A stretch of DNA of 60,172 nucleotides, taken from positions 1 to 60,172 of the forward strand of contig JAFXCD010000103.1 of NCBI GenBank assembly GCA_017521605.1, in the 5' to 3' direction. Of the stretch, positions 1-60,172 are shown piece by piece; within the stretch, counting starts at the first letter, position 1, and each line of letters begins with the position of its first letter. The translations under genes were made by a program, and so were the position numbers. The notes under the pieces were generated by a model. That model ran no database searches and was not told where the DNA came from. It worked only from the letters and a program-made list of their open reading frames with translations. This stretch comes from Lachnospiraceae bacterium (GTDB lineage: Bacteria > Bacillota > Clostridia > Lachnospirales > Lachnospiraceae).

Positions 1-678
1 AAGAAACACCCCGGAAAGCTGGGATTCTGTTTTCAGAACCGTTATAATGAGACCACTTTGGCTATGGATAAAATGGTGGAGGAAGGTCTCATTGGTGAGA
101 TAAGGGGAGCAAGGGCTTTTGTAACTTGGCGAAGAGATGAAGATTATTATGCGGGAAGTGATTGGAAGGGGAACTGGGCTACCGAAGGTGGAGGAGTTCT
201 TCTGAATCAAGCCATACATACATTGGATTTAATGTTGTATTTTCTGGGAAAGCCGTTGCAAATAGCAGGAACCATGGCGAATCATCATTTGCAAGGATGT
301 ATAGAGATGGAAGACACAGTGGAGGCATGGATGTCCTTTGAAGATGGCAAAAGGGCTTGCTTTTATGCATCCAACGGATACGTGACAGATGCACCGGTGA
401 TTTTGGAATTGCAAGGAGAAAAAGGACGTATTACCATGAATGGAGACCAGATAAGTCTCCGGACTCCGGAAGGCGTTGCACAGCACTTTGTTTATGAACA
501 AAAATCCGGCATAGGGAAAGGTTACTGGGGATGTGGCCATCAGGCTTGTATTCGGGATTTTTATGACTGTCTGGAGAAAAATGTTAGATTTCAGGCAGAT
601 ATACAAGGAGTGGAAAATACGTTTCAGACATTGAAAAAAATATATGAAGAAAAAGGAGAAGGATTATGGAACAGGTAA
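1..678 (+). CDS. Gfo/Idh/MocA family oxidoreductase, 5'-truncated
   Basis: The reading frame is open from base 1, so only the last 225 residues are present; the NAD(P)-binding Rossmann half lies outside the window. What remains is the C-terminal alpha/beta substrate domain: the stretch around WATEGGGVLLNQAIHTLDLM matches the conserved G-G-G-x-L-x-x-x-x-H-x-x-D signature of the family, with the catalytic-type histidine. These enzymes oxidise or reduce sugars, cyclitols or their derivatives with NAD(P). The stop overlaps the ATG of the next family member by 13 bases, so the two are translationally coupled. The substrate cannot be read from sequence; inositol or a modified sugar is an inference. 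Confidence 0.9.
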   Translation, partial: KKHPGKLGFCFQNRYNETTLAMDKMVEEGLIGEIRGARAFVTWRRDEDYYAGSDWKGNWATEGGGVLLNQAIHTLDLMLYFLGKPLQIAGTMANHHLQGCIEMEDTVEAWMSFEDGKRACFYASNGYVTDAPVILELQGEKGRITMNGDQISLRTPEGVAQHFVYEQKSGIGKGYWGCGHQACIRDFYDCLEKNVRFQADIQGVENTFQTLKKIYEEKGEGLWNR

Positions 679-1820
679 GATTAGGGATTATTGGGATTGG
701 TGGTATGGGCACCAATCATGCATTTAGTATTATTAAGGGTCAGGTGCCGGAAATGGTATTGACGGCAGTGGCAGATAATCGTCAGAGCCGATTGGACTTT
801 GCAAAGGAGAATTTTCCGGAAACCGTACAGGTATTTGGGGATGGCAGGGAATTGATTACATCAGGAGTTTGTGATGCGGTATTGATTGCAACACCCCACT
901 ATTTACATCCTGAATTTGTGATTTATGCGTTGGAACATGGTGTGCATGCTATCAGTGAAAAGCCGGCAGGTGTATATACCAAACAGGTAAGAGAAATGAA
1001 TGAAGTGGCGAAGAAAAGTGAAGCAGTATTCGCCATTATGCTGAATCAGCGGACCAATTGTGTCTATCGTAAGCTCCATGACATGATTGAAAGTGGTGAA
1101 TTGGGAGCCATGAAGCGTGTAAACTGGATTATCACTGACTGGTACAGAACGCAGAGCTACTATGATGCAGCAGGCTGGAAAGCCACCTGGGATGGTGAAG
1201 GTGGTGGTGTGCTTTTGAACCAGAGCCCTCACCAGCTGGATTTATTACAGTGGTTGTGCGGAATGCCGGTAAAAGTAAGAGCTTTTTGCCATGAAGCTAA
1301 GTGGCATGATATTGAAGTGGAAGATGATGTGACAGCATATTTAGAGTATGAAAATGGTGCTACAGGAGTATTTGTAACCACCACAGGTGATGCACCGGGA
1401 ACCAATCGTCTGGAGCTTACCTTTGAGATGGGTAAAATAGTTTGTGAACATAATAAATTGATTTTTGATAAGCTTAGTGAAAATGAAAGAGATTTCTGCA
1501 AGACAGAGCCGAACGGATTTAAGAAACCGGAGATGACCACAGTTGAAATAGAAACAGATGGAATGAACGAGCAGCATATAGGTGTTTTAAAGGCATTTGC
1601 GGATCGTATCCTGCATGGTGGTAAGCTGGTTGCAGAAGGAGAGGAAGGGATTCGTGGACTGACCTTATCCAATGCCATGCATTTATCTGCTTGGTTGGAT
1701 AAGACCATTGAACTTCCTTTCGATGAAGAACTGTTTTTACAGGAATTGAATAAAAAAAGAGCACAGTCTAAGCAGAAGGAAGATAAGGGCGTAGTATTTG
1801 ATACAGCCGGAACCTATTAA
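666..1820 (+). CDS. Gfo/Idh/MocA family oxidoreductase
   Basis: A full-length 384-residue NAD(P)-dependent oxidoreductase. The N-terminus carries a GIGGMG dinucleotide-binding loop (residues about 9-14), followed by the EKPAG motif near residue 99, whose lysine is a usual catalytic residue. GEGGGVLLNQSPHQLD near residue 180 is the C-domain signature with the conserved His. It is a paralogue of the truncated gene before it, and the pair may act on the same substrate in two steps (keto intermediate) or form a heteromer. A sugar isomerase starts 13 bases after its stop, preceded by a GGAGGA ribosome binding site. Substrate unknown. Confidence 0.93.
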   Translation: MEQVRLGIIGIGGMGTNHAFSIIKGQVPEMVLTAVADNRQSRLDFAKENFPETVQVFGDGRELITSGVCDAVLIATPHYLHPEFVIYALEHGVHAISEKPAGVYTKQVREMNEVAKKSEAVFAIMLNQRTNCVYRKLHDMIESGELGAMKRVNWIITDWYRTQSYYDAAGWKATWDGEGGGVLLNQSPHQLDLLQWLCGMPVKVRAFCHEAKWHDIEVEDDVTAYLEYENGATGVFVTTTGDAPGTNRLELTFEMGKIVCEHNKLIFDKLSENERDFCKTEPNGFKKPEMTTVEIETDGMNEQHIGVLKAFADRILHGGKLVAEGEEGIRGLTLSNAMHLSAWLDKTIELPFDEELFLQELNKKRAQSKQKEDKGVVFDTAGTY

Positions 1821-1833
1821 GGAGGACAGAAGG

Positions 1834-2694
1834 ATGAGTAAGTATTTAATATCAGGTTTTGCAGATGAAATTGCACAGGATTTAACCACACAGCTGGAGA
1901 ATCTGAAGAAACTGAATATGCATTATATGGAGATGCGTGGTGTGGATGGTAATAATTTGATTTTTCATACCGCGGATAAGGTGAAGGAAATAAAGGAAAG
2001 ACTGGATGATGCTGGTGTAGCATTGTCGGCTTTGGGCTCTCCCCTTGGTAAGATTGGTATCGAGGATGCTTTTGAAAAGCATTTTGAGGATTTTAAACAG
2101 GCAGTAGAGATTGCACATAGAATGGATTGTCCCAATATCCGGATGTTCAGCTTTTATGTACCGGAAGGTAAGGGAAAAGAGTATAAGAGCAAGGTATTTG
2201 ACCGCCTGGGACAATTTGCTGATTATGCAAAGGCCAATAATATAGTACTTCTTCATGAGAATGAGAAGGGAATTTACGGTGAAAAAGCAACAGAGTGCAG
2301 AGAAATAATGGATACATTTGGCGGTGAGAATTTTAAGGCAATTTTTGATTTTGCTAATTTTGTACAAGCAGACCAGGATACATGGGAAGCCTATGAATTA
2401 TTAAAGGGAGATATTGCGTATATTCATGTAAAGGATGCCATCAAGGCTACCGGTCAGGTAGTACCGGCAGGTATGGGTGACGGCAATGTGGAAGTGATTT
2501 TAAAAGATTTATATGCTAACGGATTTCAGGGATTTTTATCTTTGGAGCCACATTTGTTTAATTTCACAGGTTTTGCAGGCTTGGAAAAGGGAGAAAGCAA
2601 TATTGGTGATGGCCCCACAAAGGTACTTAGTGGTGAGGAGGCGTTTGCACTGGCCTATGAGTCGTTAATGAAAATGTTGAAGTATATAGGTTGA
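1834..2694 (+). CDS. Sugar phosphate isomerase/epimerase (AP endonuclease 2-like TIM barrel)
   Basis: A 286-residue TIM-barrel protein of the xylose-isomerase-like/IolE-IolI class, which uses one divalent metal to isomerise or epimerise sugars and ketoses. LLHENEKGIYGE, IFDFANFVQ, IHVKDA and LSLEPHL carry the Glu, Asp, His and Glu residues expected as metal ligands. I chose the ATG at 1834 because GGAGGA lies 8 bases upstream; the frame is open further back but would run into the previous gene. With the two Gfo/Idh/MocA enzymes it forms a small catabolic operon. A hairpin terminator follows. Confidence 0.88.
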   Translation: MSKYLISGFADEIAQDLTTQLENLKKLNMHYMEMRGVDGNNLIFHTADKVKEIKERLDDAGVALSALGSPLGKIGIEDAFEKHFEDFKQAVEIAHRMDCPNIRMFSFYVPEGKGKEYKSKVFDRLGQFADYAKANNIVLLHENEKGIYGEKATECREIMDTFGGENFKAIFDFANFVQADQDTWEAYELLKGDIAYIHVKDAIKATGQVVPAGMGDGNVEVILKDLYANGFQGFLSLEPHLFNFTGFAGLEKGESNIGDGPTKVLSGEEAFALAYESLMKMLKYIG

Positions 2695-2716
2695 CAAATG
2701 GTAACCAAAATGATAA

Positions 2717-2752
2717 GATGCAGGTAGGCGGATGTTTACCTGCATCTTTCTA
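2717..2752 (+). terminator. Rho-independent terminator after the sugar isomerase
   Basis: A perfect 10-base stem (GATGCAGGTA at 2717-2726 with TACCTGCATC at 2737-2746) has a 10-base loop and is followed by a short T-rich run. It closes the oxidoreductase/isomerase operon. Confidence 0.75.
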
Positions 2753-2796
2753 ATAGATGGAGGATACGAAAATTTGAAAACAGAGGGGGATAGTAT

Positions 2797-4632
2797 ATGA
2801 GAAGAAAAATGAAAAGGATATGGATTCTGTGTTTTGTAATAATCCTCATGTGGGCCATGACAGGCTGTGACGGTGGTATGGAAAGCATAAAGGAAGATAC
2901 GCAGAAGAGGGAAGAAAGTGTTGAAGAAGAGGAGATTCAGCCTATAGAAGCTACAGTTGAGGAAACGCTTCCACCGACAGCAACACCTGAACCGGAAGTG
3001 ACTCCCGCACCTACGTCTACCGCAACGCCGGAACTAACTGCAACGCCTGAACCTACGATTATTCCTGAACCAACTGCAATTCCTACACCGGAACCTCAGG
3101 AATCCTTACCACCCAAAGCTGTTGAATATGGAGATAAAGTCACGATATCTTATGAAAAAACGGTTTATAGTGGTGATGTTTGGGAATATGCATGTAGTCA
3201 GGAATTCAAGGTAAGTACGGCATCGAAAGAATTTCAGGGTGATTCAGAAGAAATTATCATGGAAAATGTAGAGAAAGCTATAGGTAAAACAGCAGGTGAT
3301 ACCTTTACCATATGGGTTGAAGAGGAGGAGGGTTTACATGGTTACGAATATACCATAGTGGATGTCAAGGGTGAGAATGCAGATATTATTGAATATGGCG
3401 ACAAAATTTTCACTTCATTTGTAATGCGTGGACAAGGGGTGGATACAGGAGATGGTTATACAATACATACAGGAGAGCAGGTACTTCGATTAACCAATAC
3501 GGATGCATTTATGGCTAATGCAGAAGGAGGATATTCTGTGGAAGGTGCTGATTATTGTATTAAGGAGTTAATGGGAAAAGGAGTTGGTCATAGCTTTGAT
3601 TTTGTAGAAGAAGACTATGAGTGGTTTCATCATTACAAGTATAGGATTCATGGTATTAGCAAAGCTGTTAAATATGGGGATACGATAAAAGCGGAAGTAC
3701 GGGAAGTGGTATTGGTACCGGATGAAAGCTTATGCGAGAAGGATAAAGAAGCTTCATTTATTTTTAGAGAAACAGGTACGGAACTTAATATAGATGAAAT
3801 TATAAAAGGACGGATGTTTTTTGACCGGCTGATGGGGAAAAATGTAGGTGATAACGTAGAGATACGTTTCTTTAGCGAAGGTGGTCATTTTGCAGAGGCT
3901 ACCATGTATAATATAGAGGTTAAGACTGTGCAACTAGGGGAGAAAGAAACTGAAGAAACCGATCCTATGAAAGCACTTATGTTGGCGGATGAAGAGGAGA
4001 TTGTTTTTATATATGATTCTTGTCCCTATAATGGGCTGCATAATAATTGGGGATGGATTCAGGAGACTCTTGCTATCTTCGTAGAGGATACCGAAAATCA
4101 TATGACCTATGAATATTATACTGATTATTATGATGATAAGTTTTCCTTAAGCTATACGTATGGCTTGGAACAGGAATATGATTCCGAAGGCAGAGTCATA
4201 AAGGAGATTAATAAACGAGACGAAGGTGGTGGCATGTATTATAACATTACTGAGTACAAGTATGATGCTGCCGGTAATTGTGTAGAAAGCGTAGAAGGGT
4301 ATCTGAATGATGATGGAACCTTTCAAATTTATTGTATCACTTCATTTCAATATGATGAAAACGGGATATGTATTGAAGAGAAAAAAGACTATAATGGAGG
4401 GTATGACGGACTTATAGAAGTTATATATTATAACGAAATGAAGCAGATGATTAATAAAGTGAGTACGTATAGTGATGGTAGAAAATATATTTCTGAGTAT
4501 GATCCAACCAAGCCCCACTATTATTGTAAAACAACAAGGTATGATGCAGATGGCAATGTTAATGTGACTGTAGAGGATTATGAGGAGGAATATGGGATTG
4601 ATGAGTGGGGATTTGTCAGAGTTCCCCATTGA
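2797..4632 (+). CDS. Lipoprotein with three FKBP-like repeats and a YD-repeat-like tail
   Basis: A 611-residue secreted lipoprotein of unknown function. A basic N-terminus and hydrophobic helix end in the lipobox MTGC (Cys about residue 24). A Pro/Thr/Glu-rich tether with TATPEP-type repeats covers residues 45-107. Three similar units of about 90 residues follow, each opening with a Y-G-D-K/T motif and containing I-x-x-x-M-G-K-x-V/A-G-D-x-F, a pattern like the FKBP/trigger-factor peptidyl-prolyl isomerase fold. The last 180 residues carry several Y-D-x-x-G-x-x-x-x-E units resembling YD (Rhs-type) repeats. Isomerase activity is inference; the repeats may only bind peptide or peptidoglycan. Confidence 0.75.
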   Translation: MRRKMKRIWILCFVIILMWAMTGCDGGMESIKEDTQKREESVEEEEIQPIEATVEETLPPTATPEPEVTPAPTSTATPELTATPEPTIIPEPTAIPTPEPQESLPPKAVEYGDKVTISYEKTVYSGDVWEYACSQEFKVSTASKEFQGDSEEIIMENVEKAIGKTAGDTFTIWVEEEEGLHGYEYTIVDVKGENADIIEYGDKIFTSFVMRGQGVDTGDGYTIHTGEQVLRLTNTDAFMANAEGGYSVEGADYCIKELMGKGVGHSFDFVEEDYEWFHHYKYRIHGISKAVKYGDTIKAEVREVVLVPDESLCEKDKEASFIFRETGTELNIDEIIKGRMFFDRLMGKNVGDNVEIRFFSEGGHFAEATMYNIEVKTVQLGEKETEETDPMKALMLADEEEIVFIYDSCPYNGLHNNWGWIQETLAIFVEDTENHMTYEYYTDYYDDKFSLSYTYGLEQEYDSEGRVIKEINKRDEGGGMYYNITEYKYDAAGNCVESVEGYLNDDGTFQIYCITSFQYDENGICIEEKKDYNGGYDGLIEVIYYNEMKQMINKVSTYSDGRKYISEYDPTKPHYYCKTTRYDADGNVNVTVEDYEEEYGIDEWGFVRVPH

Positions 4633-4663
4633 TAATTTATGAATAAAGAAACAAAAATCATGG

Positions 4664-4702
4664 AATACTTCTTCTAAAAGCTATTTTTGGAAGGAGTATT
4701 TT
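4664..4702 (+). promoter_or_regulatory. Hairpin burying the ribosome binding site of the next gene, also terminator-like
   Basis: AATACTTCTTC (4664-4674) pairs with GAAGGAGTATT (4690-4700) with a single G-T wobble. The 3' arm contains the GAAGGAG Shine-Dalgarno sequence for the ATG at 4704 and is followed by a T run. The structure could end transcription of the lipoprotein gene, sequester the ribosome binding site, or both. Confidence 0.55.
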
Positions 4703-4703
4703 T

Positions 4704-5138
4704 ATGGAATATCAGGATACAGTAAAATTACTAAAGGAATGTGATGCGGGTACCAAGATGGGTGTTTCTTCAATTGATGAGGTGTTGGAAAAGGTGCGTG
4801 ACTCAAAGATGAAAGAATTACTTCAGAAAAGCAAGGCACATCATGAAGAATTGGAGAATGATATCTGCAGTATGTTAGAAAAGCACAATGCTGCTGAAAA
4901 GGATCCCAACCCCATGGCAAAGGGTATGTCCTGGATGAAGACCAATATGAAACTGGCTATGGATAACAGCGATGCTACTGTAGCTGACTTGATTACCGAT
5001 GGCTGCAATATGGGCGTAAAGACGCTGAACCGCTATCTGAATCAGTACAAAGCAGCAGATGAGGAATCCAAGGCGATTTGTGGCAAGCTTATCGAAATCG
5101 AAGAGAAGCTGGGCAAGGATTTGAGACGATATTTGTAG
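4704..5138 (+). CDS. Small all-helical protein, ferritin-like DUF2383 type
   Basis: A 144-residue soluble protein with no signal peptide or membrane segment. It is predicted to be nearly all helix, with heptad-like spacing, and contains HHEELENDI near residue 47. The layout (N-terminal helix pair, HHEEL, a Pro-containing hinge, then a long helix pair) resembles the PA2169/DUF2383 ferritin-like family, whose role is unknown. It has its own strong ribosome binding site buried in a hairpin. A large inverted repeat starts at its 3' end, so its mRNA would carry that structure. Family assignment is moderate; function is not known. Confidence 0.7.
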   Translation: MEYQDTVKLLKECDAGTKMGVSSIDEVLEKVRDSKMKELLQKSKAHHEELENDICSMLEKHNAAEKDPNPMAKGMSWMKTNMKLAMDNSDATVADLITDGCNMGVKTLNRYLNQYKAADEESKAICGKLIEIEEKLGKDLRRYL

Positions 5139-5332
5139 AAATGCCAGATAGACCAGTCTGTATTGGCCCGACGGCTATATATCCTGATGAGGTAACCCTG
5201 AAAGGCGTCACCCCTTGGCGAGGTATTAAGCCGAACTTGTTCGGCACGAGCCTAGTGGTGCTACGCCTTTCACAAGCGAGAGCGGGTCCGAATAGGATAT
5301 ATAGCCGTCGGGCCAATACAGACTGGGCATTT
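5139..5332. repeat. Large structured inverted repeat, candidate non-coding RNA or MITE
   Basis: A perfect 33-base inverted repeat (5153-5185 with 5294-5326) is extended outward by AAATGC/GCATTT (5139-5144 and 5327-5332). The 108-base centre is itself structured: ACCC/GGGT (5195-5198, 5284-5287), GAAAGGCGT/ACGCCTTTC (5200-5208, 5263-5271), CACC/GGTG (5209-5212, 5257-5260), GCCGAA-CTTG-TTCGGC (5230-5245) and a small GC-GAGA-GC hairpin (5276-5283). It fills the whole gap between two convergent genes and looks richer in G+C than its surroundings. It could be a structured RNA, a bidirectional terminator, or a non-autonomous element with 33-base terminal repeats. I see no target-site duplication and no convincing protein. 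Confidence 0.8.
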
Positions 5333-5333
5333 A

Positions 5334-6497
5334 TTAGTTCTGCTTATTTAATCGTCTCAAAATCCATCTTGAAACCGGTTTTTCAATCAGGTAAGTAGTT
5401 AGTATTGCCATGACTAAAGAAACAACGATACATAGCAGCATATATTTCCACATCCAGGGCTTATCACCAAGTTGATTGGGTGGAGTAGTACCTTCCCAAT
5501 AGGGAATACGGAATTCCTTTAGCTTTACGGCGATATACTGATGCCAGATATATAAGTTAAAGGAAATGCCGGCAAGGAATTTCATAAACCGGTTTCCTAA
5601 GAAGAAACGGAAGTATTGCTGTGTCATCAGGATGCCAAATAGGATGAGCAGATATACAAGAGATAATACAAAACGATACTTTACCTGCCATTGCTGACCG
5701 TTAGGGAAGCACATATGGTGGTCACAAAGGATTTTAAAAAGCACAAGACCTAAAAGGACCATCAATACATAAAAGAATTGCTCGGACTTTAGGGGCTTTT
5801 TTTCTTTGGTGATGGACACATATACCCATGCTCCCAGCATACCGTTTGCAAATACGGAGAAGAAGGTCAGGGTATGATTTACATATAAGCCTTGGGTTAA
5901 CCCACCAAAGTTTTGGCTGATAATATGACTGCTTATCAGGCCCAGCAAAGTCATACCACTATATGTAAGAATCGGTCTTTTTTGAAACCATTTGGCCAGT
6001 AATGGAAAGAGCAGATAAAACTGTACTTCCACGGCAACGGTCCACAGGACACCGTTTAGTTTGGTACCAACTAAGGTGTCATAGGAAAAATTATGTACAA
6101 AAAAGGTGTGGGCCAAAATATCCTTCCACATAAAGTCTTTGTTTGCGAACTCCTTTAGAGGCAGAGCAAAGAAGAATAAAACAATTAACACGCTGAAATA
6201 ATAGGAGGGGAGAATGCGAGCTCCTCTTTTTATATAAAAAGTTTTTGTGGTTGGTGTAGGGGTACCATATACCATGCCGCGGGCATAGGGCAGAAAGAGA
6301 CAAAAGCCGGATAATAAAATCATCATATCCACAAGTAAGGAACCATTTCTTGGAATCCAGTCTATATTAAAATCTCCAACAATGGGCATTAGCCAGGATT
6401 GCTGCCAGAAATGAAACCATACAACAATCAGGATGGCAATGGCACGAATTCCATCTAAAACATCTATATGTTTTGTCTGATAAAAGGGCATTGACAT
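5334..6497 (-). CDS. Membrane acyltransferase, acyltransferase-3 (OafA/YrhL) family
   Basis: A 387-residue multi-pass membrane protein with about ten hydrophobic segments. The N-terminal DVLDGIRAIAILIVVWFHFW holds the R-x-x-A and W-x-H landmarks of the family, and ILPSYYFSVL near residue 95 is a second signature. Such enzymes transfer acyl groups (acetyl, succinyl) to cell-surface sugars, peptidoglycan or exported small molecules. The start at 6497 is chosen because AAAGGAG lies just upstream; an extension to 6590 lacks both a ribosome binding site and family similarity. Acceptor unknown. Its 3' end abuts the large inverted repeat. Confidence 0.9.
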   Translation of the reverse strand: MSMPFYQTKHIDVLDGIRAIAILIVVWFHFWQQSWLMPIVGDFNIDWIPRNGSLLVDMMILLSGFCLFLPYARGMVYGTPTPTTKTFYIKRGARILPSYYFSVLIVLFFFALPLKEFANKDFMWKDILAHTFFVHNFSYDTLVGTKLNGVLWTVAVEVQFYLLFPLLAKWFQKRPILTYSGMTLLGLISSHIISQNFGGLTQGLYVNHTLTFFSVFANGMLGAWVYVSITKEKKPLKSEQFFYVLMVLLGLVLFKILCDHHMCFPNGQQWQVKYRFVLSLVYLLILFGILMTQQYFRFFLGNRFMKFLAGISFNLYIWHQYIAVKLKEFRIPYWEGTTPPNQLGDKPWMWKYMLLCIVVSLVMAILTTYLIEKPVSRWILRRLNKQN

Positions 6498-6610
6498 AAG
6501 AAACTCCTTTGCAAAATCATTTGTTACCACAATCATAGAGGAAAAAGGGTAATTTGACAAGGGAAGAAACAAAGGAAGTTTTGAAAACAAAGGAAGTTTA
6601 CGAAAGCAGG

Positions 6611-6639
6611 TTGTGTAATCCGTGTAACACTGGTATAAT
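6611..6639 (+). promoter_or_regulatory. Sigma-A-type promoter for the 6686 gene
   Basis: TTGTGT (6611-6616) and TATAAT (6634-6639) are separated by 17 bases, about 47 bases upstream of the start at 6686. It probably drives the membrane protein and the coupled ABC-F gene. Confidence 0.5.
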
Positions 6640-6685
6640 CCATACTATATGATAAAATGTGAAAGTAATGAAAAGAGGATTAGAG

Positions 6686-7240
6686 ATGAATCAGAATGAT
6701 TTGCGCAAAACACCATTGGTGTTGTTAAAGATAGCATTGGTATTAGTGGTTATTTATTTGATAGGAACATTTGCACTGGTTATGAAGCCGGAAGTTTTCA
6801 TAAAGCTGGTGACTGTGGGATATGAAGGCGGATACAGCATGCCCTTTGACAGTATTCATTTGGGTGTGGCTTTAATTACAACCATTTTATTTGGCTTTAT
6901 GTATACCTTGCTTACCGTCAATATAAAGAAGAACAATGAACTGGGCTTAGGTTTTGGAATTATGCTGGGCGGATTGTCATACATAGCTTATTTTATATCT
7001 AAGTCTATGATGGCAGAGCTTTTAAGCCGCTGGATTGATTCAGTTAAAAATGATCAGGCACTGATTGCTACATGGAAATTAGGGGTGGAGGCTAATCTGG
7101 TATGCTATAAACTGATATTAGGTTTCCATGAAATTATAGGCATGGCTTTAAGTACAGCCATTGTATTACTGCTCGTGGCGTATGGTATTTATAGTTATAG
7201 AAAAAGAGAGCAAAGTATGCCAAAAAGATTATATAGATAA
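6686..7240 (+). CDS. DUF2975-like integral membrane protein
   Basis: A 184-residue protein with four predicted membrane segments (residues about 10-30, 55-78, 88-105 and 140-168), an exposed loop between the first two, and a short basic tail. The arrangement resembles DUF2975 proteins, often found with small HTH regulators, but I see no such regulator here. The ATG at 6686 is preferred because AGAGG sits 7 bases upstream. The stop TAA overlaps the ATG of the ABC-F gene, so expression of the two is coupled. Function unknown; family call is tentative. Confidence 0.65.
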   Translation: MNQNDLRKTPLVLLKIALVLVVIYLIGTFALVMKPEVFIKLVTVGYEGGYSMPFDSIHLGVALITTILFGFMYTLLTVNIKKNNELGLGFGIMLGGLSYIAYFISKSMMAELLSRWIDSVKNDQALIATWKLGVEANLVCYKLILGFHEIIGMALSTAIVLLLVAYGIYSYRKREQSMPKRLYR

Positions 7241-9282
7241 TGGAGGATGGGAAGGACTCGAAGAAACAAGGGTCTTCCTTTTTAAGTAATATGAGATATC
7301 AGATAAAACATGCATTGGTGCAGTATGGCGCCAATACCATCTTAGAAGATGTGAATTTTGAAATACATGATAATGAAAAAATCGCAGTAGTGGGAAGAAA
7401 CGGTTGTGGTAAAACAACGCTTCTTAAGTTGATTGTGGGCGATATACATATGAATAACCTGGACAGTGATGAAGAATGTGGCATCATGATGGCAGGGAAA
7501 CAGGAAATAGGCTTCCTGCGTCAGATTAGTTTTCCGGATGGAGAGGTAACGGTAGAAGAAGAAATCAAGAAGACCTTTGCCCCCATATTTGTCTGTGAGA
7601 AACGTATGGGAGAGATTGAAACTCTGTTGCAACAAGAGGGAGAAAATCAGACTTTGCTTTATGAATATGACAATTTGCAGAAGAGGATGGAAGCTTTACG
7701 GGGCTATAGCTGGAAACAGGATATGGAAGTTATGTTCCAACAGTTTGGATTTCCCTTAGAGGATTTACAGAGACCCATAGGAAGCTTTTCCGGAGGTCAG
7801 CAGACCAAGGTGGCATTCATTAAACTGTTGCTGAGTCGGCCGGATATTATGCTTTTGGACGAACCTACCAACCATTTAGATTTACCAACCATTGAATGGC
7901 TGGAAGGTTATTTGAAAAGTTATGATAAAGCGGTAGTGATTGTATCCCATGACCGTATGTTTTTGGACAGAATCATTGATGTAACTTATGAAATAGAATA
8001 TCACCGGATGAAGAGATACCCCGGGAACTACACTGCTTTTTTGAAGCGAAAGGAAGAAGATTTAGCCAAGCAGGAAAAGGATTATGAATTACAACAGAAG
8101 GAGATCCAGAGACTGACAGAATGGATTGAGAAGTGGAAGAATACGCCTACCAAGGTAACAGCAGCACGTTCCAAACAGATGGCCATTGAGCATATGGTAA
8201 AGATAGAGAAGCCCCGACGGTTTGATACAAAAACCTTTCATATGATGTTTAAACCCAGACTGGAAAGCTATTCAGATGTATTGATTGCCAAGAAGCTGAA
8301 AATTGGTTATGACAGTGAGCTGAGTCAGGTTAGCTTTCATCTGCGTAAAAAGGAGCGTTTAGCCATTATAGGTGAGAATGGAAAAGGAAAGTCCACACTA
8401 CTAAAGACCTTGGTTGAAATAATACCTCCTTTGGGAGGTAGCTTTACTATTGGTCAGAATGTGGAATATGGTTATTTTGACCAGCAGAAGGCCGTTGTGG
8501 ATGATGCAGATCCGAAACAGTCGGTACTGGATAATTTCTGGGATGTATACCCGGATATGAAGCGGGAAGAGGTACGAAGTGCGTTGGGAAGTTTTCTGTT
8601 TTCCGGGGAGGATGTAGAGAAACTGATGGGACAGCTTTCCGGTGGGGAGAAGGTACGTCTGGCTCTTTGTAAGATGATGCAGACCAAGCCCAATTTGTTG
8701 ATATTGGATGAGCCTACCAACCATATGGATATTATGGGAAAACAGGCTTTGGAGCAGATGCTTCAGGTGTTTGAGGGGACTGTATTGTTTGTATCCCATG
8801 ACCGTTATTTTATTAAGCAGGTGGCTACCGGTATTCTGGAATTTGGCAAGGATTCAGTAAAGCAGTATGACTATAATTATGAGGAGTATCTGATTGAAAA
8901 ACAGAAGCAGGAGGACAGAACCAAAATCCAGGCGACAAACAACAAAGCATCATTGGGTGGAAACCAAAGTGTAAAGAATGTTAGCAATAGTAACGGTGAA
9001 CCTACCTTGCAGGATGTTTTCAATAAAAAGGAATACTACAATCCAGGCAAAATCAAATCCCGTCTTATAAAGCAATTGGAGAAGTATGAGAAGCAATTAG
9101 CGGAAAGCGAAGAGAAGGCAGGCGAGTTGAAACTTCAGCTTATGGATCCGGCACTGGCTTCTGATTATCATAAACTGATGGAACTGCAAAACGCTCTGGA
9201 CGAAGAAGAGCATTTACAGGAAAGTCTTTTGGAACGTATGTTGGAGGCAGAAACAGAGCTGGAAGAATTAGGAGAAGTATAG
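7240..9282 (+). CDS. ABC-F family ATP-binding protein (ribosome-associated type)
   Basis: A 680-residue protein with two nucleotide-binding domains and no membrane segments, typical of ABC-F translation factors. Domain 1 has Walker A GRNGCGKTT (residues 52-60), signature SFSGGQQTK and Walker B LLDEPTNHLD. A charged linker (about 270-330) would form the P-site tRNA interaction motif. Domain 2 has GENGKGKST, LSGGEKVRL and LILDEPTNHMD. A C-terminal coiled coil (about 590-680) follows a Ser/Asn-rich stretch. Members rescue or tune ribosomes, and some give antibiotic resistance; which applies here is not visible. The start overlaps the previous stop and lacks a clear ribosome binding site. Confidence 0.92.
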   Translation: MEDGKDSKKQGSSFLSNMRYQIKHALVQYGANTILEDVNFEIHDNEKIAVVGRNGCGKTTLLKLIVGDIHMNNLDSDEECGIMMAGKQEIGFLRQISFPDGEVTVEEEIKKTFAPIFVCEKRMGEIETLLQQEGENQTLLYEYDNLQKRMEALRGYSWKQDMEVMFQQFGFPLEDLQRPIGSFSGGQQTKVAFIKLLLSRPDIMLLDEPTNHLDLPTIEWLEGYLKSYDKAVVIVSHDRMFLDRIIDVTYEIEYHRMKRYPGNYTAFLKRKEEDLAKQEKDYELQQKEIQRLTEWIEKWKNTPTKVTAARSKQMAIEHMVKIEKPRRFDTKTFHMMFKPRLESYSDVLIAKKLKIGYDSELSQVSFHLRKKERLAIIGENGKGKSTLLKTLVEIIPPLGGSFTIGQNVEYGYFDQQKAVVDDADPKQSVLDNFWDVYPDMKREEVRSALGSFLFSGEDVEKLMGQLSGGEKVRLALCKMMQTKPNLLILDEPTNHMDIMGKQALEQMLQVFEGTVLFVSHDRYFIKQVATGILEFGKDSVKQYDYNYEEYLIEKQKQEDRTKIQATNNKASLGGNQSVKNVSNSNGEPTLQDVFNKKEYYNPGKIKSRLIKQLEKYEKQLAESEEKAGELKLQLMDPALASDYHKLMELQNALDEEEHLQESLLERMLEAETELEELGEV

Positions 9283-9287
9283 TATAG

Positions 9288-9349
9288 ATTTGTCAAATGC
9301 ATAAATAGTTTGACAAATTAAAAAAGATTTCACAAATATTTTTACAAAT
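9288..9349. repeat. Cluster of TTTnACAAAT repeats, one inverted, next to a promoter
   Basis: ATTTGTCAAA (9288-9297) is a perfect 10-base inverted partner of TTTGACAAAT (9309-9318). Related copies TTTCACAAAT (9328-9337) and TTTTACAAAT (9340-9349) follow, the last overlapping the -35 box. This arrangement suggests operator sites for a repressor; no regulator is assigned. Confidence 0.45.
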
Positions 9350-9369
9350 GCTGTTATCTGTGATATAAT
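9341..9369 (+). promoter_or_regulatory. Sigma-A-type promoter for the CbiET-like gene
   Basis: TTTACA (9341-9346) and a perfect TATAAT (9364-9369) are separated by 17 bases. A strong vegetative promoter about 65 bases before the start at 9440. Confidence 0.7.
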
Positions 9370-9439
9370 GTTTATATCCAGCCAGGGGTGATGAGTGAAT
9401 CCTAATTGGCAGAGAATGACAAGCAAGGGGGTACAGCCT

Positions 9440-10348
9440 ATGGAGCAGCAGATTTTTACAAATGAAGTGATTTTGTCGTGGTTACAGTATTATGCCAAGA
9501 ATACAACCTTGGATTTAGAGCATGTAAAAATGATTGATATCACAAAGAAAAATAAAAATATTATTCCTACAGTAGAAGCACATAAAACCACTATGGTATT
9601 TACCAATGCAGGTATTGATGATATTTTTTATCGCTTATGGAATGCAGGTTTGGGTGAATGTGATGTCTGGTATAATGAAGGCTCAGACCCTAGTGGAGAG
9701 ATACTCCATCAAAAGGTAAAGGATATGATTGACCGGGGTATTAATGCTTCGGCAGGTATGCTGATTATTAATCCCAATGCCAGAAATACAGCTAAAATCG
9801 GTCTCAGTAACGAAATGTTTCAGCGTGGGTCCATTCAATATGTGGGCAGTGAAATCCGTGCCATTATTTTGAATAAGATGATGTTAGATCCTCAGGATGA
9901 TATTTGTGTAATTGGTGGTGAGAGTATTGCCATTGAAGCGGCACTGATGGCTCCGGAAGGTTCCGTGGTAGCAGTGGAATACAGTCATAGAGACAGAGCA
10001 ACCTTAGAAGATAATGTGGCTCATTTTGATTTACATAATATTAGAATTATAGACCATATTGATGCGGAAACAATGAAAGATTGTCCGGTACCATCTTTGG
10101 TATTTATGGTAGCTTCGGCAAGTACAGAGCAGGAATTGGCTTATCTTATCAGTTTGAACCCCAATATTAATGTAGTGGTTTATACTTTGGATTTCAAAGT
10201 GGCTGCGAATATTACAGGTGTTTTACAGGATATGGGCTTGACAGATATAGATACCATACAAGTGTCTATTGCAAAGCTTGGCAGTAACAATACCTTTAAG
10301 CAACAGCCGGCACCTTGGATTATTACTGCAAGAACGCGAAATAATTAA
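9440..10348 (+). CDS. Orphan CbiE/CbiT-like methyltransferase-fold protein
   Basis: A 302-residue cytoplasmic protein. Residues about 45-105 resemble the second half of CbiE, and residues about 115-300 resemble CbiT, the precorrin/cobalt-precorrin C15 methyltransferase: IGLSNEMFQRGSIQ, SEIRAIILNKMML, then a Rossmann strand, AVEYSHRDRATLEDNVAHF and a C-terminal sheet. The SAM-binding loop, normally D-I-G-A-G-T-G-S, reads VIGGESIAIEAA, so cofactor binding is doubtful. No other cobalamin gene is nearby. The start at 9440 has AAGGGGG 8 bases upstream. It lies before two cyclic-di-GMP genes but ends in its own terminator. It may be a repurposed sensor or regulator; function unknown. Confidence 0.7.
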   Translation: MEQQIFTNEVILSWLQYYAKNTTLDLEHVKMIDITKKNKNIIPTVEAHKTTMVFTNAGIDDIFYRLWNAGLGECDVWYNEGSDPSGEILHQKVKDMIDRGINASAGMLIINPNARNTAKIGLSNEMFQRGSIQYVGSEIRAIILNKMMLDPQDDICVIGGESIAIEAALMAPEGSVVAVEYSHRDRATLEDNVAHFDLHNIRIIDHIDAETMKDCPVPSLVFMVASASTEQELAYLISLNPNINVVVYTLDFKVAANITGVLQDMGLTDIDTIQVSIAKLGSNNTFKQQPAPWIITARTRNN

Positions 10349-10362
10349 TAAGAAATTTGGTA

Positions 10363-10398
10363 AGCTCCTTTTAGTTTTATACTAAAGGGAGTTTATTT
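10363..10398 (+). terminator. Rho-independent terminator after the CbiET-like gene
   Basis: CTCCTTTTAGT (10365-10375) pairs with ACTAAAGGGAG (10381-10391) around a TTTAT loop, followed by TTTATTTG. It separates the CbiET-like gene from the cyclic-di-GMP pair. Confidence 0.7.
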
Positions 10399-10533
10399 GT
10401 GTAAAAATATGGATAAATTTAATGAAATATTGCGAAAATGCTTTCATTATTTATTAAATGTGCTATAATAAAAGGTGATAAGAACTGGATGTGGATTAAA
10501 AAAACATAAGATAATATTTTCGGAGGTGGGTTT

Positions 10534-12216
10534 GTGGGAGCATTATTTTATAAAGATGAGATGAAACAGTTCTTAGATATTATACAGCGGCTGTCGCGTA
10601 CCAGTGATGAAGTATTATTAAATGTAAGACAAGCCATTGCCTGTGTGGAAGATATTATACATATAGGAAAGGTAACTATTGATTTATCAGTACCACAGAC
10701 CAAATTACGAGCTCAGGTCCAGAATTTTTCCAGTGTGTTATTTCTAAAAGAAGGTGTATATGGATATCAGCCTGTGGCCCATAGTTTTCGTACCGGTGAT
10801 GGGGGAACGGTAGTAATTACTTTTTATGCCATGGATGGATATTTATGGGATGAAGAAGAGTTATCAGAGATCAAGATTTTAAGTAATCTGATTTTTTGTG
10901 CTTTTCGTATAGAAAACATGAATAGCCTTCTGGATAAAGCAGTTACAACCGACCTTTCGGTAGATATGCCTAATGTGTCCGGATTTATGCGATTTGCAAC
11001 AGAGAAATTTGCACGTGGATTGTTGGAAGAATACATAGGAGTATATTTTAATATTCATAATTTTAAGTATGTAAATAATATTTTACCTTACATAAAAGCA
11101 GATGAGGTAATGGGTATGTATGTAAATATGTTGAAAAAGGCCATTAGCTCAGAAGAGATAGTCGCCCGATTGGGTGGAGATAACTTTGTGGCATTAATAA
11201 ATGTTGAAAACATTGAACGATTTATTGCATATATCAGTAATATTAATATTGTTTATCAAAATGAAGAGGATGAAAAGAAGTTTAATTTTAATGCTACAAT
11301 AGGTGCTTCCAAGTTAAAAGATATTTCACGTATAGGAGAGGTGATGCATCGTATCAGCATTGCTTATCAAGTGGCACGCCAACAGGAGAGTACGGAAGTA
11401 GTTTATTACAAGGATGAGTATTACAAAGATGTGGCAAAACAGAAAGAAATCATTGCCGGGTTCCAAAGGGGATTGGAGCAGCAGGAATTTGTAGTACATT
11501 ATCAACCTAAGGTAATGGCTAAAGATAAAACTATATGTGGTGGGGAAGCTTTGGTACGTTGGAAGCGCCAAGGTGCTTTGGTTTATCCGATAGATTTTAT
11601 TCCAATACTGGAAAGGGACGGAAGTATTTGCAAACTGGATTTTTATGTATTGGATAAAGCATGTAGCCTATTGGAAGATTGTATGAAAAATGGATTAGAT
11701 TTGCCACGTATCTCTATAAATTTTTCAAGAAAGCATATTGGAAATCCTTTTTTAGTAAAAGAAATTGTGAAGATTATTGATCGTCATAAGGTACCTCATG
11801 AATATGTGGAGATTGAGTTGACTGAAAGTGAAGATTTTAGGGATTATATTGTGATGGCAAAGCTGATAGAGGCCTTAAAAGCTGAGGGAATCAGTACATC
11901 AATTGATGATTTTGGTACAGGTTATTCTTCTCTTAACATGTTGAAAATGACCAGTATTGATATTTTGAAGATTGATAAATCATTTATACCTTTGAAAGAG
12001 GAGTGCGATAATAAAAAGAAAGAATGCATAATGTTTGAAAATATTGCACATTTGGCTAAAGAATTAGGTGTTATGGTTGTTGCAGAGGGTGTGGAAACAG
12101 AGTCACAATATGAGTATTTGAAACAAATGGGATGTGACATTATTCAAGGATATTACTTTGATAAACCTTTAACGCCGGAAGAATTTGTGGAAAAGGTAAA
12201 AATGGTAACATATTAA
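10534..12216 (+). CDS. Cyclic-di-GMP phosphodiesterase with degenerate GGDEF and intact EAL domain
   Basis: A 560-residue cytoplasmic protein. Residues 1-120 form an N-terminal sensor-like region. A GGDEF domain follows with the motif altered to GGDNF (about 213-217) and no RxxD inhibitory site, so cyclase activity is unlikely. The EAL domain (about 310-560) keeps EALVRW, the N of INFSRKH, the E of EIELTES, DDFGTGYSS, the K of KIDKSF and AEGVE, all the metal and catalytic residues, so it should hydrolyse cyclic-di-GMP to pGpG. Start is GTG with an upstream GGAGGT. No terminator separates it from the diguanylate cyclase 33 bases downstream. Confidence 0.92.
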   Translation: MGALFYKDEMKQFLDIIQRLSRTSDEVLLNVRQAIACVEDIIHIGKVTIDLSVPQTKLRAQVQNFSSVLFLKEGVYGYQPVAHSFRTGDGGTVVITFYAMDGYLWDEEELSEIKILSNLIFCAFRIENMNSLLDKAVTTDLSVDMPNVSGFMRFATEKFARGLLEEYIGVYFNIHNFKYVNNILPYIKADEVMGMYVNMLKKAISSEEIVARLGGDNFVALINVENIERFIAYISNINIVYQNEEDEKKFNFNATIGASKLKDISRIGEVMHRISIAYQVARQQESTEVVYYKDEYYKDVAKQKEIIAGFQRGLEQQEFVVHYQPKVMAKDKTICGGEALVRWKRQGALVYPIDFIPILERDGSICKLDFYVLDKACSLLEDCMKNGLDLPRISINFSRKHIGNPFLVKEIVKIIDRHKVPHEYVEIELTESEDFRDYIVMAKLIEALKAEGISTSIDDFGTGYSSLNMLKMTSIDILKIDKSFIPLKEECDNKKKECIMFENIAHLAKELGVMVVAEGVETESQYEYLKQMGCDIIQGYYFDKPLTPEEFVEKVKMVTY

Positions 12217-12249
12217 TTTACTAATAGAATTTATTTTAAGAGGTGTTAA

Positions 12250-14160
12250 GTGAAAAAAAGAATTGCTGTATGTGGAAATGGCTGGAATAATGAATTTCTT
12301 AAAATTGTATTAAATGGTATCCGAAAATGTGCATCAGAATATGGTGTGGATATTTATATGTTCATGAACTATTCTGTTAGAGAGGGTGTGGAATATAAGG
12401 ATATCGGTGAGGCTAATATTTATCGACTGCTGGATTATGGGAAGGTGGATGGCGTTATTCTGTTGGCAAATACATTTCATTTACCTGAGGAATTCGAATA
12501 TTTAACCAATAAAATAAAGTCGGAGAATATACCTGCCATCAGTGTGGAATATCAAATACCGGAAATTGATTTTATGGGTTCAGATAATTATTCCGGAATG
12601 TATGATTTGTGTAATCATATATTTAATGTTCATGAGGTGAGAAAGGTTGCTTTCGTAAGTGGTCCGGAAGGACATGAGGAATGTTGCAGTCGTAGAAAAG
12701 CATTGGAAGATGTTATGGCTGTAAGAGGACTAGCTCTGACACAGGATATGATTATATATGGTGATTGGAATTATGTGGAAACGGTAAAAAGACTCCCTGT
12801 ATGGCTGGAACAGCAGGAGGAGATTCCGGAAGCCTTTATATGTGCTAATGATGTAATGGCAATGGCAACCTGTGCAGTATTAAAGGAAAGAAATCTACGA
12901 GTGCCGGAAGATGTCATAGTGACCGGTTTTGACCATCTGGAATCAGCAAGAAAGCATGTGCCAAAGATTACAACTGTGGATCGCAATTGGCAGGATATGG
13001 GCTATCAGAGTCTGAAGCATTTGTTGGATAAATTAGATGGAAAAGCCACCCAAAATTCAGTGCTGATAAAGTCAATAGGAATACCGGCAAAAAGTTGTGG
13101 GTGCGATTATTTGGAAGAGAAGCATGATATTTTGTATATGGATGACAATGGGGTTTATGACCACATAGTAAACGTTGTATATTGGGGGGGACATTTGTGT
13201 GATATATCTGAAAGTATGGTAAAAGTTACCAAGGATGAGGAATTGCATGAATGGTTTAACGAGTTTCTGGTAAGTGAGCATCAGCATGAAGGAGAAGAAT
13301 TGTATATATGCTTGGTGGATGACTTCTTTAGCAGTATAAGAGAAGGAAAACCATTAAGAAAAAGAGGATATACGGATACTGTAGATGTAGTATGCGGTAT
13401 AAAGGAAGGGAAAAGTTTTCCTCGTATTCAAAAGATGGATATTACAACAATGATTCCCGGATATGAGCCGAATGATGAGGAATCACGTCTATACCTGTTT
13501 TTACCGCTTTATGATGATGAAGGTAATTATGGATATGTAGTGTTTGGAAATGATATCCCTATGATGTATGATTATACATTATATAATTGGCTAAGAAATG
13601 TAAAACAAAGTCTGAGTAATGTAAGGCAGAACATGAAGCTTGTTGAGTTAAATAAGCGGCTTGCTAAACAATCTGTAACAGATGGTTTGACAGGTGTATA
13701 TAATCGCATGGGATGTGAAGGAGTGGCTTATCCATATTTGGAGAAATGTCATAGAGAAGGTAAGCAGGCATGTTTGATGTTTGCAGACATTAATAAAATG
13801 AAAGTGATTAATGATAAATATGGTCACTTACAGGGCGATTTGGCAATTTGTACAGTGGCAAAAGTGATCCGGCAGGTACTGTCAGAAGAGTGGATTATCG
13901 TACGCTACGGTGGTGATGAATTCCTAATGGTAGGTGTGTGCGATGATGATATTGAGCCACAGAGATTGCTGGATGAAATCAGGATACAGTTGGAAAAGGC
14001 GGCATGTGAAATGCAATTACCTTATTCTTTAAGAGCTGGTGTGGGATATGTGATGATTTCTCCGGAAGAAAGCCTTAATCTGTCAGAGTGCTTAAGAAAA
14101 GCAGATGAAGCCATGTATCAAATGAAAAAGAAACAACATAGTGAAATGAAGAATAAATAA
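12250..14160 (+). CDS. Diguanylate cyclase with periplasmic-binding-protein-like (LacI-type) sensor domain
   Basis: A 636-residue cytoplasmic protein. Residues 1-285 look like the ligand-binding core of LacI/GalR regulators (VDGVILLANTFHLP, FICANDVMAMATCAVL, PEDVIVTGFDHLESA, ITTVDRNWQDMG) but no DNA-binding helix-turn-helix precedes it and there is no signal peptide. A linker domain covers about 290-460. The GGDEF domain (about 475-630) has DINKMKVINDKYGH and an intact GGDEF (about 554-558), without an RxxD inhibitory site. It should therefore make cyclic-di-GMP in response to a cytoplasmic small molecule, probably a sugar, opposite in action to the upstream EAL protein. Start is GTG with AAGAGGTG upstream. 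Confidence 0.9.
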   Translation: MKKRIAVCGNGWNNEFLKIVLNGIRKCASEYGVDIYMFMNYSVREGVEYKDIGEANIYRLLDYGKVDGVILLANTFHLPEEFEYLTNKIKSENIPAISVEYQIPEIDFMGSDNYSGMYDLCNHIFNVHEVRKVAFVSGPEGHEECCSRRKALEDVMAVRGLALTQDMIIYGDWNYVETVKRLPVWLEQQEEIPEAFICANDVMAMATCAVLKERNLRVPEDVIVTGFDHLESARKHVPKITTVDRNWQDMGYQSLKHLLDKLDGKATQNSVLIKSIGIPAKSCGCDYLEEKHDILYMDDNGVYDHIVNVVYWGGHLCDISESMVKVTKDEELHEWFNEFLVSEHQHEGEELYICLVDDFFSSIREGKPLRKRGYTDTVDVVCGIKEGKSFPRIQKMDITTMIPGYEPNDEESRLYLFLPLYDDEGNYGYVVFGNDIPMMYDYTLYNWLRNVKQSLSNVRQNMKLVELNKRLAKQSVTDGLTGVYNRMGCEGVAYPYLEKCHREGKQACLMFADINKMKVINDKYGHLQGDLAICTVAKVIRQVLSEEWIIVRYGGDEFLMVGVCDDDIEPQRLLDEIRIQLEKAACEMQLPYSLRAGVGYVMISPEESLNLSECLRKADEAMYQMKKKQHSEMKNK

Positions 14161-14196
14161 TAAAACCGCGGTTTCTAATGAGACCGCGGTTTTATT
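14159..14196. terminator. Bidirectional terminator between convergent genes
   Basis: AATAAAACCGCGGT (14159-14172) pairs perfectly with ACCGCGGTTTTATT (14183-14196). A-rich and T-rich flanks allow termination on both strands, of the diguanylate cyclase and of the ABC transporter operon. Confidence 0.85.
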
Positions 14197-14198
14197 AT

Positions 14199-15029
14199 TT
14201 ATAATACTTTGGATAGAAATTCCTTTAAACGGGGATGCTTGGGATTTTCAAAAAACTCATTGGGAGAAGCGCTTTCTAAAATCAGACCATCGTCTATGAA
14301 AAGAACTCTGTTTGCAACTTCTTTTGCAAAGCCCATCTCATGGGTAACAATAATCATGGTCATACCTTCTTTAGCAAGAGATTTCATCAAATCCAATACC
14401 TCACCAACCATTTCCGGATCCAATGCACTGGTAGGTTCATCAAAAAGGATAACTTCCGGATTCATGGCTAAGGAACGGACGATGGCAACACGTTGCTTCT
14501 GACCGCCGGAAAGGGTGGAAGGATAAACATCTGCTTTGTCTTCCAAACCAATACGCTTTAAAAGGTTTAAAGCCTGTTGTTTTGCATCCAGCCTGATCTT
14601 GTTCTTGTCAGTTGTAATCGGGAGTAATTCCTGCTTTTTTTCAGAAGGTTTAAAAATATTCTTAAATTTGATAAGAGCATTTGTTTTCTTGGCTTTCTTT
14701 AAATCTCGGCACTGTAGATAAACAGGAGCCAGCATAATGTTTTGAATAACCGTTTTATTATTAAACAAATTGAAATGCTGAAATACCATACCCATTTTAC
14801 GGCGATGTACATTAATATCTACTTTAAAATCGGCAATATCAACGCCATTGAAGATAATCTGTCCGCCTGTAGGGTCTTCCATACAGTTTAAGCAGCGTAG
14901 GAAGGTACTTTTACCGGAACCGGAGGGACCGATAACACAGATAATATCACCTTTGTTTATGGTAACATTGATACCGTTTAAAACCTTGTTGTTTCCAAAT
15001 TTCTTTTCAAGATTAATTACGTCTATCAC
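14199..15029 (-). CDS. Polar amino acid ABC transporter, ATP-binding protein (GlnQ family)
   Basis: A 276-residue importer ATPase. It has Walker [21 protein letters not shown], Walker [13 protein letters not shown] and the H-loop [10 protein letters not shown]. Usual GlnQ proteins have about 240 residues; here an extra Lys-rich stretch of about 30-35 residues (roughly [16 protein letters not shown] onward, near residues 100-140) sits in the helical subdomain that contacts the permease. The GTG start at 15029 follows GGAG and matches the family N-terminus ([12 protein letters not shown]). It overlaps the permease gene by 17 bases. Last gene of the three-gene operon. Confidence 0.92.
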
Positions 15030-15723
15030 TTTTCCGCAGGCTCCTTTCCATAATTTTAATGCCGGCACTGATAATAAGTACCAGAACGATATAAATCATA
15101 GCCATTACTAAGTAAGGAACCATGAATTCATAACTATTACTTCCGATATAGTTAAACGCTACGTAAAGATCGGCTGCACCAACAAAGCTTACAACAGAGG
15201 TTTCTTTAATCAATGCAATAAACTCATTGCCCAGTGTGGGGAGTATATTTTTCACTGCCTGTGGAATAACAATTTTCAGCATAGTGGTTCCAAAGCTTAA
15301 ACCTACAGCACGTCCGGCTTCCATTTGACCGGAATCCACAGACATAATACCGCTTCGCATGGTTTCTGATATATAGGCACCGGAGTTTAGACCAAATACC
15401 AATATGGATACCTGTACCGGAGTGATTTTAATGCCCATAAGGGGGAGCAATACATAGTAGAAGACCAATAGCTGTACAACAATGGGGGTACCACGAAACA
15501 GGCTTACATAAAAACTGCAGAATCCATTTAAAACTTTGGGAAGCAGTTTGTATTTGGGGATTACTCGGACTGTGGCAATCAGCGTACCAATCAGAATACC
15601 GATTATTAAACCGATGACAGCAATCAGCAGAGTGTTCTTTAAGCCCTCCAATACCTTTACATAGCCATTTTGTTCTATAAATATTTCTATAAATTTGTTT
15701 ACCTTCAGGTCAAAATTACCCAT
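15013..15723 (-). CDS. Polar amino acid ABC transporter, permease (HisM/GlnP family)
   Basis: A 236-residue membrane permease with about five membrane segments. The family signature appears as [13 protein letters not shown], and the EAA-like loop [28 protein letters not shown] (from about residue 140) contacts the ATPase. AGAGGT precedes the ATG with good spacing. It lies between the binding protein (33-base gap) and the ATPase (17-base overlap). It moves amino acids such as Gln, His, Arg or cystine; the substrate is not evident. Confidence 0.95.
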
Positions 15724-15756
15724 AAAATACCTCTGTATATTTGTTTTGTATTAGAA

Positions 15757-16599
15757 TTATTGCATAGCATTGATTGCTTCAGTAATACATGCTGCAGGAG
15801 CGGAATCGATAATAACATAGTTAATGTTTCCGTTTAGTAAATCCTGAACAGCAAGAGAACCGTTTTTATATCCTACAGTTTCGGTCTTAAAGCCTGTAAA
15901 GCCCCAGCCCTCATCACCTTCACAATAGAACTGACCGGTGGTACCAATCTGTACACCGATTTTAGTAGTAGAATCCTTAGCATTTAAAATAGCTTCAACT
16001 GCAGCTGCATCTTTGCATTCATCGAATTCAGTATTATCAGAAGGTACAATCAGTTTCTGGGATGCACTGTAGTAAGAATCAGTAAAGTTTACATATTCCA
16101 AACGGTCTTCTTTGATAGTAAGACCAGCCATGGCAATATCACATTTCTGCTGACCAACGGCTAAACAAACAGCATCAAAGTCCATATTCTGGATTACCAG
16201 CTCCTGACCAAGATAATCTGCAAGCTTGGCAGCAATTTCCATATCAATACCATAGTAATTTTCACCCTGCGTATATTCAAAAGGTTCAAATGCGGCATTG
16301 GTAGCAACTACCAACTGATCCTTGTTGGGATCATAAGAAGAAGAAGTAACTGCTACAGGAGTGCCGTCACCAAAGTAGTTATTACAAATTTCGTCAAAAG
16401 TTCCATTTGCTTTGATTTCTGCAATGAATTTGTTTACGGTTTCCAGTAACTCGGGCTGTTGCTTGTCAACGCCAAAAGCATACTCTTCACTGGTAAGCTC
16501 AATTTCGATTACCTTTGCAGTAACGGGAGCCTTACCACAAGCGGTAAGTGAAAGCATGGTAAGAATAACACACAATGCTAAGCTTAAAAATTTTTTCAT
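15757..16599 (-). CDS. Amino acid ABC transporter substrate-binding lipoprotein, apparently circularly permuted
   Basis: A 280-residue lipoprotein (lipobox LTAC, Cys 21). Residues about 29-75 (IELTSEEYAFGVDKQQPELL through FDEICNNYFG) match what is normally the last 45-50 residues of a family 3 solute-binding protein. A short Ser-rich linker leads to DQLVVATNAAFEPFEY, the usual mature N-terminus, then ITIKEDRLEYVNFTD-type hinge motifs. The protein stops after YVIIDSAPAACITEAI, exactly where the moved segment would normally follow. The downstream DNA does not encode the missing tail. This indicates circular permutation of the fold, not truncation. It feeds the permease and ATPase encoded next. 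Confidence 0.88.
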   Translation of the reverse strand: MKKFLSLALCVILTMLSLTACGKAPVTAKVIEIELTSEEYAFGVDKQQPELLETVNKFIAEIKANGTFDEICNNYFGDGTPVAVTSSSYDPNKDQLVVATNAAFEPFEYTQGENYYGIDMEIAAKLADYLGQELVIQNMDFDAVCLAVGQQKCDIAMAGLTIKEDRLEYVNFTDSYYSASQKLIVPSDNTEFDECKDAAAVEAILNAKDSTTKIGVQIGTTGQFYCEGDEGWGFTGFKTETVGYKNGSLAVQDLLNGNINYVIIDSAPAACITEAINAMQ

Positions 16600-16674
16600 A
16601 AAACATTTCTCCTTACATATTTGTATTCAACAATTTACCAGCATAATATATCATTTTATGTAGAAAAAAGCAAA

Positions 16675-16699
16675 TAAAAAAACGTTTTTTTGCCGATAT
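16675..16699 (+). promoter_or_regulatory. Possible sigma-D (motility-type) promoter upstream of the chemoreceptor
   Basis: GCCGATAT at 16692-16699 is a near match to the flagellar sigma factor -10 element (GCCGATAA), with TAAA at 16675-16678. The 13-base spacer is shorter than the usual 15, and the site lies about 150 bases before the gene, so this is tentative. Confidence 0.35.
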
Positions 16700-16845
16700 A
16701 TCCTATATGCTCAATTGAAAAATACAAAAAGAGTAAAAAACGATATAAATTTACGAATAAAATTGAAAAAAAGCAAGAATTGTTATATAATTCAATTAGA
16801 GAAGCTGATATTATTAATACATTATAGTTTACGGAGGATAAGAGT

Positions 16846-18627
16846 ATGGGAAAAGGTATTAATGCTGAAAGGCATAAACTCACATCTAAGGTAAAAAATG
16901 AAAAGAAAGTAATAAAAGAAGGTAAACTCAGTAAATTGCAGTCCATTCAAATTAAGGTAAGTTTGCTGGTAATTCTTGGTGTGGTTATCTCAACAGTGGC
17001 CATATTAGAGGTTATGCTCACAAGAGTAGAAGAATTACTGATAGAGTCTTATTATGGAAAGATGCTGAATGTGGCGACTTCTTATGGCAAGATGATTGAC
17101 AGCGAAGAGGAAGAATTGGATTTGCTTCTTAAGAAAGAGTCATTAACAGCGGAGCAGTATGAAAAGATATTTGAAGGAATTGAAATTGACGGTATCGAAG
17201 AGTTTCAATATTATGTAGTACATAAGGCAGGTGTTATTAAATATCATACAGATCCTGCGCAAATAAATAAACCGAATAGAATTGAGGCAATACGTGATAT
17301 TTGTGCCAAAATGAATATTGGAAAGATTGCTGAAAATCTTTGTATAGAGTACTATGATGATAATGGAGTACGGATGTATGCCAGCTATTATATTACGGAG
17401 AGCAAATCAGTATTAGTAATTTGTACAAGTGATGAAGAGTTGATGCGACCTGTAAGAGAGTTGACAACGATTGCCATTGTATTGGCGGTAGTAGTGCTAA
17501 TTGCTATTATTGTGATAACCAATCTGGTAATCCGACGTATTACGAAACCCTTAAATCAGGTAACAAAGATTATTGATGATACAGCTAAGTTGCGCTTACA
17601 TTTACCTGATAATATCAATAAACTTTGTGCTAGAAAGGATGAAACCGGTACCATCAGTAGAGCTGTACGGCAGATGAGCGAGAACTTGCATGAAGTTGTA
17701 GCCAAGATTGATGCAACCAATAATATTATAAGTAGAAATATGGATAAATTGGAAGATTCCAGTAATAAGGTGCATATGTTCTGTACGGATAACTCAGCTA
17801 CTACGGAACAGTTGGCGGCAAGTACGGAAGAAGTTAACAGTATGACGCAGATGATGAATACGCATATGGTTAACATGAAGGAACAAGTGTCAGAAATCAG
17901 TAGAGAAACTACAGAAAGTAATAAGTTCTCAGAAGAAGTGGCGGGACGTGCGCAGAATATGCAGAATTCTACCCAGATTGCTATTCGTCAGACAAAGGAA
18001 ATGTATGAACAGATTAAGGAACGTAAGGAAACTGCTCTTTTAGGACTTGCTTCTGTTGAGAAGATTAATGAGTTGACCAATGCCATTAAGGAGATTTCCG
18101 ATCAAACCAGCCTGCTTTCCCTAAATGCAAGTATTGAAGCAGCCAGAGCAGGTGAGGCAGGAAGAGGTTTTGCTGTAGTTGCACAGGAGATTAGTAATCT
18201 GGCACATCGTTCATTAGAAACTGTAAGTAATATTAATACCATTATAACAGAAGTAAATGTGGCAGTAAAAAATATTACCGACAGCATGACGGATACTACC
18301 GATTTCCTGGAAAACAGTGTATTGATGGATTATGATAACTTTAATCAGATTGGTGTACAATACATGAATGATGCGGATACCTTTAAGAAGGGTATGAACA
18401 ATATTTCAGAAGACATACATGTACTGGATGAAGCTATGCAGCAGGTGGCAATTGCGGTAGATAACATTTACAGAACTATTGGCGAGACTTCTGTAGGTGT
18501 TAATGATATTGCAGACAAGACAGCTAATGTTGTTAATGCAACCAGTGATAATTACGATTTGACCAGCAGTACTGTTGAAAGAATCAATGAACTTAGAGAG
18601 ATTGTTGAACGGTTTAGTTTTGAATAA
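16846..18627 (+). CDS. Methyl-accepting chemotaxis protein
   Basis: A 593-residue chemoreceptor. A 36-residue basic cytoplasmic lead precedes membrane segment 1 (about 37-58); an extracellular sensor domain of about 145 residues follows, then membrane segment 2 (about 205-229), a HAMP domain and a long signalling coiled coil. The hairpin tip [31 protein letters not shown] (from about residue 413) is the CheA/CheW-binding signature. GGAGGA precedes the ATG. It is divergent from the amino acid importer, so it may sense an amino acid or the binding protein; that is inference from position only. Confidence 0.95.
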
Positions 18628-18640
18628 GTATTAGCGTATA

Positions 18641-18678
18641 ATAAAACCCTGCATCCATTGGAAGCAGGGTTTTATATT
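18641..18678. terminator. Rho-independent terminator after the chemoreceptor
   Basis: ATAAAACCCTGC (18641-18652) pairs perfectly with GCAGGGTTTTAT (18664-18675). It is symmetric enough to act for the convergent DUF937 gene as well. Confidence 0.85.
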
Positions 18679-18750
18679 GCATTATTTTAATAAGTTGAAT
18701 AATCCGGAAAGCAAATTATTGGAGCTTTCTTTTTCTTTTTTCTTTTTCTT

Positions 18751-19284
18751 CTATTTGCCTGTTGTATTGGTTTCTTCAGTAGAAGAACTGCCCAAAAGTC
18801 CTGTTAAAACATTGCCCATATCCACATTGTCAAGCAAGGAACCGAACAAACCGCCAATAGGAGAAGTGCTTTCCTCAGACTGGGTCTGTTGTCCTAAGAG
18901 GCTCATCAGTAAAGGAGCCAGAGCAGAAAGGATATCATTGGTTTTGTTCTGTGATACACCAGATTGGGTTGCAATGGTGCTGAGAGTATCATTCTTGCCT
19001 GCCCCCAATAAATGGCCGATAATCTTGCCGCCGTCCTTCATATCAACATTACCTAAGAATTTGTTCAAATCCTTGGTGTCTACCTGAGCGTGCTGGGAAA
19101 GTGCATTAACAAACCCTTCCGTAGTATCCTTGCCGTTTGCCTGGTCCTTTGCACCGTTTAGAAGGGAGGGAAGTGCATTGGTTAATACACTGGTTACATC
19201 CTTGGCAGAAGCACCGGTAGCATTACTTAAACCATTGATACTGTCAGCGCTTAATAAAGTACCTGCTAATTTCTTGAAATCCAT
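18751..19284 (-). CDS. DUF937 (YidB-like) protein
   Basis: A 177-residue soluble protein, helical and rich in Ala, Gly, Asn and Ser. The repeated motif forms (ISALSNATGASAKDVTSVLTNALPSLL-like and LGAGKNDTLSTIATQSG-like) are typical of DUF937, in which Gly/Asn turns link short helices; the biological role is unknown. The ATG at 19284 is preferred because AGGAG lies 7 bases upstream; the open frame extends much further but without a ribosome binding site. The C-terminal 40 residues are low-complexity, ending EETNTTGK. Confidence 0.85.
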   Translation of the reverse strand: MDFKKLAGTLLSADSINGLSNATGASAKDVTSVLTNALPSLLNGAKDQANGKDTTEGFVNALSQHAQVDTKDLNKFLGNVDMKDGGKIIGHLLGAGKNDTLSTIATQSGVSQNKTNDILSALAPLLMSLLGQQTQSEESTSPIGGLFGSLLDNVDMGNVLTGLLGSSSTEETNTTGK

Positions 19285-19380
19285 AATTATCACTCCTATG
19301 TAGTCGAAATAGTTTCTGATTTTATTATGAAACATCATATAAAATAAGTCAAGGAAATTGACATTTTTTCGCAGAAAGCC

Positions 19381-19408
19381 TTGTTTATTGTAGAAAATAT
19401 AGTATAAT
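19381..19408 (+). promoter_or_regulatory. Sigma-A-type promoter for the 19457 gene
   Basis: TTGTTT (19381-19386) and TATAAT (19403-19408) with a 16-base spacer, about 50 bases before the ATG. Confidence 0.6.
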
Positions 19409-19456
19409 GTATATGGGTTGATTTTCTTATACAAATCAAGAAAAGGAGAATTTAAA

Positions 19457-20227
19457 ATGGCAGAACCTAAGAAGAAAAAAATTGTATCAGCTGATACAGG
19501 TAAAGAGGTTAAAGCAGGAGAACGTAAGAAGAGAAAAGTAAAAGAGGCAGCACCTGTTGGGAATGCTACCGGTTTACGTATTGGAGCAGTTGCACTTTGG
19601 GTAGTGGCACTTGCACTGGAATTTGTGGCAATTTTCATCTTGTTTGGTAAGATTAACTGGACATTTACCTCAACACTGATACAGATTATCATTGCATTGG
19701 TTTTGGATTTGGTTTGTGTTATTATTGGTTCCCAGTTGTGGAAGAAAGCAAATCATATTAAGCCTGCAAGTGAAAAGAATAAGTTTTTATTCTGGTTATG
19801 GAATAATATGGGTGTTATTGTATGTGCAGTAGCATTTATTCCTTTTGTTATTTTGGCACTTACCAATAAAGAAGCAGATAAAAAGACTAAGACTATTGCA
19901 ACTGTAGTAGCAATTATTGCATTGCTAATCGCAGGTGTTGCAAGCTATGACTTTAACCCTGTTTCTGAAGAACAGCAGCAGGCAGCTATGCAAGCAATTA
20001 ATACTGATGTATACTGGAGTCCTTTTGGTAAGGTATACCACACACATGAGGATTGTTCTTCATTAAATCAGAGTGATACTCTTACAATGGGTACTGTAGA
20101 ACAGGCGATTGCAGATGGTCGTACCCGTCTCTGTGCATTCTGTGCAAAGAAGGATGAAATTACCGGTGTAGTAACAGACCAGAATGTGGATGAGATTGAA
20201 TTAGAAGACGAAGCTTCAGAAGAATAA
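19457..20227 (+). CDS. Membrane protein with C-terminal Cys/His (Ada-like zinc-binding) domain
   Basis: A 256-residue protein. A Lys-rich N-terminus (about 1-35) is followed by four hydrophobic segments (about 38-62, 67-87, 105-127 and 135-155). The tail carries G-K-V-Y-H-T-H-E-D-C-S-S-L followed 26 residues later by C-A-F-C, matching the H-x-x-x-C...C-x-x-C pattern of a small domain found at the ends of many secreted or membrane proteins and thought to bind zinc. The C-terminus is acidic. The ATG at 19457 follows AAGGAG; an upstream extension to 19418 has none. Function unknown. Confidence 0.8.
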   Translation: MAEPKKKKIVSADTGKEVKAGERKKRKVKEAAPVGNATGLRIGAVALWVVALALEFVAIFILFGKINWTFTSTLIQIIIALVLDLVCVIIGSQLWKKANHIKPASEKNKFLFWLWNNMGVIVCAVAFIPFVILALTNKEADKKTKTIATVVAIIALLIAGVASYDFNPVSEEQQQAAMQAINTDVYWSPFGKVYHTHEDCSSLNQSDTLTMGTVEQAIADGRTRLCAFCAKKDEITGVVTDQNVDEIELEDEASEE

Positions 20228-20246
20228 TTACATAAAATAATGCATA

Positions 20247-20285
20247 AACTCCCCCTGTTTTATTGAATAGGGGGAGTTATTTTTA
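20247..20285 (+). terminator. Rho-independent terminator
   Basis: AACTCCCCCT (20247-20256) pairs perfectly with AGGGGGAGTT (20269-20278), followed by a T-rich run. Confidence 0.85.
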
Positions 20286-20297
20286 TAATAAAACAAA

Positions 20298-20326
20298 GTG
20301 ACAAATGTGGTAAAAAGTGATATACT
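20298..20326 (+). promoter_or_regulatory. Promoter for the protease/MoxR/TldDE operon
   Basis: GTGACA (20298-20303) and TATACT (20321-20326) with a 17-base spacer, about 42 bases before the CPBP gene. It is the only good promoter I see ahead of the seven-gene run. Confidence 0.5.
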
Positions 20327-20367
20327 TTACTTATTTACTATAATAAAGATGATGAGGAGGATTTGTA

Positions 20368-21564
20368 ATGTCACAAAAAGCGGCATCAACGGTTTTAAAA
20401 GTAATGCTGATATGGTTATTAGGTCTGTTTGGGATACTGGTATTTCGTAATGTGTTGCCTGGGATAGATTTTATTAACCAAGATATAGAAAGTGGTTTTT
20501 TTGTAGGTGGCTTTTTGGGTGGTATGTTTATTTGTTTGGTTACTATCTTGGTGCTTGTGGTAAACAGAGAGCCCAAGGAGCAAAATAATGCGAAAAAAAG
20601 CTATGCAGCTGTGGGTATGATATTGGCAGTATTTGGTTTGTTTATGATGTCATTGAGTGCCTGTTATGATCCTATAATGGTGAAGGTATTTGGTAGTTCT
20701 ATACAGACAGAAAATTGGTATACATGGGTAAAGAGTTTTCTGATTACGGATGTATTTTGTCTGTTGGTTGTAATGGCAGTAGCGTCCATGAGTGAGAAAA
20801 CACCTATTGAGAAGCATAAAATGACTGTTGGACAATTTATATGTGCTATATTTATGAATGCAGGAATTATCGGTATTGGTGCGATTATCGGGGCTATAGT
20901 TGAATTTTCCATTGCCTTCAATTTTGGAATTGCGGGTGGTGGACAGACAATATCGGATATGTTAATTGAATCCAATGATTTTTGGCGTATATTGACTGTA
21001 GGTATTGGTGCTCCTATTGTGGAAGAACTGATTTTTAGAAAGTTTCTGATAGACAGAGTCCATAAATATGGTGAAGGCATTGCAATATTTGTTTCAGGCT
21101 TTTTGTTTGGGCTTTTCCATGGTAATTTCTCACAGTTTTTCTTTGCAACCGGTGTAGGATTATTTTTTGCCTTCATTTATGTAAGGACCGGTAGAGTATG
21201 GTATAGTATTTTGCTTCATATGGTAGTAAATATGTCTACATCTGTGATTAGCATAAATTTGATTGAAATGATGGATCTGGAGAAAATGGAGGAATATATG
21301 GTAATGGATTTAGCTTCATCTGAAGCAACACAGATGGCATTAGAATTGTTACCAAGTATGCTTCTTTTCCTTGGATGGGTACTGTTTTTAGTGATTTGTA
21401 CAATAGTAGGCTGGATATTATGGATTGTTAAAAGGAAAAAGCTGTTTTTAAAGAAAAGCGAAGAATATGTAGAGAAAAAGAAATTCTGTACCGCGTTCTG
21501 TAACTTTGGAATGATTATTTTCCTGATATTATGTGTGGTTCGTTTCATGTCTTTTTATATATAA
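20368..21564 (+). CDS. CPBP-family intramembrane metalloprotease
   Basis: A 398-residue protein with about eight membrane segments. It carries the three CPBP (Abi/Rce1-like) motifs: EELIFRKFL (EExxxR, about residue 219), FGLFHGNFSQF (FxxxH) and HMVVNMS (HxxxN), so the active site is intact. Relatives cleave prenylated or membrane peptides, and some confer bacteriocin self-immunity. It is the first gene of a run with no terminator until 27927 and starts with GAGGAGG upstream. Substrate unknown. Confidence 0.9.
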   Translation: MSQKAASTVLKVMLIWLLGLFGILVFRNVLPGIDFINQDIESGFFVGGFLGGMFICLVTILVLVVNREPKEQNNAKKSYAAVGMILAVFGLFMMSLSACYDPIMVKVFGSSIQTENWYTWVKSFLITDVFCLLVVMAVASMSEKTPIEKHKMTVGQFICAIFMNAGIIGIGAIIGAIVEFSIAFNFGIAGGGQTISDMLIESNDFWRILTVGIGAPIVEELIFRKFLIDRVHKYGEGIAIFVSGFLFGLFHGNFSQFFFATGVGLFFAFIYVRTGRVWYSILLHMVVNMSTSVISINLIEMMDLEKMEEYMVMDLASSEATQMALELLPSMLLFLGWVLFLVICTIVGWILWIVKRKKLFLKKSEEYVEKKKFCTAFCNFGMIIFLILCVVRFMSFYI

Positions 21565-21590
21565 GTCGATAGATTGAAGAGGGAGGTATT

Positions 21591-22532
21591 ATGGAACTTA
21601 AAGGAAATGCTTTTGCTGATAAAGTGATTACTAATGTAAGTAAGGTTATAGTGGGGAAAGAAAGTGTAATTAAGTATATATTGACAGCTATGGTTGCTGA
21701 AGGACACGTACTTTTGGAGGATGTGCCGGGTACAGGCAAAACCAAGCTGGCCAAAGCATTGGCAAAATCCATGGAAGCAGAATACGCCCGTATTCAGTTT
21801 ACGCCGGACCTGCTTCCTTCAGATATAACCGGTTTAAATGTATATAATCGTCAGACCAATGAATTTACTTTACGTAAAGGTCCTATCTTTACCAATATTC
21901 TTTTGGCTGATGAAATCAATCGTGCAACTCCGCGTACTCAGGCAGGATTGTTGGAATGTATGGAGGAAAAGCAGGCTACTATAGATGGAGAAACTTATGA
22001 TATGGGTGAGGATTTCTTTGTAATGGCGACTCAGAATCCGGTAGAAACAGCAGGAACCTTCCCTTTGCCCGAAGCACAGCTGGATAGATTTATGATGAAG
22101 CTTTCTATGGGACCCTTGGAAAGGGAGCAGGAATTGGCAGTTTTAGAGCGTTATATGGAAAAGGATCCGTTGGATACATTGAAGAGTGTGGTATCCCTTG
22201 AAGAGTTAAACGCAGTAAAAGAAGAAGCAATAAAGGTATATGTACATAAATGCATTCAGGAATATATAGTAGATTTGGTGGAACAAACCAGGGAAGGCAG
22301 TAACATAATGATGGGTGTCAGCCCCAGAGGAAGCCTGGCACTTATGAAGTGTGCGAAAGCATATGCCTGCTTAAGTGGCAGGGCATATTGTGTGCCGGAT
22401 GATGTAAAGAGTGTAGCAACCCATGTATTGGCTCATAGAATTGTATTGGGGTATGGTGATAATTCCACAGATAATTTTGTACAGAAGATACTTCGAAACA
22501 CGGATGTGCCCACAGAGGATTTTAGCGCATGA
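21591..22532 (+). CDS. MoxR-family AAA+ ATPase
   Basis: A 313-residue AAA+ ATPase. Walker A is VPGTGKTKLAKAL (about 44-56), Walker B ILLADEINRATPRTQAGLLECMEE, and sensor 1 ATQNPVE; the AAA lid follows. MoxR ATPases act as chaperones that assemble or activate protein complexes, usually encoded with DUF58 and other membrane or VWA proteins. The stop overlaps the DUF58 start (ATGA), indicating translational coupling. Confidence 0.95.
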   Translation: MELKGNAFADKVITNVSKVIVGKESVIKYILTAMVAEGHVLLEDVPGTGKTKLAKALAKSMEAEYARIQFTPDLLPSDITGLNVYNRQTNEFTLRKGPIFTNILLADEINRATPRTQAGLLECMEEKQATIDGETYDMGEDFFVMATQNPVETAGTFPLPEAQLDRFMMKLSMGPLEREQELAVLERYMEKDPLDTLKSVVSLEELNAVKEEAIKVYVHKCIQEYIVDLVEQTREGSNIMMGVSPRGSLALMKCAKAYACLSGRAYCVPDDVKSVATHVLAHRIVLGYGDNSTDNFVQKILRNTDVPTEDFSA

Positions 22533-23650
22533 TACAATTAATTGGTATTATTATTTTAATACTGGTATTTATCTGGCTACAGCTTAAGGTGTATGTGTAT
22601 TTTTGGAATCAGAATCTGGATGTGGAGCTGAGATTCGACTCAACGGACATGTTTGCAGGGGATACGGGATATTTGAAGGAAGTAATAACAAATGATAAAT
22701 GGTTACCCATACCTTTGTTTCATGTGAAGTTCCAAACCAGTAGGAATCTGTTGTTTGATGATTCTAAAGAAACACAGAAAACCGATCAATACTATCGTAA
22801 TGATGTATTTGGATTAGGGAAGAAAGAACGTATCACCAGAACCTTGAGTTTTCAAGTGAAAAAGAGAGGCTGTTATCGTATCAAATCAATTGATTTATTA
22901 AGTGGCGATTTGTTTATGTTAACAACACTTCGGGAAAGCAGAGAATGTGATGAGTTTATTTATGTATATCCACAGCCTTATTACAATCGGGCAATACTGC
23001 ATTCTCTACAGATGGTGAACGGTCTGGTCAATACCAGAAGGCAATTTCTGGAAGACCCCTTTGAGTACCGCGGCATTCGTGAATACCAGCCTTATGATGA
23101 TATGAAAAGCATCAACTGGAAGGCTACTGCCAAAACAGGTGATTTGAAAGTGAATTTGAGAGATTTCACGGCAGTAAGGTCTGTGCGCATATTCTTAAAT
23201 CTGGAAGATGAAGGAATACTAAAAAGAGAAGACGGGGCAGAAGCCTGTATTCGTATTGCGGCAGGTATCATCAAATATTTTGTGGGAAAAGGGATGAAGA
23301 TATCCTGTTATGGAAACTGCAAGGATTCCGGAACGGATCAGATTTTGTATTATAATGAGGACCGTAATATTCGTGAAATCTATCGTTCTTTATCCTGTAT
23401 TGATTTAGAGAAAAAAGCTAAATCGTTTCAGTATCATTTTGAGAATCGTCTTTTTAAACAGACCAATGGAGAATATACTTTTATTCTGTCCATGAATGCA
23501 TATGATGATTTTATTAAATTATTGCAAAAATATAGTGTGGTTTCCGAGGACTTTATGTGGTTTTATTTAAAAGATCCCAAGGATGTTCCGGATATTCCAT
23601 GGAATTTAAAACGTTATTATAAACCCATAGATATTAGTCAGATACGCTAG
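22529..23650 (+). CDS. DUF58 domain protein, MoxR partner
   Basis: A 373-residue protein with one N-terminal membrane helix, a beta-rich stretch, and the DUF58 signature EYRGIREYQPYDDMKSINWK (about residues 178-197) followed by the R-x-F-x-x-x-R-S-V-x-I-F-L-N-L segment. DUF58 proteins form a VWA-like fold and are the normal partners of MoxR ATPases. Overlap with moxR by 4 bases supports a shared complex at the membrane. The process they serve is not known. Confidence 0.9.
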   Translation: MIQLIGIIILILVFIWLQLKVYVYFWNQNLDVELRFDSTDMFAGDTGYLKEVITNDKWLPIPLFHVKFQTSRNLLFDDSKETQKTDQYYRNDVFGLGKKERITRTLSFQVKKRGCYRIKSIDLLSGDLFMLTTLRESRECDEFIYVYPQPYYNRAILHSLQMVNGLVNTRRQFLEDPFEYRGIREYQPYDDMKSINWKATAKTGDLKVNLRDFTAVRSVRIFLNLEDEGILKREDGAEACIRIAAGIIKYFVGKGMKISCYGNCKDSGTDQILYYNEDRNIREIYRSLSCIDLEKKAKSFQYHFENRLFKQTNGEYTFILSMNAYDDFIKLLQKYSVVSEDFMWFYLKDPKDVPDIPWNLKRYYKPIDISQIR

Positions 23651-23659
23651 GAATGAATT

Positions 23660-24931
23660 ATGACAATCAAACAAGTAAAATCCCTACATAATTTCATAAT
23701 GATATTCCAAAACCATTGGAGTGTTTATATTATAGTGTATATGCTGTTGGTGGTGGCAGGTCGGATTTATCAGGTGCCGCCGGTGCACTGGTTCATCTGG
23801 TTAGGGCTTGGTATGTTGCCACTGGCTTTCAATAAGCTGAAGTCTATATGTAAGCATAAAGGACTGCGATACCCCATATATGCAGCAAGTCTGTTTGTAG
23901 TATATATGTTAAAAACCCCCCATATGACTTGTACATACATATATCTGCTTTGTGTGGGTTATTATTGTATTAATGCAGAATGGTATGATTGGTCCAAGGA
24001 AGATAGTGCAGAGTACAAACCGGTTCCGTTAGTTGTTGTAATATTAATGGCGGTGGTAGTAATTTTTGTGTTTCAGTGGATTAGATTATTTGAACTTCAA
24101 AGAACCATATTATATTTGCTGATATGGAATGTAATGCTTTATTCTATAGCAAGTTATGTGAATAAATATGTTAAATTTTTGGATTTGAACAAACATTCCA
24201 TAGGATATATGCCAATAAAAAGTGTAATGGGGTCGGGAATATTATCCATGCTGGGATTTTCGTCTATTTTATCTGTAGTGTTATTGTTTGTTGCCAGTAT
24301 AGGAAAAATGAGCGATGTATTACAGTATATTAAAGCGTTTATTCAAAGAGTCAATAATAAAATTACTCAATGGTTAAAAGAGTGGATTAAAAAGTGGCTG
24401 TATGTTGATAACCAAACGGATATGAATATTCCGGATTTAGAAGGAAATGTATCTCAAATTCAGTATGCAAATGTAGATGAAAAATGGTCAGTTTGGGATA
24501 TAGTGATTGCAGTAGTGATAGGTATTATTGCACTATATGCGTTGTATCAGGGAATCCGATGCCTTGTTTGCTTTTTGAATACTTTGTTGCGTAAAGGTGA
24601 TGGAGAGACAATGTTTTTACAAGAAGATGTGCGGGAAAAGAGTGATGTGGTGGAAAAGATGCCACAACGAAAAAGGGAAAGTCTGTTAGATGCTATGACG
24701 CCTGCCCAGCGTATACGCAGGAGATTCCGACGAAAGGTATTAAGTGAACAGAAGCACATTTATGATACTGATAAAAGAGAAAGAATGGAACTGTATACTG
24801 CCAGAGAGTGCGCAGAAATCTTAGAAGCATCGGAAGCCGGCAGTATCTATGAAAAAGCTAGGTATTCACCGTTTGAATGTACTGCAGAGGATGTGAAAAG
24901 GATGAAAAATGCCTGTAAAAATAATGAATAA
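23660..24931 (+). CDS. Multi-pass membrane protein of the MoxR/DUF58 operon
   Basis: A 423-residue protein with about six hydrophobic segments in the first 215 residues, an amphipathic loop (about 215-270), another membrane helix (about 275-300), and a basic cytoplasmic tail. The tail motif AMTPAQRIRRRFRRKVL plus YTARECAEIL resembles the DUF4129 tail of transglutaminase proteins that accompany MoxR-DUF58, but no transglutaminase triad (Cys-His-Asp) is present. It may be the membrane scaffold of the complex with the enzyme part lost. Assignment rests on context and the tail motif. Confidence 0.65.
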   Translation: MTIKQVKSLHNFIMIFQNHWSVYIIVYMLLVVAGRIYQVPPVHWFIWLGLGMLPLAFNKLKSICKHKGLRYPIYAASLFVVYMLKTPHMTCTYIYLLCVGYYCINAEWYDWSKEDSAEYKPVPLVVVILMAVVVIFVFQWIRLFELQRTILYLLIWNVMLYSIASYVNKYVKFLDLNKHSIGYMPIKSVMGSGILSMLGFSSILSVVLLFVASIGKMSDVLQYIKAFIQRVNNKITQWLKEWIKKWLYVDNQTDMNIPDLEGNVSQIQYANVDEKWSVWDIVIAVVIGIIALYALYQGIRCLVCFLNTLLRKGDGETMFLQEDVREKSDVVEKMPQRKRESLLDAMTPAQRIRRRFRRKVLSEQKHIYDTDKRERMELYTARECAEILEASEAGSIYEKARYSPFECTAEDVKRMKNACKNNE

Positions 24932-24949
24932 TCAGAAAGGAAAAAGAAA

Positions 24950-25342
24950 ATGGCTGGTTGGGGCGACGATATTGATGAAGAGTTAAAAAGAGAAGAAGAG
25001 ATAGAAGTCGGATTTCGTTTGGGATTTAAAGGTATGAGTTTTTTGATTGACAGGATTGTGGAAGAAACCAGAGAGTATGATGAGAAGCATCCCAAGGATG
25101 ATTTGCGTTTTATTTTATATAATGACTTGGTTATCATCGCAATATTAGTCACCTTTTCTTATAATGTTCTGATGATAGCAACAGTATTCTTTATGCTGTT
25201 TTATGGTTATCTGCTGATTCAGATAGGGAAAGCATGGAAGCGATTTAATTACTCCATGGGACAATACCGGCTTCTGGCTATTATTGGTTTGATTGTAGCA
25301 GTGGCGCTGGGAATTGTAGCCCAGAGATTGATTTTTAAATAG
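24950..25342 (+). CDS. Small membrane protein of the MoxR/TldDE operon
   Basis: A 130-residue protein with an acidic soluble N-terminus (about 1-55) and two or three membrane segments (about 60-92 and 105-127). The ATG has AAAGGAAAAAG upstream. I do not recognise a family. It lies 18 bases after the previous gene and 11 before TldD, firmly inside the operon. Confidence 0.7.
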   Translation: MAGWGDDIDEELKREEEIEVGFRLGFKGMSFLIDRIVEETREYDEKHPKDDLRFILYNDLVIIAILVTFSYNVLMIATVFFMLFYGYLLIQIGKAWKRFNYSMGQYRLLAIIGLIVAVALGIVAQRLIFK

Positions 25343-25353
25343 GAGGGAAAGAA

Positions 25354-26691
25354 ATGTATCAATTTCCAAAGGATTTATATGCAGATGTAAGAATTGAAGA
25401 AAAGTACTGTTTAGCGTTAAATGTACAGAATGGGGAACTGGAAGCAGATTTGAAGTTTACGGAGTTTGGAGCTTTTGTCAGAGTATATGATGGGCAGATG
25501 TGGTATACAGCATCAACCAATAATATAAATGATATTCAAAAAGAGTTGGATAATCTGGCTGTTTTGGCTACTCCGAATCCTTATATTTTGGATAACCCTA
25601 TGGTGAAGAGACTTCAGGTAAATCAATCTGAAGATTTACGATTTGCCGAAACAGGGGATGTACGTGACATCAGCCGTAATAAGTGGAAAGAATTACTGGA
25701 TGAATATATCGCAGCCTGTGTGGATGAGAATATTGAAGAAATAAATGTATGGAATGCATATGTGAATTGCGGTTATAAGAAAAAAAGTTTTTATTCCAGT
25801 AAAGGGGCGGCAGTTGTACAGGATATGCAAAATTGCTGGCTGGGAGTAAGCTACGGAATTACTATAGATGGTGTGACTACCTATGGAGGGAAAAACTATA
25901 GCAAATTTTATAAGGATGAATTATTGGGTCACGAAGAAGAGATAAAGCAGGAGAGAGACAGATATTTAGAGTTTGCAAGGAATGCCGTACCGGTAGAACC
26001 CGGAGAATATACCTGTGTATTGTCACCATTTACAACGGCTATGTTTGCGCATGAAAGCTTTGGTCATAAGAGTGAAGCAGATTTTATGCTAAATGATAAA
26101 ACATTGCAGGAAGAATGGGTGATGGGCAAGAAAGTGGGTAGTGAGCTGATATCCATTTGTGATAGAGGAGACTTATTAAATCATGGATATGCACCTTATG
26201 ATGATGAGGGTACGAAAGCTACGGAAACCTGGTTGATGAAGGATGGGGTGTTGACCGGTAGGTTACATGATGCTAATTCGGCTGCTGTTTTGGGAGAAGA
26301 GCTGACAGGTAATTCCAGGGCCCAGAACTATAAATATTTTCCTATGGTAAGAATGACCAATACCTTTATTGCAAAAGGCAAAGATGACCCACAGGAAATG
26401 ATTGCAACGGTAAAAGATGGTATTTACATTTATGATGTAATGTATGGTACCGGTCAGTCAACCTTTACCATGAAGCCTATGATAGCATATCGCATTCGCG
26501 ACGGTAAGCTGTGCGAACCAATACGAATTAATGTGGTGACAGGTAGTGTGTTTAAAACCTTATTCGATATTGATGCGGTAGGTACGGATTATGAACTTTT
26601 TGATACATATAGTTGTGGGAAGAATGGACAATCAGCCATAGTTTCAGCAGGTGGTCCCAGTATACGAGTAAAGAAACTGACGGTAAACTAG
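25354..26691 (+). CDS. tldD: TldD-type metallopeptidase
   Basis: A 445-residue member of the TldD/PmbA family. The zinc motif appears as HESFGH (about residues 233-238), an HExxxH motif, so this is the catalytic subunit. The family works as a TldD-TldE heterodimer that digests unfolded peptides and matures some ribosomally made peptides such as microcin B17. Further family landmarks are the region AHDANSAAVLGEELTGNSRA-like (near 300) and the C-terminal GGPSIRVKKLTV. Its partner begins 10 bases downstream. No precursor peptide gene is recognisable nearby. Confidence 0.9.
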   Translation: MYQFPKDLYADVRIEEKYCLALNVQNGELEADLKFTEFGAFVRVYDGQMWYTASTNNINDIQKELDNLAVLATPNPYILDNPMVKRLQVNQSEDLRFAETGDVRDISRNKWKELLDEYIAACVDENIEEINVWNAYVNCGYKKKSFYSSKGAAVVQDMQNCWLGVSYGITIDGVTTYGGKNYSKFYKDELLGHEEEIKQERDRYLEFARNAVPVEPGEYTCVLSPFTTAMFAHESFGHKSEADFMLNDKTLQEEWVMGKKVGSELISICDRGDLLNHGYAPYDDEGTKATETWLMKDGVLTGRLHDANSAAVLGEELTGNSRAQNYKYFPMVRMTNTFIAKGKDDPQEMIATVKDGIYIYDVMYGTGQSTFTMKPMIAYRIRDGKLCEPIRINVVTGSVFKTLFDIDAVGTDYELFDTYSCGKNGQSAIVSAGGPSIRVKKLTVN

Positions 26692-26701
26692 GGGGATGGA
26701 T

Positions 26702-27916
26702 ATGAGAGAAAAAATAATAATTGAAGAAGTTGTTTCCGACGTTGAATATGTGGAAAATCAGTTAAAAACATTTCATAGAGATAATTCAAAAGTGAGTTCC
26801 TTTAGGATATATCAGGATGGTTTGATGGGAATTCATTATCAGATAGGTGAAATTGATGAGGAAGAAGGTTTTGAAAAAGCAAAGGAAAATTTACAAATCA
26901 GACCTCGTCCATATCCTTTTGAATTGGAAAGCGGTAAGCGTCATCGTAATAAAATAGAAAGAATGCTTACAGACAAAGAACTTATGGATACAGCAAAAGA
27001 ATGTATGGAGTATCTTTTTAAGAATTATCCTAAATTCATCTTTCACTCATCTATTGAACAAAAGAAACAAGTAGTGAGAAGAATGAATGAAAAGGGAATG
27101 GATTATTCTAACACGGATTGTAGTGTATATTTTGGTGTTGATTTCAAACATGTCGATAGTAAGGATATTATAGATGGATATTTTAATTTTAGCTTAAGAG
27201 ATTTTGACCCAAAAGTATTCAGGAAAATGGCGGATGATTATTTGGGTAATTTTGAAAAGGAAGCAGAACTTCCGGAAGAGATTATTATAGATATGCAATA
27301 TTATGGATTGTTGGGGATGATTTCCAATAGTCTGAACGGAGAAAATCTGGCGTTGGGAACCTCCTTGTTTACCGGTAAAATAGGAGAGAAATTATTCTCT
27401 GAGGACTTTACTTTAATGCATGATGTATCAGACAAGGAATGCTGGTTCAATTGTTTTTGGGATGGTGATGGCTGTGTGACAGAAAATGATAAACGCACAT
27501 TAATAGAAAAGGGTGTTGTTGTTTCCGGTTACGCGGATAAGAAAACAGCCAAGAAATATGGTATTGTTCATACGGGTAATGCTTATATGGAACTGGCGGA
27601 TATACCCGGTCCGGGAGGATTGAATTTATGTATAGAAAGAAGCAAAAAAACCATAAAGGAATTGTTAAACGGTAGGTATTGTGTGATTCCTGTACAAATG
27701 AGTGGTGGTGGCTTTGCAGATAATGGTGATTATGCTATGCCGGTTCAGAAATCTTTGCTTTGTGATGGGGAGAAAATACTTGGAGTTTTACCACCCTTTA
27801 CAATGACAACTAATTTATATGATATGTTTGGCAAAGATTTCATCGGTGTGGGTTCTGATAATCCAATATATAATGATAAGCAGATACTCTTTAGAGTAAA
27901 GAGGGGCGAGATTTAA
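26702..27916 (+). CDS. tldE: TldE/PmbA-type peptidase subunit
   Basis: A 404-residue TldD/PmbA relative without the HExxxH zinc motif, so it is the non-catalytic partner that closes the TldD chamber. Family features include the GENLALGTSLFTGKIGE stretch and the C-terminal GGGFADNGDYAMPVQKSLL. The ATG at 26702 is preferred (GGGGG 6 bases upstream); an in-frame ATG at 26696 is also possible. It is more divergent from standard TldE than TldD is from its relatives. It closes the operon, which ends in a terminator. Confidence 0.82.
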   Translation: MREKIIIEEVVSDVEYVENQLKTFHRDNSKVSSFRIYQDGLMGIHYQIGEIDEEEGFEKAKENLQIRPRPYPFELESGKRHRNKIERMLTDKELMDTAKECMEYLFKNYPKFIFHSSIEQKKQVVRRMNEKGMDYSNTDCSVYFGVDFKHVDSKDIIDGYFNFSLRDFDPKVFRKMADDYLGNFEKEAELPEEIIIDMQYYGLLGMISNSLNGENLALGTSLFTGKIGEKLFSEDFTLMHDVSDKECWFNCFWDGDGCVTENDKRTLIEKGVVVSGYADKKTAKKYGIVHTGNAYMELADIPGPGGLNLCIERSKKTIKELLNGRYCVIPVQMSGGGFADNGDYAMPVQKSLLCDGEKILGVLPPFTMTTNLYDMFGKDFIGVGSDNPIYNDKQILFRVKRGEI

Positions 27917-27925
27917 GAAATGATG

Positions 27926-27966
27926 AAAAGCGCTGTATAGATGACTAAATCTGTACAGCGTCTTTT
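27926..27966 (+). terminator. Rho-independent terminator after tldE
   Basis: AAAAGCGCTGTA (27926-27937) pairs with TACAGCGTCTTTT (27954-27966), with a single bulged T, ending in a T-rich run. It closes the operon that begins at 20368. Confidence 0.8.
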
Positions 27967-28116
27967 GATATATAGTTTTGGTAAAATAGATGGTTTACAG
28001 TTAAAAAGTTTCCAAAATAAGCTGAAATTCTATGAAACACTATAGAAAAGAATACTTTAATGTGATATAATACTAAATTGGGTAAAAAGATTGAATGGAG
28101 ATAGGACGTAAAAAGA

Positions 28117-29493
28117 ATGCAAAAGTTGTATGTAAATGATATGAGATTTTATAGAACAGTAATCGGTATTACCGTACCAATTGCATTACAGGGATTGATT
28201 ACCACCGGTGTCAATATGATGGATAACATTATGGTGGGTAAGGTGGGTGAAACCCAGTTGGCTGCAGTAGCTCTGGCTAACCAGTTTATTAGTATTTTTC
28301 ACATTTTCTGTATGGGAATCGGTATGGGAGCCTCTGTATTGGTTTCCAGATATTATGGTATGAAGGATAAGGATTCTCTAAAGAAAACTGTAGCAATTAT
28401 GTTAAGACTTTGTCTGGTCATGTCCACTATTTTCTGTGTAACGACTTTGCTTATCCCGGAGCAGATTATGAGGATTTATACGGAGGAAGAGAATATTATC
28501 CGGGAAGGTATTAAATATCTGGAATGGTCTGTGTTAACCTATTTTCTATTGGGATTGTCGCTGACGACAACCATTGTACTACGTAATGTAAAGCAAGTAA
28601 GGCTTCCTTTATATACATCCATTGGAGCTTTTTTTGTTAATATTATGGCCAATTACATGTTTATTTTTGGTAAATGGGGAGCACCCCGTATGGAAGTGGC
28701 CGGTGCGGCTTTGGGAACTCTGATAGCCAGAATTTTTGAGTTTGGTGTTATTTGCGGATACTTATTATTTAAGGACCGTGAAATCGACTTCCGAATAAAG
28801 CATTTATTTGCACCGGTAGGTGTCTTGTGGAAGGAGTACATACGAATCAGTATTCCTGTGCTTGTAAGTGATGGTATTTTAGCGCTGGGGAATAACTCAG
28901 TGGCTATGGTAATTGGTCGTCTGGGCGGAAGCTTTGTTGCTGCCAATTCCGTAACCATGACTACACAACAGCTTAGTTCCACGATGATACAGGGCTTTGC
29001 GCAATCAGGGGCTATTGTAACCGGCTATACTCTTGGAGAAGGAGATAGAGAAAAGGCTCATCGTCAGGGTTATGCTTTTATGGGAATCGGTATTGTATTC
29101 GGTATTTTGTCCGCTATGATTATTTTACTAATCAGTAATCCTATGATAAATGCTTACAATTTGCTACCGGAAACGCAGGAAATTGCAAGGCAATTAATGT
29201 ATTCTATTAGTATTATTGTGGTATTCCAAGCGACTAACAGTATTATGACTAAGGGTGTATTACGTGGTGGCGGAGATACCAAGATGCTGATGTTAGCAGA
29301 TAATATTTTCCTTTGGGTTGCATCTATTCCGCTTGGAATTATTGCCGGATTAGTATTACATTTGCCGGCATTCTGGATTTATTTCTGTTTGAAAATAGAC
29401 CAGGTGTTAAAAGCATTCTGGTGTGTGATTCGTTTAAACAGTGGTAAGTGGATTAAGAAGATTAAGTCTTCTGAAGAACTGGAAGAACAATAG
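28117..29493 (+). CDS. MATE family cation-coupled efflux transporter
   Basis: A 458-residue protein with 12 hydrophobic segments. The N-terminus VPIALQGLITTGVNMMDNIMVGKVGE and the repeat-like ISIPVLVSDGILALGNNSVAMVIGRLG are the paired MATE signatures. Family members exchange Na+ or H+ for drugs or metabolites. It ends 20 bases before the cysteine synthase gene and has no terminator between, so the two may be cotranscribed. Substrate not determinable. Confidence 0.93.
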   Translation: MQKLYVNDMRFYRTVIGITVPIALQGLITTGVNMMDNIMVGKVGETQLAAVALANQFISIFHIFCMGIGMGASVLVSRYYGMKDKDSLKKTVAIMLRLCLVMSTIFCVTTLLIPEQIMRIYTEEENIIREGIKYLEWSVLTYFLLGLSLTTTIVLRNVKQVRLPLYTSIGAFFVNIMANYMFIFGKWGAPRMEVAGAALGTLIARIFEFGVICGYLLFKDREIDFRIKHLFAPVGVLWKEYIRISIPVLVSDGILALGNNSVAMVIGRLGGSFVAANSVTMTTQQLSSTMIQGFAQSGAIVTGYTLGEGDREKAHRQGYAFMGIGIVFGILSAMIILLISNPMINAYNLLPETQEIARQLMYSISIIVVFQATNSIMTKGVLRGGGDTKMLMLADNIFLWVASIPLGIIAGLVLHLPAFWIYFCLKIDQVLKAFWCVIRLNSGKWIKKIKSSEELEEQ

Positions 29494-29512
29494 GTGAAAG
29501 GCAGGTACAGAT

Positions 29513-30415
29513 ATGTATTATAATAATATTTTGGAGTTGATCGGAAATACGCCGTTACTTAGTTTAGAGGAAACGACTGGCTGTCATATTTATGCTAAGG
29601 CTGAGTTTTTGAATCCGGGAGGAAGCATTAAGGACCGTATTGCACTTAATATGCTGGAGGAAGCAGAAAGAAGTGGTAAATTAAAACCCGGCATGACCAT
29701 TATTGAGCCCACCTCCGGTAATACCGGAATTGGTCTGGCACTTTGTGGTGTACGGAAAGGATATAAAGTAATCATTGTGATGCCGGAGAATATGAGTGAT
29801 GAGAGAAAGAAAATCATTAAAGCATTAGGTGCGGATTTGGTGTTAACACCGCCGGAGCTTAGTATCGGTGGTTCGGTGGACAAGGCAATGGAGTTGGCGG
29901 CATCCTCGGATGAGTATTTTGTACCACAGCAGTTTGAGAATCCGGCAAATCCCGCAGCACATTACAACAATACAGCTAAAGAGATTTTAGAACAATTGGA
30001 TGAAAAAATAGATGTTTTTGTATCAGGTATCGGAAGCGGAGGTACTTTACAGGGAATTGCATCCCGTATTCTGGAGATGAATCCGGATTGTAAGATTGTG
30101 GCAGTAGAGCCCAAGAATGTGTCTGCGCTTTTGGGAGATGAACCGGGACTTCATCAGATTCAGGGTATTGGTGATGGTTTTGTGCCGGAGGTATTGGATA
30201 CTTCTATTATTACGGATATTGTGGAAGTGACAGATGAAGATGCAATCAATACAGCCAGGGAGCTGGCCAAGGTACAGGGATTTTTGGTGGGGACCTCTTC
30301 CGGTGCTAATGTGTGGGCAGCAAAGCAGATGGCAAGGAAATATGGTAAAGACAAGGTGATTGTAACCATATTAGCAGACAGAGCAGAGAGATATTTCAGT
30401 ACAGCATTGATTTAG
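29513..30415 (+). CDS. cysK: Cysteine synthase (O-acetylserine sulfhydrylase)
   Basis: A 300-residue PLP enzyme that makes cysteine from O-acetylserine and sulfide. PGGSIKDRIAL places the PLP lysine at residue 40; TSGNTGIGLA is the substrate loop; GSGGTLQGI binds the PLP phosphate; TSSGAN near the C-terminus contacts the ring. Length fits CysK. AAAGGCAGG precedes the ATG. It might be a cystathionine beta-synthase-like variant, but sequence is fully typical of CysK/CysM. Confidence 0.93.
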   Translation: MYYNNILELIGNTPLLSLEETTGCHIYAKAEFLNPGGSIKDRIALNMLEEAERSGKLKPGMTIIEPTSGNTGIGLALCGVRKGYKVIIVMPENMSDERKKIIKALGADLVLTPPELSIGGSVDKAMELAASSDEYFVPQQFENPANPAAHYNNTAKEILEQLDEKIDVFVSGIGSGGTLQGIASRILEMNPDCKIVAVEPKNVSALLGDEPGLHQIQGIGDGFVPEVLDTSIITDIVEVTDEDAINTARELAKVQGFLVGTSSGANVWAAKQMARKYGKDKVIVTILADRAERYFSTALI

Positions 30416-30476
30416 GATGGGATAAAGTAGCATATAAACAGTCGTTTAGAGTAGCAGAAGCTATATAGGGGTAGCA

Positions 30477-31883
30477 ATGAAGCACATTTTAGTAGTAGAT
30501 GACAGTAATATGTATTGTATAATTGCCAAGAATGCTTTGGAGAGCAATTATAAGGTTTCTCTGGCCCATTCAGGACAGGAAGCTTTAGAGTTTTTAGAGA
30601 AAGAAATTCCGGATTTGATATTGATGGATATTGAAATGCCGGGAATGAATGGTAAAGAAGCACTACGCCGAATTAAATTACATAAGGAATGGTCTAAGAT
30701 ACCGATAATTTTTTTGTCTGCTCTTTCCGAGCAGGAAACAGAGGTAGAATGCTTGGAGTTAGGAGCGGATGACTTTATAGCCAAGCCGTTTAAGCCACTG
30801 ATTATGACCAGCCGTGTCAGTAAGATACTGGAGCTTTATGAATTGCGTAAGGATTTAGAGCATCAATTGATAAAGCGGACCCAGCAGATGGAAATAGCTA
30901 CTTTGAAATCTTTAACAGATGCATTAACAGGTCTTCATAATCGTGATTATCTGGAAAATAGATTGCAGGAGATTTTGGAAGAGGGACATGCGGGTGCCTT
31001 GTTCATGATTGATTTAGACAATTTTAAGGAAATTAATGATACATATGGTCATATTGTCGGTGATAAAACGTTAAAGATTTTTGCAGAGGTATTAAAGAAC
31101 TATTCCCGAGAGGATGATATTATCTGCCGTTTGGCAGGGGATGAGTTTGTTACCTTTTACCCGGAACTTATATCCAGAGAGATTGCAGCAAAGAAGGCCG
31201 CGGATATTATACAATTATTTGCTGAAAAAATGTCGGCTTTAGGATATGGGAATGTAGTTTCTGTATCTATTGGTATTATGATGGCAAAGGGAGACGAGGA
31301 TTTTATAAGTCTATATAATAATGCAGATAAATCTCTTTATTTTGTGAAAAATAATGGAAAGAATGCGTATCATTTTTATGGGGAACACAAAATTGTAAGT
31401 GAAGAAAGCAGTACGGTAGTAGATCTGGAAGTGATAAAAAATATGATGGAACAGGGCATGGTACAGACTACAGGGGCTTTTAGTGTAGCTTATGATGAAT
31501 TTAAAAAGATATATGATTTTGTAATTCGTTATGTGACTCGTAAGAAACAACAGATACAAATTGTGTTGTTTACATTAAGTATGGAAAACGAATATTTGAC
31601 AGGTTTATCCATGGAGGAAGCTATGGAAGTATTGGAACAAGCAGTGATTTCTTCACTACGTGCCATGGATGCCGGTACCAAGTATAGTAATAAGCAGTAT
31701 ATTGTACTATTGATGGATACAAATGCGGAGAATGGAAGAAAAGTAGCTGAACGTGTAATTCGAAGGTTTTACAGGAATGCAAGAATTGCTGTTTCAGATG
31801 TGAATCTTACTTATGATATTCACACAAGGGAACCAAGTAAAGAGGATAAAACAGAAGTAAATGGGATAGAGGGTGGAGTATGA
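30477..31883 (+). CDS. Response regulator with GGDEF diguanylate cyclase domain and C-terminal degenerate GGDEF-like domain
   Basis: A 468-residue cytoplasmic protein. The receiver domain (about 3-118) has VVDDSN, the phosphoacceptor Asp in LILMDIEMPG, LSALSE and the KPF lysine. The GGDEF domain (about 140-300) has LTDALTGLHNRDYL, DLDNFKEINDTYGH and AGDEF (about 220-224). An RxxD inhibitory site (REDD) is placed five residues before it, so it should be an active, product-inhibited cyclase. The last 150 residues, with a second FKKIYDFVIRYV and ISSLRAMDAGTKYSNKQYIVLL pattern, look like a second, catalytically dead GGDEF fold. Its stop overlaps the next start (ATGA). No partner histidine kinase is adjacent. 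Confidence 0.9.
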   Translation: MKHILVVDDSNMYCIIAKNALESNYKVSLAHSGQEALEFLEKEIPDLILMDIEMPGMNGKEALRRIKLHKEWSKIPIIFLSALSEQETEVECLELGADDFIAKPFKPLIMTSRVSKILELYELRKDLEHQLIKRTQQMEIATLKSLTDALTGLHNRDYLENRLQEILEEGHAGALFMIDLDNFKEINDTYGHIVGDKTLKIFAEVLKNYSREDDIICRLAGDEFVTFYPELISREIAAKKAADIIQLFAEKMSALGYGNVVSVSIGIMMAKGDEDFISLYNNADKSLYFVKNNGKNAYHFYGEHKIVSEESSTVVDLEVIKNMMEQGMVQTTGAFSVAYDEFKKIYDFVIRYVTRKKQQIQIVLFTLSMENEYLTGLSMEEAMEVLEQAVISSLRAMDAGTKYSNKQYIVLLMDTNAENGRKVAERVIRRFYRNARIAVSDVNLTYDIHTREPSKEDKTEVNGIEGGV

Positions 31884-33373
31884 AACTTACAGATTTGTTA
31901 AAGTTTAATGATGTAGTAATACAGATTCATGATAATCCGGATGCAGATGCAGTTGGTTCCGGATATGCCATGTATCGTTATTTGGCAGATAATGGGAAGC
32001 GTGTCCGACTAATTTATGGTGGACGTAGTCCAATTGGTAAGAGTAATATGCTCTTATTGATTTCTGAATTAAAGATTCCTGTGGAGTACGTAACAGCTTT
32101 AGATAAGCCGGAACTGTTGCTTACTGTGGATTGTCAGTATGGTGAAGGGAATGTACAGAAATTTGAAGCAGAAAATATTGCTATGATAGATCATCATAAT
32201 ACGGGCAAGTATTCTGATGAGATGGCAGAAATCAGAAGTCATCTGGTAAGCTGTGCCACAATTTGTTATGCTTTACTGAAAGATGTAGGATATGATGTGA
32301 ATGCAGATGTGAAGATTGCTACCGCATTATATTATGGTTTGTATATGGATAGCAATCAGTTAGCAGAAATTAATCATCCTTATGACCGGGATATGATAGA
32401 GTTTTTACAGTATGACAGGACTTTGATTGGAAGATTAAAATATGCAAATCTTAATATGGCAGATTTTGAAACAGCAGGACAGGCTATATTAAGCAGTGAA
32501 TATCATAAGGAGTATCATTATGCCATTATTAAGGCTAAGGAATGTGACCCTAATCTACTGGGGGTTATTGGTGATTTTGCCTTGCAGGTGGATAGTATTG
32601 ATGTGTGCGTAATTTATACGGAGAATCCGGGCGGATATAAAATATCAGTCAGAAGCTGTGTAATGGAGGTGGCGGCCAATGAGCTGGCCAGTTTCCTGGT
32701 AGAAGGCGTTGGTGATGGTGGTGGACATCTGGATAAGGCCGGCGGTTATATGAGCATGACCAAGTACAAAGAAAAATACGCTGAATTGGATATTAAGAGC
32801 TATTTTGAGAATCGTTTCAAGTCCTATTTTGAGGAATATGAAGTGATAAATTATGCAGATGGTATGAAAAATCCTGAAAGCTTTAAAAAGTATCGTAAGA
32901 GATCGAATCATCTGGGATACGTAAAGAGCACAGATTTATTTGAAACAGGGGTGGAATGTAGAATCAGAACCCTGGAAGGGGATGTGTTTATCAATTGTTC
33001 AGAGGATGTTTATATTATGATTGGTCCTATAGGAGAGGCATACCCTATAAAGAGCGGACGATTTGCTGCCAGTTATGAAGTCAGTGATTTGCCCTATGAT
33101 AAACAGTTTGAGTATGCCCCTTCTGCTATACAGATGGGAGACAATACCACCATTAATCTTTTACCATACGCCAGAAGCTGTATTTCCAAACCGGGTGCAA
33201 TGGTTTGGGCGAAGCCGGTTAACATTCATACCAAAGTATTTAATCGCTGGAATTACGAAACCTATATGAATGCTAAAATAGGGGATATGATAATCTATAA
33301 CATGCAGGATGATAAGGATGTTTATGTAGTTCAACAGTATCTTTTTGATATACTTTATGAAGAGGTATCATAA
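31880..33373 (+). CDS. DHH/DHHA1 phosphoesterase with extra C-terminal domain
   Basis: A 497-residue protein. The DHH domain (about 1-150) has NPDADAVGSG, VDCQY and IDHHNTG, all metal-binding. DHHA1 (about 200-300) ends in GGGHLDKAGG. This core is of the NrnA/GdpP type that cleaves nanoRNA, pAp or pGpG. A further 170 residues (about 325-497), beta-rich, contain VYIMIGPIGEAYPIKSGRFAASYEV, a motif I recall from small stand-alone or appended domains but cannot name with certainty. Translational coupling to the diguanylate cyclase upstream suggests it degrades pGpG or another nucleotide signal; that is inference. Confidence 0.85.
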   Translation: MKLTDLLKFNDVVIQIHDNPDADAVGSGYAMYRYLADNGKRVRLIYGGRSPIGKSNMLLLISELKIPVEYVTALDKPELLLTVDCQYGEGNVQKFEAENIAMIDHHNTGKYSDEMAEIRSHLVSCATICYALLKDVGYDVNADVKIATALYYGLYMDSNQLAEINHPYDRDMIEFLQYDRTLIGRLKYANLNMADFETAGQAILSSEYHKEYHYAIIKAKECDPNLLGVIGDFALQVDSIDVCVIYTENPGGYKISVRSCVMEVAANELASFLVEGVGDGGGHLDKAGGYMSMTKYKEKYAELDIKSYFENRFKSYFEEYEVINYADGMKNPESFKKYRKRSNHLGYVKSTDLFETGVECRIRTLEGDVFINCSEDVYIMIGPIGEAYPIKSGRFAASYEVSDLPYDKQFEYAPSAIQMGDNTTINLLPYARSCISKPGAMVWAKPVNIHTKVFNRWNYETYMNAKIGDMIIYNMQDDKDVYVVQQYLFDILYEEVS

Positions 33374-33430
33374 GCTTCCGGCTGTTCAGAATGAAGAATC
33401 TCATGTTTTGTGAATAAAGAAAAGATAGGT

Positions 33431-33470
33431 GGACACCGAGGGTAGGAATTACCTCGGTGTCCGTTTTGGT
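33431..33470 (+). terminator. Rho-independent terminator after the DHH gene
   Basis: GGACACCGAGG (33431-33441) pairs perfectly with CCTCGGTGTCC (33452-33462), followed by GTTTT. Confidence 0.85.
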
Positions 33471-33824
33471 CTATAGAGATTTACAGCCATAGGAAAGATA
33501 TTTATTCTCTAATGTTTTGGTGAAATTATCGTTATTATTACCGCTACCACTGTGGCAGTCACTGATAAATACATAAAGAGTGCAGTTTTATCGGAAATAC
33601 TTAAGAAATGAGATTTTATGAATAGTTTTTCTTTTTTATAGTGGAATGGTAGCATAATAAAATGCCTTTTCGACATTTTACAACATTTTATAAAAAAAAT
33701 CTAAAAATGTTTCGCAAAATATTTAAAAGATAAACAATATGCTACTTTACTTCTCTATTCTGATGATGTACAATAACAAATAATTCATAACAAAAGTTGA
33801 TTATATAATCACTGAAAGGAGTGT
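33471..33824 (+). other. Gene-free AT-rich interval upstream of ddh
   Basis: About 350 bases with no credible coding region. I see no match to lysine, SAM or T-box riboswitches. A short Leu-rich frame starting GTG (33520-33576) lacks a ribosome binding site. Two near-repeats of ACATTTTA appear at 33674-33693. The promoter and any regulation of ddh must lie here, but I cannot place them with confidence. Confidence 0.5.
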
Positions 33825-33830
33825 ATGGAT

Positions 33831-34817
33831 ATGAAGATTAGAATTGGTATTTTAGGCTATGGCAATTTAGGCAAGGGGATTGAATGTGCCTTAAAACAGA
33901 ATGCTGATATGGAACTGGTGGGGGTGTTTACCAGAAGAAACCCTGATAAGGTTACTATTTTATCTGAGGGTGTCAAAGTATATACTGTTGATGAGCTTAT
34001 GGATAAAAAGGATGATATTGATGTATTGATTCTTTGTGGAGGCAGTGCTACGGATTTGCCCAAGCAGACACCGGAATATGCAAAGTATTTTAATGTGGTG
34101 GATAGTTTTGATACTCATGCAAAGATTCCGGAGCATTTTGCAGCAGTAAATAAAGCTGCTTTAGAGAATAATAAAGTGGCTATGATTTCCTGTGGTTGGG
34201 ATCCTGGTATGTTCTCCTTAAACAGATTGTATGGTGGGGCTGTTTTGCCGCAGGGAAGTGCATATACCTTTTGGGGAAAGGGAGTAAGCCAGGGACATTC
34301 TGATGCCATTCGCAGAATTGAAGGTGTGGCAAATGCGATTCAGTATACTATACCACTTGATAAAGCACTGGAAGCAGTAAGAAGTGGAAGTAATCCTAAC
34401 TTTACTGCGCGTGAAAAACATTTAAGAGAATGTTTTGTGGTGGCTGAGGATGGTGCAGATCTGGCGCGTATTGAGCAGGAGATTAAGACTATGCCCAATT
34501 ATTTTGCAGATTATGATACCATTGTACATTTTATATCTGAGGAGACCCTTAAGAAAGAGCATGCCGGTATGGCACATGGTGGTTTTGTTATTCAAAGCAG
34601 TAAAACCGGTTGGAATGGTGAGAATACTGCCATTATAGAATATAGTTTAAAACTGGATTCCAATCCGGAATTTACTTCTTTGGTATTGGTTGCTTATGCA
34701 AGAGCGGTATACCGTATGAAGCAGGAAGGTATGAGTGGCTGCAAAACAGTATTTGATGTGGCACCGGCTTACTTAAGTCCAATGAGTGGTGAAGAATTAA
34801 GAGCACAGTTATTATAA
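33831..34817 (+). CDS. ddh: meso-Diaminopimelate dehydrogenase
   Basis: A 328-residue NADPH-dependent enzyme that makes meso-diaminopimelate from tetrahydrodipicolinate in one step, giving lysine and the peptidoglycan cross-link residue. GYGNLGKG (about 10-17) is the NADPH loop, followed by VFTRRNPD for the 2'-phosphate. LCGGSATDLPKQTPE, DSFDTHAKIPEH, SCGWDPGMFS and WGKGVSQGHSDA are hallmark substrate-site segments of this family. Length fits (about 320-330). The ATG at 33831 has GGAG 9 bases upstream; an in-frame ATG at 33825 is too close to it. It stands alone, with a terminator after it. Confidence 0.95.
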   Translation: MKIRIGILGYGNLGKGIECALKQNADMELVGVFTRRNPDKVTILSEGVKVYTVDELMDKKDDIDVLILCGGSATDLPKQTPEYAKYFNVVDSFDTHAKIPEHFAAVNKAALENNKVAMISCGWDPGMFSLNRLYGGAVLPQGSAYTFWGKGVSQGHSDAIRRIEGVANAIQYTIPLDKALEAVRSGSNPNFTAREKHLRECFVVAEDGADLARIEQEIKTMPNYFADYDTIVHFISEETLKKEHAGMAHGGFVIQSSKTGWNGENTAIIEYSLKLDSNPEFTSLVLVAYARAVYRMKQEGMSGCKTVFDVAPAYLSPMSGEELRAQLL

Positions 34818-34822
34818 GCGGT

Positions 34823-34870
34823 AAAGCCTTTTTCTGACAACCCAATGGTTGAAAAGAAAGAGGCTTTTTG
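34823..34870 (+). terminator. Rho-independent terminator after ddh
   Basis: AAAGCCT (34823-34829) pairs with AGGCTTT (34861-34867), with additional inner pairing CAACC/GGTTG and TTTTC/GAAAA, followed by a T run. Confidence 0.75.
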
Positions 34871-34977
34871 TTATACTAAAATAAGGTGATGATGATAGGA
34901 ATATTAAGTTTTTTCTGAAATCAGCCGATAGTGAAAACAGATAACAAAAACCGGCATGAATAGTAGAGAGGATTCCT

Positions 34978-35184
34978 ATGAAGATAATGGTACGGTGTTT
35001 AAAGAGTGATTTTGCAGTATGTCCCGTATGTGGAAGCGGGAATGTGGTGGGCTTGGAAAAAGAAAGCTGTCATTGCGGTCAATGCGGACAAGCCATGGAA
35101 GTGGTGTTTGTTAATCGGGTGTTAAACAACGAAGAACCTGAGCCGGAAGAAGTGTTCCTACAAATGTCACTGTTTGAAGATTAG
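34978..35184 (+). CDS. Small zinc-ribbon protein
   Basis: A 68-residue protein. CPVCG (about 17-21) and CHCGQCG (about 33-39) give two C-x-x-C knuckles separated by about 12 residues, the classical zinc ribbon layout; the tail is very acidic (EEPEPEEV). It has AGAGGA upstream and ends 33 bases before the transglutaminase-like gene. It may bind nucleic acid or another protein; function unknown. Confidence 0.65.
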   Translation: MKIMVRCLKSDFAVCPVCGSGNVVGLEKESCHCGQCGQAMEVVFVNRVLNNEEPEPEEVFLQMSLFED

Positions 35185-35217
35185 CACTTAAAATTTTGGA
35201 ATATAAGAGGAAACAGA

Positions 35218-36753
35218 TTGAAAACATTAAGAAGACTATTTTACGGAATCAGTTTATGCATATTTTTGGTTTGCGTAGCTATTTTGGTATTTACTTCAAA
35301 TCCGGAGTGGTCTGAAAAACTGTCTAAGAAGTTGTATGGCGAAGAAGAGCAACAGGATTTGGCAGTGACGGAGACACCGGCACCGGATGAGAATGTGGAT
35401 ATAGGGCCCCCGGCTCCTCAATTAACACCGTTGATATATGTAACACCGACTTCTCAACCGGTAGATGAGCCACTGGCTACGAAGGAACCAGATAGCTATA
35501 AACCACAAACAATTGATATTAAGACTGTAGTGCCCCGGAAAGCACCTGTTGCAAAATATAATTCACCTTTGACAGACAAAGTGACTATTCCGGAAGCGGT
35601 AAGTGAGTTACGGGGCATGGAAGAACCTTCAACAAAATTAGAAGAGGTTAAGAACGAAGAGGCTACTAAGCTTAAAGAAGAATTGGATGAGGGAGATACC
35701 GGTGCATTATTGGTCTTTGACCAGCGTTTCTACCCCTATTATCATATGTTAAATGATAGTGAAAAGGAATTATATCGTCAGATTTATGCCAATGCTTTTG
35801 GCATGATGGAGCGTTTTAAACCCTGTGTGGAAGTGTTTTCAACTAATGTGGGAAGAGTGGTGGAAGCGGTATATAATGATAATCCGGTGTTATTCTGGGT
35901 AGAGAATTCTTATGGGTGTAAGTATGGTTCAGATGGCAGAGTTGTGGAAATATCTTTACAATACAATGAAGCTTCCAACAAAATTGACCAGTCCAGACAA
36001 AAGTTTGATGAAAAGGCTGAGGAGATATTACAAGTAGCCCGTACTCTTTCCAGCGACTATGAAAAGGAAAAATATGTGCATGATAGATTAGCTATGCAGG
36101 TTAGTTATGCTGCAGAGGCACCTATGAATCAAAGTGCGTACAGTGCGTTGGTAAATGGAAAAACTGTATGTGCCGGATATACAAGGGCTTTTCAATATCT
36201 GATGCAGCAATTAGGAATTCCCTGTTTCTATTGCAGAGGATATAGCGGTGAAAATCATGCATGGAATATAGTGGAGCTCTATGGCGATTATTATAATGTA
36301 GATTTGACATGGGATGATGCGAAACCCGGCAATTATGACTATTTCAATAAAACAGATAAAGATTTGCAAGTAACCCATATTCGAAAAGGAGCTTCTGTAA
36401 ATCTTCCGGCATGTGGTGGAACATTGTATGGTAATCTGGAAACCAATTATGATGAAGAGCCTGTACAAAAGGAAAGTGAAGATTACAGTCAAGGTTTAGT
36501 CTTGTATTATGACCGCATATGTGAGAGAATTGAAAAGAGTGGTTTGGGAAGTGCTACCTATACTGATTTGTTGGATTTGTCGGTATGGAAGGAGCTTGAA
36601 AGCGCTTATGCCAATGGAAACAATAACTTTAGAGAAGATTATCTTATAAGAGCATTACATAAAGCAGGGGCGCAGTATTGTACGATTAGTTTTTCGGCAG
36701 AAGAGGTAACAGATAATGCATATGATGTAACTTGTTCCATAGTGGTACGATAA
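35218..36753 (+). CDS. Membrane-anchored transglutaminase-like protein
   Basis: A 511-residue protein with an N-terminal membrane helix (about 8-26) and a long Pro/Thr/Glu-rich extracellular tether to about residue 150. The transglutaminase-like core has the triad Cys about 318 (TVCAGYTRAFQYLM), His about 347 (GENHAWNIV) and Asp about 362 (NVDLTWDDA), so it should be a cysteine peptidase or transferase acting at the cell surface. The C-terminal 110 residues are unassigned. Start is TTG with AAGAGGAAAC upstream. A second, shorter protein with the same core is at 48190. Substrate unknown. Confidence 0.85.
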   Translation: MKTLRRLFYGISLCIFLVCVAILVFTSNPEWSEKLSKKLYGEEEQQDLAVTETPAPDENVDIGPPAPQLTPLIYVTPTSQPVDEPLATKEPDSYKPQTIDIKTVVPRKAPVAKYNSPLTDKVTIPEAVSELRGMEEPSTKLEEVKNEEATKLKEELDEGDTGALLVFDQRFYPYYHMLNDSEKELYRQIYANAFGMMERFKPCVEVFSTNVGRVVEAVYNDNPVLFWVENSYGCKYGSDGRVVEISLQYNEASNKIDQSRQKFDEKAEEILQVARTLSSDYEKEKYVHDRLAMQVSYAAEAPMNQSAYSALVNGKTVCAGYTRAFQYLMQQLGIPCFYCRGYSGENHAWNIVELYGDYYNVDLTWDDAKPGNYDYFNKTDKDLQVTHIRKGASVNLPACGGTLYGNLETNYDEEPVQKESEDYSQGLVLYYDRICERIEKSGLGSATYTDLLDLSVWKELESAYANGNNNFREDYLIRALHKAGAQYCTISFSAEEVTDNAYDVTCSIVVR

Positions 36754-36766
36754 AGAACGAAGAACT

Positions 36767-36801
36767 GGGCAGAAGGGTAAAGGTAACCATTCTGCCCTTT
36801 T
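36767..36801 (+). terminator. Rho-independent terminator after the transglutaminase-like gene
   Basis: GGGCAGAA (36767-36774) pairs perfectly with TTCTGCCC (36790-36797), followed by TTTT. It stands just ahead of the small gene at 36819. Confidence 0.75.
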
Positions 36802-36818
36802 AAAGATTGGAGAAGTTG

Positions 36819-37163
36819 ATGCAAGAGAATATCAAGAAAGAATTATTACGCCTTAAGGTGAATGTAGATAAGGGTATAGAGAATTTTGGAGAAGAATATG
36901 AGGAACAATTGAGGAGGTTTATTAACGGATATGATTTTATGAGATTGGGACAGGCTGTAAACAGTGGCCGTTTTGAGAGCGCCGCCATGTGTGTACGTAG
37001 AATGAGTATAGAGGCAGAAAAGCTGGGACTGGAATGCTTTCAAAGGCAATTCACGGGACTTCGTCAGAATATTGCCAGAAAAGATGGTTTGGAAGTAAAA
37101 AACATCCTGAGTCTGGTAATCGTGAAACGAATACAGATTCAGGATGTTTTGAAGACTAATTAG
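36819..37163 (+). CDS. Small helical protein, possibly HPt-like
   Basis: A 114-residue soluble helical protein. The pattern of four helices with LGQAVNSGRFESAAMCVRRMSIEAEKLGLECF resembles a histidine phosphotransfer (HPt) bundle in length and spacing, but no histidine is found at the expected phosphorylation position, so this is a weak analogy. The ATG at 36819 has TTGGAG 6 bases upstream. Its stop overlaps that of the convergent trkH gene by 4 bases. Function unknown. Confidence 0.55.
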   Translation: MQENIKKELLRLKVNVDKGIENFGEEYEEQLRRFINGYDFMRLGQAVNSGRFESAAMCVRRMSIEAEKLGLECFQRQFTGLRQNIARKDGLEVKNILSLVIVKRIQIQDVLKTN

Positions 37164-38602
37164 TATTTTTTCCAGCATGCAGGGTGAAAAAGAATTAACA
37201 TAGGAAAAATTTCCAAACGCCCTGCTAGCATGTTAAACATGAGTACATATTTTGAGAACATGGAGAAGCAGGAAAAATTACTGGTAGGTCCAACCGAATC
37301 CAAACCGGGACCAATGTTATTTAAAGTGGCTGCAACTGCCGTAAAACTGGATGTGAAATCCAGATTATCCACACTGATCAATAGTAGTGATATAAAGAAA
37401 ATAATAAAATATACTGCAATAAATACATTGGTAGATCGGATAACCTCATGGGGTACGGCATGACCGTCTACCTTTATTTTTTTGACCAAACGGGGATGCA
37501 TAAGAATATGCAGCTCCTTTTTTATGGTTTTAAATAGTATGGTGATACGGGAAACCTTAATACCGCCGCCGGTACTTCCTGCACAGGCACCTATAAACAT
37601 GAGCATAACCAATATGGTTTTGGATAGCAAGGGCCAGTTATTAAAATCAGTGGTTGCAAATCCGGTTGTGGTTATTATGGAACCAACCTGGAAAAAGGCA
37701 TGTTTGGCAGTCGCTTCTATAGTTCCATATAAGGAAAAGGTGTTAAAGCATATAATAGTAACAGCAGATAGTATAATTAATAAATATACTCGTACTTCTT
37801 CGATAGAAAAGGCTTCTTTTACCTGTTTGCATAGAAGACAGAAGTAAGCAGAGTAGTTAATACCACTTAAAATCATAAATAATGTAATGACATTCTGCAC
37901 AGTAGAACTATATCCTGCAATAGAATCATTTTTGATGCCAAAACCGCCGGTGCCTACGGTACCGAATGTTAAGGTCATGGAATCAAATAATGGTAATTTA
38001 CAAAGAAGCAATATTATTATTTGTGTTACTGTAATAAAAATATATATTATATACAATATTTTAGCAGTATCTTTTACTTTGGGTACCAATTTTCCTACAG
38101 AAGGGCCCGGGCTTTCTGCTTTCATCAGATTCATGGTAGAACCACCCATCATAGGAAGAATTGCCATTACAAAGACAAATACGCCCATACCACCAATCCA
38201 GTGAGTAAAGCTACGCCAAAAAAGACTGGTATGAGAGAGGGCTTCCACATCTGTAAGAATACTGGCACCAGTAGTGGTAAATCCGGAAATGGTTTCAAAT
38301 AGGGCATCTGTAAGACTGGGAATTTCTCCCGTAAACATAAATGGAAGAGCACCGAAAAAACTCATTACAATCCAGCCCAGAGAAACAGAAATAAAGCCTT
38401 CTTTGGGATAGAGCTGATTGGATTTGCTGCCTCCCAGTGTACAGAGATAACCAAGGATAAGACAGAGTAATGATATTGCTACATATATTAAAGCTTCTCG
38501 AAATTCATGATAAAAAATACCGGTTATGGAAGGAAGGAGTAAAAAGGCAGATTCAAATTTAAGAATGCAACCGCAAATATATAAAACCAATCTATGATTC
38601 AT
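37160..38602 (-). CDS. trkH: Trk/Ktr potassium uptake membrane subunit
   Basis: A 480-residue potassium transporter with four M1-P-M2-like repeats. Selectivity-loop regions appear as ETISGFTTTGAS, LTFGTVGTGGFGI, VGSIITTTGFATTD and VAATLNNIGPG. It works with the cytoplasmic nucleotide-binding regulator TrkA, encoded 18 bases upstream on the same strand. It imports K+ with Na+ or H+. Start ATG has GGAG about 10 bases before. Confidence 0.95.
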   Translation of the reverse strand: MNHRLVLYICGCILKFESAFLLLPSITGIFYHEFREALIYVAISLLCLILGYLCTLGGSKSNQLYPKEGFISVSLGWIVMSFFGALPFMFTGEIPSLTDALFETISGFTTTGASILTDVEALSHTSLFWRSFTHWIGGMGVFVFVMAILPMMGGSTMNLMKAESPGPSVGKLVPKVKDTAKILYIIYIFITVTQIIILLLCKLPLFDSMTLTFGTVGTGGFGIKNDSIAGYSSTVQNVITLFMILSGINYSAYFCLLCKQVKEAFSIEEVRVYLLIILSAVTIICFNTFSLYGTIEATAKHAFFQVGSIITTTGFATTDFNNWPLLSKTILVMLMFIGACAGSTGGGIKVSRITILFKTIKKELHILMHPRLVKKIKVDGHAVPHEVIRSTNVFIAVYFIIFFISLLLISVDNLDFTSSFTAVAATLNNIGPGLDSVGPTSNFSCFSMFSKYVLMFNMLAGRLEIFPMLILFHPACWKKY

Positions 38603-38620
38603 AACAAATGGTCTCCTTCA

Positions 38621-39982
38621 CTAATTGATTAAGATATCAGTAATATCATTAAGACTATCGTTGGTAAGAACAACGACTACGCTGTCACCGGGTTGTATGG
38701 TATCTTGACCGCCAGGTATGATAATACGGTTCTGGCGATTAATACAACATATCAGTATATTCTTTTTTATTGGTAGGTTCATTAATGGAATACTGGTTAA
38801 TAGGGGATTTTCATCCTTTACATAGAATTCCAAGGCTTCCACACGACCATCTTCTAATTTATAGAGGTTTTCCACATTGCTATGAAGGGAATTACTCATG
38901 GAACGGGCATACTTAATGATGGATTCAGCAGTCAGTAAGCGAGGATAGATAATACTATCAAGCTGCAGATCATCCAAAACACTGTTAAAGGAGCTTCGAT
39001 TTACTTTAGTAACAACCTTGGCTTTGGAAACTTTTTTTGCATAGAGTGAGAGGAGAATATTCTCTTCATCTAAATCAGTTAAGGCAGCAAAGCCCTGTAC
39101 ATGTTCTAAACCTTCCTGAAGCAACAGGTTTTGATCGATACCATTTCCACAGATAATGGTAGCTTCAGGTAATAATTCACTTAATTGCTCACAACGGGCT
39201 GGGTCAATTTCAATAATAGTGGTTTGAATGCCCGCAGTCAGAAGGCGCTTAGCCAGATAATAGGCAATGGTACTGCCGCCTACCAGCATGGCAGTATGAA
39301 TATGTCCGATATTGATGCCAATTTTTTTAAAGAAGTTGTGGGCATTTGCCGGCGTGGCAACAATGGACACAATATCTCCTTCTTTAAAAACAAAATCGCC
39401 TCGTGGAATAAGTATTTCATCCCCACGGCAAACAGTACAAGCTAATACCTCACATTTTAATGTAGTACGAATATGAATCAGCTTGTAGTTATTTAATTTA
39501 CATTCTGGGGTAACACGGAAATGGAGCATTTCAATACGTCCCTTTGCAAAGGTATCGATTTTGGTGGCAGAAGGAAACTGAAAAATACGGGCTATAGAAG
39601 AAGCACAGGCAAGTTCCGGGTTTATAATCATAGCCAGACCTAATTCCTTACGCAAAAACTCCAATTCCGTATTGTAGATAGGATTACGCACACGGGCAAT
39701 TGTCTTACAGTTGCCGGCTTTTTTTGCAATTACGCAGCAGAGCAGATTCTGCTCATCGGAATTGGTAACGGCAATTAATAAGTCAGCCTGTTTAATGCCG
39801 GCCTCCAATAAGGTCTGATAGCTGGCACCATTTCCAATAATGCCCATAGCATCCAGATCATCTGTAATGGAATGAACACTTTCTTCCTTTATATCAATGA
39901 CTACCAGATCATGATTCTCCTTGCTCAATTGTTCTACAAGGGAGTAACCTACTTTACCACATCCTACAATGATAATTTTCAT
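38621..39982 (-). CDS. trkA: Trk potassium uptake regulatory subunit
   Basis: A 453-residue cytoplasmic protein with two tandem RCK units. Each has an N-terminal Rossmann NAD/ATP-binding core (MKIIIVGCGKVGYSL at residue 1 and MLVGGSTIAYYLAKRLL near 228) and a TrkA-C domain. It gates TrkH in response to nucleotides. The ATG at 39982 follows GGAGGG closely; an upstream ATG at 39994 is less likely because family similarity begins at 39982. First gene of the trkA-trkH operon. Confidence 0.95.
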   Translation of the reverse strand: MKIIIVGCGKVGYSLVEQLSKENHDLVVIDIKEESVHSITDDLDAMGIIGNGASYQTLLEAGIKQADLLIAVTNSDEQNLLCCVIAKKAGNCKTIARVRNPIYNTELEFLRKELGLAMIINPELACASSIARIFQFPSATKIDTFAKGRIEMLHFRVTPECKLNNYKLIHIRTTLKCEVLACTVCRGDEILIPRGDFVFKEGDIVSIVATPANAHNFFKKIGINIGHIHTAMLVGGSTIAYYLAKRLLTAGIQTTIIEIDPARCEQLSELLPEATIICGNGIDQNLLLQEGLEHVQGFAALTDLDEENILLSLYAKKVSKAKVVTKVNRSSFNSVLDDLQLDSIIYPRLLTAESIIKYARSMSNSLHSNVENLYKLEDGRVEALEFYVKDENPLLTSIPLMNLPIKKNILICCINRQNRIIIPGGQDTIQPGDSVVVVLTNDSLNDITDILIN

Positions 39983-40039
39983 GGGACCCTCCATATATAA
40001 AAGATAAATAGTATTATAGCATAATACCCACAAAAAGAA

Positions 40040-40076
40040 AAGAGCATGCAGACTTTGAGTTTGTCTGCGTGCTCTT
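40040..40076 (-). terminator. Rho-independent terminator of the glycyl radical gene
   Basis: Read on the minus strand, AGAGCACGCAGAC pairs with GTCTGCATGCTCT (13 pairs, one G-T) and is followed by TTTTCTTTTTG. It separates the glycyl radical gene from trkA. Confidence 0.85.
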
Positions 40077-40083
40077 AGCTTAA

Positions 40084-40326
40084 TTATACACCTTCATGGA
40101 AGGTACGACTGATAACATCAGCTTGTTGTTCCGGTGTCAACTTAATAAAGTTAACAGCGTATCCACTTACGCGAATGGTAAGCTGTGGATAGTTTTCCGG
40201 ATGTTTCTGCGCATCCAACAGAGTGTCTCGATTTAGTACATTTACGTTTAGATGATGACCACCTTTCGTAACGTATCCGTCCAATAAATTAACTAAATTA
40301 TCCACTTGCATTTCATTGTGAGCCAT
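40084..40326 (-). CDS. grcA: Stand-alone glycyl radical protein, GrcA/YfiD-like
   Basis: An 80-residue protein equal to the extreme C-terminus of pyruvate formate-lyase. [18 protein letters not shown], then [18 protein letters not shown] with the radical Gly at residue 55, then [15 protein letters not shown]. coli GrcA (about 127 residues) replaces an oxygen-damaged PFL C-terminus; this shorter form lacks the extra N-terminal part. A strong AAGGAGG precedes the ATG and a dedicated terminator follows, so it is an independent gene and not a remnant. No pflB or activating enzyme is in the window. Confidence 0.88.
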
Positions 40327-40437
40327 ACTATACCTCCTTAATAATAATTATGATAACCATTACTGATATAATTATAGTATCAGAATTTGTATTTGTTGTC
40401 CATAATATTTTTAAGAAATTATGTATTTATTTTGATA

Positions 40438-40445
40438 CATACAAC
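40438..40445 (+). promoter_or_regulatory. Possible sigma-E -10 element of the spoIIIA operon
   Basis: CATACAAC is a 7 of 8 match to the mother-cell sigma-E -10 consensus, 31 bases before spoIIIAA. The -35 side (AAATTATG) matches poorly, so this is tentative; the operon is known to depend on sigma-E in other species. Confidence 0.3.
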
Positions 40446-40476
40446 ATATATTGGATTGAAGAGGAGGTTGGACTAA

Positions 40477-41445
40477 ATGTATCAAAGTGTATTACAGATT
40501 TTTCCGGATGTAAACCGTGAGTTTTTTCGTTTCATAGCAGAGAGAGAACATAATATTAATGAAATCCGACTTCGGAGTGAGAGACCAATTTTGGTACTGG
40601 AAGGTCATCAAGAATGGTTTTTGAATAGAGAAGGTATATATACTGATAAGCTGTCGGAAGCAACATTAATGAGTCGGGAAGGTCTGGAAAAAATCGTACA
40701 ACATATATGCCAGTATTCTATATATGCTTTTGAAGATGAAATAAGACAGGGATTCATAACAGTTTCAGGAGGGCATCGAATCGGTCTGGTGGGTCAGGTA
40801 GTACTGGAAAATAATAAGAGTATCAGAACCATAAAACATATTTGCGGACTAAATATCCGTGTATCACATCAGATGAAAGGTGTTGGACAATCTGTCTTAC
40901 CCTATCTTTATGAAAAGGGAACTATAAAAAGTACCTTAATTGTTTCACCACCCGGTTGCGGAAAGACCACATTGTTACGTGATCTGGTACGTAATATTTC
41001 TAATGGAAATGAATATGCAGAAGGTATGACGATAGGTCTGGTAGATGAACGAAGTGAAATAGCGGGCTCTTATATGGGACAACCGCAAAATGATGTGGGA
41101 ATACGTACAGATGTTTTGGATGCCTGTCCTAAGATGAGCGGTATGATGCTATTGCTTCGTTCCATGTCACCTAAAGTAATAGCAATTGATGAATTAGGCA
41201 GTATTGAAGAAATGGATATGGTAAGACAAGTATCAAATTGTGGTGTAAAAATGTTGGCAACTATGCACGGAAACAGTTTTGAGGATGTGTGGCGAAGAGA
41301 GGGAATGGAGCAGCTACTTAAGAATAAAGGATTTGAACTTATGCTGATTTTAGGAAGAAAACAGGGTAGGTACATAGTAAAAGGGATTTATCAATGGACA
41401 GAAAAGGGGGAGTGGCAATGCAGAAAATATTCGGATTTGTATTAA
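40477..41445 (+). CDS. spoIIIAA: Stage III sporulation protein AA, secretion-type ATPase
   Basis: A 322-residue ATPase of the secretion superfamily. Walker A is PPGCGKTTLLRDL (about 156-168), and VDERSEIAG and VIAIDELGS mark the acidic and Walker B motifs. It is the motor of the SpoIIIA-SpoIIQ feeding channel in the mother cell that links to the engulfed forespore. First gene of a complete AA-AH operon; AGGAGG lies 9 bases before the ATG. Its 3' end overlaps spoIIIAB by 28 bases. Confidence 0.97.
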   Translation: MYQSVLQIFPDVNREFFRFIAEREHNINEIRLRSERPILVLEGHQEWFLNREGIYTDKLSEATLMSREGLEKIVQHICQYSIYAFEDEIRQGFITVSGGHRIGLVGQVVLENNKSIRTIKHICGLNIRVSHQMKGVGQSVLPYLYEKGTIKSTLIVSPPGCGKTTLLRDLVRNISNGNEYAEGMTIGLVDERSEIAGSYMGQPQNDVGIRTDVLDACPKMSGMMLLLRSMSPKVIAIDELGSIEEMDMVRQVSNCGVKMLATMHGNSFEDVWRREGMEQLLKNKGFELMLILGRKQGRYIVKGIYQWTEKGEWQCRKYSDLY

Positions 41446-41936
41446 TTCTGGCAGGATGTAGTGGATTGGGAATGTGGTATTGCATGCAGTTTCGTCTACG
41501 TATTAGCAATTTAAAGCAAATGTGTCATATATTATGTATGCTGGAAAGCTATGTAAGATTTGGCAGAAGCACTATGGGAGAATGTTGTAATCAAATTGCC
41601 GGACGTGTGGAAAATCCATTCAAAAGTGGCTTGCAGGAAATTGCAATGGAAATGAAAAAGAATCAGGGAAGCAGTTTGGGACAAGTTAGCCGTAAGAGCT
41701 TGGAGAAGCATTTGAAAAAACTTGTGGTATCTCAAAGGGAAAAGGAGGAGTTTATAGCTTGCTTTGTACATGAAGGATATGAAGATGAAGGGATGCAAAT
41801 ACAGAGTATTATAAGAGGAAGACAGGAATTGGAATCAGCCCGGCAAAAATTGAATGAAAGCCTGGCTTCCCGATGCAAATTGGCTGTTAGTCTGGGAACT
41901 ATGAGCGGTTTGTTATTGGTTGTTCTGTTTTTGTAA
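41418..41936 (+). CDS. spoIIIAB: Stage III sporulation protein AB
   Basis: A 172-residue protein with an N-terminal membrane helix, a cytoplasmic helical region like GspF-type secretion scaffolds, and a C-terminal membrane helix (GTMSGLLLVVLFL). It joins the SpoIIIA channel base. The ATG at 41418 is preferred because AAAAGGGGG lies 7-9 bases upstream. Overlap with spoIIIAA couples translation. Confidence 0.93.
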   Translation: MQKIFGFVLILAGCSGLGMWYCMQFRLRISNLKQMCHILCMLESYVRFGRSTMGECCNQIAGRVENPFKSGLQEIAMEMKKNQGSSLGQVSRKSLEKHLKKLVVSQREKEEFIACFVHEGYEDEGMQIQSIIRGRQELESARQKLNESLASRCKLAVSLGTMSGLLLVVLFL

Positions 41937-41964
41937 CAGAGTCCATAAAGAAGGGATGATAAAA

Positions 41965-42159
41965 ATGACAGTGAGTTTGATTTTTAAGATAGCGGCAGTT
42001 GGAATATTGGTAACTATATTATGTCAGGTTTTAAAGCATAGCGGTAGAGAGGAACATGCTTTTTTATTAAGCCTGGCAGGATTGATTTTGGTACTTATGT
42101 GGATTGTACCATATATATATGAACTGTTTGAAACCATTCAGACATTGTTTGAATTATAA
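41965..42159 (+). CDS. spoIIIAC: Stage III sporulation protein AC
   Basis: A 64-residue protein with two membrane helices (about 5-22 and 32-52), the usual size of SpoIIIAC. It pairs with SpoIIIAD in the feeding channel. The ATG at 41965 gives family length; an ATG at 41956 abuts the AAGGG ribosome binding site and is unlikely. Confidence 0.92.
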   Translation: MTVSLIFKIAAVGILVTILCQVLKHSGREEHAFLLSLAGLILVLMWIVPYIYELFETIQTLFEL

Positions 42160-42180
42160 GCAGGGGAGAAGGATGAGTCC

Positions 42181-42570
42181 ATGGAAGAAATTATTAAGGT
42201 ATGTGTAATAGGTATTCTTGGTGTATTAACAGCTATACAATTTAAGGTGGCTAAACCTGAATATGCAACCTATATCAGTGTGGCGTTAGGATTGATTATA
42301 TTTGGTTTTGTTGTGCAGCAATTACGCACTATATTGAGTAGTCTGGCATGGATAAAGGATTTGTTTGGAGAGACAAGTGGTTATCTGGGTATTTTAATGA
42401 AGGTAATTGGGATTACCTATTTGTGTGAGTTTAGTGCTGGTATATGTAAGGATGCAGGCTATGGTGCTATCTCCGAACAGATTGAGGTATTGGGCAAGCT
42501 CTCGGTTATGTTTTCAGGATTGCCTATTTTACTGGCAGTGGTAGAACAGATTCAAAGTTACATGGGGTAG
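42181..42570 (+). CDS. spoIIIAD: Stage III sporulation protein AD
   Basis: A 129-residue protein with three to four membrane helices. LMKVIGITYLCEFSAGICKDAGYGAISEQIE is a conserved stretch of the family. A membrane component of the SpoIIIA channel, third in the conserved AC-AD-AE order, with GGGGAGAAGG upstream. Confidence 0.95.
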   Translation: MEEIIKVCVIGILGVLTAIQFKVAKPEYATYISVALGLIIFGFVVQQLRTILSSLAWIKDLFGETSGYLGILMKVIGITYLCEFSAGICKDAGYGAISEQIEVLGKLSVMFSGLPILLAVVEQIQSYMG

Positions 42571-42577
42571 GAAAAGT

Positions 42578-43642
42578 ATGGAAATCAGATTGGAGGATGT
42601 GTGGGAGGATTATGGACTGGATGGGTTGCAGGAAAATTTAGATAGGCTGTTTCCGGAATATGATTTGTCCATAAATAAGATTCTGGAAAGTTTATTCAAA
42701 GGAGATATGCTTGGGACGATAGAGTACGTGTTTAAAGGTACTGTAGGTATATTTCTGGAACAGATAACGGGACTGAAGGAATTGCTTATGGTGTTATTGC
42801 TTTTAGGAATAGCAGCAACCGTATTAACCCATTTTGTGGAAATTTTCGACAGACACCAGATAGCAGATTTAGCATACTATTTTATGTATCTGTTGTTTAT
42901 GATGGTATTGTTTCGAAGTTTTGAACAAGTCGGTAATGTTGCAAAACAGGTCCTTTCAGATATTGTTTTATTTATCAAATTGTTAATACCTACCTATCTG
43001 CTTGCGGTGGGGGTGGCTGCGGGGGTACCGACAGCAGGGGCATATTCACAGGTTTTTGCTTTGGTAGTTTATGGTACAGAATGGCTATTATCAGGTTGGA
43101 TATATAATCTAATATCCATATATACCATGCTTGCAATGGTAAATGGTATTTGGATGGAAGAAAAATTGAAATTATTAATAGTCTTTGTTAATAGGACTAT
43201 TGTAGTAGCATTGAAGGGAGCACTGGGCGTAGTGACGGGAATCAGCATTTTTCAGAATTTAATTACACCGGTGCTGAATACGGCACAGAATACGTTGTTA
43301 AATAAGGTGGTAACTGCCATACCGGGAGTGGGAGATTTATCAGGAGGAGTGATGCAGCTGGTTTTGGGGTCGGCAGTGGTGATTAAGAATAGTATTGGTG
43401 TAATGCTACTCCTTCTGATGATTATACTTTGTTTGGGACCGTTGATTAAAATAGCTGCAATTGGGTGGATATTGCAATTGGCTGCAGCATTATTGGGAAT
43501 GGTCAGTGATAAACGGCTGGTACTATGTACCAATCATATGGGAGAAGGCTGTATGTTGATGTTTCGGTTAGTAGGAACCGCTATGCTGTTATTTATAGTT
43601 TTGATTTCTTTGATTGCCACAGGAACCAACCATATATTATAG
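42578..43642 (+). CDS. spoIIIAE: Stage III sporulation protein AE
   Basis: A 354-residue protein with seven or more membrane helices after an acidic N-terminal region of about 45 residues. The central PTYLLAVGVAAGVPTAGAYS segment is characteristic. It is the large membrane core of the feeding channel. Usual family length is close to 390; it lacks an obvious cleavable signal peptide. Confidence 0.94.
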   Translation: MEIRLEDVWEDYGLDGLQENLDRLFPEYDLSINKILESLFKGDMLGTIEYVFKGTVGIFLEQITGLKELLMVLLLLGIAATVLTHFVEIFDRHQIADLAYYFMYLLFMMVLFRSFEQVGNVAKQVLSDIVLFIKLLIPTYLLAVGVAAGVPTAGAYSQVFALVVYGTEWLLSGWIYNLISIYTMLAMVNGIWMEEKLKLLIVFVNRTIVVALKGALGVVTGISIFQNLITPVLNTAQNTLLNKVVTAIPGVGDLSGGVMQLVLGSAVVIKNSIGVMLLLLMIILCLGPLIKIAAIGWILQLAAALLGMVSDKRLVLCTNHMGEGCMLMFRLVGTAMLLFIVLISLIATGTNHIL

Positions 43643-43651
43643 GGGGAAAGA

Positions 43652-44026
43652 ATGGGAGCATTGTTAAGCAAAATAGGACAAATAGTAATATTTATGATAT
43701 GCGCCAGAACCTTACTGCACTTTCGGGCAAAAGAATCCTATGAGAAGTATTTAAAACTATTGGTGAGTCTGATGCTTTTGGTTTTGTTGGCAGAGCCTTT
43801 GATGGAATGTCTGGGTAAGGGAAAGGAAGGAGATTTTTTACAAAGAATCCAACTGTATAACTACCGGTTACAGGATATTTTGAAAAATGAGCAACTGGGT
43901 AATGAAGAAATATCACAGATTTTGTCCCATATGACTATGGAAGTATCAGAACAGGTAAAAGCAGTGGAAAATGTGGAGGTGAAAATAGAATATGGAAAAG
44001 CTTCAGAAGACAATGGAGAGTACTAA
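43652..44026 (+). CDS. spoIIIAF: Stage III sporulation protein AF
   Basis: A 124-residue protein with two N-terminal membrane segments (about 5-22 and 30-48) and a soluble tail, shorter than Bacillus SpoIIIAF (about 206) but like clostridial ones. The tail would take a ring-building motif fold. Its last 35 bases overlap the next gene. Confidence 0.88.
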   Translation: MGALLSKIGQIVIFMICARTLLHFRAKESYEKYLKLLVSLMLLVLLAEPLMECLGKGKEGDFLQRIQLYNYRLQDILKNEQLGNEEISQILSHMTMEVSEQVKAVENVEVKIEYGKASEDNGEY

Positions 44027-44594
44027 ATGGCAAAAATTGTTTCAAAAGGATAATTTGATTATACTGGTGTTGGCCGGTTTATTGCTGGTGGTATTGTCAT
44101 TTCCTGTGAAGAAAGAAAAGGAAGGAGTGTTCCAGAAAGAACAGATGGAAATGACTTCTGAAAAAAAGGTAAGTGGAAAAGCGAAATTTCAGGAGTTGTA
44201 TGATTATGCGGAGTATCTGGAAGAAAAGTTGGAAAGCAAACTGACAAATATGGAAGGAGTGGGACGTGTAAAGGTGATGATAACACTGAAAGCTTCTGAA
44301 GAACAGATTGTAGAAAAAGATGAACCGGTTATCCGCGATAATACTACGGAAACAGATAGTACTGGTGGAAACAGGGTGGTCTATAAAATGGAATCTGGAC
44401 AGGAAACAGTGTTTGCTAAGGAGGGAAACAATGAGATTCCTTATGTAAGTAAAACTGTATTGCCTCAAATTGCAGGAGTTCTGATAATCGCACAAGGCGC
44501 AGGGGAGGGAAATAATAGACAACAGATAGCAGAGATTGTTCAGGTGTTATTTGGGGTTGAGGCTCATAAGGTAAAGGTAGTGGTTATGGAATAA
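43992..44594 (+). CDS. spoIIIAG: Stage III sporulation protein AG
   Basis: A 200-residue protein with one membrane helix (about 22-40) and a ring-building-motif domain outside (LESKLTNMEGVGRVKVMITLKASE, then VLPQIAGVLIIAQGAG and IVQVLFGVEAHKVKVVVM). It forms the large ring in the intermembrane space between mother cell and forespore. An ATG at 44013 is an alternative start. Confidence 0.94.
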   Translation: MEKLQKTMESTKWQKLFQKDNLIILVLAGLLLVVLSFPVKKEKEGVFQKEQMEMTSEKKVSGKAKFQELYDYAEYLEEKLESKLTNMEGVGRVKVMITLKASEEQIVEKDEPVIRDNTTETDSTGGNRVVYKMESGQETVFAKEGNNEIPYVSKTVLPQIAGVLIIAQGAGEGNNRQQIAEIVQVLFGVEAHKVKVVVME

Positions 44595-44675
44595 AACAGT
44601 TAAAGAGTGGTCATAACTTCAGAAGACAGCTCATACAATAAAGTAGTAAAAAGAAAACGCAGGGAGAGAGAAAGC

Positions 44676-45314
44676 GTGAAAAATCTAATTAAAAAGAATC
44701 AGCTAATGATTACCGCATTGGCAATAATGCTGGCGATAGCAGGTTATTTGCAATTTGCGGGAAACAATCTGGAAGAGGAAGAATATCTGGCAGTGGATAA
44801 TCGTGTGAATGAAATATCCTATGAAGAACTGGAAAGTCTGGATTCGGAAGTAGATATTGTGATGGAGGATTATCTGGATGAGGATATGACCATGGTTGCA
44901 GAGGTACAGCCTGAAGCCGGTGAAATTCCGGGAGAAGCGGTTTTTACATCAACAAATGGTGTTGCAGTGCTTTCGGAAGCCAAAATGTTAAAGGAACAGG
45001 TAAGAGCAAAGAATAAAGAAACTTTGATGGAAATTATTAATAGTTCAGGACTGACGGATATGCAGAAGCAGGATGCTGTAAATACTATGGTGGAAATGAC
45101 TTCTATTGCAGAAAGAGAAGCAGCAGCAGAGATTCTTTTGCAGGCCAAAGGTTTTCAGGATGTTGTGGTAAGTATCAATGAGGACGCTGTGGATGTAGTG
45201 GTAAATATGCAAACACTTACTGATGTTCAGAGAGCCCAGATTGAGGACATTGTAAAGAGAAAAACAGAAATAGGAGCGGAGAATATTATTATCAGTACCG
45301 TTTCTAATCAGTAA
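44676..45314 (+). CDS. spoIIIAH: Stage III sporulation protein AH
   Basis: A 212-residue protein that binds SpoIIQ across the intermembrane space. One membrane helix (about 8-25), an acidic spacer, then the ring-building domain (about 110-212) ending DIVKRKTEIGAENIIISTV. The GTG at 44676 follows AGGGAGAG with good spacing and yields the family N-terminus (KNLIKKNQL); an extension to 44607 is basic and probably not translated. Last gene of the operon. Confidence 0.93.
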   Translation: MKNLIKKNQLMITALAIMLAIAGYLQFAGNNLEEEEYLAVDNRVNEISYEELESLDSEVDIVMEDYLDEDMTMVAEVQPEAGEIPGEAVFTSTNGVAVLSEAKMLKEQVRAKNKETLMEIINSSGLTDMQKQDAVNTMVEMTSIAEREAAAEILLQAKGFQDVVVSINEDAVDVVVNMQTLTDVQRAQIEDIVKRKTEIGAENIIISTVSNQ

Positions 45315-45407
45315 GCGGATTTTTTTCGTGTACTTTACATAAATATGTGGTATACTCTTAGCAATAGTGGCTAATAAACCAACCAAAATACAGGAGATAG
45401 TGTGAAA

Positions 45408-46577
45408 ATGAGTAAAAAAAGAGTTTTTCTAATCGTATTAGACAGTTTCGGGATCGGTGAAATGGAAGATGCACATGCTTATGGAGATTTTAATGTGGAT
45501 ACCTTGGGCAGTGTTGCTTCCAGCACCCGGTTTCATATGCCCAACATGAAGAAATTGGGACTTTTCAATATAGAAGGCGTTAGTCATGGAGATAAGGAGA
45601 AGGAACCTATAGGAGCCTATATGCGTATGAAGGAGGCTTCCAGGGGGAAGGATACTACCATTGGACATTGGGAAATAGCAGGGATTTGTTCACAAAGTCC
45701 TCTTCCGACCTATCCTGAAGGATTTCCAGAGGAGATTTTGAAAGAATTCTCCAGACAAACTGGAAGGGGGGTATTGTGTAATAAGCCATATTCGGGAACC
45801 GTAGTCATTCAGGAATATGGTGAGGAACATATGCGTACCGGAGATTTGATTGTATATACATCTGCAGATAGTGTATTTCAGATAGCAGCCCATGAAGAAG
45901 TGGTTCCTGTGGAAGAACTGTATGAGTATTGTAGAATTGCAAGGAAAATATTGCGTGGTGAGCATGGAGTTGGTCGTGTGATAGCGAGACCTTTTGTGGG
46001 AACTGGCAGCGGAGAGTTTACCCGTACCTCCAATCGTCATGATTTTTCCATCGAACCACCGACAATAACCATGCTGGATCAGTTAAAGGGGAGTGGTAAG
46101 GAGGTTATTGCAGTAGGCAAAATCAATGATATATTTGTGGGTCAGGGTATTACGGAACATGTATATACCAAGAATAATGAGGATGGTATAGAAAAAACTT
46201 TAGAATATTTGGAGCAGGATTTTGAAGGATTGTGTTTTGTAAATTTGGTAGATTTTGATTCTGTTTATGGACATCGCAGAGATATTGACGGCTATGCAGA
46301 GGCACTGGCTTATTTTGATAAGAAGCTGCCTGAAATCATGGCTAAAATGAAGGAAGATGATGTGCTGATGATTACAGCGGATCATGGTTGTGACCCGGGA
46401 TATATGCAGACCACTGACCATACCAGAGAGTATACACCATTCCTGATATATGGAGAAAAGATTGAGCCTAAGAATTATGGCACGAGAGAAACATTTGCAG
46501 ATATAGGGGCAACTGTGTTACAATATTTTGGAATTGTGCCTGCATTTGCAGGAAAAGACGTTTTGGAGGAAGAATAA
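45408..46577 (+). CDS. deoB: Phosphopentomutase
   Basis: A 389-residue alkaline-phosphatase-superfamily enzyme that interconverts ribose-1-phosphate and ribose-5-phosphate in nucleoside salvage. LDSFGIGEMEDA holds the metal Asp, GKDTTIGHWEIAG the phosphorylated Thr, and ITADHGCDP and DHTREYTPFLIYG the other metal ligands. An in-frame GTG at 45402 sits closer to AGGAG and could be the true start. No other nucleoside salvage gene is next to it; prfC follows directly. Confidence 0.95.
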   Translation: MSKKRVFLIVLDSFGIGEMEDAHAYGDFNVDTLGSVASSTRFHMPNMKKLGLFNIEGVSHGDKEKEPIGAYMRMKEASRGKDTTIGHWEIAGICSQSPLPTYPEGFPEEILKEFSRQTGRGVLCNKPYSGTVVIQEYGEEHMRTGDLIVYTSADSVFQIAAHEEVVPVEELYEYCRIARKILRGEHGVGRVIARPFVGTGSGEFTRTSNRHDFSIEPPTITMLDQLKGSGKEVIAVGKINDIFVGQGITEHVYTKNNEDGIEKTLEYLEQDFEGLCFVNLVDFDSVYGHRRDIDGYAEALAYFDKKLPEIMAKMKEDDVLMITADHGCDPGYMQTTDHTREYTPFLIYGEKIEPKNYGTRETFADIGATVLQYFGIVPAFAGKDVLEEE

Positions 46578-48173
46578 GTGGGTAATTACGAGAAAGAGAT
46601 AAACAGACGAAGAACTTTTGCAATTATATCCCACCCGGATGCGGGTAAAACAACATTGACAGAAAAGTTTCTACTTTATGGCGGAGCCATTAATCTGGCG
46701 GGTAGTGTAAAGGGAAAAGCAACTGCCAGACATGCGGTGTCTGACTGGATGGAGATTGAAAAAGAAAGAGGTATTTCCGTTACTTCTTCCGTACTGCAGT
46801 TTGAATACGATGATTATTGTATCAATATCCTGGATACCCCCGGTCATCAGGACTTCTCAGAGGATACCTATCGTACCCTGATGGCAGCTGACTCGGCAGT
46901 CATGGTTATTGATGCATCTAAAGGCGTAGAGGCACAGACAAGAAAGCTTTTTAAGGTATGTGTAATGCGTCATATCCCGATTTTTACTTTTATCAATAAA
47001 ATGGATAGAGATGCAAGGGATACTTTTGAACTTTTGGATGATATTGAAAAAGAATTGGGGATTGCAACTTGTCCCATAAACTGGCCTATTGGATCCGGTA
47101 AAGGGTTTAAAGGTGTATATGATAGGGAAAGTAAATGCGTGATTACTTTCTCAGATACGGAAAAAGGTACCAAGGAAGGTGTCAGTGAGCGTATTCCGGT
47201 AGAAGATGAGTCTGTATTAAGAGAATTAATAGGGGGTGAAGCTGCGGATACCTTGTTGGATGAAATAGAGCTTTTAGATGGTGCCAGTGCAGAATTTGAT
47301 TTGGAAGAGGTTAGGAAGGGAAATCTGACTCCGGTTTGCTTTGGTTCTGCACTGACCAATTTCGGTGTGGAAATCTTTTTGCAGCATTTCCTGAATATGA
47401 CTACCACACCACTGCCCAGAAAAGCGGATATTGGTCTGATTGACCCCGTAGAAAATGAATTTTCAGCATTTGTTTTCAAGATACAGGCAAATATGAATAA
47501 GGCTCACCGTGACAGAGTGGCATTCATGCGTATCTGTTCCGGGCGATTTGATGCAACTCAGGAAGTACGCCATGTACAGGGCAATAAGGTGATGCGTTTG
47601 TCCCAGCCACAGCAGATTATGGCGGATGAACGTAAAATTCTAAGTGAAGCATATGCGGGAGACATTATTGGTGTGTTTGATCCCGGTATTTTCTCTATTG
47701 GTGATACAGTTTGTATGCCCAAAGCTAAATTTGCTTATGAAGGAATACCTACTTTTGCACCAGAGCATTTTGCCAGAGTACGACAGGTGGATACCATGAA
47801 ACGAAAGCAGTTTATCAAGGGTATCGAACAGATTGCCCAGGAAGGTGCTATTCAGATTTTTCAGGAGTTTAATACCGGTATGGAAGAAATCATCGTTGGT
47901 GTGGTTGGTGTACTTCAGTTTGAAGTGTTGAAGTACCGTCTTGAAAATGAATATAATGTAGAAATTCGTCTGGAAAACCTGCCATATGAGCATATTCGAT
48001 GGATTGAAAACCATAAAGATATTGATATTGCTAAGATTATCGGTACCTCTGATATGAAGAGAGTAAAGGATATGAAGGGCAATCCATTACTTCTCTTTGT
48101 AAATTCCTGGAGTATTGGCATGACCCTTGACCGAAATAAAGATTTAGTATTGTCTGAGTTTGGTCGGGAATAG
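46578..48173 (+). CDS. prfC: Peptide chain release factor 3
   Basis: A 531-residue translational GTPase. G1 is SHPDAGKTTLTEK, G2 lies in KERGISVTSS, G3 is DTPGHQDF and G4 NKMD. It removes RF1 and RF2 from the ribosome after peptide release. Starts with GTG right after the deoB stop. Length and motifs are fully typical. Confidence 0.96.
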   Translation: MGNYEKEINRRRTFAIISHPDAGKTTLTEKFLLYGGAINLAGSVKGKATARHAVSDWMEIEKERGISVTSSVLQFEYDDYCINILDTPGHQDFSEDTYRTLMAADSAVMVIDASKGVEAQTRKLFKVCVMRHIPIFTFINKMDRDARDTFELLDDIEKELGIATCPINWPIGSGKGFKGVYDRESKCVITFSDTEKGTKEGVSERIPVEDESVLRELIGGEAADTLLDEIELLDGASAEFDLEEVRKGNLTPVCFGSALTNFGVEIFLQHFLNMTTTPLPRKADIGLIDPVENEFSAFVFKIQANMNKAHRDRVAFMRICSGRFDATQEVRHVQGNKVMRLSQPQQIMADERKILSEAYAGDIIGVFDPGIFSIGDTVCMPKAKFAYEGIPTFAPEHFARVRQVDTMKRKQFIKGIEQIAQEGAIQIFQEFNTGMEEIIVGVVGVLQFEVLKYRLENEYNVEIRLENLPYEHIRWIENHKDIDIAKIIGTSDMKRVKDMKGNPLLLFVNSWSIGMTLDRNKDLVLSEFGRE

Positions 48174-48189
48174 CAAGAGGAGATGTGGA

Positions 48190-49398
48190 ATGCAGAGGGG
48201 AAAATCAGGGAAGATTCTACTATTTTTCAGTATACTCACATTTTTGTTGGGTGGCTGCGGAAAAGTCATGGAGGAGATAGAACAGTCGTTGCCGGAAGTA
48301 GTTAAGCCAATGATGGATAATGAAGAGGCAGAAGTTGATAAGTATTCTATATGTTATGAGGCTGATACGCCATATATCTTTGCTTATAGCAGGTTGAGCC
48401 AAGAGGAACAGTTGTGGTATGAGGATATCAATAGATTATTGGCTTATCGTATGGATGAAGCAGTTACATTATCCCCGGAAGGATTGGAACAGGGACTGAC
48501 ACAGGATGATATTGATAAAATCTATAATTGTGTGATGATGGACCATCCGGAGTATTTTTTTGTGGAGGGCTATGAATATACAATATTTACCCATGGAGAA
48601 AAAGTGGTAGGTATTGAGATGAATGGTACTTATGGATATTCAGCAGAAGAATGTAAAATGAGACTGCAGGAATTGGAACTGGCGGCAGAACAGATAGTGA
48701 ATAATGCTCCGGTTAATGGTGAGGAATATGAGAAAATCCGTTATATATATGAGACCATTATTCTTCAAACGGATTATGATTTAAAAGCACCGGATAATCA
48801 AAATATTTATTCTGTACTTATAGGAAAATCCTCTGTATGTCAGGGATATGCTAAGGCAACCCAGTACTTACTGAATCAATTGGGGATAGAAAGCAGTGTG
48901 GTATTTGGACATGTAGGTGATGGAGAGTACCATTCATGGAATATTGTAAAATGTAATGGAAAGTATTATCATATGGATACTACATGGGGAGATGCTTCAT
49001 ACACCATGAATGGTGAAATGTTGAACGAAGTGGAAGCACCGGAGATTAATTATGACTATTTATGTATAACCACCGAACAGATTGAACAAACCCATGCTAT
49101 AAAGGACGTGGTAGAATTGCCGGAATGTGATTCCATCGAGGATAACTATTATGTCCGGGAAGGTAAATATTTTTGTTCTTTTGATGAAGCACAGTTAGAA
49201 AGAGAGTTTAAGGAAGCATTTGAAAACGGAGAAAATGTGGTTACAATAAAATGTGATGTAAAGGAAATATATGATATCTTTTATGAAGAGTTGATTAATA
49301 ATCAACAAATATTTTCATACTTACCGGAAGAATATGAAAGTATTTCCTTTATTGATGACGAGGAACAGTTAACCTTGAGTTTTTGGGTGACAAAATAA
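48190..49398 (+). CDS. Lipoprotein with transglutaminase-like core
   Basis: A 402-residue lipoprotein: basic N-terminus, hydrophobic helix, lipobox LGGC (about 24). The core has the triad Cys about 217 (SSVCQGYAKATQYLL), His about 248 (EYHSWNIV) and Asp about 263 (HMDTTWGDA), matching the larger protein at 35218. The remaining C-terminal 110 residues are acidic. The ATG at 48190 has AGAGGAG 7 bases upstream; a frame extension to 48160 lies in prfC. Probably a cell-surface cysteine peptidase or cross-linking enzyme; substrate unknown. Confidence 0.85.
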   Translation: MQRGKSGKILLFFSILTFLLGGCGKVMEEIEQSLPEVVKPMMDNEEAEVDKYSICYEADTPYIFAYSRLSQEEQLWYEDINRLLAYRMDEAVTLSPEGLEQGLTQDDIDKIYNCVMMDHPEYFFVEGYEYTIFTHGEKVVGIEMNGTYGYSAEECKMRLQELELAAEQIVNNAPVNGEEYEKIRYIYETIILQTDYDLKAPDNQNIYSVLIGKSSVCQGYAKATQYLLNQLGIESSVVFGHVGDGEYHSWNIVKCNGKYYHMDTTWGDASYTMNGEMLNEVEAPEINYDYLCITTEQIEQTHAIKDVVELPECDSIEDNYYVREGKYFCSFDEAQLEREFKEAFENGENVVTIKCDVKEIYDIFYEELINNQQIFSYLPEEYESISFIDDEEQLTLSFWVTK

Positions 49399-49458
49399 GG
49401 GATTTGTGATATACTCAGTATTAAGTATACGATCCAAAATGCTAGGGAGGAAAGGGAC

Positions 49459-49830
49459 ATGGAAAGAGAAATAGATAAGAAGAATGTGATTTTACAGAAT
49501 GACGAGAATAGAGGTCAGGTACAAATTGCTGATGATGTGGTGGCAATGATTGCCAGTCTGGCAGCAACAGAGGTTAAAGGTGTGCAGGCATTATCCGGTA
49601 ATATTACCAATGAACTTATGAGTAGAGTTGGTGTAAAGAAACTTACCAAGGGTGTAAAAGTAGAAGTGGTTGAGAATAATGTAACCATCAATCTTGCTGT
49701 AACCATGGAATACGGTTATAACATTCCTTCTACTTGTACAAAGGTACAGGATAAGGTGAAAACAGCTGTGGAAAATATGACAGGTTTAAATTGTACTGAT
49801 GTAAATATCCGCATTATTGGTGTAAAATAA
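49459..49830 (+). CDS. Asp23/Gls24 family envelope stress protein
   Basis: A 123-residue protein of the Asp23/YqhY family: ADDVVAMIASLAATEVKGVQALSG near residue 25, then the beta-rich KVEVVENNVTINLAVTMEYG and a C-terminal VNIRIIGV. The YqhY-type member next to nusB is linked to control of fatty acid synthesis (acetyl-CoA carboxylase) in Bacillus. First gene of the housekeeping run; AGGGAGGAAAGG precedes the ATG. Confidence 0.93.
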   Translation: MEREIDKKNVILQNDENRGQVQIADDVVAMIASLAATEVKGVQALSGNITNELMSRVGVKKLTKGVKVEVVENNVTINLAVTMEYGYNIPSTCTKVQDKVKTAVENMTGLNCTDVNIRIIGVK

Positions 49831-49848
49831 AGAGTAGGAAGAAGTACT

Positions 49849-50262
49849 ATGGGAAGACATGAACAAAGAGAACAGCTGTTTAAGCTGTTATTCCGTGTAG
49901 AATTTAATTCCCCGGATGATATGCCGGAGCAGGTGAAATTGTTTTTTCAAGATGATGAAATCCAGTATACGGATGCGGTTATGGAGGCAATCCAGAGCAA
50001 ATTTGCAGAGATACAGGAGAAGCTTGGGGAAATCGATGAAATGTTAAATGAGAAAGCAGAAGGCTGGAATGTGGCGAGAATGGGCAAAGTAGAGCTTACG
50101 GTTTTACGCATTGCAGTGTATGAAATGCTGTTTGATGAGGAAATTCCGGAGACGGTTGCAATTAATGAAGCAATTGAGATATCCAAGAAGTATGGGCAAG
50201 CTGCTTCGGGAAGTTTTGTGAATGCAGTTCTTGCCAAGTTTGTAAAGAAGCAGGAAGCATAA
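49849..50262 (+). CDS. nusB: Transcription antitermination factor NusB
   Basis: A 137-residue all-helical protein. The N-terminal REQLFKLLFRVEF and C-terminal GKVELTVLRIAVYEML plus VAINEAIEISKKYG plus SGSFVNAVLAKF are family signatures. It binds boxA RNA with NusE in rRNA antitermination. Its place between asp23 and xseA is conserved. Confidence 0.96.
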   Translation: MGRHEQREQLFKLLFRVEFNSPDDMPEQVKLFFQDDEIQYTDAVMEAIQSKFAEIQEKLGEIDEMLNEKAEGWNVARMGKVELTVLRIAVYEMLFDEEIPETVAINEAIEISKKYGQAASGSFVNAVLAKFVKKQEA

Positions 50263-50266
50263 GAGA

Positions 50267-51475
50267 ATGGCTCGAAGTGTATACACAGTAACGCAAGTGA
50301 ATACGTATATAAAAAATATGTTCACGCAGGATTATATGTTGCAGGCTCTTTTTATTAAAGGAGAGGTGAGTAACTGCAAGTATCATTCCTCTGGACATAT
50401 TTATTTTACGTTAAAGGACAGTAAGGGTACCATTAATTGTGTTATGTTTGCCGGAAGTCGCAGCGGTCTGAAATTTCAGATGATGGAAGGTCAGCAGGTC
50501 ATTGTGTTAGGCACGATTGATGTATATGAACGGGATGGTAAGTATCAGGTATATGCCAGACAAATAACATTGGATGGTGCCGGTGCTTTATACGAAAAGT
50601 ATGAACAGCTGAAGCGGGAATTAGAAGAGCTGGGTATGTTTGCTAAGGAGTATAAAAGACCTATTCCACGATTTATTAAGACTCTGGGTGTTGTAACAGC
50701 AGATACGGGAGCGGCAGTACGAGATATTATACAGATTGCTACCCGTAGAAATCCTTATGTACAAATTATTCTATATCCTGCTATTGTACAAGGAGAGCAG
50801 GCAACCGAAAGTATTATTAAAGGTATTTATGCGTTAGAACACTTCGGTGTGGATGTTATGATTGTGGGGCGTGGAGGCGGCTCCATAGAGGATTTATGGG
50901 CTTTTAATGAAAGAGCTGTAGCACAAGCTGTTTTTGATTGTACCGTACCTATTATATCGGCGGTGGGACATGAAACGGATACCACTATTATAGATTATGT
51001 GTCTGATTTACGGGCACCAACACCGTCTGCAGCAGCAGAACTGGCCGTTTATGATATTCGCCATTTTATGGATTTGTTATATAATTATGAAGAATTGTTA
51101 TATAAAAGTATGCAAAGGCAGATTATCGGCAAAAGGGAGCGTTTGAAGACTTGTGAACTTCAGTTGAAATATATGAGTCCCATGAATCGGATTAGAGAAA
51201 AGAAAACATATCTGATGAAATTGGAAGAACGTCTGGATGAATTGATGAAGCAGTCCTTGCTTCAAAAGAGGCATAGGCTGGCGCTTTACATTGAAAAAAT
51301 GAAGGGATTATCACCTTTACAGAAGCTGAACAGTGGTTTTTCCTATGTAACAGACAGGCAGGGAGATAATATCCGTTCCGTACAACAGGTAAAGACAAGT
51401 GATACCTTGAAAATACAGGTGACAGATGGATACATTGATACTGTAGTAACAGATGTGGTGGAGGATAATGTATGA
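50267..51475 (+). CDS. xseA: Exodeoxyribonuclease VII large subunit
   Basis: A 402-residue protein. The N-terminal OB domain has LFIKGEVSNCKYHSSGHIYFTLKD; the catalytic part has GVVTADTGAAVRDI, VMIVGRGGGSIEDLWAFNE and SAVGHETDTTIIDYVSDLRAPTPSAAAE; a coiled-coil tail follows. With XseB it degrades single-stranded DNA from both ends. The end overlaps xseB by 4 bases. Confidence 0.97.
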   Translation: MARSVYTVTQVNTYIKNMFTQDYMLQALFIKGEVSNCKYHSSGHIYFTLKDSKGTINCVMFAGSRSGLKFQMMEGQQVIVLGTIDVYERDGKYQVYARQITLDGAGALYEKYEQLKRELEELGMFAKEYKRPIPRFIKTLGVVTADTGAAVRDIIQIATRRNPYVQIILYPAIVQGEQATESIIKGIYALEHFGVDVMIVGRGGGSIEDLWAFNERAVAQAVFDCTVPIISAVGHETDTTIIDYVSDLRAPTPSAAAELAVYDIRHFMDLLYNYEELLYKSMQRQIIGKRERLKTCELQLKYMSPMNRIREKKTYLMKLEERLDELMKQSLLQKRHRLALYIEKMKGLSPLQKLNSGFSYVTDRQGDNIRSVQQVKTSDTLKIQVTDGYIDTVVTDVVEDNV

Positions 51476-51669
51476 CCATTGAAGAGAGTTTTGTTAAAAT
51501 AGAAGAAACCATAGAAAAGCTGGAACAGGATGATGTTTCTTTGGAAGAAGCTTTTGCAGCATATAGTGATGGTATGAAGCTGTTAAAGGAATGTAATGAC
51601 CAGATAGATAAGGTCGAAAAGAAGGTTTTGAAACTGGCTGCAGATGGCCAGTTAACAGAATTGGAATAA
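51472..51669 (+). CDS. xseB: Exodeoxyribonuclease VII small subunit
   Basis: A 65-residue helical protein with SFVKIEETIEKLEQDDVSLEEAFAAYSDGMKLLK, the family signature. Several copies bind the coiled-coil tail of XseA. Overlaps xseA by 4 bases (ATGA). Confidence 0.95.
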   Translation: MTIEESFVKIEETIEKLEQDDVSLEEAFAAYSDGMKLLKECNDQIDKVEKKVLKLAADGQLTELE

Positions 51670-51683
51670 CAGAGGAACAAAAC

Positions 51684-52604
51684 ATGGAAGACTTTCAGAA
51701 GATTTTGAAGACTAAGGTTTTTGAAATAGAAAAAATTATAGGTGCATATTTGCCCAAAGAAGAAGGGTTTCAAAGGAAAGTTTTGGAAGCCATGAATTAC
51801 AGTGTGTTAGCTGGAGGGAAGCGTTTGCGTCCCATGCTGATGCAGGAAACATACCGCTTGTTTGGTGGTAGAGGAAAAGAAATAGAGCCCTTTATGGCAG
51901 CATTGGAAATGATTCATACCTATTCACTGGTACATGATGATTTGCCGGCTATGGACAATGATGATTATAGGAGGGGACGTAAGACCACGCATGTAGTATA
52001 TGGTGAGGCTTTTGCAATTCTGGCAGGGGATGCACTATTGAACTTTGCTTTCGAAACAGCATTGAAAGCATTTCCCATCCAGACGGAAGAGCCGGAACGA
52101 TTGAGAGTGGAACAACTGTTGGGAATAGCCAAGGCTATGGAGGTATTGGCTGTCAAAGCCGGTATTTATGGAATGATTGGTGGACAGACGGCAGATATTG
52201 AGGCTGAGGGAAGTAATAGTATTACTACTGAGCAGTTATTGTTTATTCATGAAAATAAAACAGCAGCATTGATTCAGGCTGCTATGATGATAGGTGCTAT
52301 TCTGGCAGGTGCCGGAGTAGGAGAAGTGCAACGGATTGAAAAATGTGCGTATAATATAGGCATTGCCTTCCAGATACAAGATGACATTCTGGATGTAATC
52401 GGAAATCAGGAAGAACTGGGAAAACCTATAGGAAGTGATGAAAAGAATCATAAGCAGACCTATGTGACCTTAAATGGGCTGGAAGAGTCCAAAGAACAGG
52501 TACAGAAGCTTTCAGAGGAAGCAGTACAGATTATTGATTCCTTTGGTGGAGACAGTATGTTTTTGAAGGAATTAATCCTTTCTTTGATTCATAGAAATAA
52601 GTAA
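51684..52604 (+). CDS. ispA: Geranylgeranyl/farnesyl diphosphate synthase
   Basis: A 306-residue all-helical prenyl synthase. GGKRLRPML is the substrate-binding region, DDLPAMDNDD the first Asp-rich motif, and DDILD the second. The residues before the first Asp motif (YSLVHDD) suggest a C15 product. It feeds undecaprenyl and other isoprenoids and lies next to dxs, which supplies the precursors. Confidence 0.94.
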   Translation: MEDFQKILKTKVFEIEKIIGAYLPKEEGFQRKVLEAMNYSVLAGGKRLRPMLMQETYRLFGGRGKEIEPFMAALEMIHTYSLVHDDLPAMDNDDYRRGRKTTHVVYGEAFAILAGDALLNFAFETALKAFPIQTEEPERLRVEQLLGIAKAMEVLAVKAGIYGMIGGQTADIEAEGSNSITTEQLLFIHENKTAALIQAAMMIGAILAGAGVGEVQRIEKCAYNIGIAFQIQDDILDVIGNQEELGKPIGSDEKNHKQTYVTLNGLEESKEQVQKLSEEAVQIIDSFGGDSMFLKELILSLIHRNK

Positions 52605-52619
52605 TACCGGATAAACCGG

Positions 52620-52641
52620 AAATACTATTGAAGAATAGTAT
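52620..52641. repeat. Perfect hairpin between ispA and dxs
   Basis: AATACTATT (52620-52628) and AATAGTATT (52633-52641) are perfect inverted repeats with a GAAG loop, just ahead of the dxs ribosome binding site. No T run follows, so it is not a normal terminator; an mRNA stabiliser, processing site or translation control is possible. Confidence 0.6.
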
Positions 52642-52660
52642 TATGGATGAGGTAAGATAC

Positions 52661-54526
52661 ATGTTTTTGGAACAGATTAAGGCAGCTAACGACATAAAAA
52701 AAATAGATTGTAAGGATTATGAGCAGTTAGCAGAAGAAATAAGGCAGTTTTTAATACAGAAAATCAGCGTTACAGGCGGACATCTGGGTTCGAATCTGGG
52801 TGCAGTAGAGTTGACAATGGCTTTACATTTGGCACTGGATTTGCCCCGGGATAAAATCATCTGGGACGTGGGACATCAATCCTATACTCACAAATTACTG
52901 ACAGGACGCCGTGATGGGTTTGAACATTTGCGGCAGTATCAGGGAATGAGTGGTTTTCCCAAGCGAAAGGAAAGTAGCTGTGACGCTTTTGATACAGGAC
53001 ATAGTTCCACTTCCATTTCTGCAGGTTTGGGGCTGGTGAAAGCCAGAGATATTAAAGGCGAAGAGCATACAGTGGTTTCCGTAATCGGGGATGGTTCATT
53101 AACCGGGGGGATGGCTTATGAGGCCATGAATAATGCGGCAAAGATAGAGAGTAATTTTATTATTGTGTTAAATGATAATAATATGTCTATTTCTGAGAAT
53201 GTGGGTGGCATGTCTAAATATTTAAATAATATTCGTACAGCCAATAGTTATCAGGGACTTAAGAAAAATGTTTGTGAAGTATTACTGGGAACCAAGCATG
53301 GTGATAATGTGGTTTCCGGTATCCGTAAAGCAAAAAGTAGTATTAAGCATTTGATTATACCCGGTATGTTTTTTGAAGATATGGGATTGACTTATTTGGG
53401 ACCTGTGGACGGTCACAATATCAAGGCTATGGTGAAAGTAATCAATGAAGCTAAAAGGGTAAAAGGTGGCGTAGTAGTCCATGTAAATACTCAGAAGGGT
53501 AAGGGGTTTGCACCGGCAGAACGCCATCCGGCCAGATTCCATGGTGCGGAGCCCTTTGATATAGAAACCGGTTTACCTACAAAGCCCAAAACGAAATCCA
53601 GCTATACGGATGTTTTCTCAACCGTTATGTGTAAGCTTGGGCAACGGGATGAGCAAGTGGTAGCAATTACAGCAGCTATGCCGGATGGTACAGGACTGAA
53701 GCGTTTTCGTAATATGTATCCAGATAGATTTTTTGATGTAGGTATTGCAGAAGAGCATGCAGTAACCTTTGCGGCAGGACTGGCTGCCGGTGGATTAAAA
53801 CCGGTAGTGGCAGTATATTCCTCCTTTTTACAACGTGCTTATGATCAGGTACTCCATGATGTGTGTATTCAGAACTTGCCGGTAGTATTTGCTATAGACA
53901 GAGCAGGACTGGTAGGAAGTGATGGAGAAACCCATCAGGGTATATTTGATTTGTCTTATTTGTCAAGTATACCCAATATGCATATCTGTGCCCCTAAAAA
54001 TAAATGGGAGCTTTCCGATATGTTGAAATTTGGTCTGAATTTTGGTTCTCCTATTGCAGTGCGTTATCCCAGAGGGGAAGCTTATGATGGTTTGGTAGGG
54101 TTTAGAGCACCCATAGAATTAGGTAAAGCAGAATGGATATATAGGGAGCAGGATATTGCTTTGTTTGCAGTTGGAAGTATGGTAAAAACTGCGGAAAACG
54201 TATATGCTAAGTTAAAAGAAGCGGGATATAAGGCAAGTCTGATTAATGGCAGATTTATTAAACCCATAGATGAGGAAGCAGTAATAGAAGCTTCCAAAGA
54301 ACATAAGTGGATTGTTACCATGGAAGAGAATGTGGTGAGTGGCGGCTTTGGTGAAAAAGTGTTGCACTGTATCTATGAAAAGGATTTGGATGTAGAATTT
54401 ATACCATTTGCCATACCGGATGCTTATGTAGAGCATGGTAATGTAGAGTTGTTAAAGAAAGAAATTGGTTTGGACGCAGACAGTATAGTTGCAAGGATTA
54501 TAGAACTAGTAAAGAGCAGAAGTTAA
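52661..54526 (+). CDS. dxs: 1-Deoxy-D-xylulose-5-phosphate synthase
   Basis: A 621-residue thiamine diphosphate enzyme joining pyruvate and glyceraldehyde-3-phosphate, the first step of the MEP isoprenoid path. GDGSLTGGMAYEAMNNA through NDNNMSISENVG is the ThDP/metal motif; DVGIAEEHAVTFAAGLA and YSSFLQRAYDQVLHDV mark the pyrimidine domain; DRAGLVGSDGETHQG follows. The ATG at 52661 has GAGGT 8 bases upstream and fits the family N-terminus. Confidence 0.96.
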   Translation: MFLEQIKAANDIKKIDCKDYEQLAEEIRQFLIQKISVTGGHLGSNLGAVELTMALHLALDLPRDKIIWDVGHQSYTHKLLTGRRDGFEHLRQYQGMSGFPKRKESSCDAFDTGHSSTSISAGLGLVKARDIKGEEHTVVSVIGDGSLTGGMAYEAMNNAAKIESNFIIVLNDNNMSISENVGGMSKYLNNIRTANSYQGLKKNVCEVLLGTKHGDNVVSGIRKAKSSIKHLIIPGMFFEDMGLTYLGPVDGHNIKAMVKVINEAKRVKGGVVVHVNTQKGKGFAPAERHPARFHGAEPFDIETGLPTKPKTKSSYTDVFSTVMCKLGQRDEQVVAITAAMPDGTGLKRFRNMYPDRFFDVGIAEEHAVTFAAGLAAGGLKPVVAVYSSFLQRAYDQVLHDVCIQNLPVVFAIDRAGLVGSDGETHQGIFDLSYLSSIPNMHICAPKNKWELSDMLKFGLNFGSPIAVRYPRGEAYDGLVGFRAPIELGKAEWIYREQDIALFAVGSMVKTAENVYAKLKEAGYKASLINGRFIKPIDEEAVIEASKEHKWIVTMEENVVSGGFGEKVLHCIYEKDLDVEFIPFAIPDAYVEHGNVELLKKEIGLDADSIVARIIELVKSRS

Positions 54527-54534
54527 GAGGAAAC

Positions 54535-55431
54535 ATGAAGGAACGATTAGATGTAATCTTGGTAAATCAGGGACATGCACCCTCCAGAGAAAAGGCAAAG
54601 GCTATTATCATGTCCGGTAATGTTTATGTAAATGGACAGAAGGAGGATAAAGCAGGAGCCCAGTTCGATGAAAGTAAAATACAATTGGAAGTAAGAGGTT
54701 CACAGCTGAAATATGTTAGCCGAGGAGGCCTTAAGCTTGAAAAGGCAATGGAAAGCTGGGACATCAATCTGGAAGGAAATATCTGTATGGATATTGGGGC
54801 TTCAACAGGTGGCTTTACAGATTGCATGTTACAAAATGGTGCAGTAAAGGTATATTCCGTAGATGTGGGACATGGACAATTGGCATGGAAGTTACGCAAT
54901 GATGAACGCGTAGTTTGCATGGAAAAAACTAATTTTCGTTATATGGTACCCGGTGATATTGAAGAAGCCTTGGATTTTGCCAGTGTGGATGTATCCTTTA
55001 TTTCTTTGACAAAAATACTGATACCGGCCAGAAATTTGTTAAGAGACGGTGGCCGGATGGTGTGTCTGATTAAGCCCCAGTTTGAAGCCGGTAAGGATAA
55101 GGTGGGTAAAAAGGGAGTAGTTCGTGAACGCAGCGTTCATGAGGAAGTAGTAAGAAAGATTTTGGATTATGCAGATAGTATTGGCTTTGAGGTGATGGAT
55201 GTTGAGTATTCACCCATCAAGGGACCTGAAGGGAATATTGAGTATCTGATGTATATTCAAAAGGAGGCTTCGCGTAGTCAGCAATTAGCAGAACTAACAG
55301 AGAAGGAAGCAGAAGAAGCATTGATGGAAATCATATCTGAGAAAAGTGGTATGACCTATGATAAGGAATGGAATTCCATAATTGAAACAGTGGTTGAACA
55401 GGCGCACAATTGTCTGGATAAGCCGGAATAA
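54535..55431 (+). CDS. tlyA: TlyA-type RNA 2'-O-methyltransferase
   Basis: A 298-residue protein: an S4 RNA-binding domain (about 1-62, KERLDVILVNQGHAPSREKA) then a FtsJ-like SAM methyltransferase (MDIGASTGGFTDCMLQNG about 84-101, DVSFISL, LIKPQFEAG). TlyA methylates rRNA cytidines (16S and 23S) in mycobacteria and affects capreomycin sensitivity; in Firmicutes this gene is conserved beside nadK-argR-recN. Some databases call it a hemolysin; that name is misleading here. Confidence 0.93.
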   Translation: MKERLDVILVNQGHAPSREKAKAIIMSGNVYVNGQKEDKAGAQFDESKIQLEVRGSQLKYVSRGGLKLEKAMESWDINLEGNICMDIGASTGGFTDCMLQNGAVKVYSVDVGHGQLAWKLRNDERVVCMEKTNFRYMVPGDIEEALDFASVDVSFISLTKILIPARNLLRDGGRMVCLIKPQFEAGKDKVGKKGVVRERSVHEEVVRKILDYADSIGFEVMDVEYSPIKGPEGNIEYLMYIQKEASRSQQLAELTEKEAEEALMEIISEKSGMTYDKEWNSIIETVVEQAHNCLDKPE

Positions 55432-55448
55432 GGGAGAAAAGTATAGGA

Positions 55449-56294
55449 ATGAAACATTTTCTGATTTATACTAATTTTCATAAGGACGAACAAGGTGATG
55501 TGACAAACAGAATTATAAAATACCTGGAAACAAAAGGACAGAAAGTTACTAGGGTGACCAGACCGGACGGAACAGTTATGCTCGCTGAAGATATTCCGAT
55601 GGATGCATTTTGTATGTTGGTATTGGGTGGCGACGGAACCATGCTTAGAGCGGCCAGAGACACCAAGCATGTAGATATTCCTCTTATTGGTGTAAATTTA
55701 GGAACCTTAGGTTATATGACAGAAATTGAACCGGGAGGCTTGGAAGAAGCTCTGGATAAGCTGATGGCAGATGAGTTTCAGATGGTAAGTCGTATGATGC
55801 TGGATGGTTTCGTATATGGTTCAGATGGATTGGTTCGTAAGGAAAGAGCATTAAATGATATTGTTATTTCCAGAAGTGGTTCATTACAGATTAACAAGGT
55901 AAGAGTATATGTTAATGGTAAGTTTTTAAAGGATTATGATGCAGATGGTATCATAGTAACAACACCAACCGGTTCTACCGGATATAATCTGTCAGCCGGT
56001 GGGCCTATTGTAGACCCTAAGGCACAATTAATAATGTTGACCCCGGTATGCCCCCATACATTGAATGCAAGAAGTATTATTTTCTCATCAGAGGATATGG
56101 TAGAAATTGAAATTCTTGGAGGAAAAGAAGGGCAGTCACAGAAAATGGAGGTCAGCTTTGACGGTGCCAATATCATTCCCATGAAAACAGGTGATCGTGT
56201 GCAAATTGTAAAGAGTGAAAAAACAACAGAGATTATACATATAAATCATGTGAATTTCCTGGAAGTGTTACATGAGAAGATGAGGGATATCTAG
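55449..56294 (+). CDS. nadK: NAD kinase
   Basis: A 281-residue enzyme making NADP from NAD. GGDGTMLRAAR (about 59-69) is the catalytic motif, GVNLGTLGYMTE and NDIVISR follow, and TPTGSTGYNLSAGGPIV is the substrate loop. Size and order are typical; it lies 17 bases after tlyA. Confidence 0.95.
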   Translation: MKHFLIYTNFHKDEQGDVTNRIIKYLETKGQKVTRVTRPDGTVMLAEDIPMDAFCMLVLGGDGTMLRAARDTKHVDIPLIGVNLGTLGYMTEIEPGGLEEALDKLMADEFQMVSRMMLDGFVYGSDGLVRKERALNDIVISRSGSLQINKVRVYVNGKFLKDYDADGIIVTTPTGSTGYNLSAGGPIVDPKAQLIMLTPVCPHTLNARSIIFSSEDMVEIEILGGKEGQSQKMEVSFDGANIIPMKTGDRVQIVKSEKTTEIIHINHVNFLEVLHEKMRDI

Positions 56295-56314
56295 AGAATA
56301 TAGGGGGATGAAGT

Positions 56315-56767
56315 GTGAAGAAGGTCAGACATCAACAGATTGTGGATATTATCAATAAATATGATATAGAGACTCAGGAAGAACTGGCAGGATATCTTAA
56401 GGAGGCAGGTTTTCTGGTGACTCAGGCCACAGTTTCCAGAGATATTCGGGAGCTAAAGCTTTCTAAAGTGCCCACTGGAAATGGTAAGCAGAAATATGTT
56501 GTGCTAAAGCAGGACGATACCCATATGGAAGACCGTTTTATACGAGTATTACGGGATGGTTTTGTTTCCATGGATATGGCCCAGAATATTTTGGTAGTAC
56601 GGACGGTTTCCGGTATGGCCATGGCGGTAGCAGCAGCCATAGATGCTCTTCATTTTAAAGAAGTGGTTGGGTGTATTGCAGGAGATGACACTATTATGAT
56701 TGCAGTACGAACCATTGAGGATACCCGCATGTTAATGGACAAAATACATAAAATGACTGAGAGATAG
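56315..56767 (+). CDS. argR: Arginine repressor ArgR
   Basis: A 150-residue regulator: a winged helix at the N-terminus with QATVSRDIRELKL as recognition helix, and a C-terminal arginine-binding hexamerisation domain with VGCIAGDDTIMIAV. Represses arginine biosynthesis genes and is placed with recN in nearly all Firmicutes. Starts with GTG after GGGGGATG. No arg genes are near; its targets lie elsewhere. Confidence 0.96.
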   Translation: MKKVRHQQIVDIINKYDIETQEELAGYLKEAGFLVTQATVSRDIRELKLSKVPTGNGKQKYVVLKQDDTHMEDRFIRVLRDGFVSMDMAQNILVVRTVSGMAMAVAAAIDALHFKEVVGCIAGDDTIMIAVRTIEDTRMLMDKIHKMTER

Positions 56768-56812
56768 AGTATTTGGGAGAATATTCGGAGAAGGCAGATA
56801 AGGAGAACATAA

Positions 56813-58501
56813 ATGTTATTAGGGTTACATGTTAAAAATCTGGCTTTAATTGAAGAAACAGAAGTTGAGTTTGGAAAAGGACTGAATATCCTGACAGGTG
56901 AAACCGGTGCCGGAAAATCCATATTAATGGGGTCGGTAAACTTGGCGCTTGGTGGAAAGTTTGATAAAGATATGATAAGAACCGGTGCAGAAAATGCACT
57001 GGTTGAACTTACATTTTCTTGCCCTAAGGACAAGGAATTGTTGGACAAAATGCTGGAATATGATATTCCTATAGAGGATGAGGTAATTATCATAAGCCGA
57101 CGTCTACAGGCAGGAAAAACGGTTAGTAAAGTAAATGGGGAAACAGTTAACGCAAGACAAATCAAAGAGATTGCAGAATATTTGATTGATATTCATGGGC
57201 AACACGAGCATCAGTCTTTATTGAATAAAAAGAAACATTTGGAAATATTGGATGCCTATGCCGGTGCAGGTTTGCGGGAAGTGCGGGACATAGTGGCTGT
57301 TGCTTATCGCAAGTGGATGGAACTAAAATATCTGATTCGGGAAGAGAGTCTGGATGAAACTGCTATGCAAAGAGAACAAGCATTGCTTTTGTTTGAAAAG
57401 GAAGAAATTGAAAATGCCAGATTGGAAATTGGTGAGGACGAAGTATTAGAGAATCAATATCGCAGACTGGTGAATGGTAAGAAAATAGCAGAGACTCTGA
57501 CAGAAAGCTATCGCTATTCCGGCAATGAAGGAAATGATGGTGCAGGAAGTGCATTGGGCAGGGCAATACGCTGTGTGAATGGTATCAGTGGTTATGACGA
57601 ACAACTGGAACAATTACAGGAGCAGCTGTTACAGATAGAAGATATGCTCACCCAATATAACCGAGAAGTATCTGCTTATTTGACGGACTTGGAATTTGAT
57701 GGAGAGAATTTCCGGCAGATTGAGGAACGTTTAAACGAAATTAACCGATTGAAGGATAAATATGGAAATACGGTCGAGAAGGTGCTGGAAGCTTATGAAG
57801 AACGTGTGGAACGTTTAAACAAGCTGGCTAATTATGAGACTTATATGAATGGGCTGCGTACACAGCTGGCTGTACAGGAAAGAGAGCTGGAAGAGGCTTG
57901 TGAAAAGCTTTCTGTACTGCGAAAAAATTGTGCATATGATTTGGCAAAGATTTTAAAGGAAGCTCTGGAAGGGTTGAATTTCCTAACTGTACAATTTGAA
58001 ATATCCATTCAGCAGAAAGAAATCAGCGCTAATGGATATGATGATGTAGAGTTTTTGATTTCTACTAATCCGGGAGAAGCAGTTAAATCGCTATCACAAG
58101 TTGCAAGTGGTGGAGAATTGTCCAGAATTATGCTTGCGATAAAGACAGTGATGGCTTCCAAGGATGCCATTGATACTTTGATTTTTGATGAAATTGATGC
58201 AGGTATCAGTGGGAAAACAGCCTGGAAGGTTTCAGAACAGCTGAATGTGGTGGCTACCGAACATCAGGTGATTTGTATTACCCATTTACCACAGATTGCT
58301 GCTATGGCAGATAAACATTTTTTGATTGAAAAGAAGGCAAATGCAGGAAGTACAATGACGGAAATCCGGGAAATTGCTGATAAAGAGCAGTTGGAAGAGC
58401 TGGCCAGATTATTGGGAAGTGATAATTTGTCAGAAGCGGCTATTACTAATGCAAAAGAAATGCGTAATCAGGCACTATCACAAAAAAAGAAAAATGCTTA
58501 A
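56813..58501 (+). CDS. recN: DNA repair protein RecN
   Basis: A 562-residue SMC-like ATPase. Walker A is GETGAGKSI (about 30-38), a coiled-coil arm covers about 155-390, and the tail has ASGGELSRIMLAI and the Walker B IFDEIDAGISGKTA. Gathers and protects double-strand break ends. Typical length. AAGGAGAA precedes the ATG; a terminator follows. Confidence 0.96.
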   Translation: MLLGLHVKNLALIEETEVEFGKGLNILTGETGAGKSILMGSVNLALGGKFDKDMIRTGAENALVELTFSCPKDKELLDKMLEYDIPIEDEVIIISRRLQAGKTVSKVNGETVNARQIKEIAEYLIDIHGQHEHQSLLNKKKHLEILDAYAGAGLREVRDIVAVAYRKWMELKYLIREESLDETAMQREQALLLFEKEEIENARLEIGEDEVLENQYRRLVNGKKIAETLTESYRYSGNEGNDGAGSALGRAIRCVNGISGYDEQLEQLQEQLLQIEDMLTQYNREVSAYLTDLEFDGENFRQIEERLNEINRLKDKYGNTVEKVLEAYEERVERLNKLANYETYMNGLRTQLAVQERELEEACEKLSVLRKNCAYDLAKILKEALEGLNFLTVQFEISIQQKEISANGYDDVEFLISTNPGEAVKSLSQVASGGELSRIMLAIKTVMASKDAIDTLIFDEIDAGISGKTAWKVSEQLNVVATEHQVICITHLPQIAAMADKHFLIEKKANAGSTMTEIREIADKEQLEELARLLGSDNLSEAAITNAKEMRNQALSQKKKNA

Positions 58502-58512
58502 TGAAAATCAAT

Positions 58513-58558
58513 AAAAGAACACATACTAACTTAAGGAATTGGTATGTGTTCTTTTTTG
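58513..58558 (+). terminator. Rho-independent terminator after recN
   Basis: AAAAGAACACATAC (58513-58526) pairs perfectly with GTATGTGTTCTTTT (58542-58555), ending in a T run. It separates the housekeeping run from spoIVB. Confidence 0.88.
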
Positions 58559-58601
58559 AAGCGTACTTTCCTGTAAGACCAAGGAAAGGATGTGTACAGT
58601 T

Positions 58602-59945
58602 ATGGATAAGGAAAAGCATTTTGATATAGAAGATCCGGCACAGGAGATGGTTGTGATTCTGGAGCATTGGAAGAAACGTAAGAAGAGAATGCGGATTCTG
58701 ATGCGCTGTTTGTTTGGGGTTATATTTTGCCTCGGAATTGGTTTGGGTGTATTTGAATATTTTCATTTGTATAATCAGTTACCTACAGTGTTGCGTGTAA
58801 AGGCCGGTGAGGTTCAGATACTTGACTTGGGATTGCCTATGACGGGAGAAATAGTGGCAGCAAGTGAACAAGGGACCTCCAATATTCCCAAAGAGAAAAT
58901 TCTGGTTGATTTAAGCAAAGAAGTAGAGTTGCAAATGTGGGAAACCAATGAATATTTAATGGATATAAAGCTTTTTGGATATCTGCCTTTTAAACAAGTG
59001 AATATACAAGTCATAGGAGAAACGGAATTGATTCCTGCAGGAATACCAATTGGATTATATGTGGAAACAAATGGACTTATGGTAATTGGTGTGGGAGAAT
59101 TTGAAGGTGAGAATGGAATCCATTGTTGTCCTGCGAAGTATATTCTAAAAAATGGAGATTATATATTGGAATGCAATGGGGTAGCAGTAACAGATAAGGA
59201 TACTTTTATAAGTGATATAGAGGAAAGTGGTGGGAAGGAAGTGGTTTTGAGAATACAAAGGAATGGTAGTGAACAGAATGTTTCAGTAAAGCCTGAAAAG
59301 AATAGTGGTGGAGATTATAAAATCGGAGTGTGGGTCAGGGATAATGCACAAGGAGTCGGAACTTTGACTTATATTGATGCCAATGGTAATTTTGGTGCAT
59401 TAGGGCATGGCGTTACGGATGTGGATACTTCTACTCTGATGGAGGTAGAAGATGGTACACTGTATCGTACGGAGATTATATCTGTTAAGAAAGGTAAAGT
59501 AGGCACTCCCGGTGAGATGACAGGGCTGATTGTATATAGTGAGGATCAGATATTGGGGGATATACATTACAATGGAATAGAAGGTATTTTTGGCGAATGT
59601 AACCAAGAGGCTTATGATTTATGTACAGAGAAGCCATTGCCAATTGGTTTGAAACAGGAAATCAAAACTGGACCAGCGGAAGTTATCTGTACTGTGGATG
59701 GAACAACAGCACACTACAATGTGGAAATTACCCATGTGCAAATGGATCATAACAATATAAATAGAGGGATTGAATTGCAGGTAACGGACTTGGAACTATT
59801 GGAGAAAACGGGAGGTATCGTGCAAGGAATGAGCGGTAGCCCTATCATTCAGGATGGGAAGATTATAGGGGCAGTGACACATGTGCTGGTCAATGATCCG
59901 ACTAGGGGGTATGGGATTTTTATAGAGAACATGTTAGAACACTAA
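58602..59945 (+). CDS. spoIVB: SpoIVB serine peptidase (sporulation checkpoint)
   Basis: A 447-residue forespore protein: membrane helix (about 28-50), a beta-rich region, a PDZ domain (about 145-230) and an S55 chymotrypsin-like peptidase domain. Catalytic His lies in GALGHGVTD (about 267) and Ser in GMSGSPIIQDG (about 411). It is secreted toward the mother cell and cleaves SpoIVFA to let pro-sigma-K be processed. An ATG at 58590 is possible but too close to its ribosome binding site. Its position after recN is conserved, with spo0A expected next. Confidence 0.94.
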   Translation: MDKEKHFDIEDPAQEMVVILEHWKKRKKRMRILMRCLFGVIFCLGIGLGVFEYFHLYNQLPTVLRVKAGEVQILDLGLPMTGEIVAASEQGTSNIPKEKILVDLSKEVELQMWETNEYLMDIKLFGYLPFKQVNIQVIGETELIPAGIPIGLYVETNGLMVIGVGEFEGENGIHCCPAKYILKNGDYILECNGVAVTDKDTFISDIEESGGKEVVLRIQRNGSEQNVSVKPEKNSGGDYKIGVWVRDNAQGVGTLTYIDANGNFGALGHGVTDVDTSTLMEVEDGTLYRTEIISVKKGKVGTPGEMTGLIVYSEDQILGDIHYNGIEGIFGECNQEAYDLCTEKPLPIGLKQEIKTGPAEVICTVDGTTAHYNVEITHVQMDHNNINRGIELQVTDLELLEKTGGIVQGMSGSPIIQDGKIIGAVTHVLVNDPTRGYGIFIENMLEH

Positions 59946-59964
59946 AGTATGCAGTGATAATATG

Positions 59965-60013
59965 AAAAGACTTCTGGAAAGGTTACTTTCATTTCATGAA
60001 GTCTTTTTTTCTT
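59965..60013 (+). terminator. Rho-independent terminator after spoIVB
   Basis: AAAAGACTTC (59965-59974) pairs perfectly with GAAGTCTTTT (59998-60007), with an inner GAAAG/CTTTC hairpin, and is followed by a T run. Confidence 0.85.
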
Positions 60014-60172
60014 GGTTTCAAAGTAAATACTTATGTCGTTAAAAATTATGCGATTAACAGCAGATTCTATGATTAAAAAGAATAAATCTGATAATTTGCA
60101 TAATTGTCTAATCACTTTTTTGTACAAATCAAATAGTCAGTAAAAGGCAACATTGAAAAGAAAGAGACGATA

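Follow-up and report, generated by a model that had tools for sequence, protein, structure and literature searches.

A palindromic element between convergent genes of a Lachnospiraceae bacterium, probably a member of a MITE-like family nesting in intrinsic terminators

What occupies the gap between two convergent genes in the 60,172 nucleotides of Lachnospiraceae DNA analysed here, a whole stretch that we call the window? The gap is bounded by the gene end at position 5138, where the upstream gene has a DUF2383 match below the cut-off, and by the convergent stop at position 5334 of an acyltransferase-3 gene. A preliminary description had reported a perfect inverted repeat of 33 bases around 108 bases, and its coordinates are exact: the arms 5153-5185 and 5294-5326 are 100% complementary, with a spacing of 108 nucleotides. 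The same description held that the element fills the gap, and an extra stem of 7 bp (5139-5145/5326-5332) completes the filling; both hairpins that it named, GCCGAA-CTTG-TTCGGC and one of GNRA type, are where it placed them (Table 1). A called ORF of 106 amino acids overlaps the element itself. Elsewhere in the window, a large ORF at 2797-4632 has a start that looks, by eye, like that of a lipoprotein, and a single RHS-repeat match just above the cut-off.

Table 1. Features of the window element, in window coordinates.
Feature	Position	Strand	Basis and remarks
Outer terminator-like stem, 5' half AAATGCC	5139..5145	+	Fold; pairs with 5326-5332; plain hairpin there in sister species G078
Left copy-specific arm	5153..5174	+	Perfect pairing with 5305-5326
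Left inner arm CTATATATCC	5175..5184	+	Common to several own-genome copies and G078
Conserved core	5183..5297	+	Covariance model R2; covariation
P2, 5' strand ACCC	5195..5198	+	Fold; pairs with 5284-5287
P3	5199..5272	+	Fold, alignment; stem 5199-5208/5263-5272
P3, YU bulge	5261-5262	+	Alignment
P3, CUU/UAG stem with U-U mismatch	5216/5253	+	U-U in 60/60
P3, tandem G-A	5220-5221/5248-5249	+	47/60 copies
P3, variable tip hairpin GCCGAA-CTTG-TTCGGC	5230-5245	+	Fold
P4, hairpin GC-GAGA-GC with GNRA tetraloop	5276..5283	+	GNRA in 59/60 aligned copies
Right inner arm GGATATATAG	5295..5304	+	Copy comparison
Right copy-specific arm	5305..5326	+	Pairs with left arm; copy comparison
Outer terminator-like stem, 3' half GGCATTT	5326..5332	+	Fold; G078 comparison

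The idea of a structured core is well founded on either strand: the plus strand folds at -112.3 kcal/mol (z -12.2) and the minus strand at -107.7 (z -12.1), and in both cases none of 200 dinucleotide shuffles is equally stable. The extent first given to the element has to be reduced, since the conserved part leaves out much of the long arm. A BLASTN search of the element's own genome recovers only query positions 37-166, or about 5175-5304 of the window, and none of the other copies compared shares the outermost 22 bp of the arms (5153-5174/5305-5326). With covariance model R2 the window copy scores 70.5 bits (E 5.8e-16) and is the sole match in the window at E<=1; P2 is slightly shifted in R2 relative to the fold, and R2 flags mismatches there.

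The next question is how often, and where, this core recurs. A single-copy sequence is not what we find: BLASTN and covariance searches agree on a multi-copy element. Model R1, built from 29 copies, matches the own genome 30 times at E<=1, and 28 of these matches, the window copy included, have E<=1.1e-7. Searches of the genus, the family and the phylum scored the best 23, 11 and 8 candidates per genome, so that their copy numbers are lower bounds. Within the genus, 103 of 138 genomes have matches, the other 35 having none at threshold among their best 23 candidates; within the family the figure is 118 of 299 genomes, or 117 of the 298 sampled genera, own included. In the phylum, 5 of 398 genomes match: four of these five belong to the family, the own genome among them, and the fifth, G792, is from a different family and has six copies. 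A pattern scan of named genomes yields at least 118 stretches; among the matches listed (80 of at least 118), most are titled Lachnospiraceae, others are named Pseudobutyrivibrio, Butyrivibrio, Dorea and, for one MAG, [Clostridium] symbiosum, and the remaining titles read 'bacterium' or uncultured.

Several simple identities for the family can be set aside. Plasmids and phages have no match by BLASTN and viral contigs none to a single exact pattern, and we reject a plasmid or phage cargo. Nothing in the window matches Rfam at the gathering threshold; at E<=10, four weak and unrelated matches surround the element, of which one overlaps its last 16 bases and none covers the core. The window string CCTGATGAGG..CTGAAA (5183-5203), which we take to resemble a hammerhead core, is not kept in other copies, and no Rfam hammerhead matches at E<=10. 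We searched 20 low-match genomes again, 15 of which have exactly one match, and inspected 20 loci from such genomes, two of them off-centre and unusable. Judging from neighbours that we presumptively named by eye from protein starts, the usable loci adjoin different genes, save the congeners L342 and L345 with a common neighbour; a single ancestral RNA gene is rejected on this ground. A search of titles and abstracts, with incomplete coverage of the literature, found no description of the family.

The core itself is a three-way junction of about 115-130 nucleotides, to which the arms are added. Alignment A4 holds 60 cores, hand-picked from 155 non-redundant ones among 217 usable copies, and is read with a structure of 26 pairs written by hand. 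Standard pairs make up 90.1% of this structure. Changes on both sides affect 23 of the 26 pairs and 264 cells, compared to 17.0 pairs and 75.5 cells in shuffles: the observed values are reached by none of 500 shuffles, and the signal is lost once the partner is shifted by 1-3 columns. The U-U mismatch is present in all 60 cores, the two-base bulge is YU in 59, the tandem G-A occurs in 47, and the P4 loop is GNRA in 59, with six GNRA types; any given reading frame is open in at most 15 of the 60. P1 has more GU than AC when taken on the read strand, 82 against 31; over all pairs the two are not clearly separated (43/49 and 65/29 in one count, 47/49 in another), and we discarded the comparison as a strand test. 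At several orthologous loci the core seems, by eye, better conserved than the arms. Four copies (L082, L085, L368 and L364) carry a long insert at the tip of P3 with further hairpins, such as AAGTTTGCAAAGCAAACTT and GAGAATTGCTTTGCAATTCTC.

The arms behave differently. When the copies of the own genome are folded with their flanks, the outer arms are long and many are perfectly paired, and their sequence varies from copy to copy. Pairing beyond the ends of the model has a median of 21 bp and a range of 0-57 in the 147 of 160 non-redundant copies, from many genomes, that have enough flank; left and right flanks taken from different copies pair over a median of 1 bp and a maximum of 34, the latter probably coming from copies with common arms. 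The orthologous pair L066/L363 is conserved in both flanks and differs at 8 of its 32 arm pairs; each of the 8 shows a two-sided change that preserves pairing, and no arm pair shows a one-sided change, although P3 is missing from the G078 copy. As a general rule, such concerted change fails. Over nine orthologous comparisons, 307 stem pairs are unchanged and 17 fall in gaps; two-sided changes left 35 paired and 8 unpaired, and one-sided changes, 85 in all, left 24 paired and 61 unpaired. Flanking stems are counted here as well, and the numbers are unreliable for arms with indels, those of L135/L167 and L188/L197, although in each of these copies the two arms still pair with one another. Because one-sided changes are so common in the nine comparisons, we regard correction of one arm from the other by template switching as a possibility, suggested by the single locus L066/L363. 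Two further orthologous comparisons are of a different kind: the elements at L065/L366 belong to different subfamilies and point in opposite directions, and those at L063/L368 differ in their arms.

Is the element mobile? The relatives provide the evidence. In genome G032, elements end in CAATG..CATTG, of type CAATGNCATT..AATGNCATTG. Of 22 copies examined there, 14 are scorable and 6 lack recognisable ends: in the 14, the ten flanking bases of each side agree at 5.5 positions on average, against 2.5 in mismatched pairs, and in L273, L280, L282 and L284 they agree at 9-10 of 10. L280 sits inside the P4 region of an apparent second copy, with a perfect ten-base duplication, and near-matching duplications flank L312 and L313, which are outside the 14 scored copies and within the 13 mapped sites discussed below. 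A second subfamily ends in GTAAC..GTTAC (GTAACAGTTCAG..CTGAACTGTTAC) and has 8-bp duplications: the flanks match at 7-8 of 8 positions in five of seven copies and at 0 and 2 in the other two, with a mean agreement of 5.6, against 3.2 in mismatched pairs; copies L132 and L150, with near-identical flanks, are not independent. Since the duplications measure 10 bp in G032 and 8 bp in the GTAAC subfamily, one and the same core is found in elements whose ends are unrelated and whose duplications differ in length. The behaviour of the element in relatives is that of a MITE-like mobile element. For the subfamily of the window copy, the own-genome copies folded with their flanks reveal no common ends beyond CTATATATCC, and no target duplication or shared terminal repeat is definable for the window copy and its subfamily. 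G032 also has, on contig C50, an element of 82 bp with CAATG ends and without the conserved core (L310:453-533).

The sites of insertion suggest a preference. We defined a terminator-like hairpin by our own rule, and joined the flanks of each mapped G032 copy minus ten bases: such a hairpin is rebuilt at 9 of the 13 sites, the insertion point falling in its loop, and is not rebuilt at the other 4. The same rule holds for 78 of 2000 random flank positions, a few of which are inside elements, and for 69 of 2000 clear of elements. In sister species G078, the window locus is occupied by a plain terminator, GAATACCAGCCA..TGGCTGGTATTC (also given as GAATACCAGCCA..TGGCTGGTATTCTTTTC), between the same neighbours: the upstream protein is 91% identical and the downstream sequence is the same. 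G078 has a plain terminator at the L067 locus too, but only one flank is conserved, and this is no clean empty site. T-runs at the ends of arms, sought by a crude test in the own genome, are present in 8 of 22 copies and at 903 of 4000 random positions; the ATTAG that follows the outer stem of the window element is a poor U-tract. Nesting in terminators is supported by the joined G032 flanks in relatives and by the comparison with G078 at the window locus.

We placed 149 copies relative to genes, a further 11 being excluded for their short loci. Edges account for 19 of the 149, called ORFs (overlapping frames included) for 11 and gaps for 119. The gaps that bear copies are 73 tandem, 26 convergent and 20 divergent, against 132, 23 and 32 element-free gaps at the same loci. 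Copies have the same orientation as the genes in 41 cases and the opposite one in 32, which is no bias. One weak copy, at L352 (37 bits), lies between what we take, from protein starts, to be an adenylate-kinase-like and a SecY-like gene; adenylate kinase and SecY genes are usually adjacent in one operon. At L094:950-1090, repeated GGGGACGGT-type motifs, to our eye reminiscent of REP-like repeats, adjoin a copy.

In 16 close pairs of our choosing the copies point apart, with 52-611 bp between them, and two sets of these are orthologous. The pairs, minus then plus, are those of L143, L160, L182, L166, L146, L178, L154 and L179, and of L170, L134, L133, L094, L109, L108, L105 and L316; the L109 pair is flanked by GTAACAGTTCAG-type ends. 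Close divergent pairs could be a composite unit, and close tandem pairs exist as well (L194, L101, G085 C17 and G087 C17). An autonomous version lodged between divergent copies was considered and dropped: no transposase was recognised, two pair interiors having been inspected in full. Two of the called ORFs that overlap pairs lack a Pfam match; the one in L108 is a cache-domain gene with a called frame that extends over the pair. Between the divergent copies of L105 (1620-2229) are a 78-codon DUF3781 gene and a distinct long inverted repeat that lacks the core.

To which class should the family be assigned? It is a short dispersed repeat, present in 28 copies in the own genome, whose core has no widely open frame; common terminal inverted repeats are present in the G032 and GTAAC subfamilies, with the target-site duplications of 10 and 8 bp described above. 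No parent transposon with the same ends was found in searches for PF01609 and PF03050, and a scan of G032 for the terminal repeat pattern gave element-sized pairs and solo ends, with no transposase-sized pair recognised. Because no parent was found, two transposase families having been searched, we file the family as MITE-like only. IS66 elements have GTAA ends and an 8-bp duplication, which fit one subfamily, but DDE_Tnp_IS66 (PF03050) is absent from all five genomes searched, two of them with GTAAC-type copies and some of them incomplete, and derivation from IS66 is rejected. IS4/IS231 elements duplicate 10-12 bp, as do the G032 copies with 10, but this origin is rejected as well: DDE_Tnp_1 (PF01609) was not found in G000, G032 or G078, where some genomes are incomplete (G032, 85%).

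Other known systems resemble the family in part. An intrinsic terminator has a GC-rich hairpin and a U-tract: the host site is one in the sister species, and the U-tract of the window copy is weak. REP/BIME sequences are palindromes of 20-40 nucleotides linked to a RAYT transposase, and their size is unlike that of the element. Group IIC introns also target terminator stem-loops, but they are large ribozymes with a reverse transcriptase. NEMIS/Correia, ERIC, RUP, CIR and other bacterial MITEs are described in the available part of PMC2229807 as small (100-200 bp) non-autonomous dispersed repeats, mostly intergenic, forming long RNA stem-loops, several of them with terminal repeats and target duplications. 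The present element differs from that description in having one core common to subfamilies with unrelated ends and 8- or 10-bp duplications, in targeting terminator loops in one mapped subfamily, in arms that vary by copy, and in a range that covers a whole family. The PATEs and SMR-A of Haloquadratum are likewise small and free of transposase (PMC3119063, available part). Because SMR-A insert within near-terminal palindromes of other elements, the targeting of palindromes has a precedent. According to the same partial text, SMR-A make no target duplications, whereas two subfamilies here do, and PATEs, related to IS605, have neither terminal inverted repeats nor target duplications; both are present in these two subfamilies, and we reject an assignment to PATEs. 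A conserved RNA-like core is absent from that description of PATEs and SMR-A. REP-targeting insertion sequences also enter extragenic palindromes but, as far as the available part of PMC1525189 goes, they code for protein and their targets are REPs rather than terminators. Finally, Fremin and Bhatt 2021 (PMC8040213, available part) list 250 palindromic candidate structured RNAs of human microbiomes, 230 of them predicted terminators. The family could be among their 3161 models; the palindromic examples in that part are from Bacteroidetes, and the string 'transpos' is absent from the paper's text.

Taken together, these results make it probable, in our judgement, that the window element is a copy of a small non-coding MITE-like mobile family of Lachnospiraceae-type bacteria that nests in the hairpins of intrinsic terminators. 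The preliminary description had offered a choice between a non-coding RNA and a small mobile element with a passenger structure. Its mobile half is well supported by the dispersed copies, by the terminal repeats, target duplications and nested insertion in relatives, and by the plain terminator of the sister species, with the reservation that target duplications belong to the relatives' subfamilies and none is seen at the window copy. Of its RNA half, the covarying stems favour a structured core that would be RNA-like, and the unbiased orientation relative to genes does not speak for it. Our confidence is lowered because concerted arm change is not general and because L067 has a single conserved flank.

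How could such insertions persist? In the relatives, elements with terminal inverted repeats and target duplications enter terminator loops, and the window element would have done so where the sister species has its plain terminator. Since the arms are palindromic, the stem of the host terminator could still zip up at its base; the insertion would consequently be tolerated, and the long hairpin could act as a bidirectional terminator between convergent genes. We infer that it may still terminate transcription. The arms seem to change faster than the core and mostly to stay paired, for which template switching is one possible cause. The core, with its three-way junction and GNRA hairpin, is most likely what makes a copy mobile, because it is kept across subfamilies with unrelated ends; a putative enzyme or host factor would recognise it as RNA or as single-stranded DNA. 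A bolder reading, which we hold only tentatively, is that of a new family-wide, structure-directed mobile element: the three-way-junction core, as RNA or single-stranded DNA, would be the recognition handle of a machinery homing to terminator loops; MITEs whose ends are unrelated would have acquired it, and the arms would be rewritten at each locus separately.

Three accounts compete with the MITE-like family. An unlikely one, although the best of the three, is a structured RNA family of benefit to the host, for example an sRNA freed by RNase III from 3' UTRs, duplicated and kept by selection. It would explain the strong covariation, the motifs of RNA type (the GNRA loop in its six types, the U-U mismatch, the tandem G-A), the excess of GU in P1 and a core apparently better conserved than the arms; it fits poorly with the lack of orientation bias, with neighbours that differ between genera, with the absence of P3 in the G078 orthologue of L066, with the 35 genomes of the genus that have no match at threshold among their best 23 candidates, and with GU and AC counts that over all pairs are not clearly separated. 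Considerably less probable still is a structure of DNA recombination or replication, such as a cruciform or the site of a structure-specific recombinase, that no transposase moves: the long paired arms, the both-sided changes of L066/L363, the divergent pairs of copies and the opposite orientations at L065/L366 would suit it, and against it stand the target duplications and nested insertion in relatives, the one-sided arm changes common at other orthologous loci, and a GNRA conservation that points to folding of RNA type. That the element is only an over-long intrinsic terminator has next to nothing left to recommend it beyond its place between convergent stops and the plain terminator at the orthologous place in G078, for its core recurs at dozens of places with covariation that far exceeds the needs of termination, and as a complete account it is refuted by the 28 copies and that covariation.

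If the MITE-like family nesting in terminators is the right explanation, an element without an Rfam entry decorates terminators across a large part of a major family of gut and rumen bacteria. Plain and decorated terminators at orthologous genes would then offer a test of how mobile DNA may enter regulatory hairpins without harm, and the new structured core would be one whose partner protein can be sought. The palindrome arms, which changed jointly at one locus and not at others, would provide material on how two such arms evolve together.
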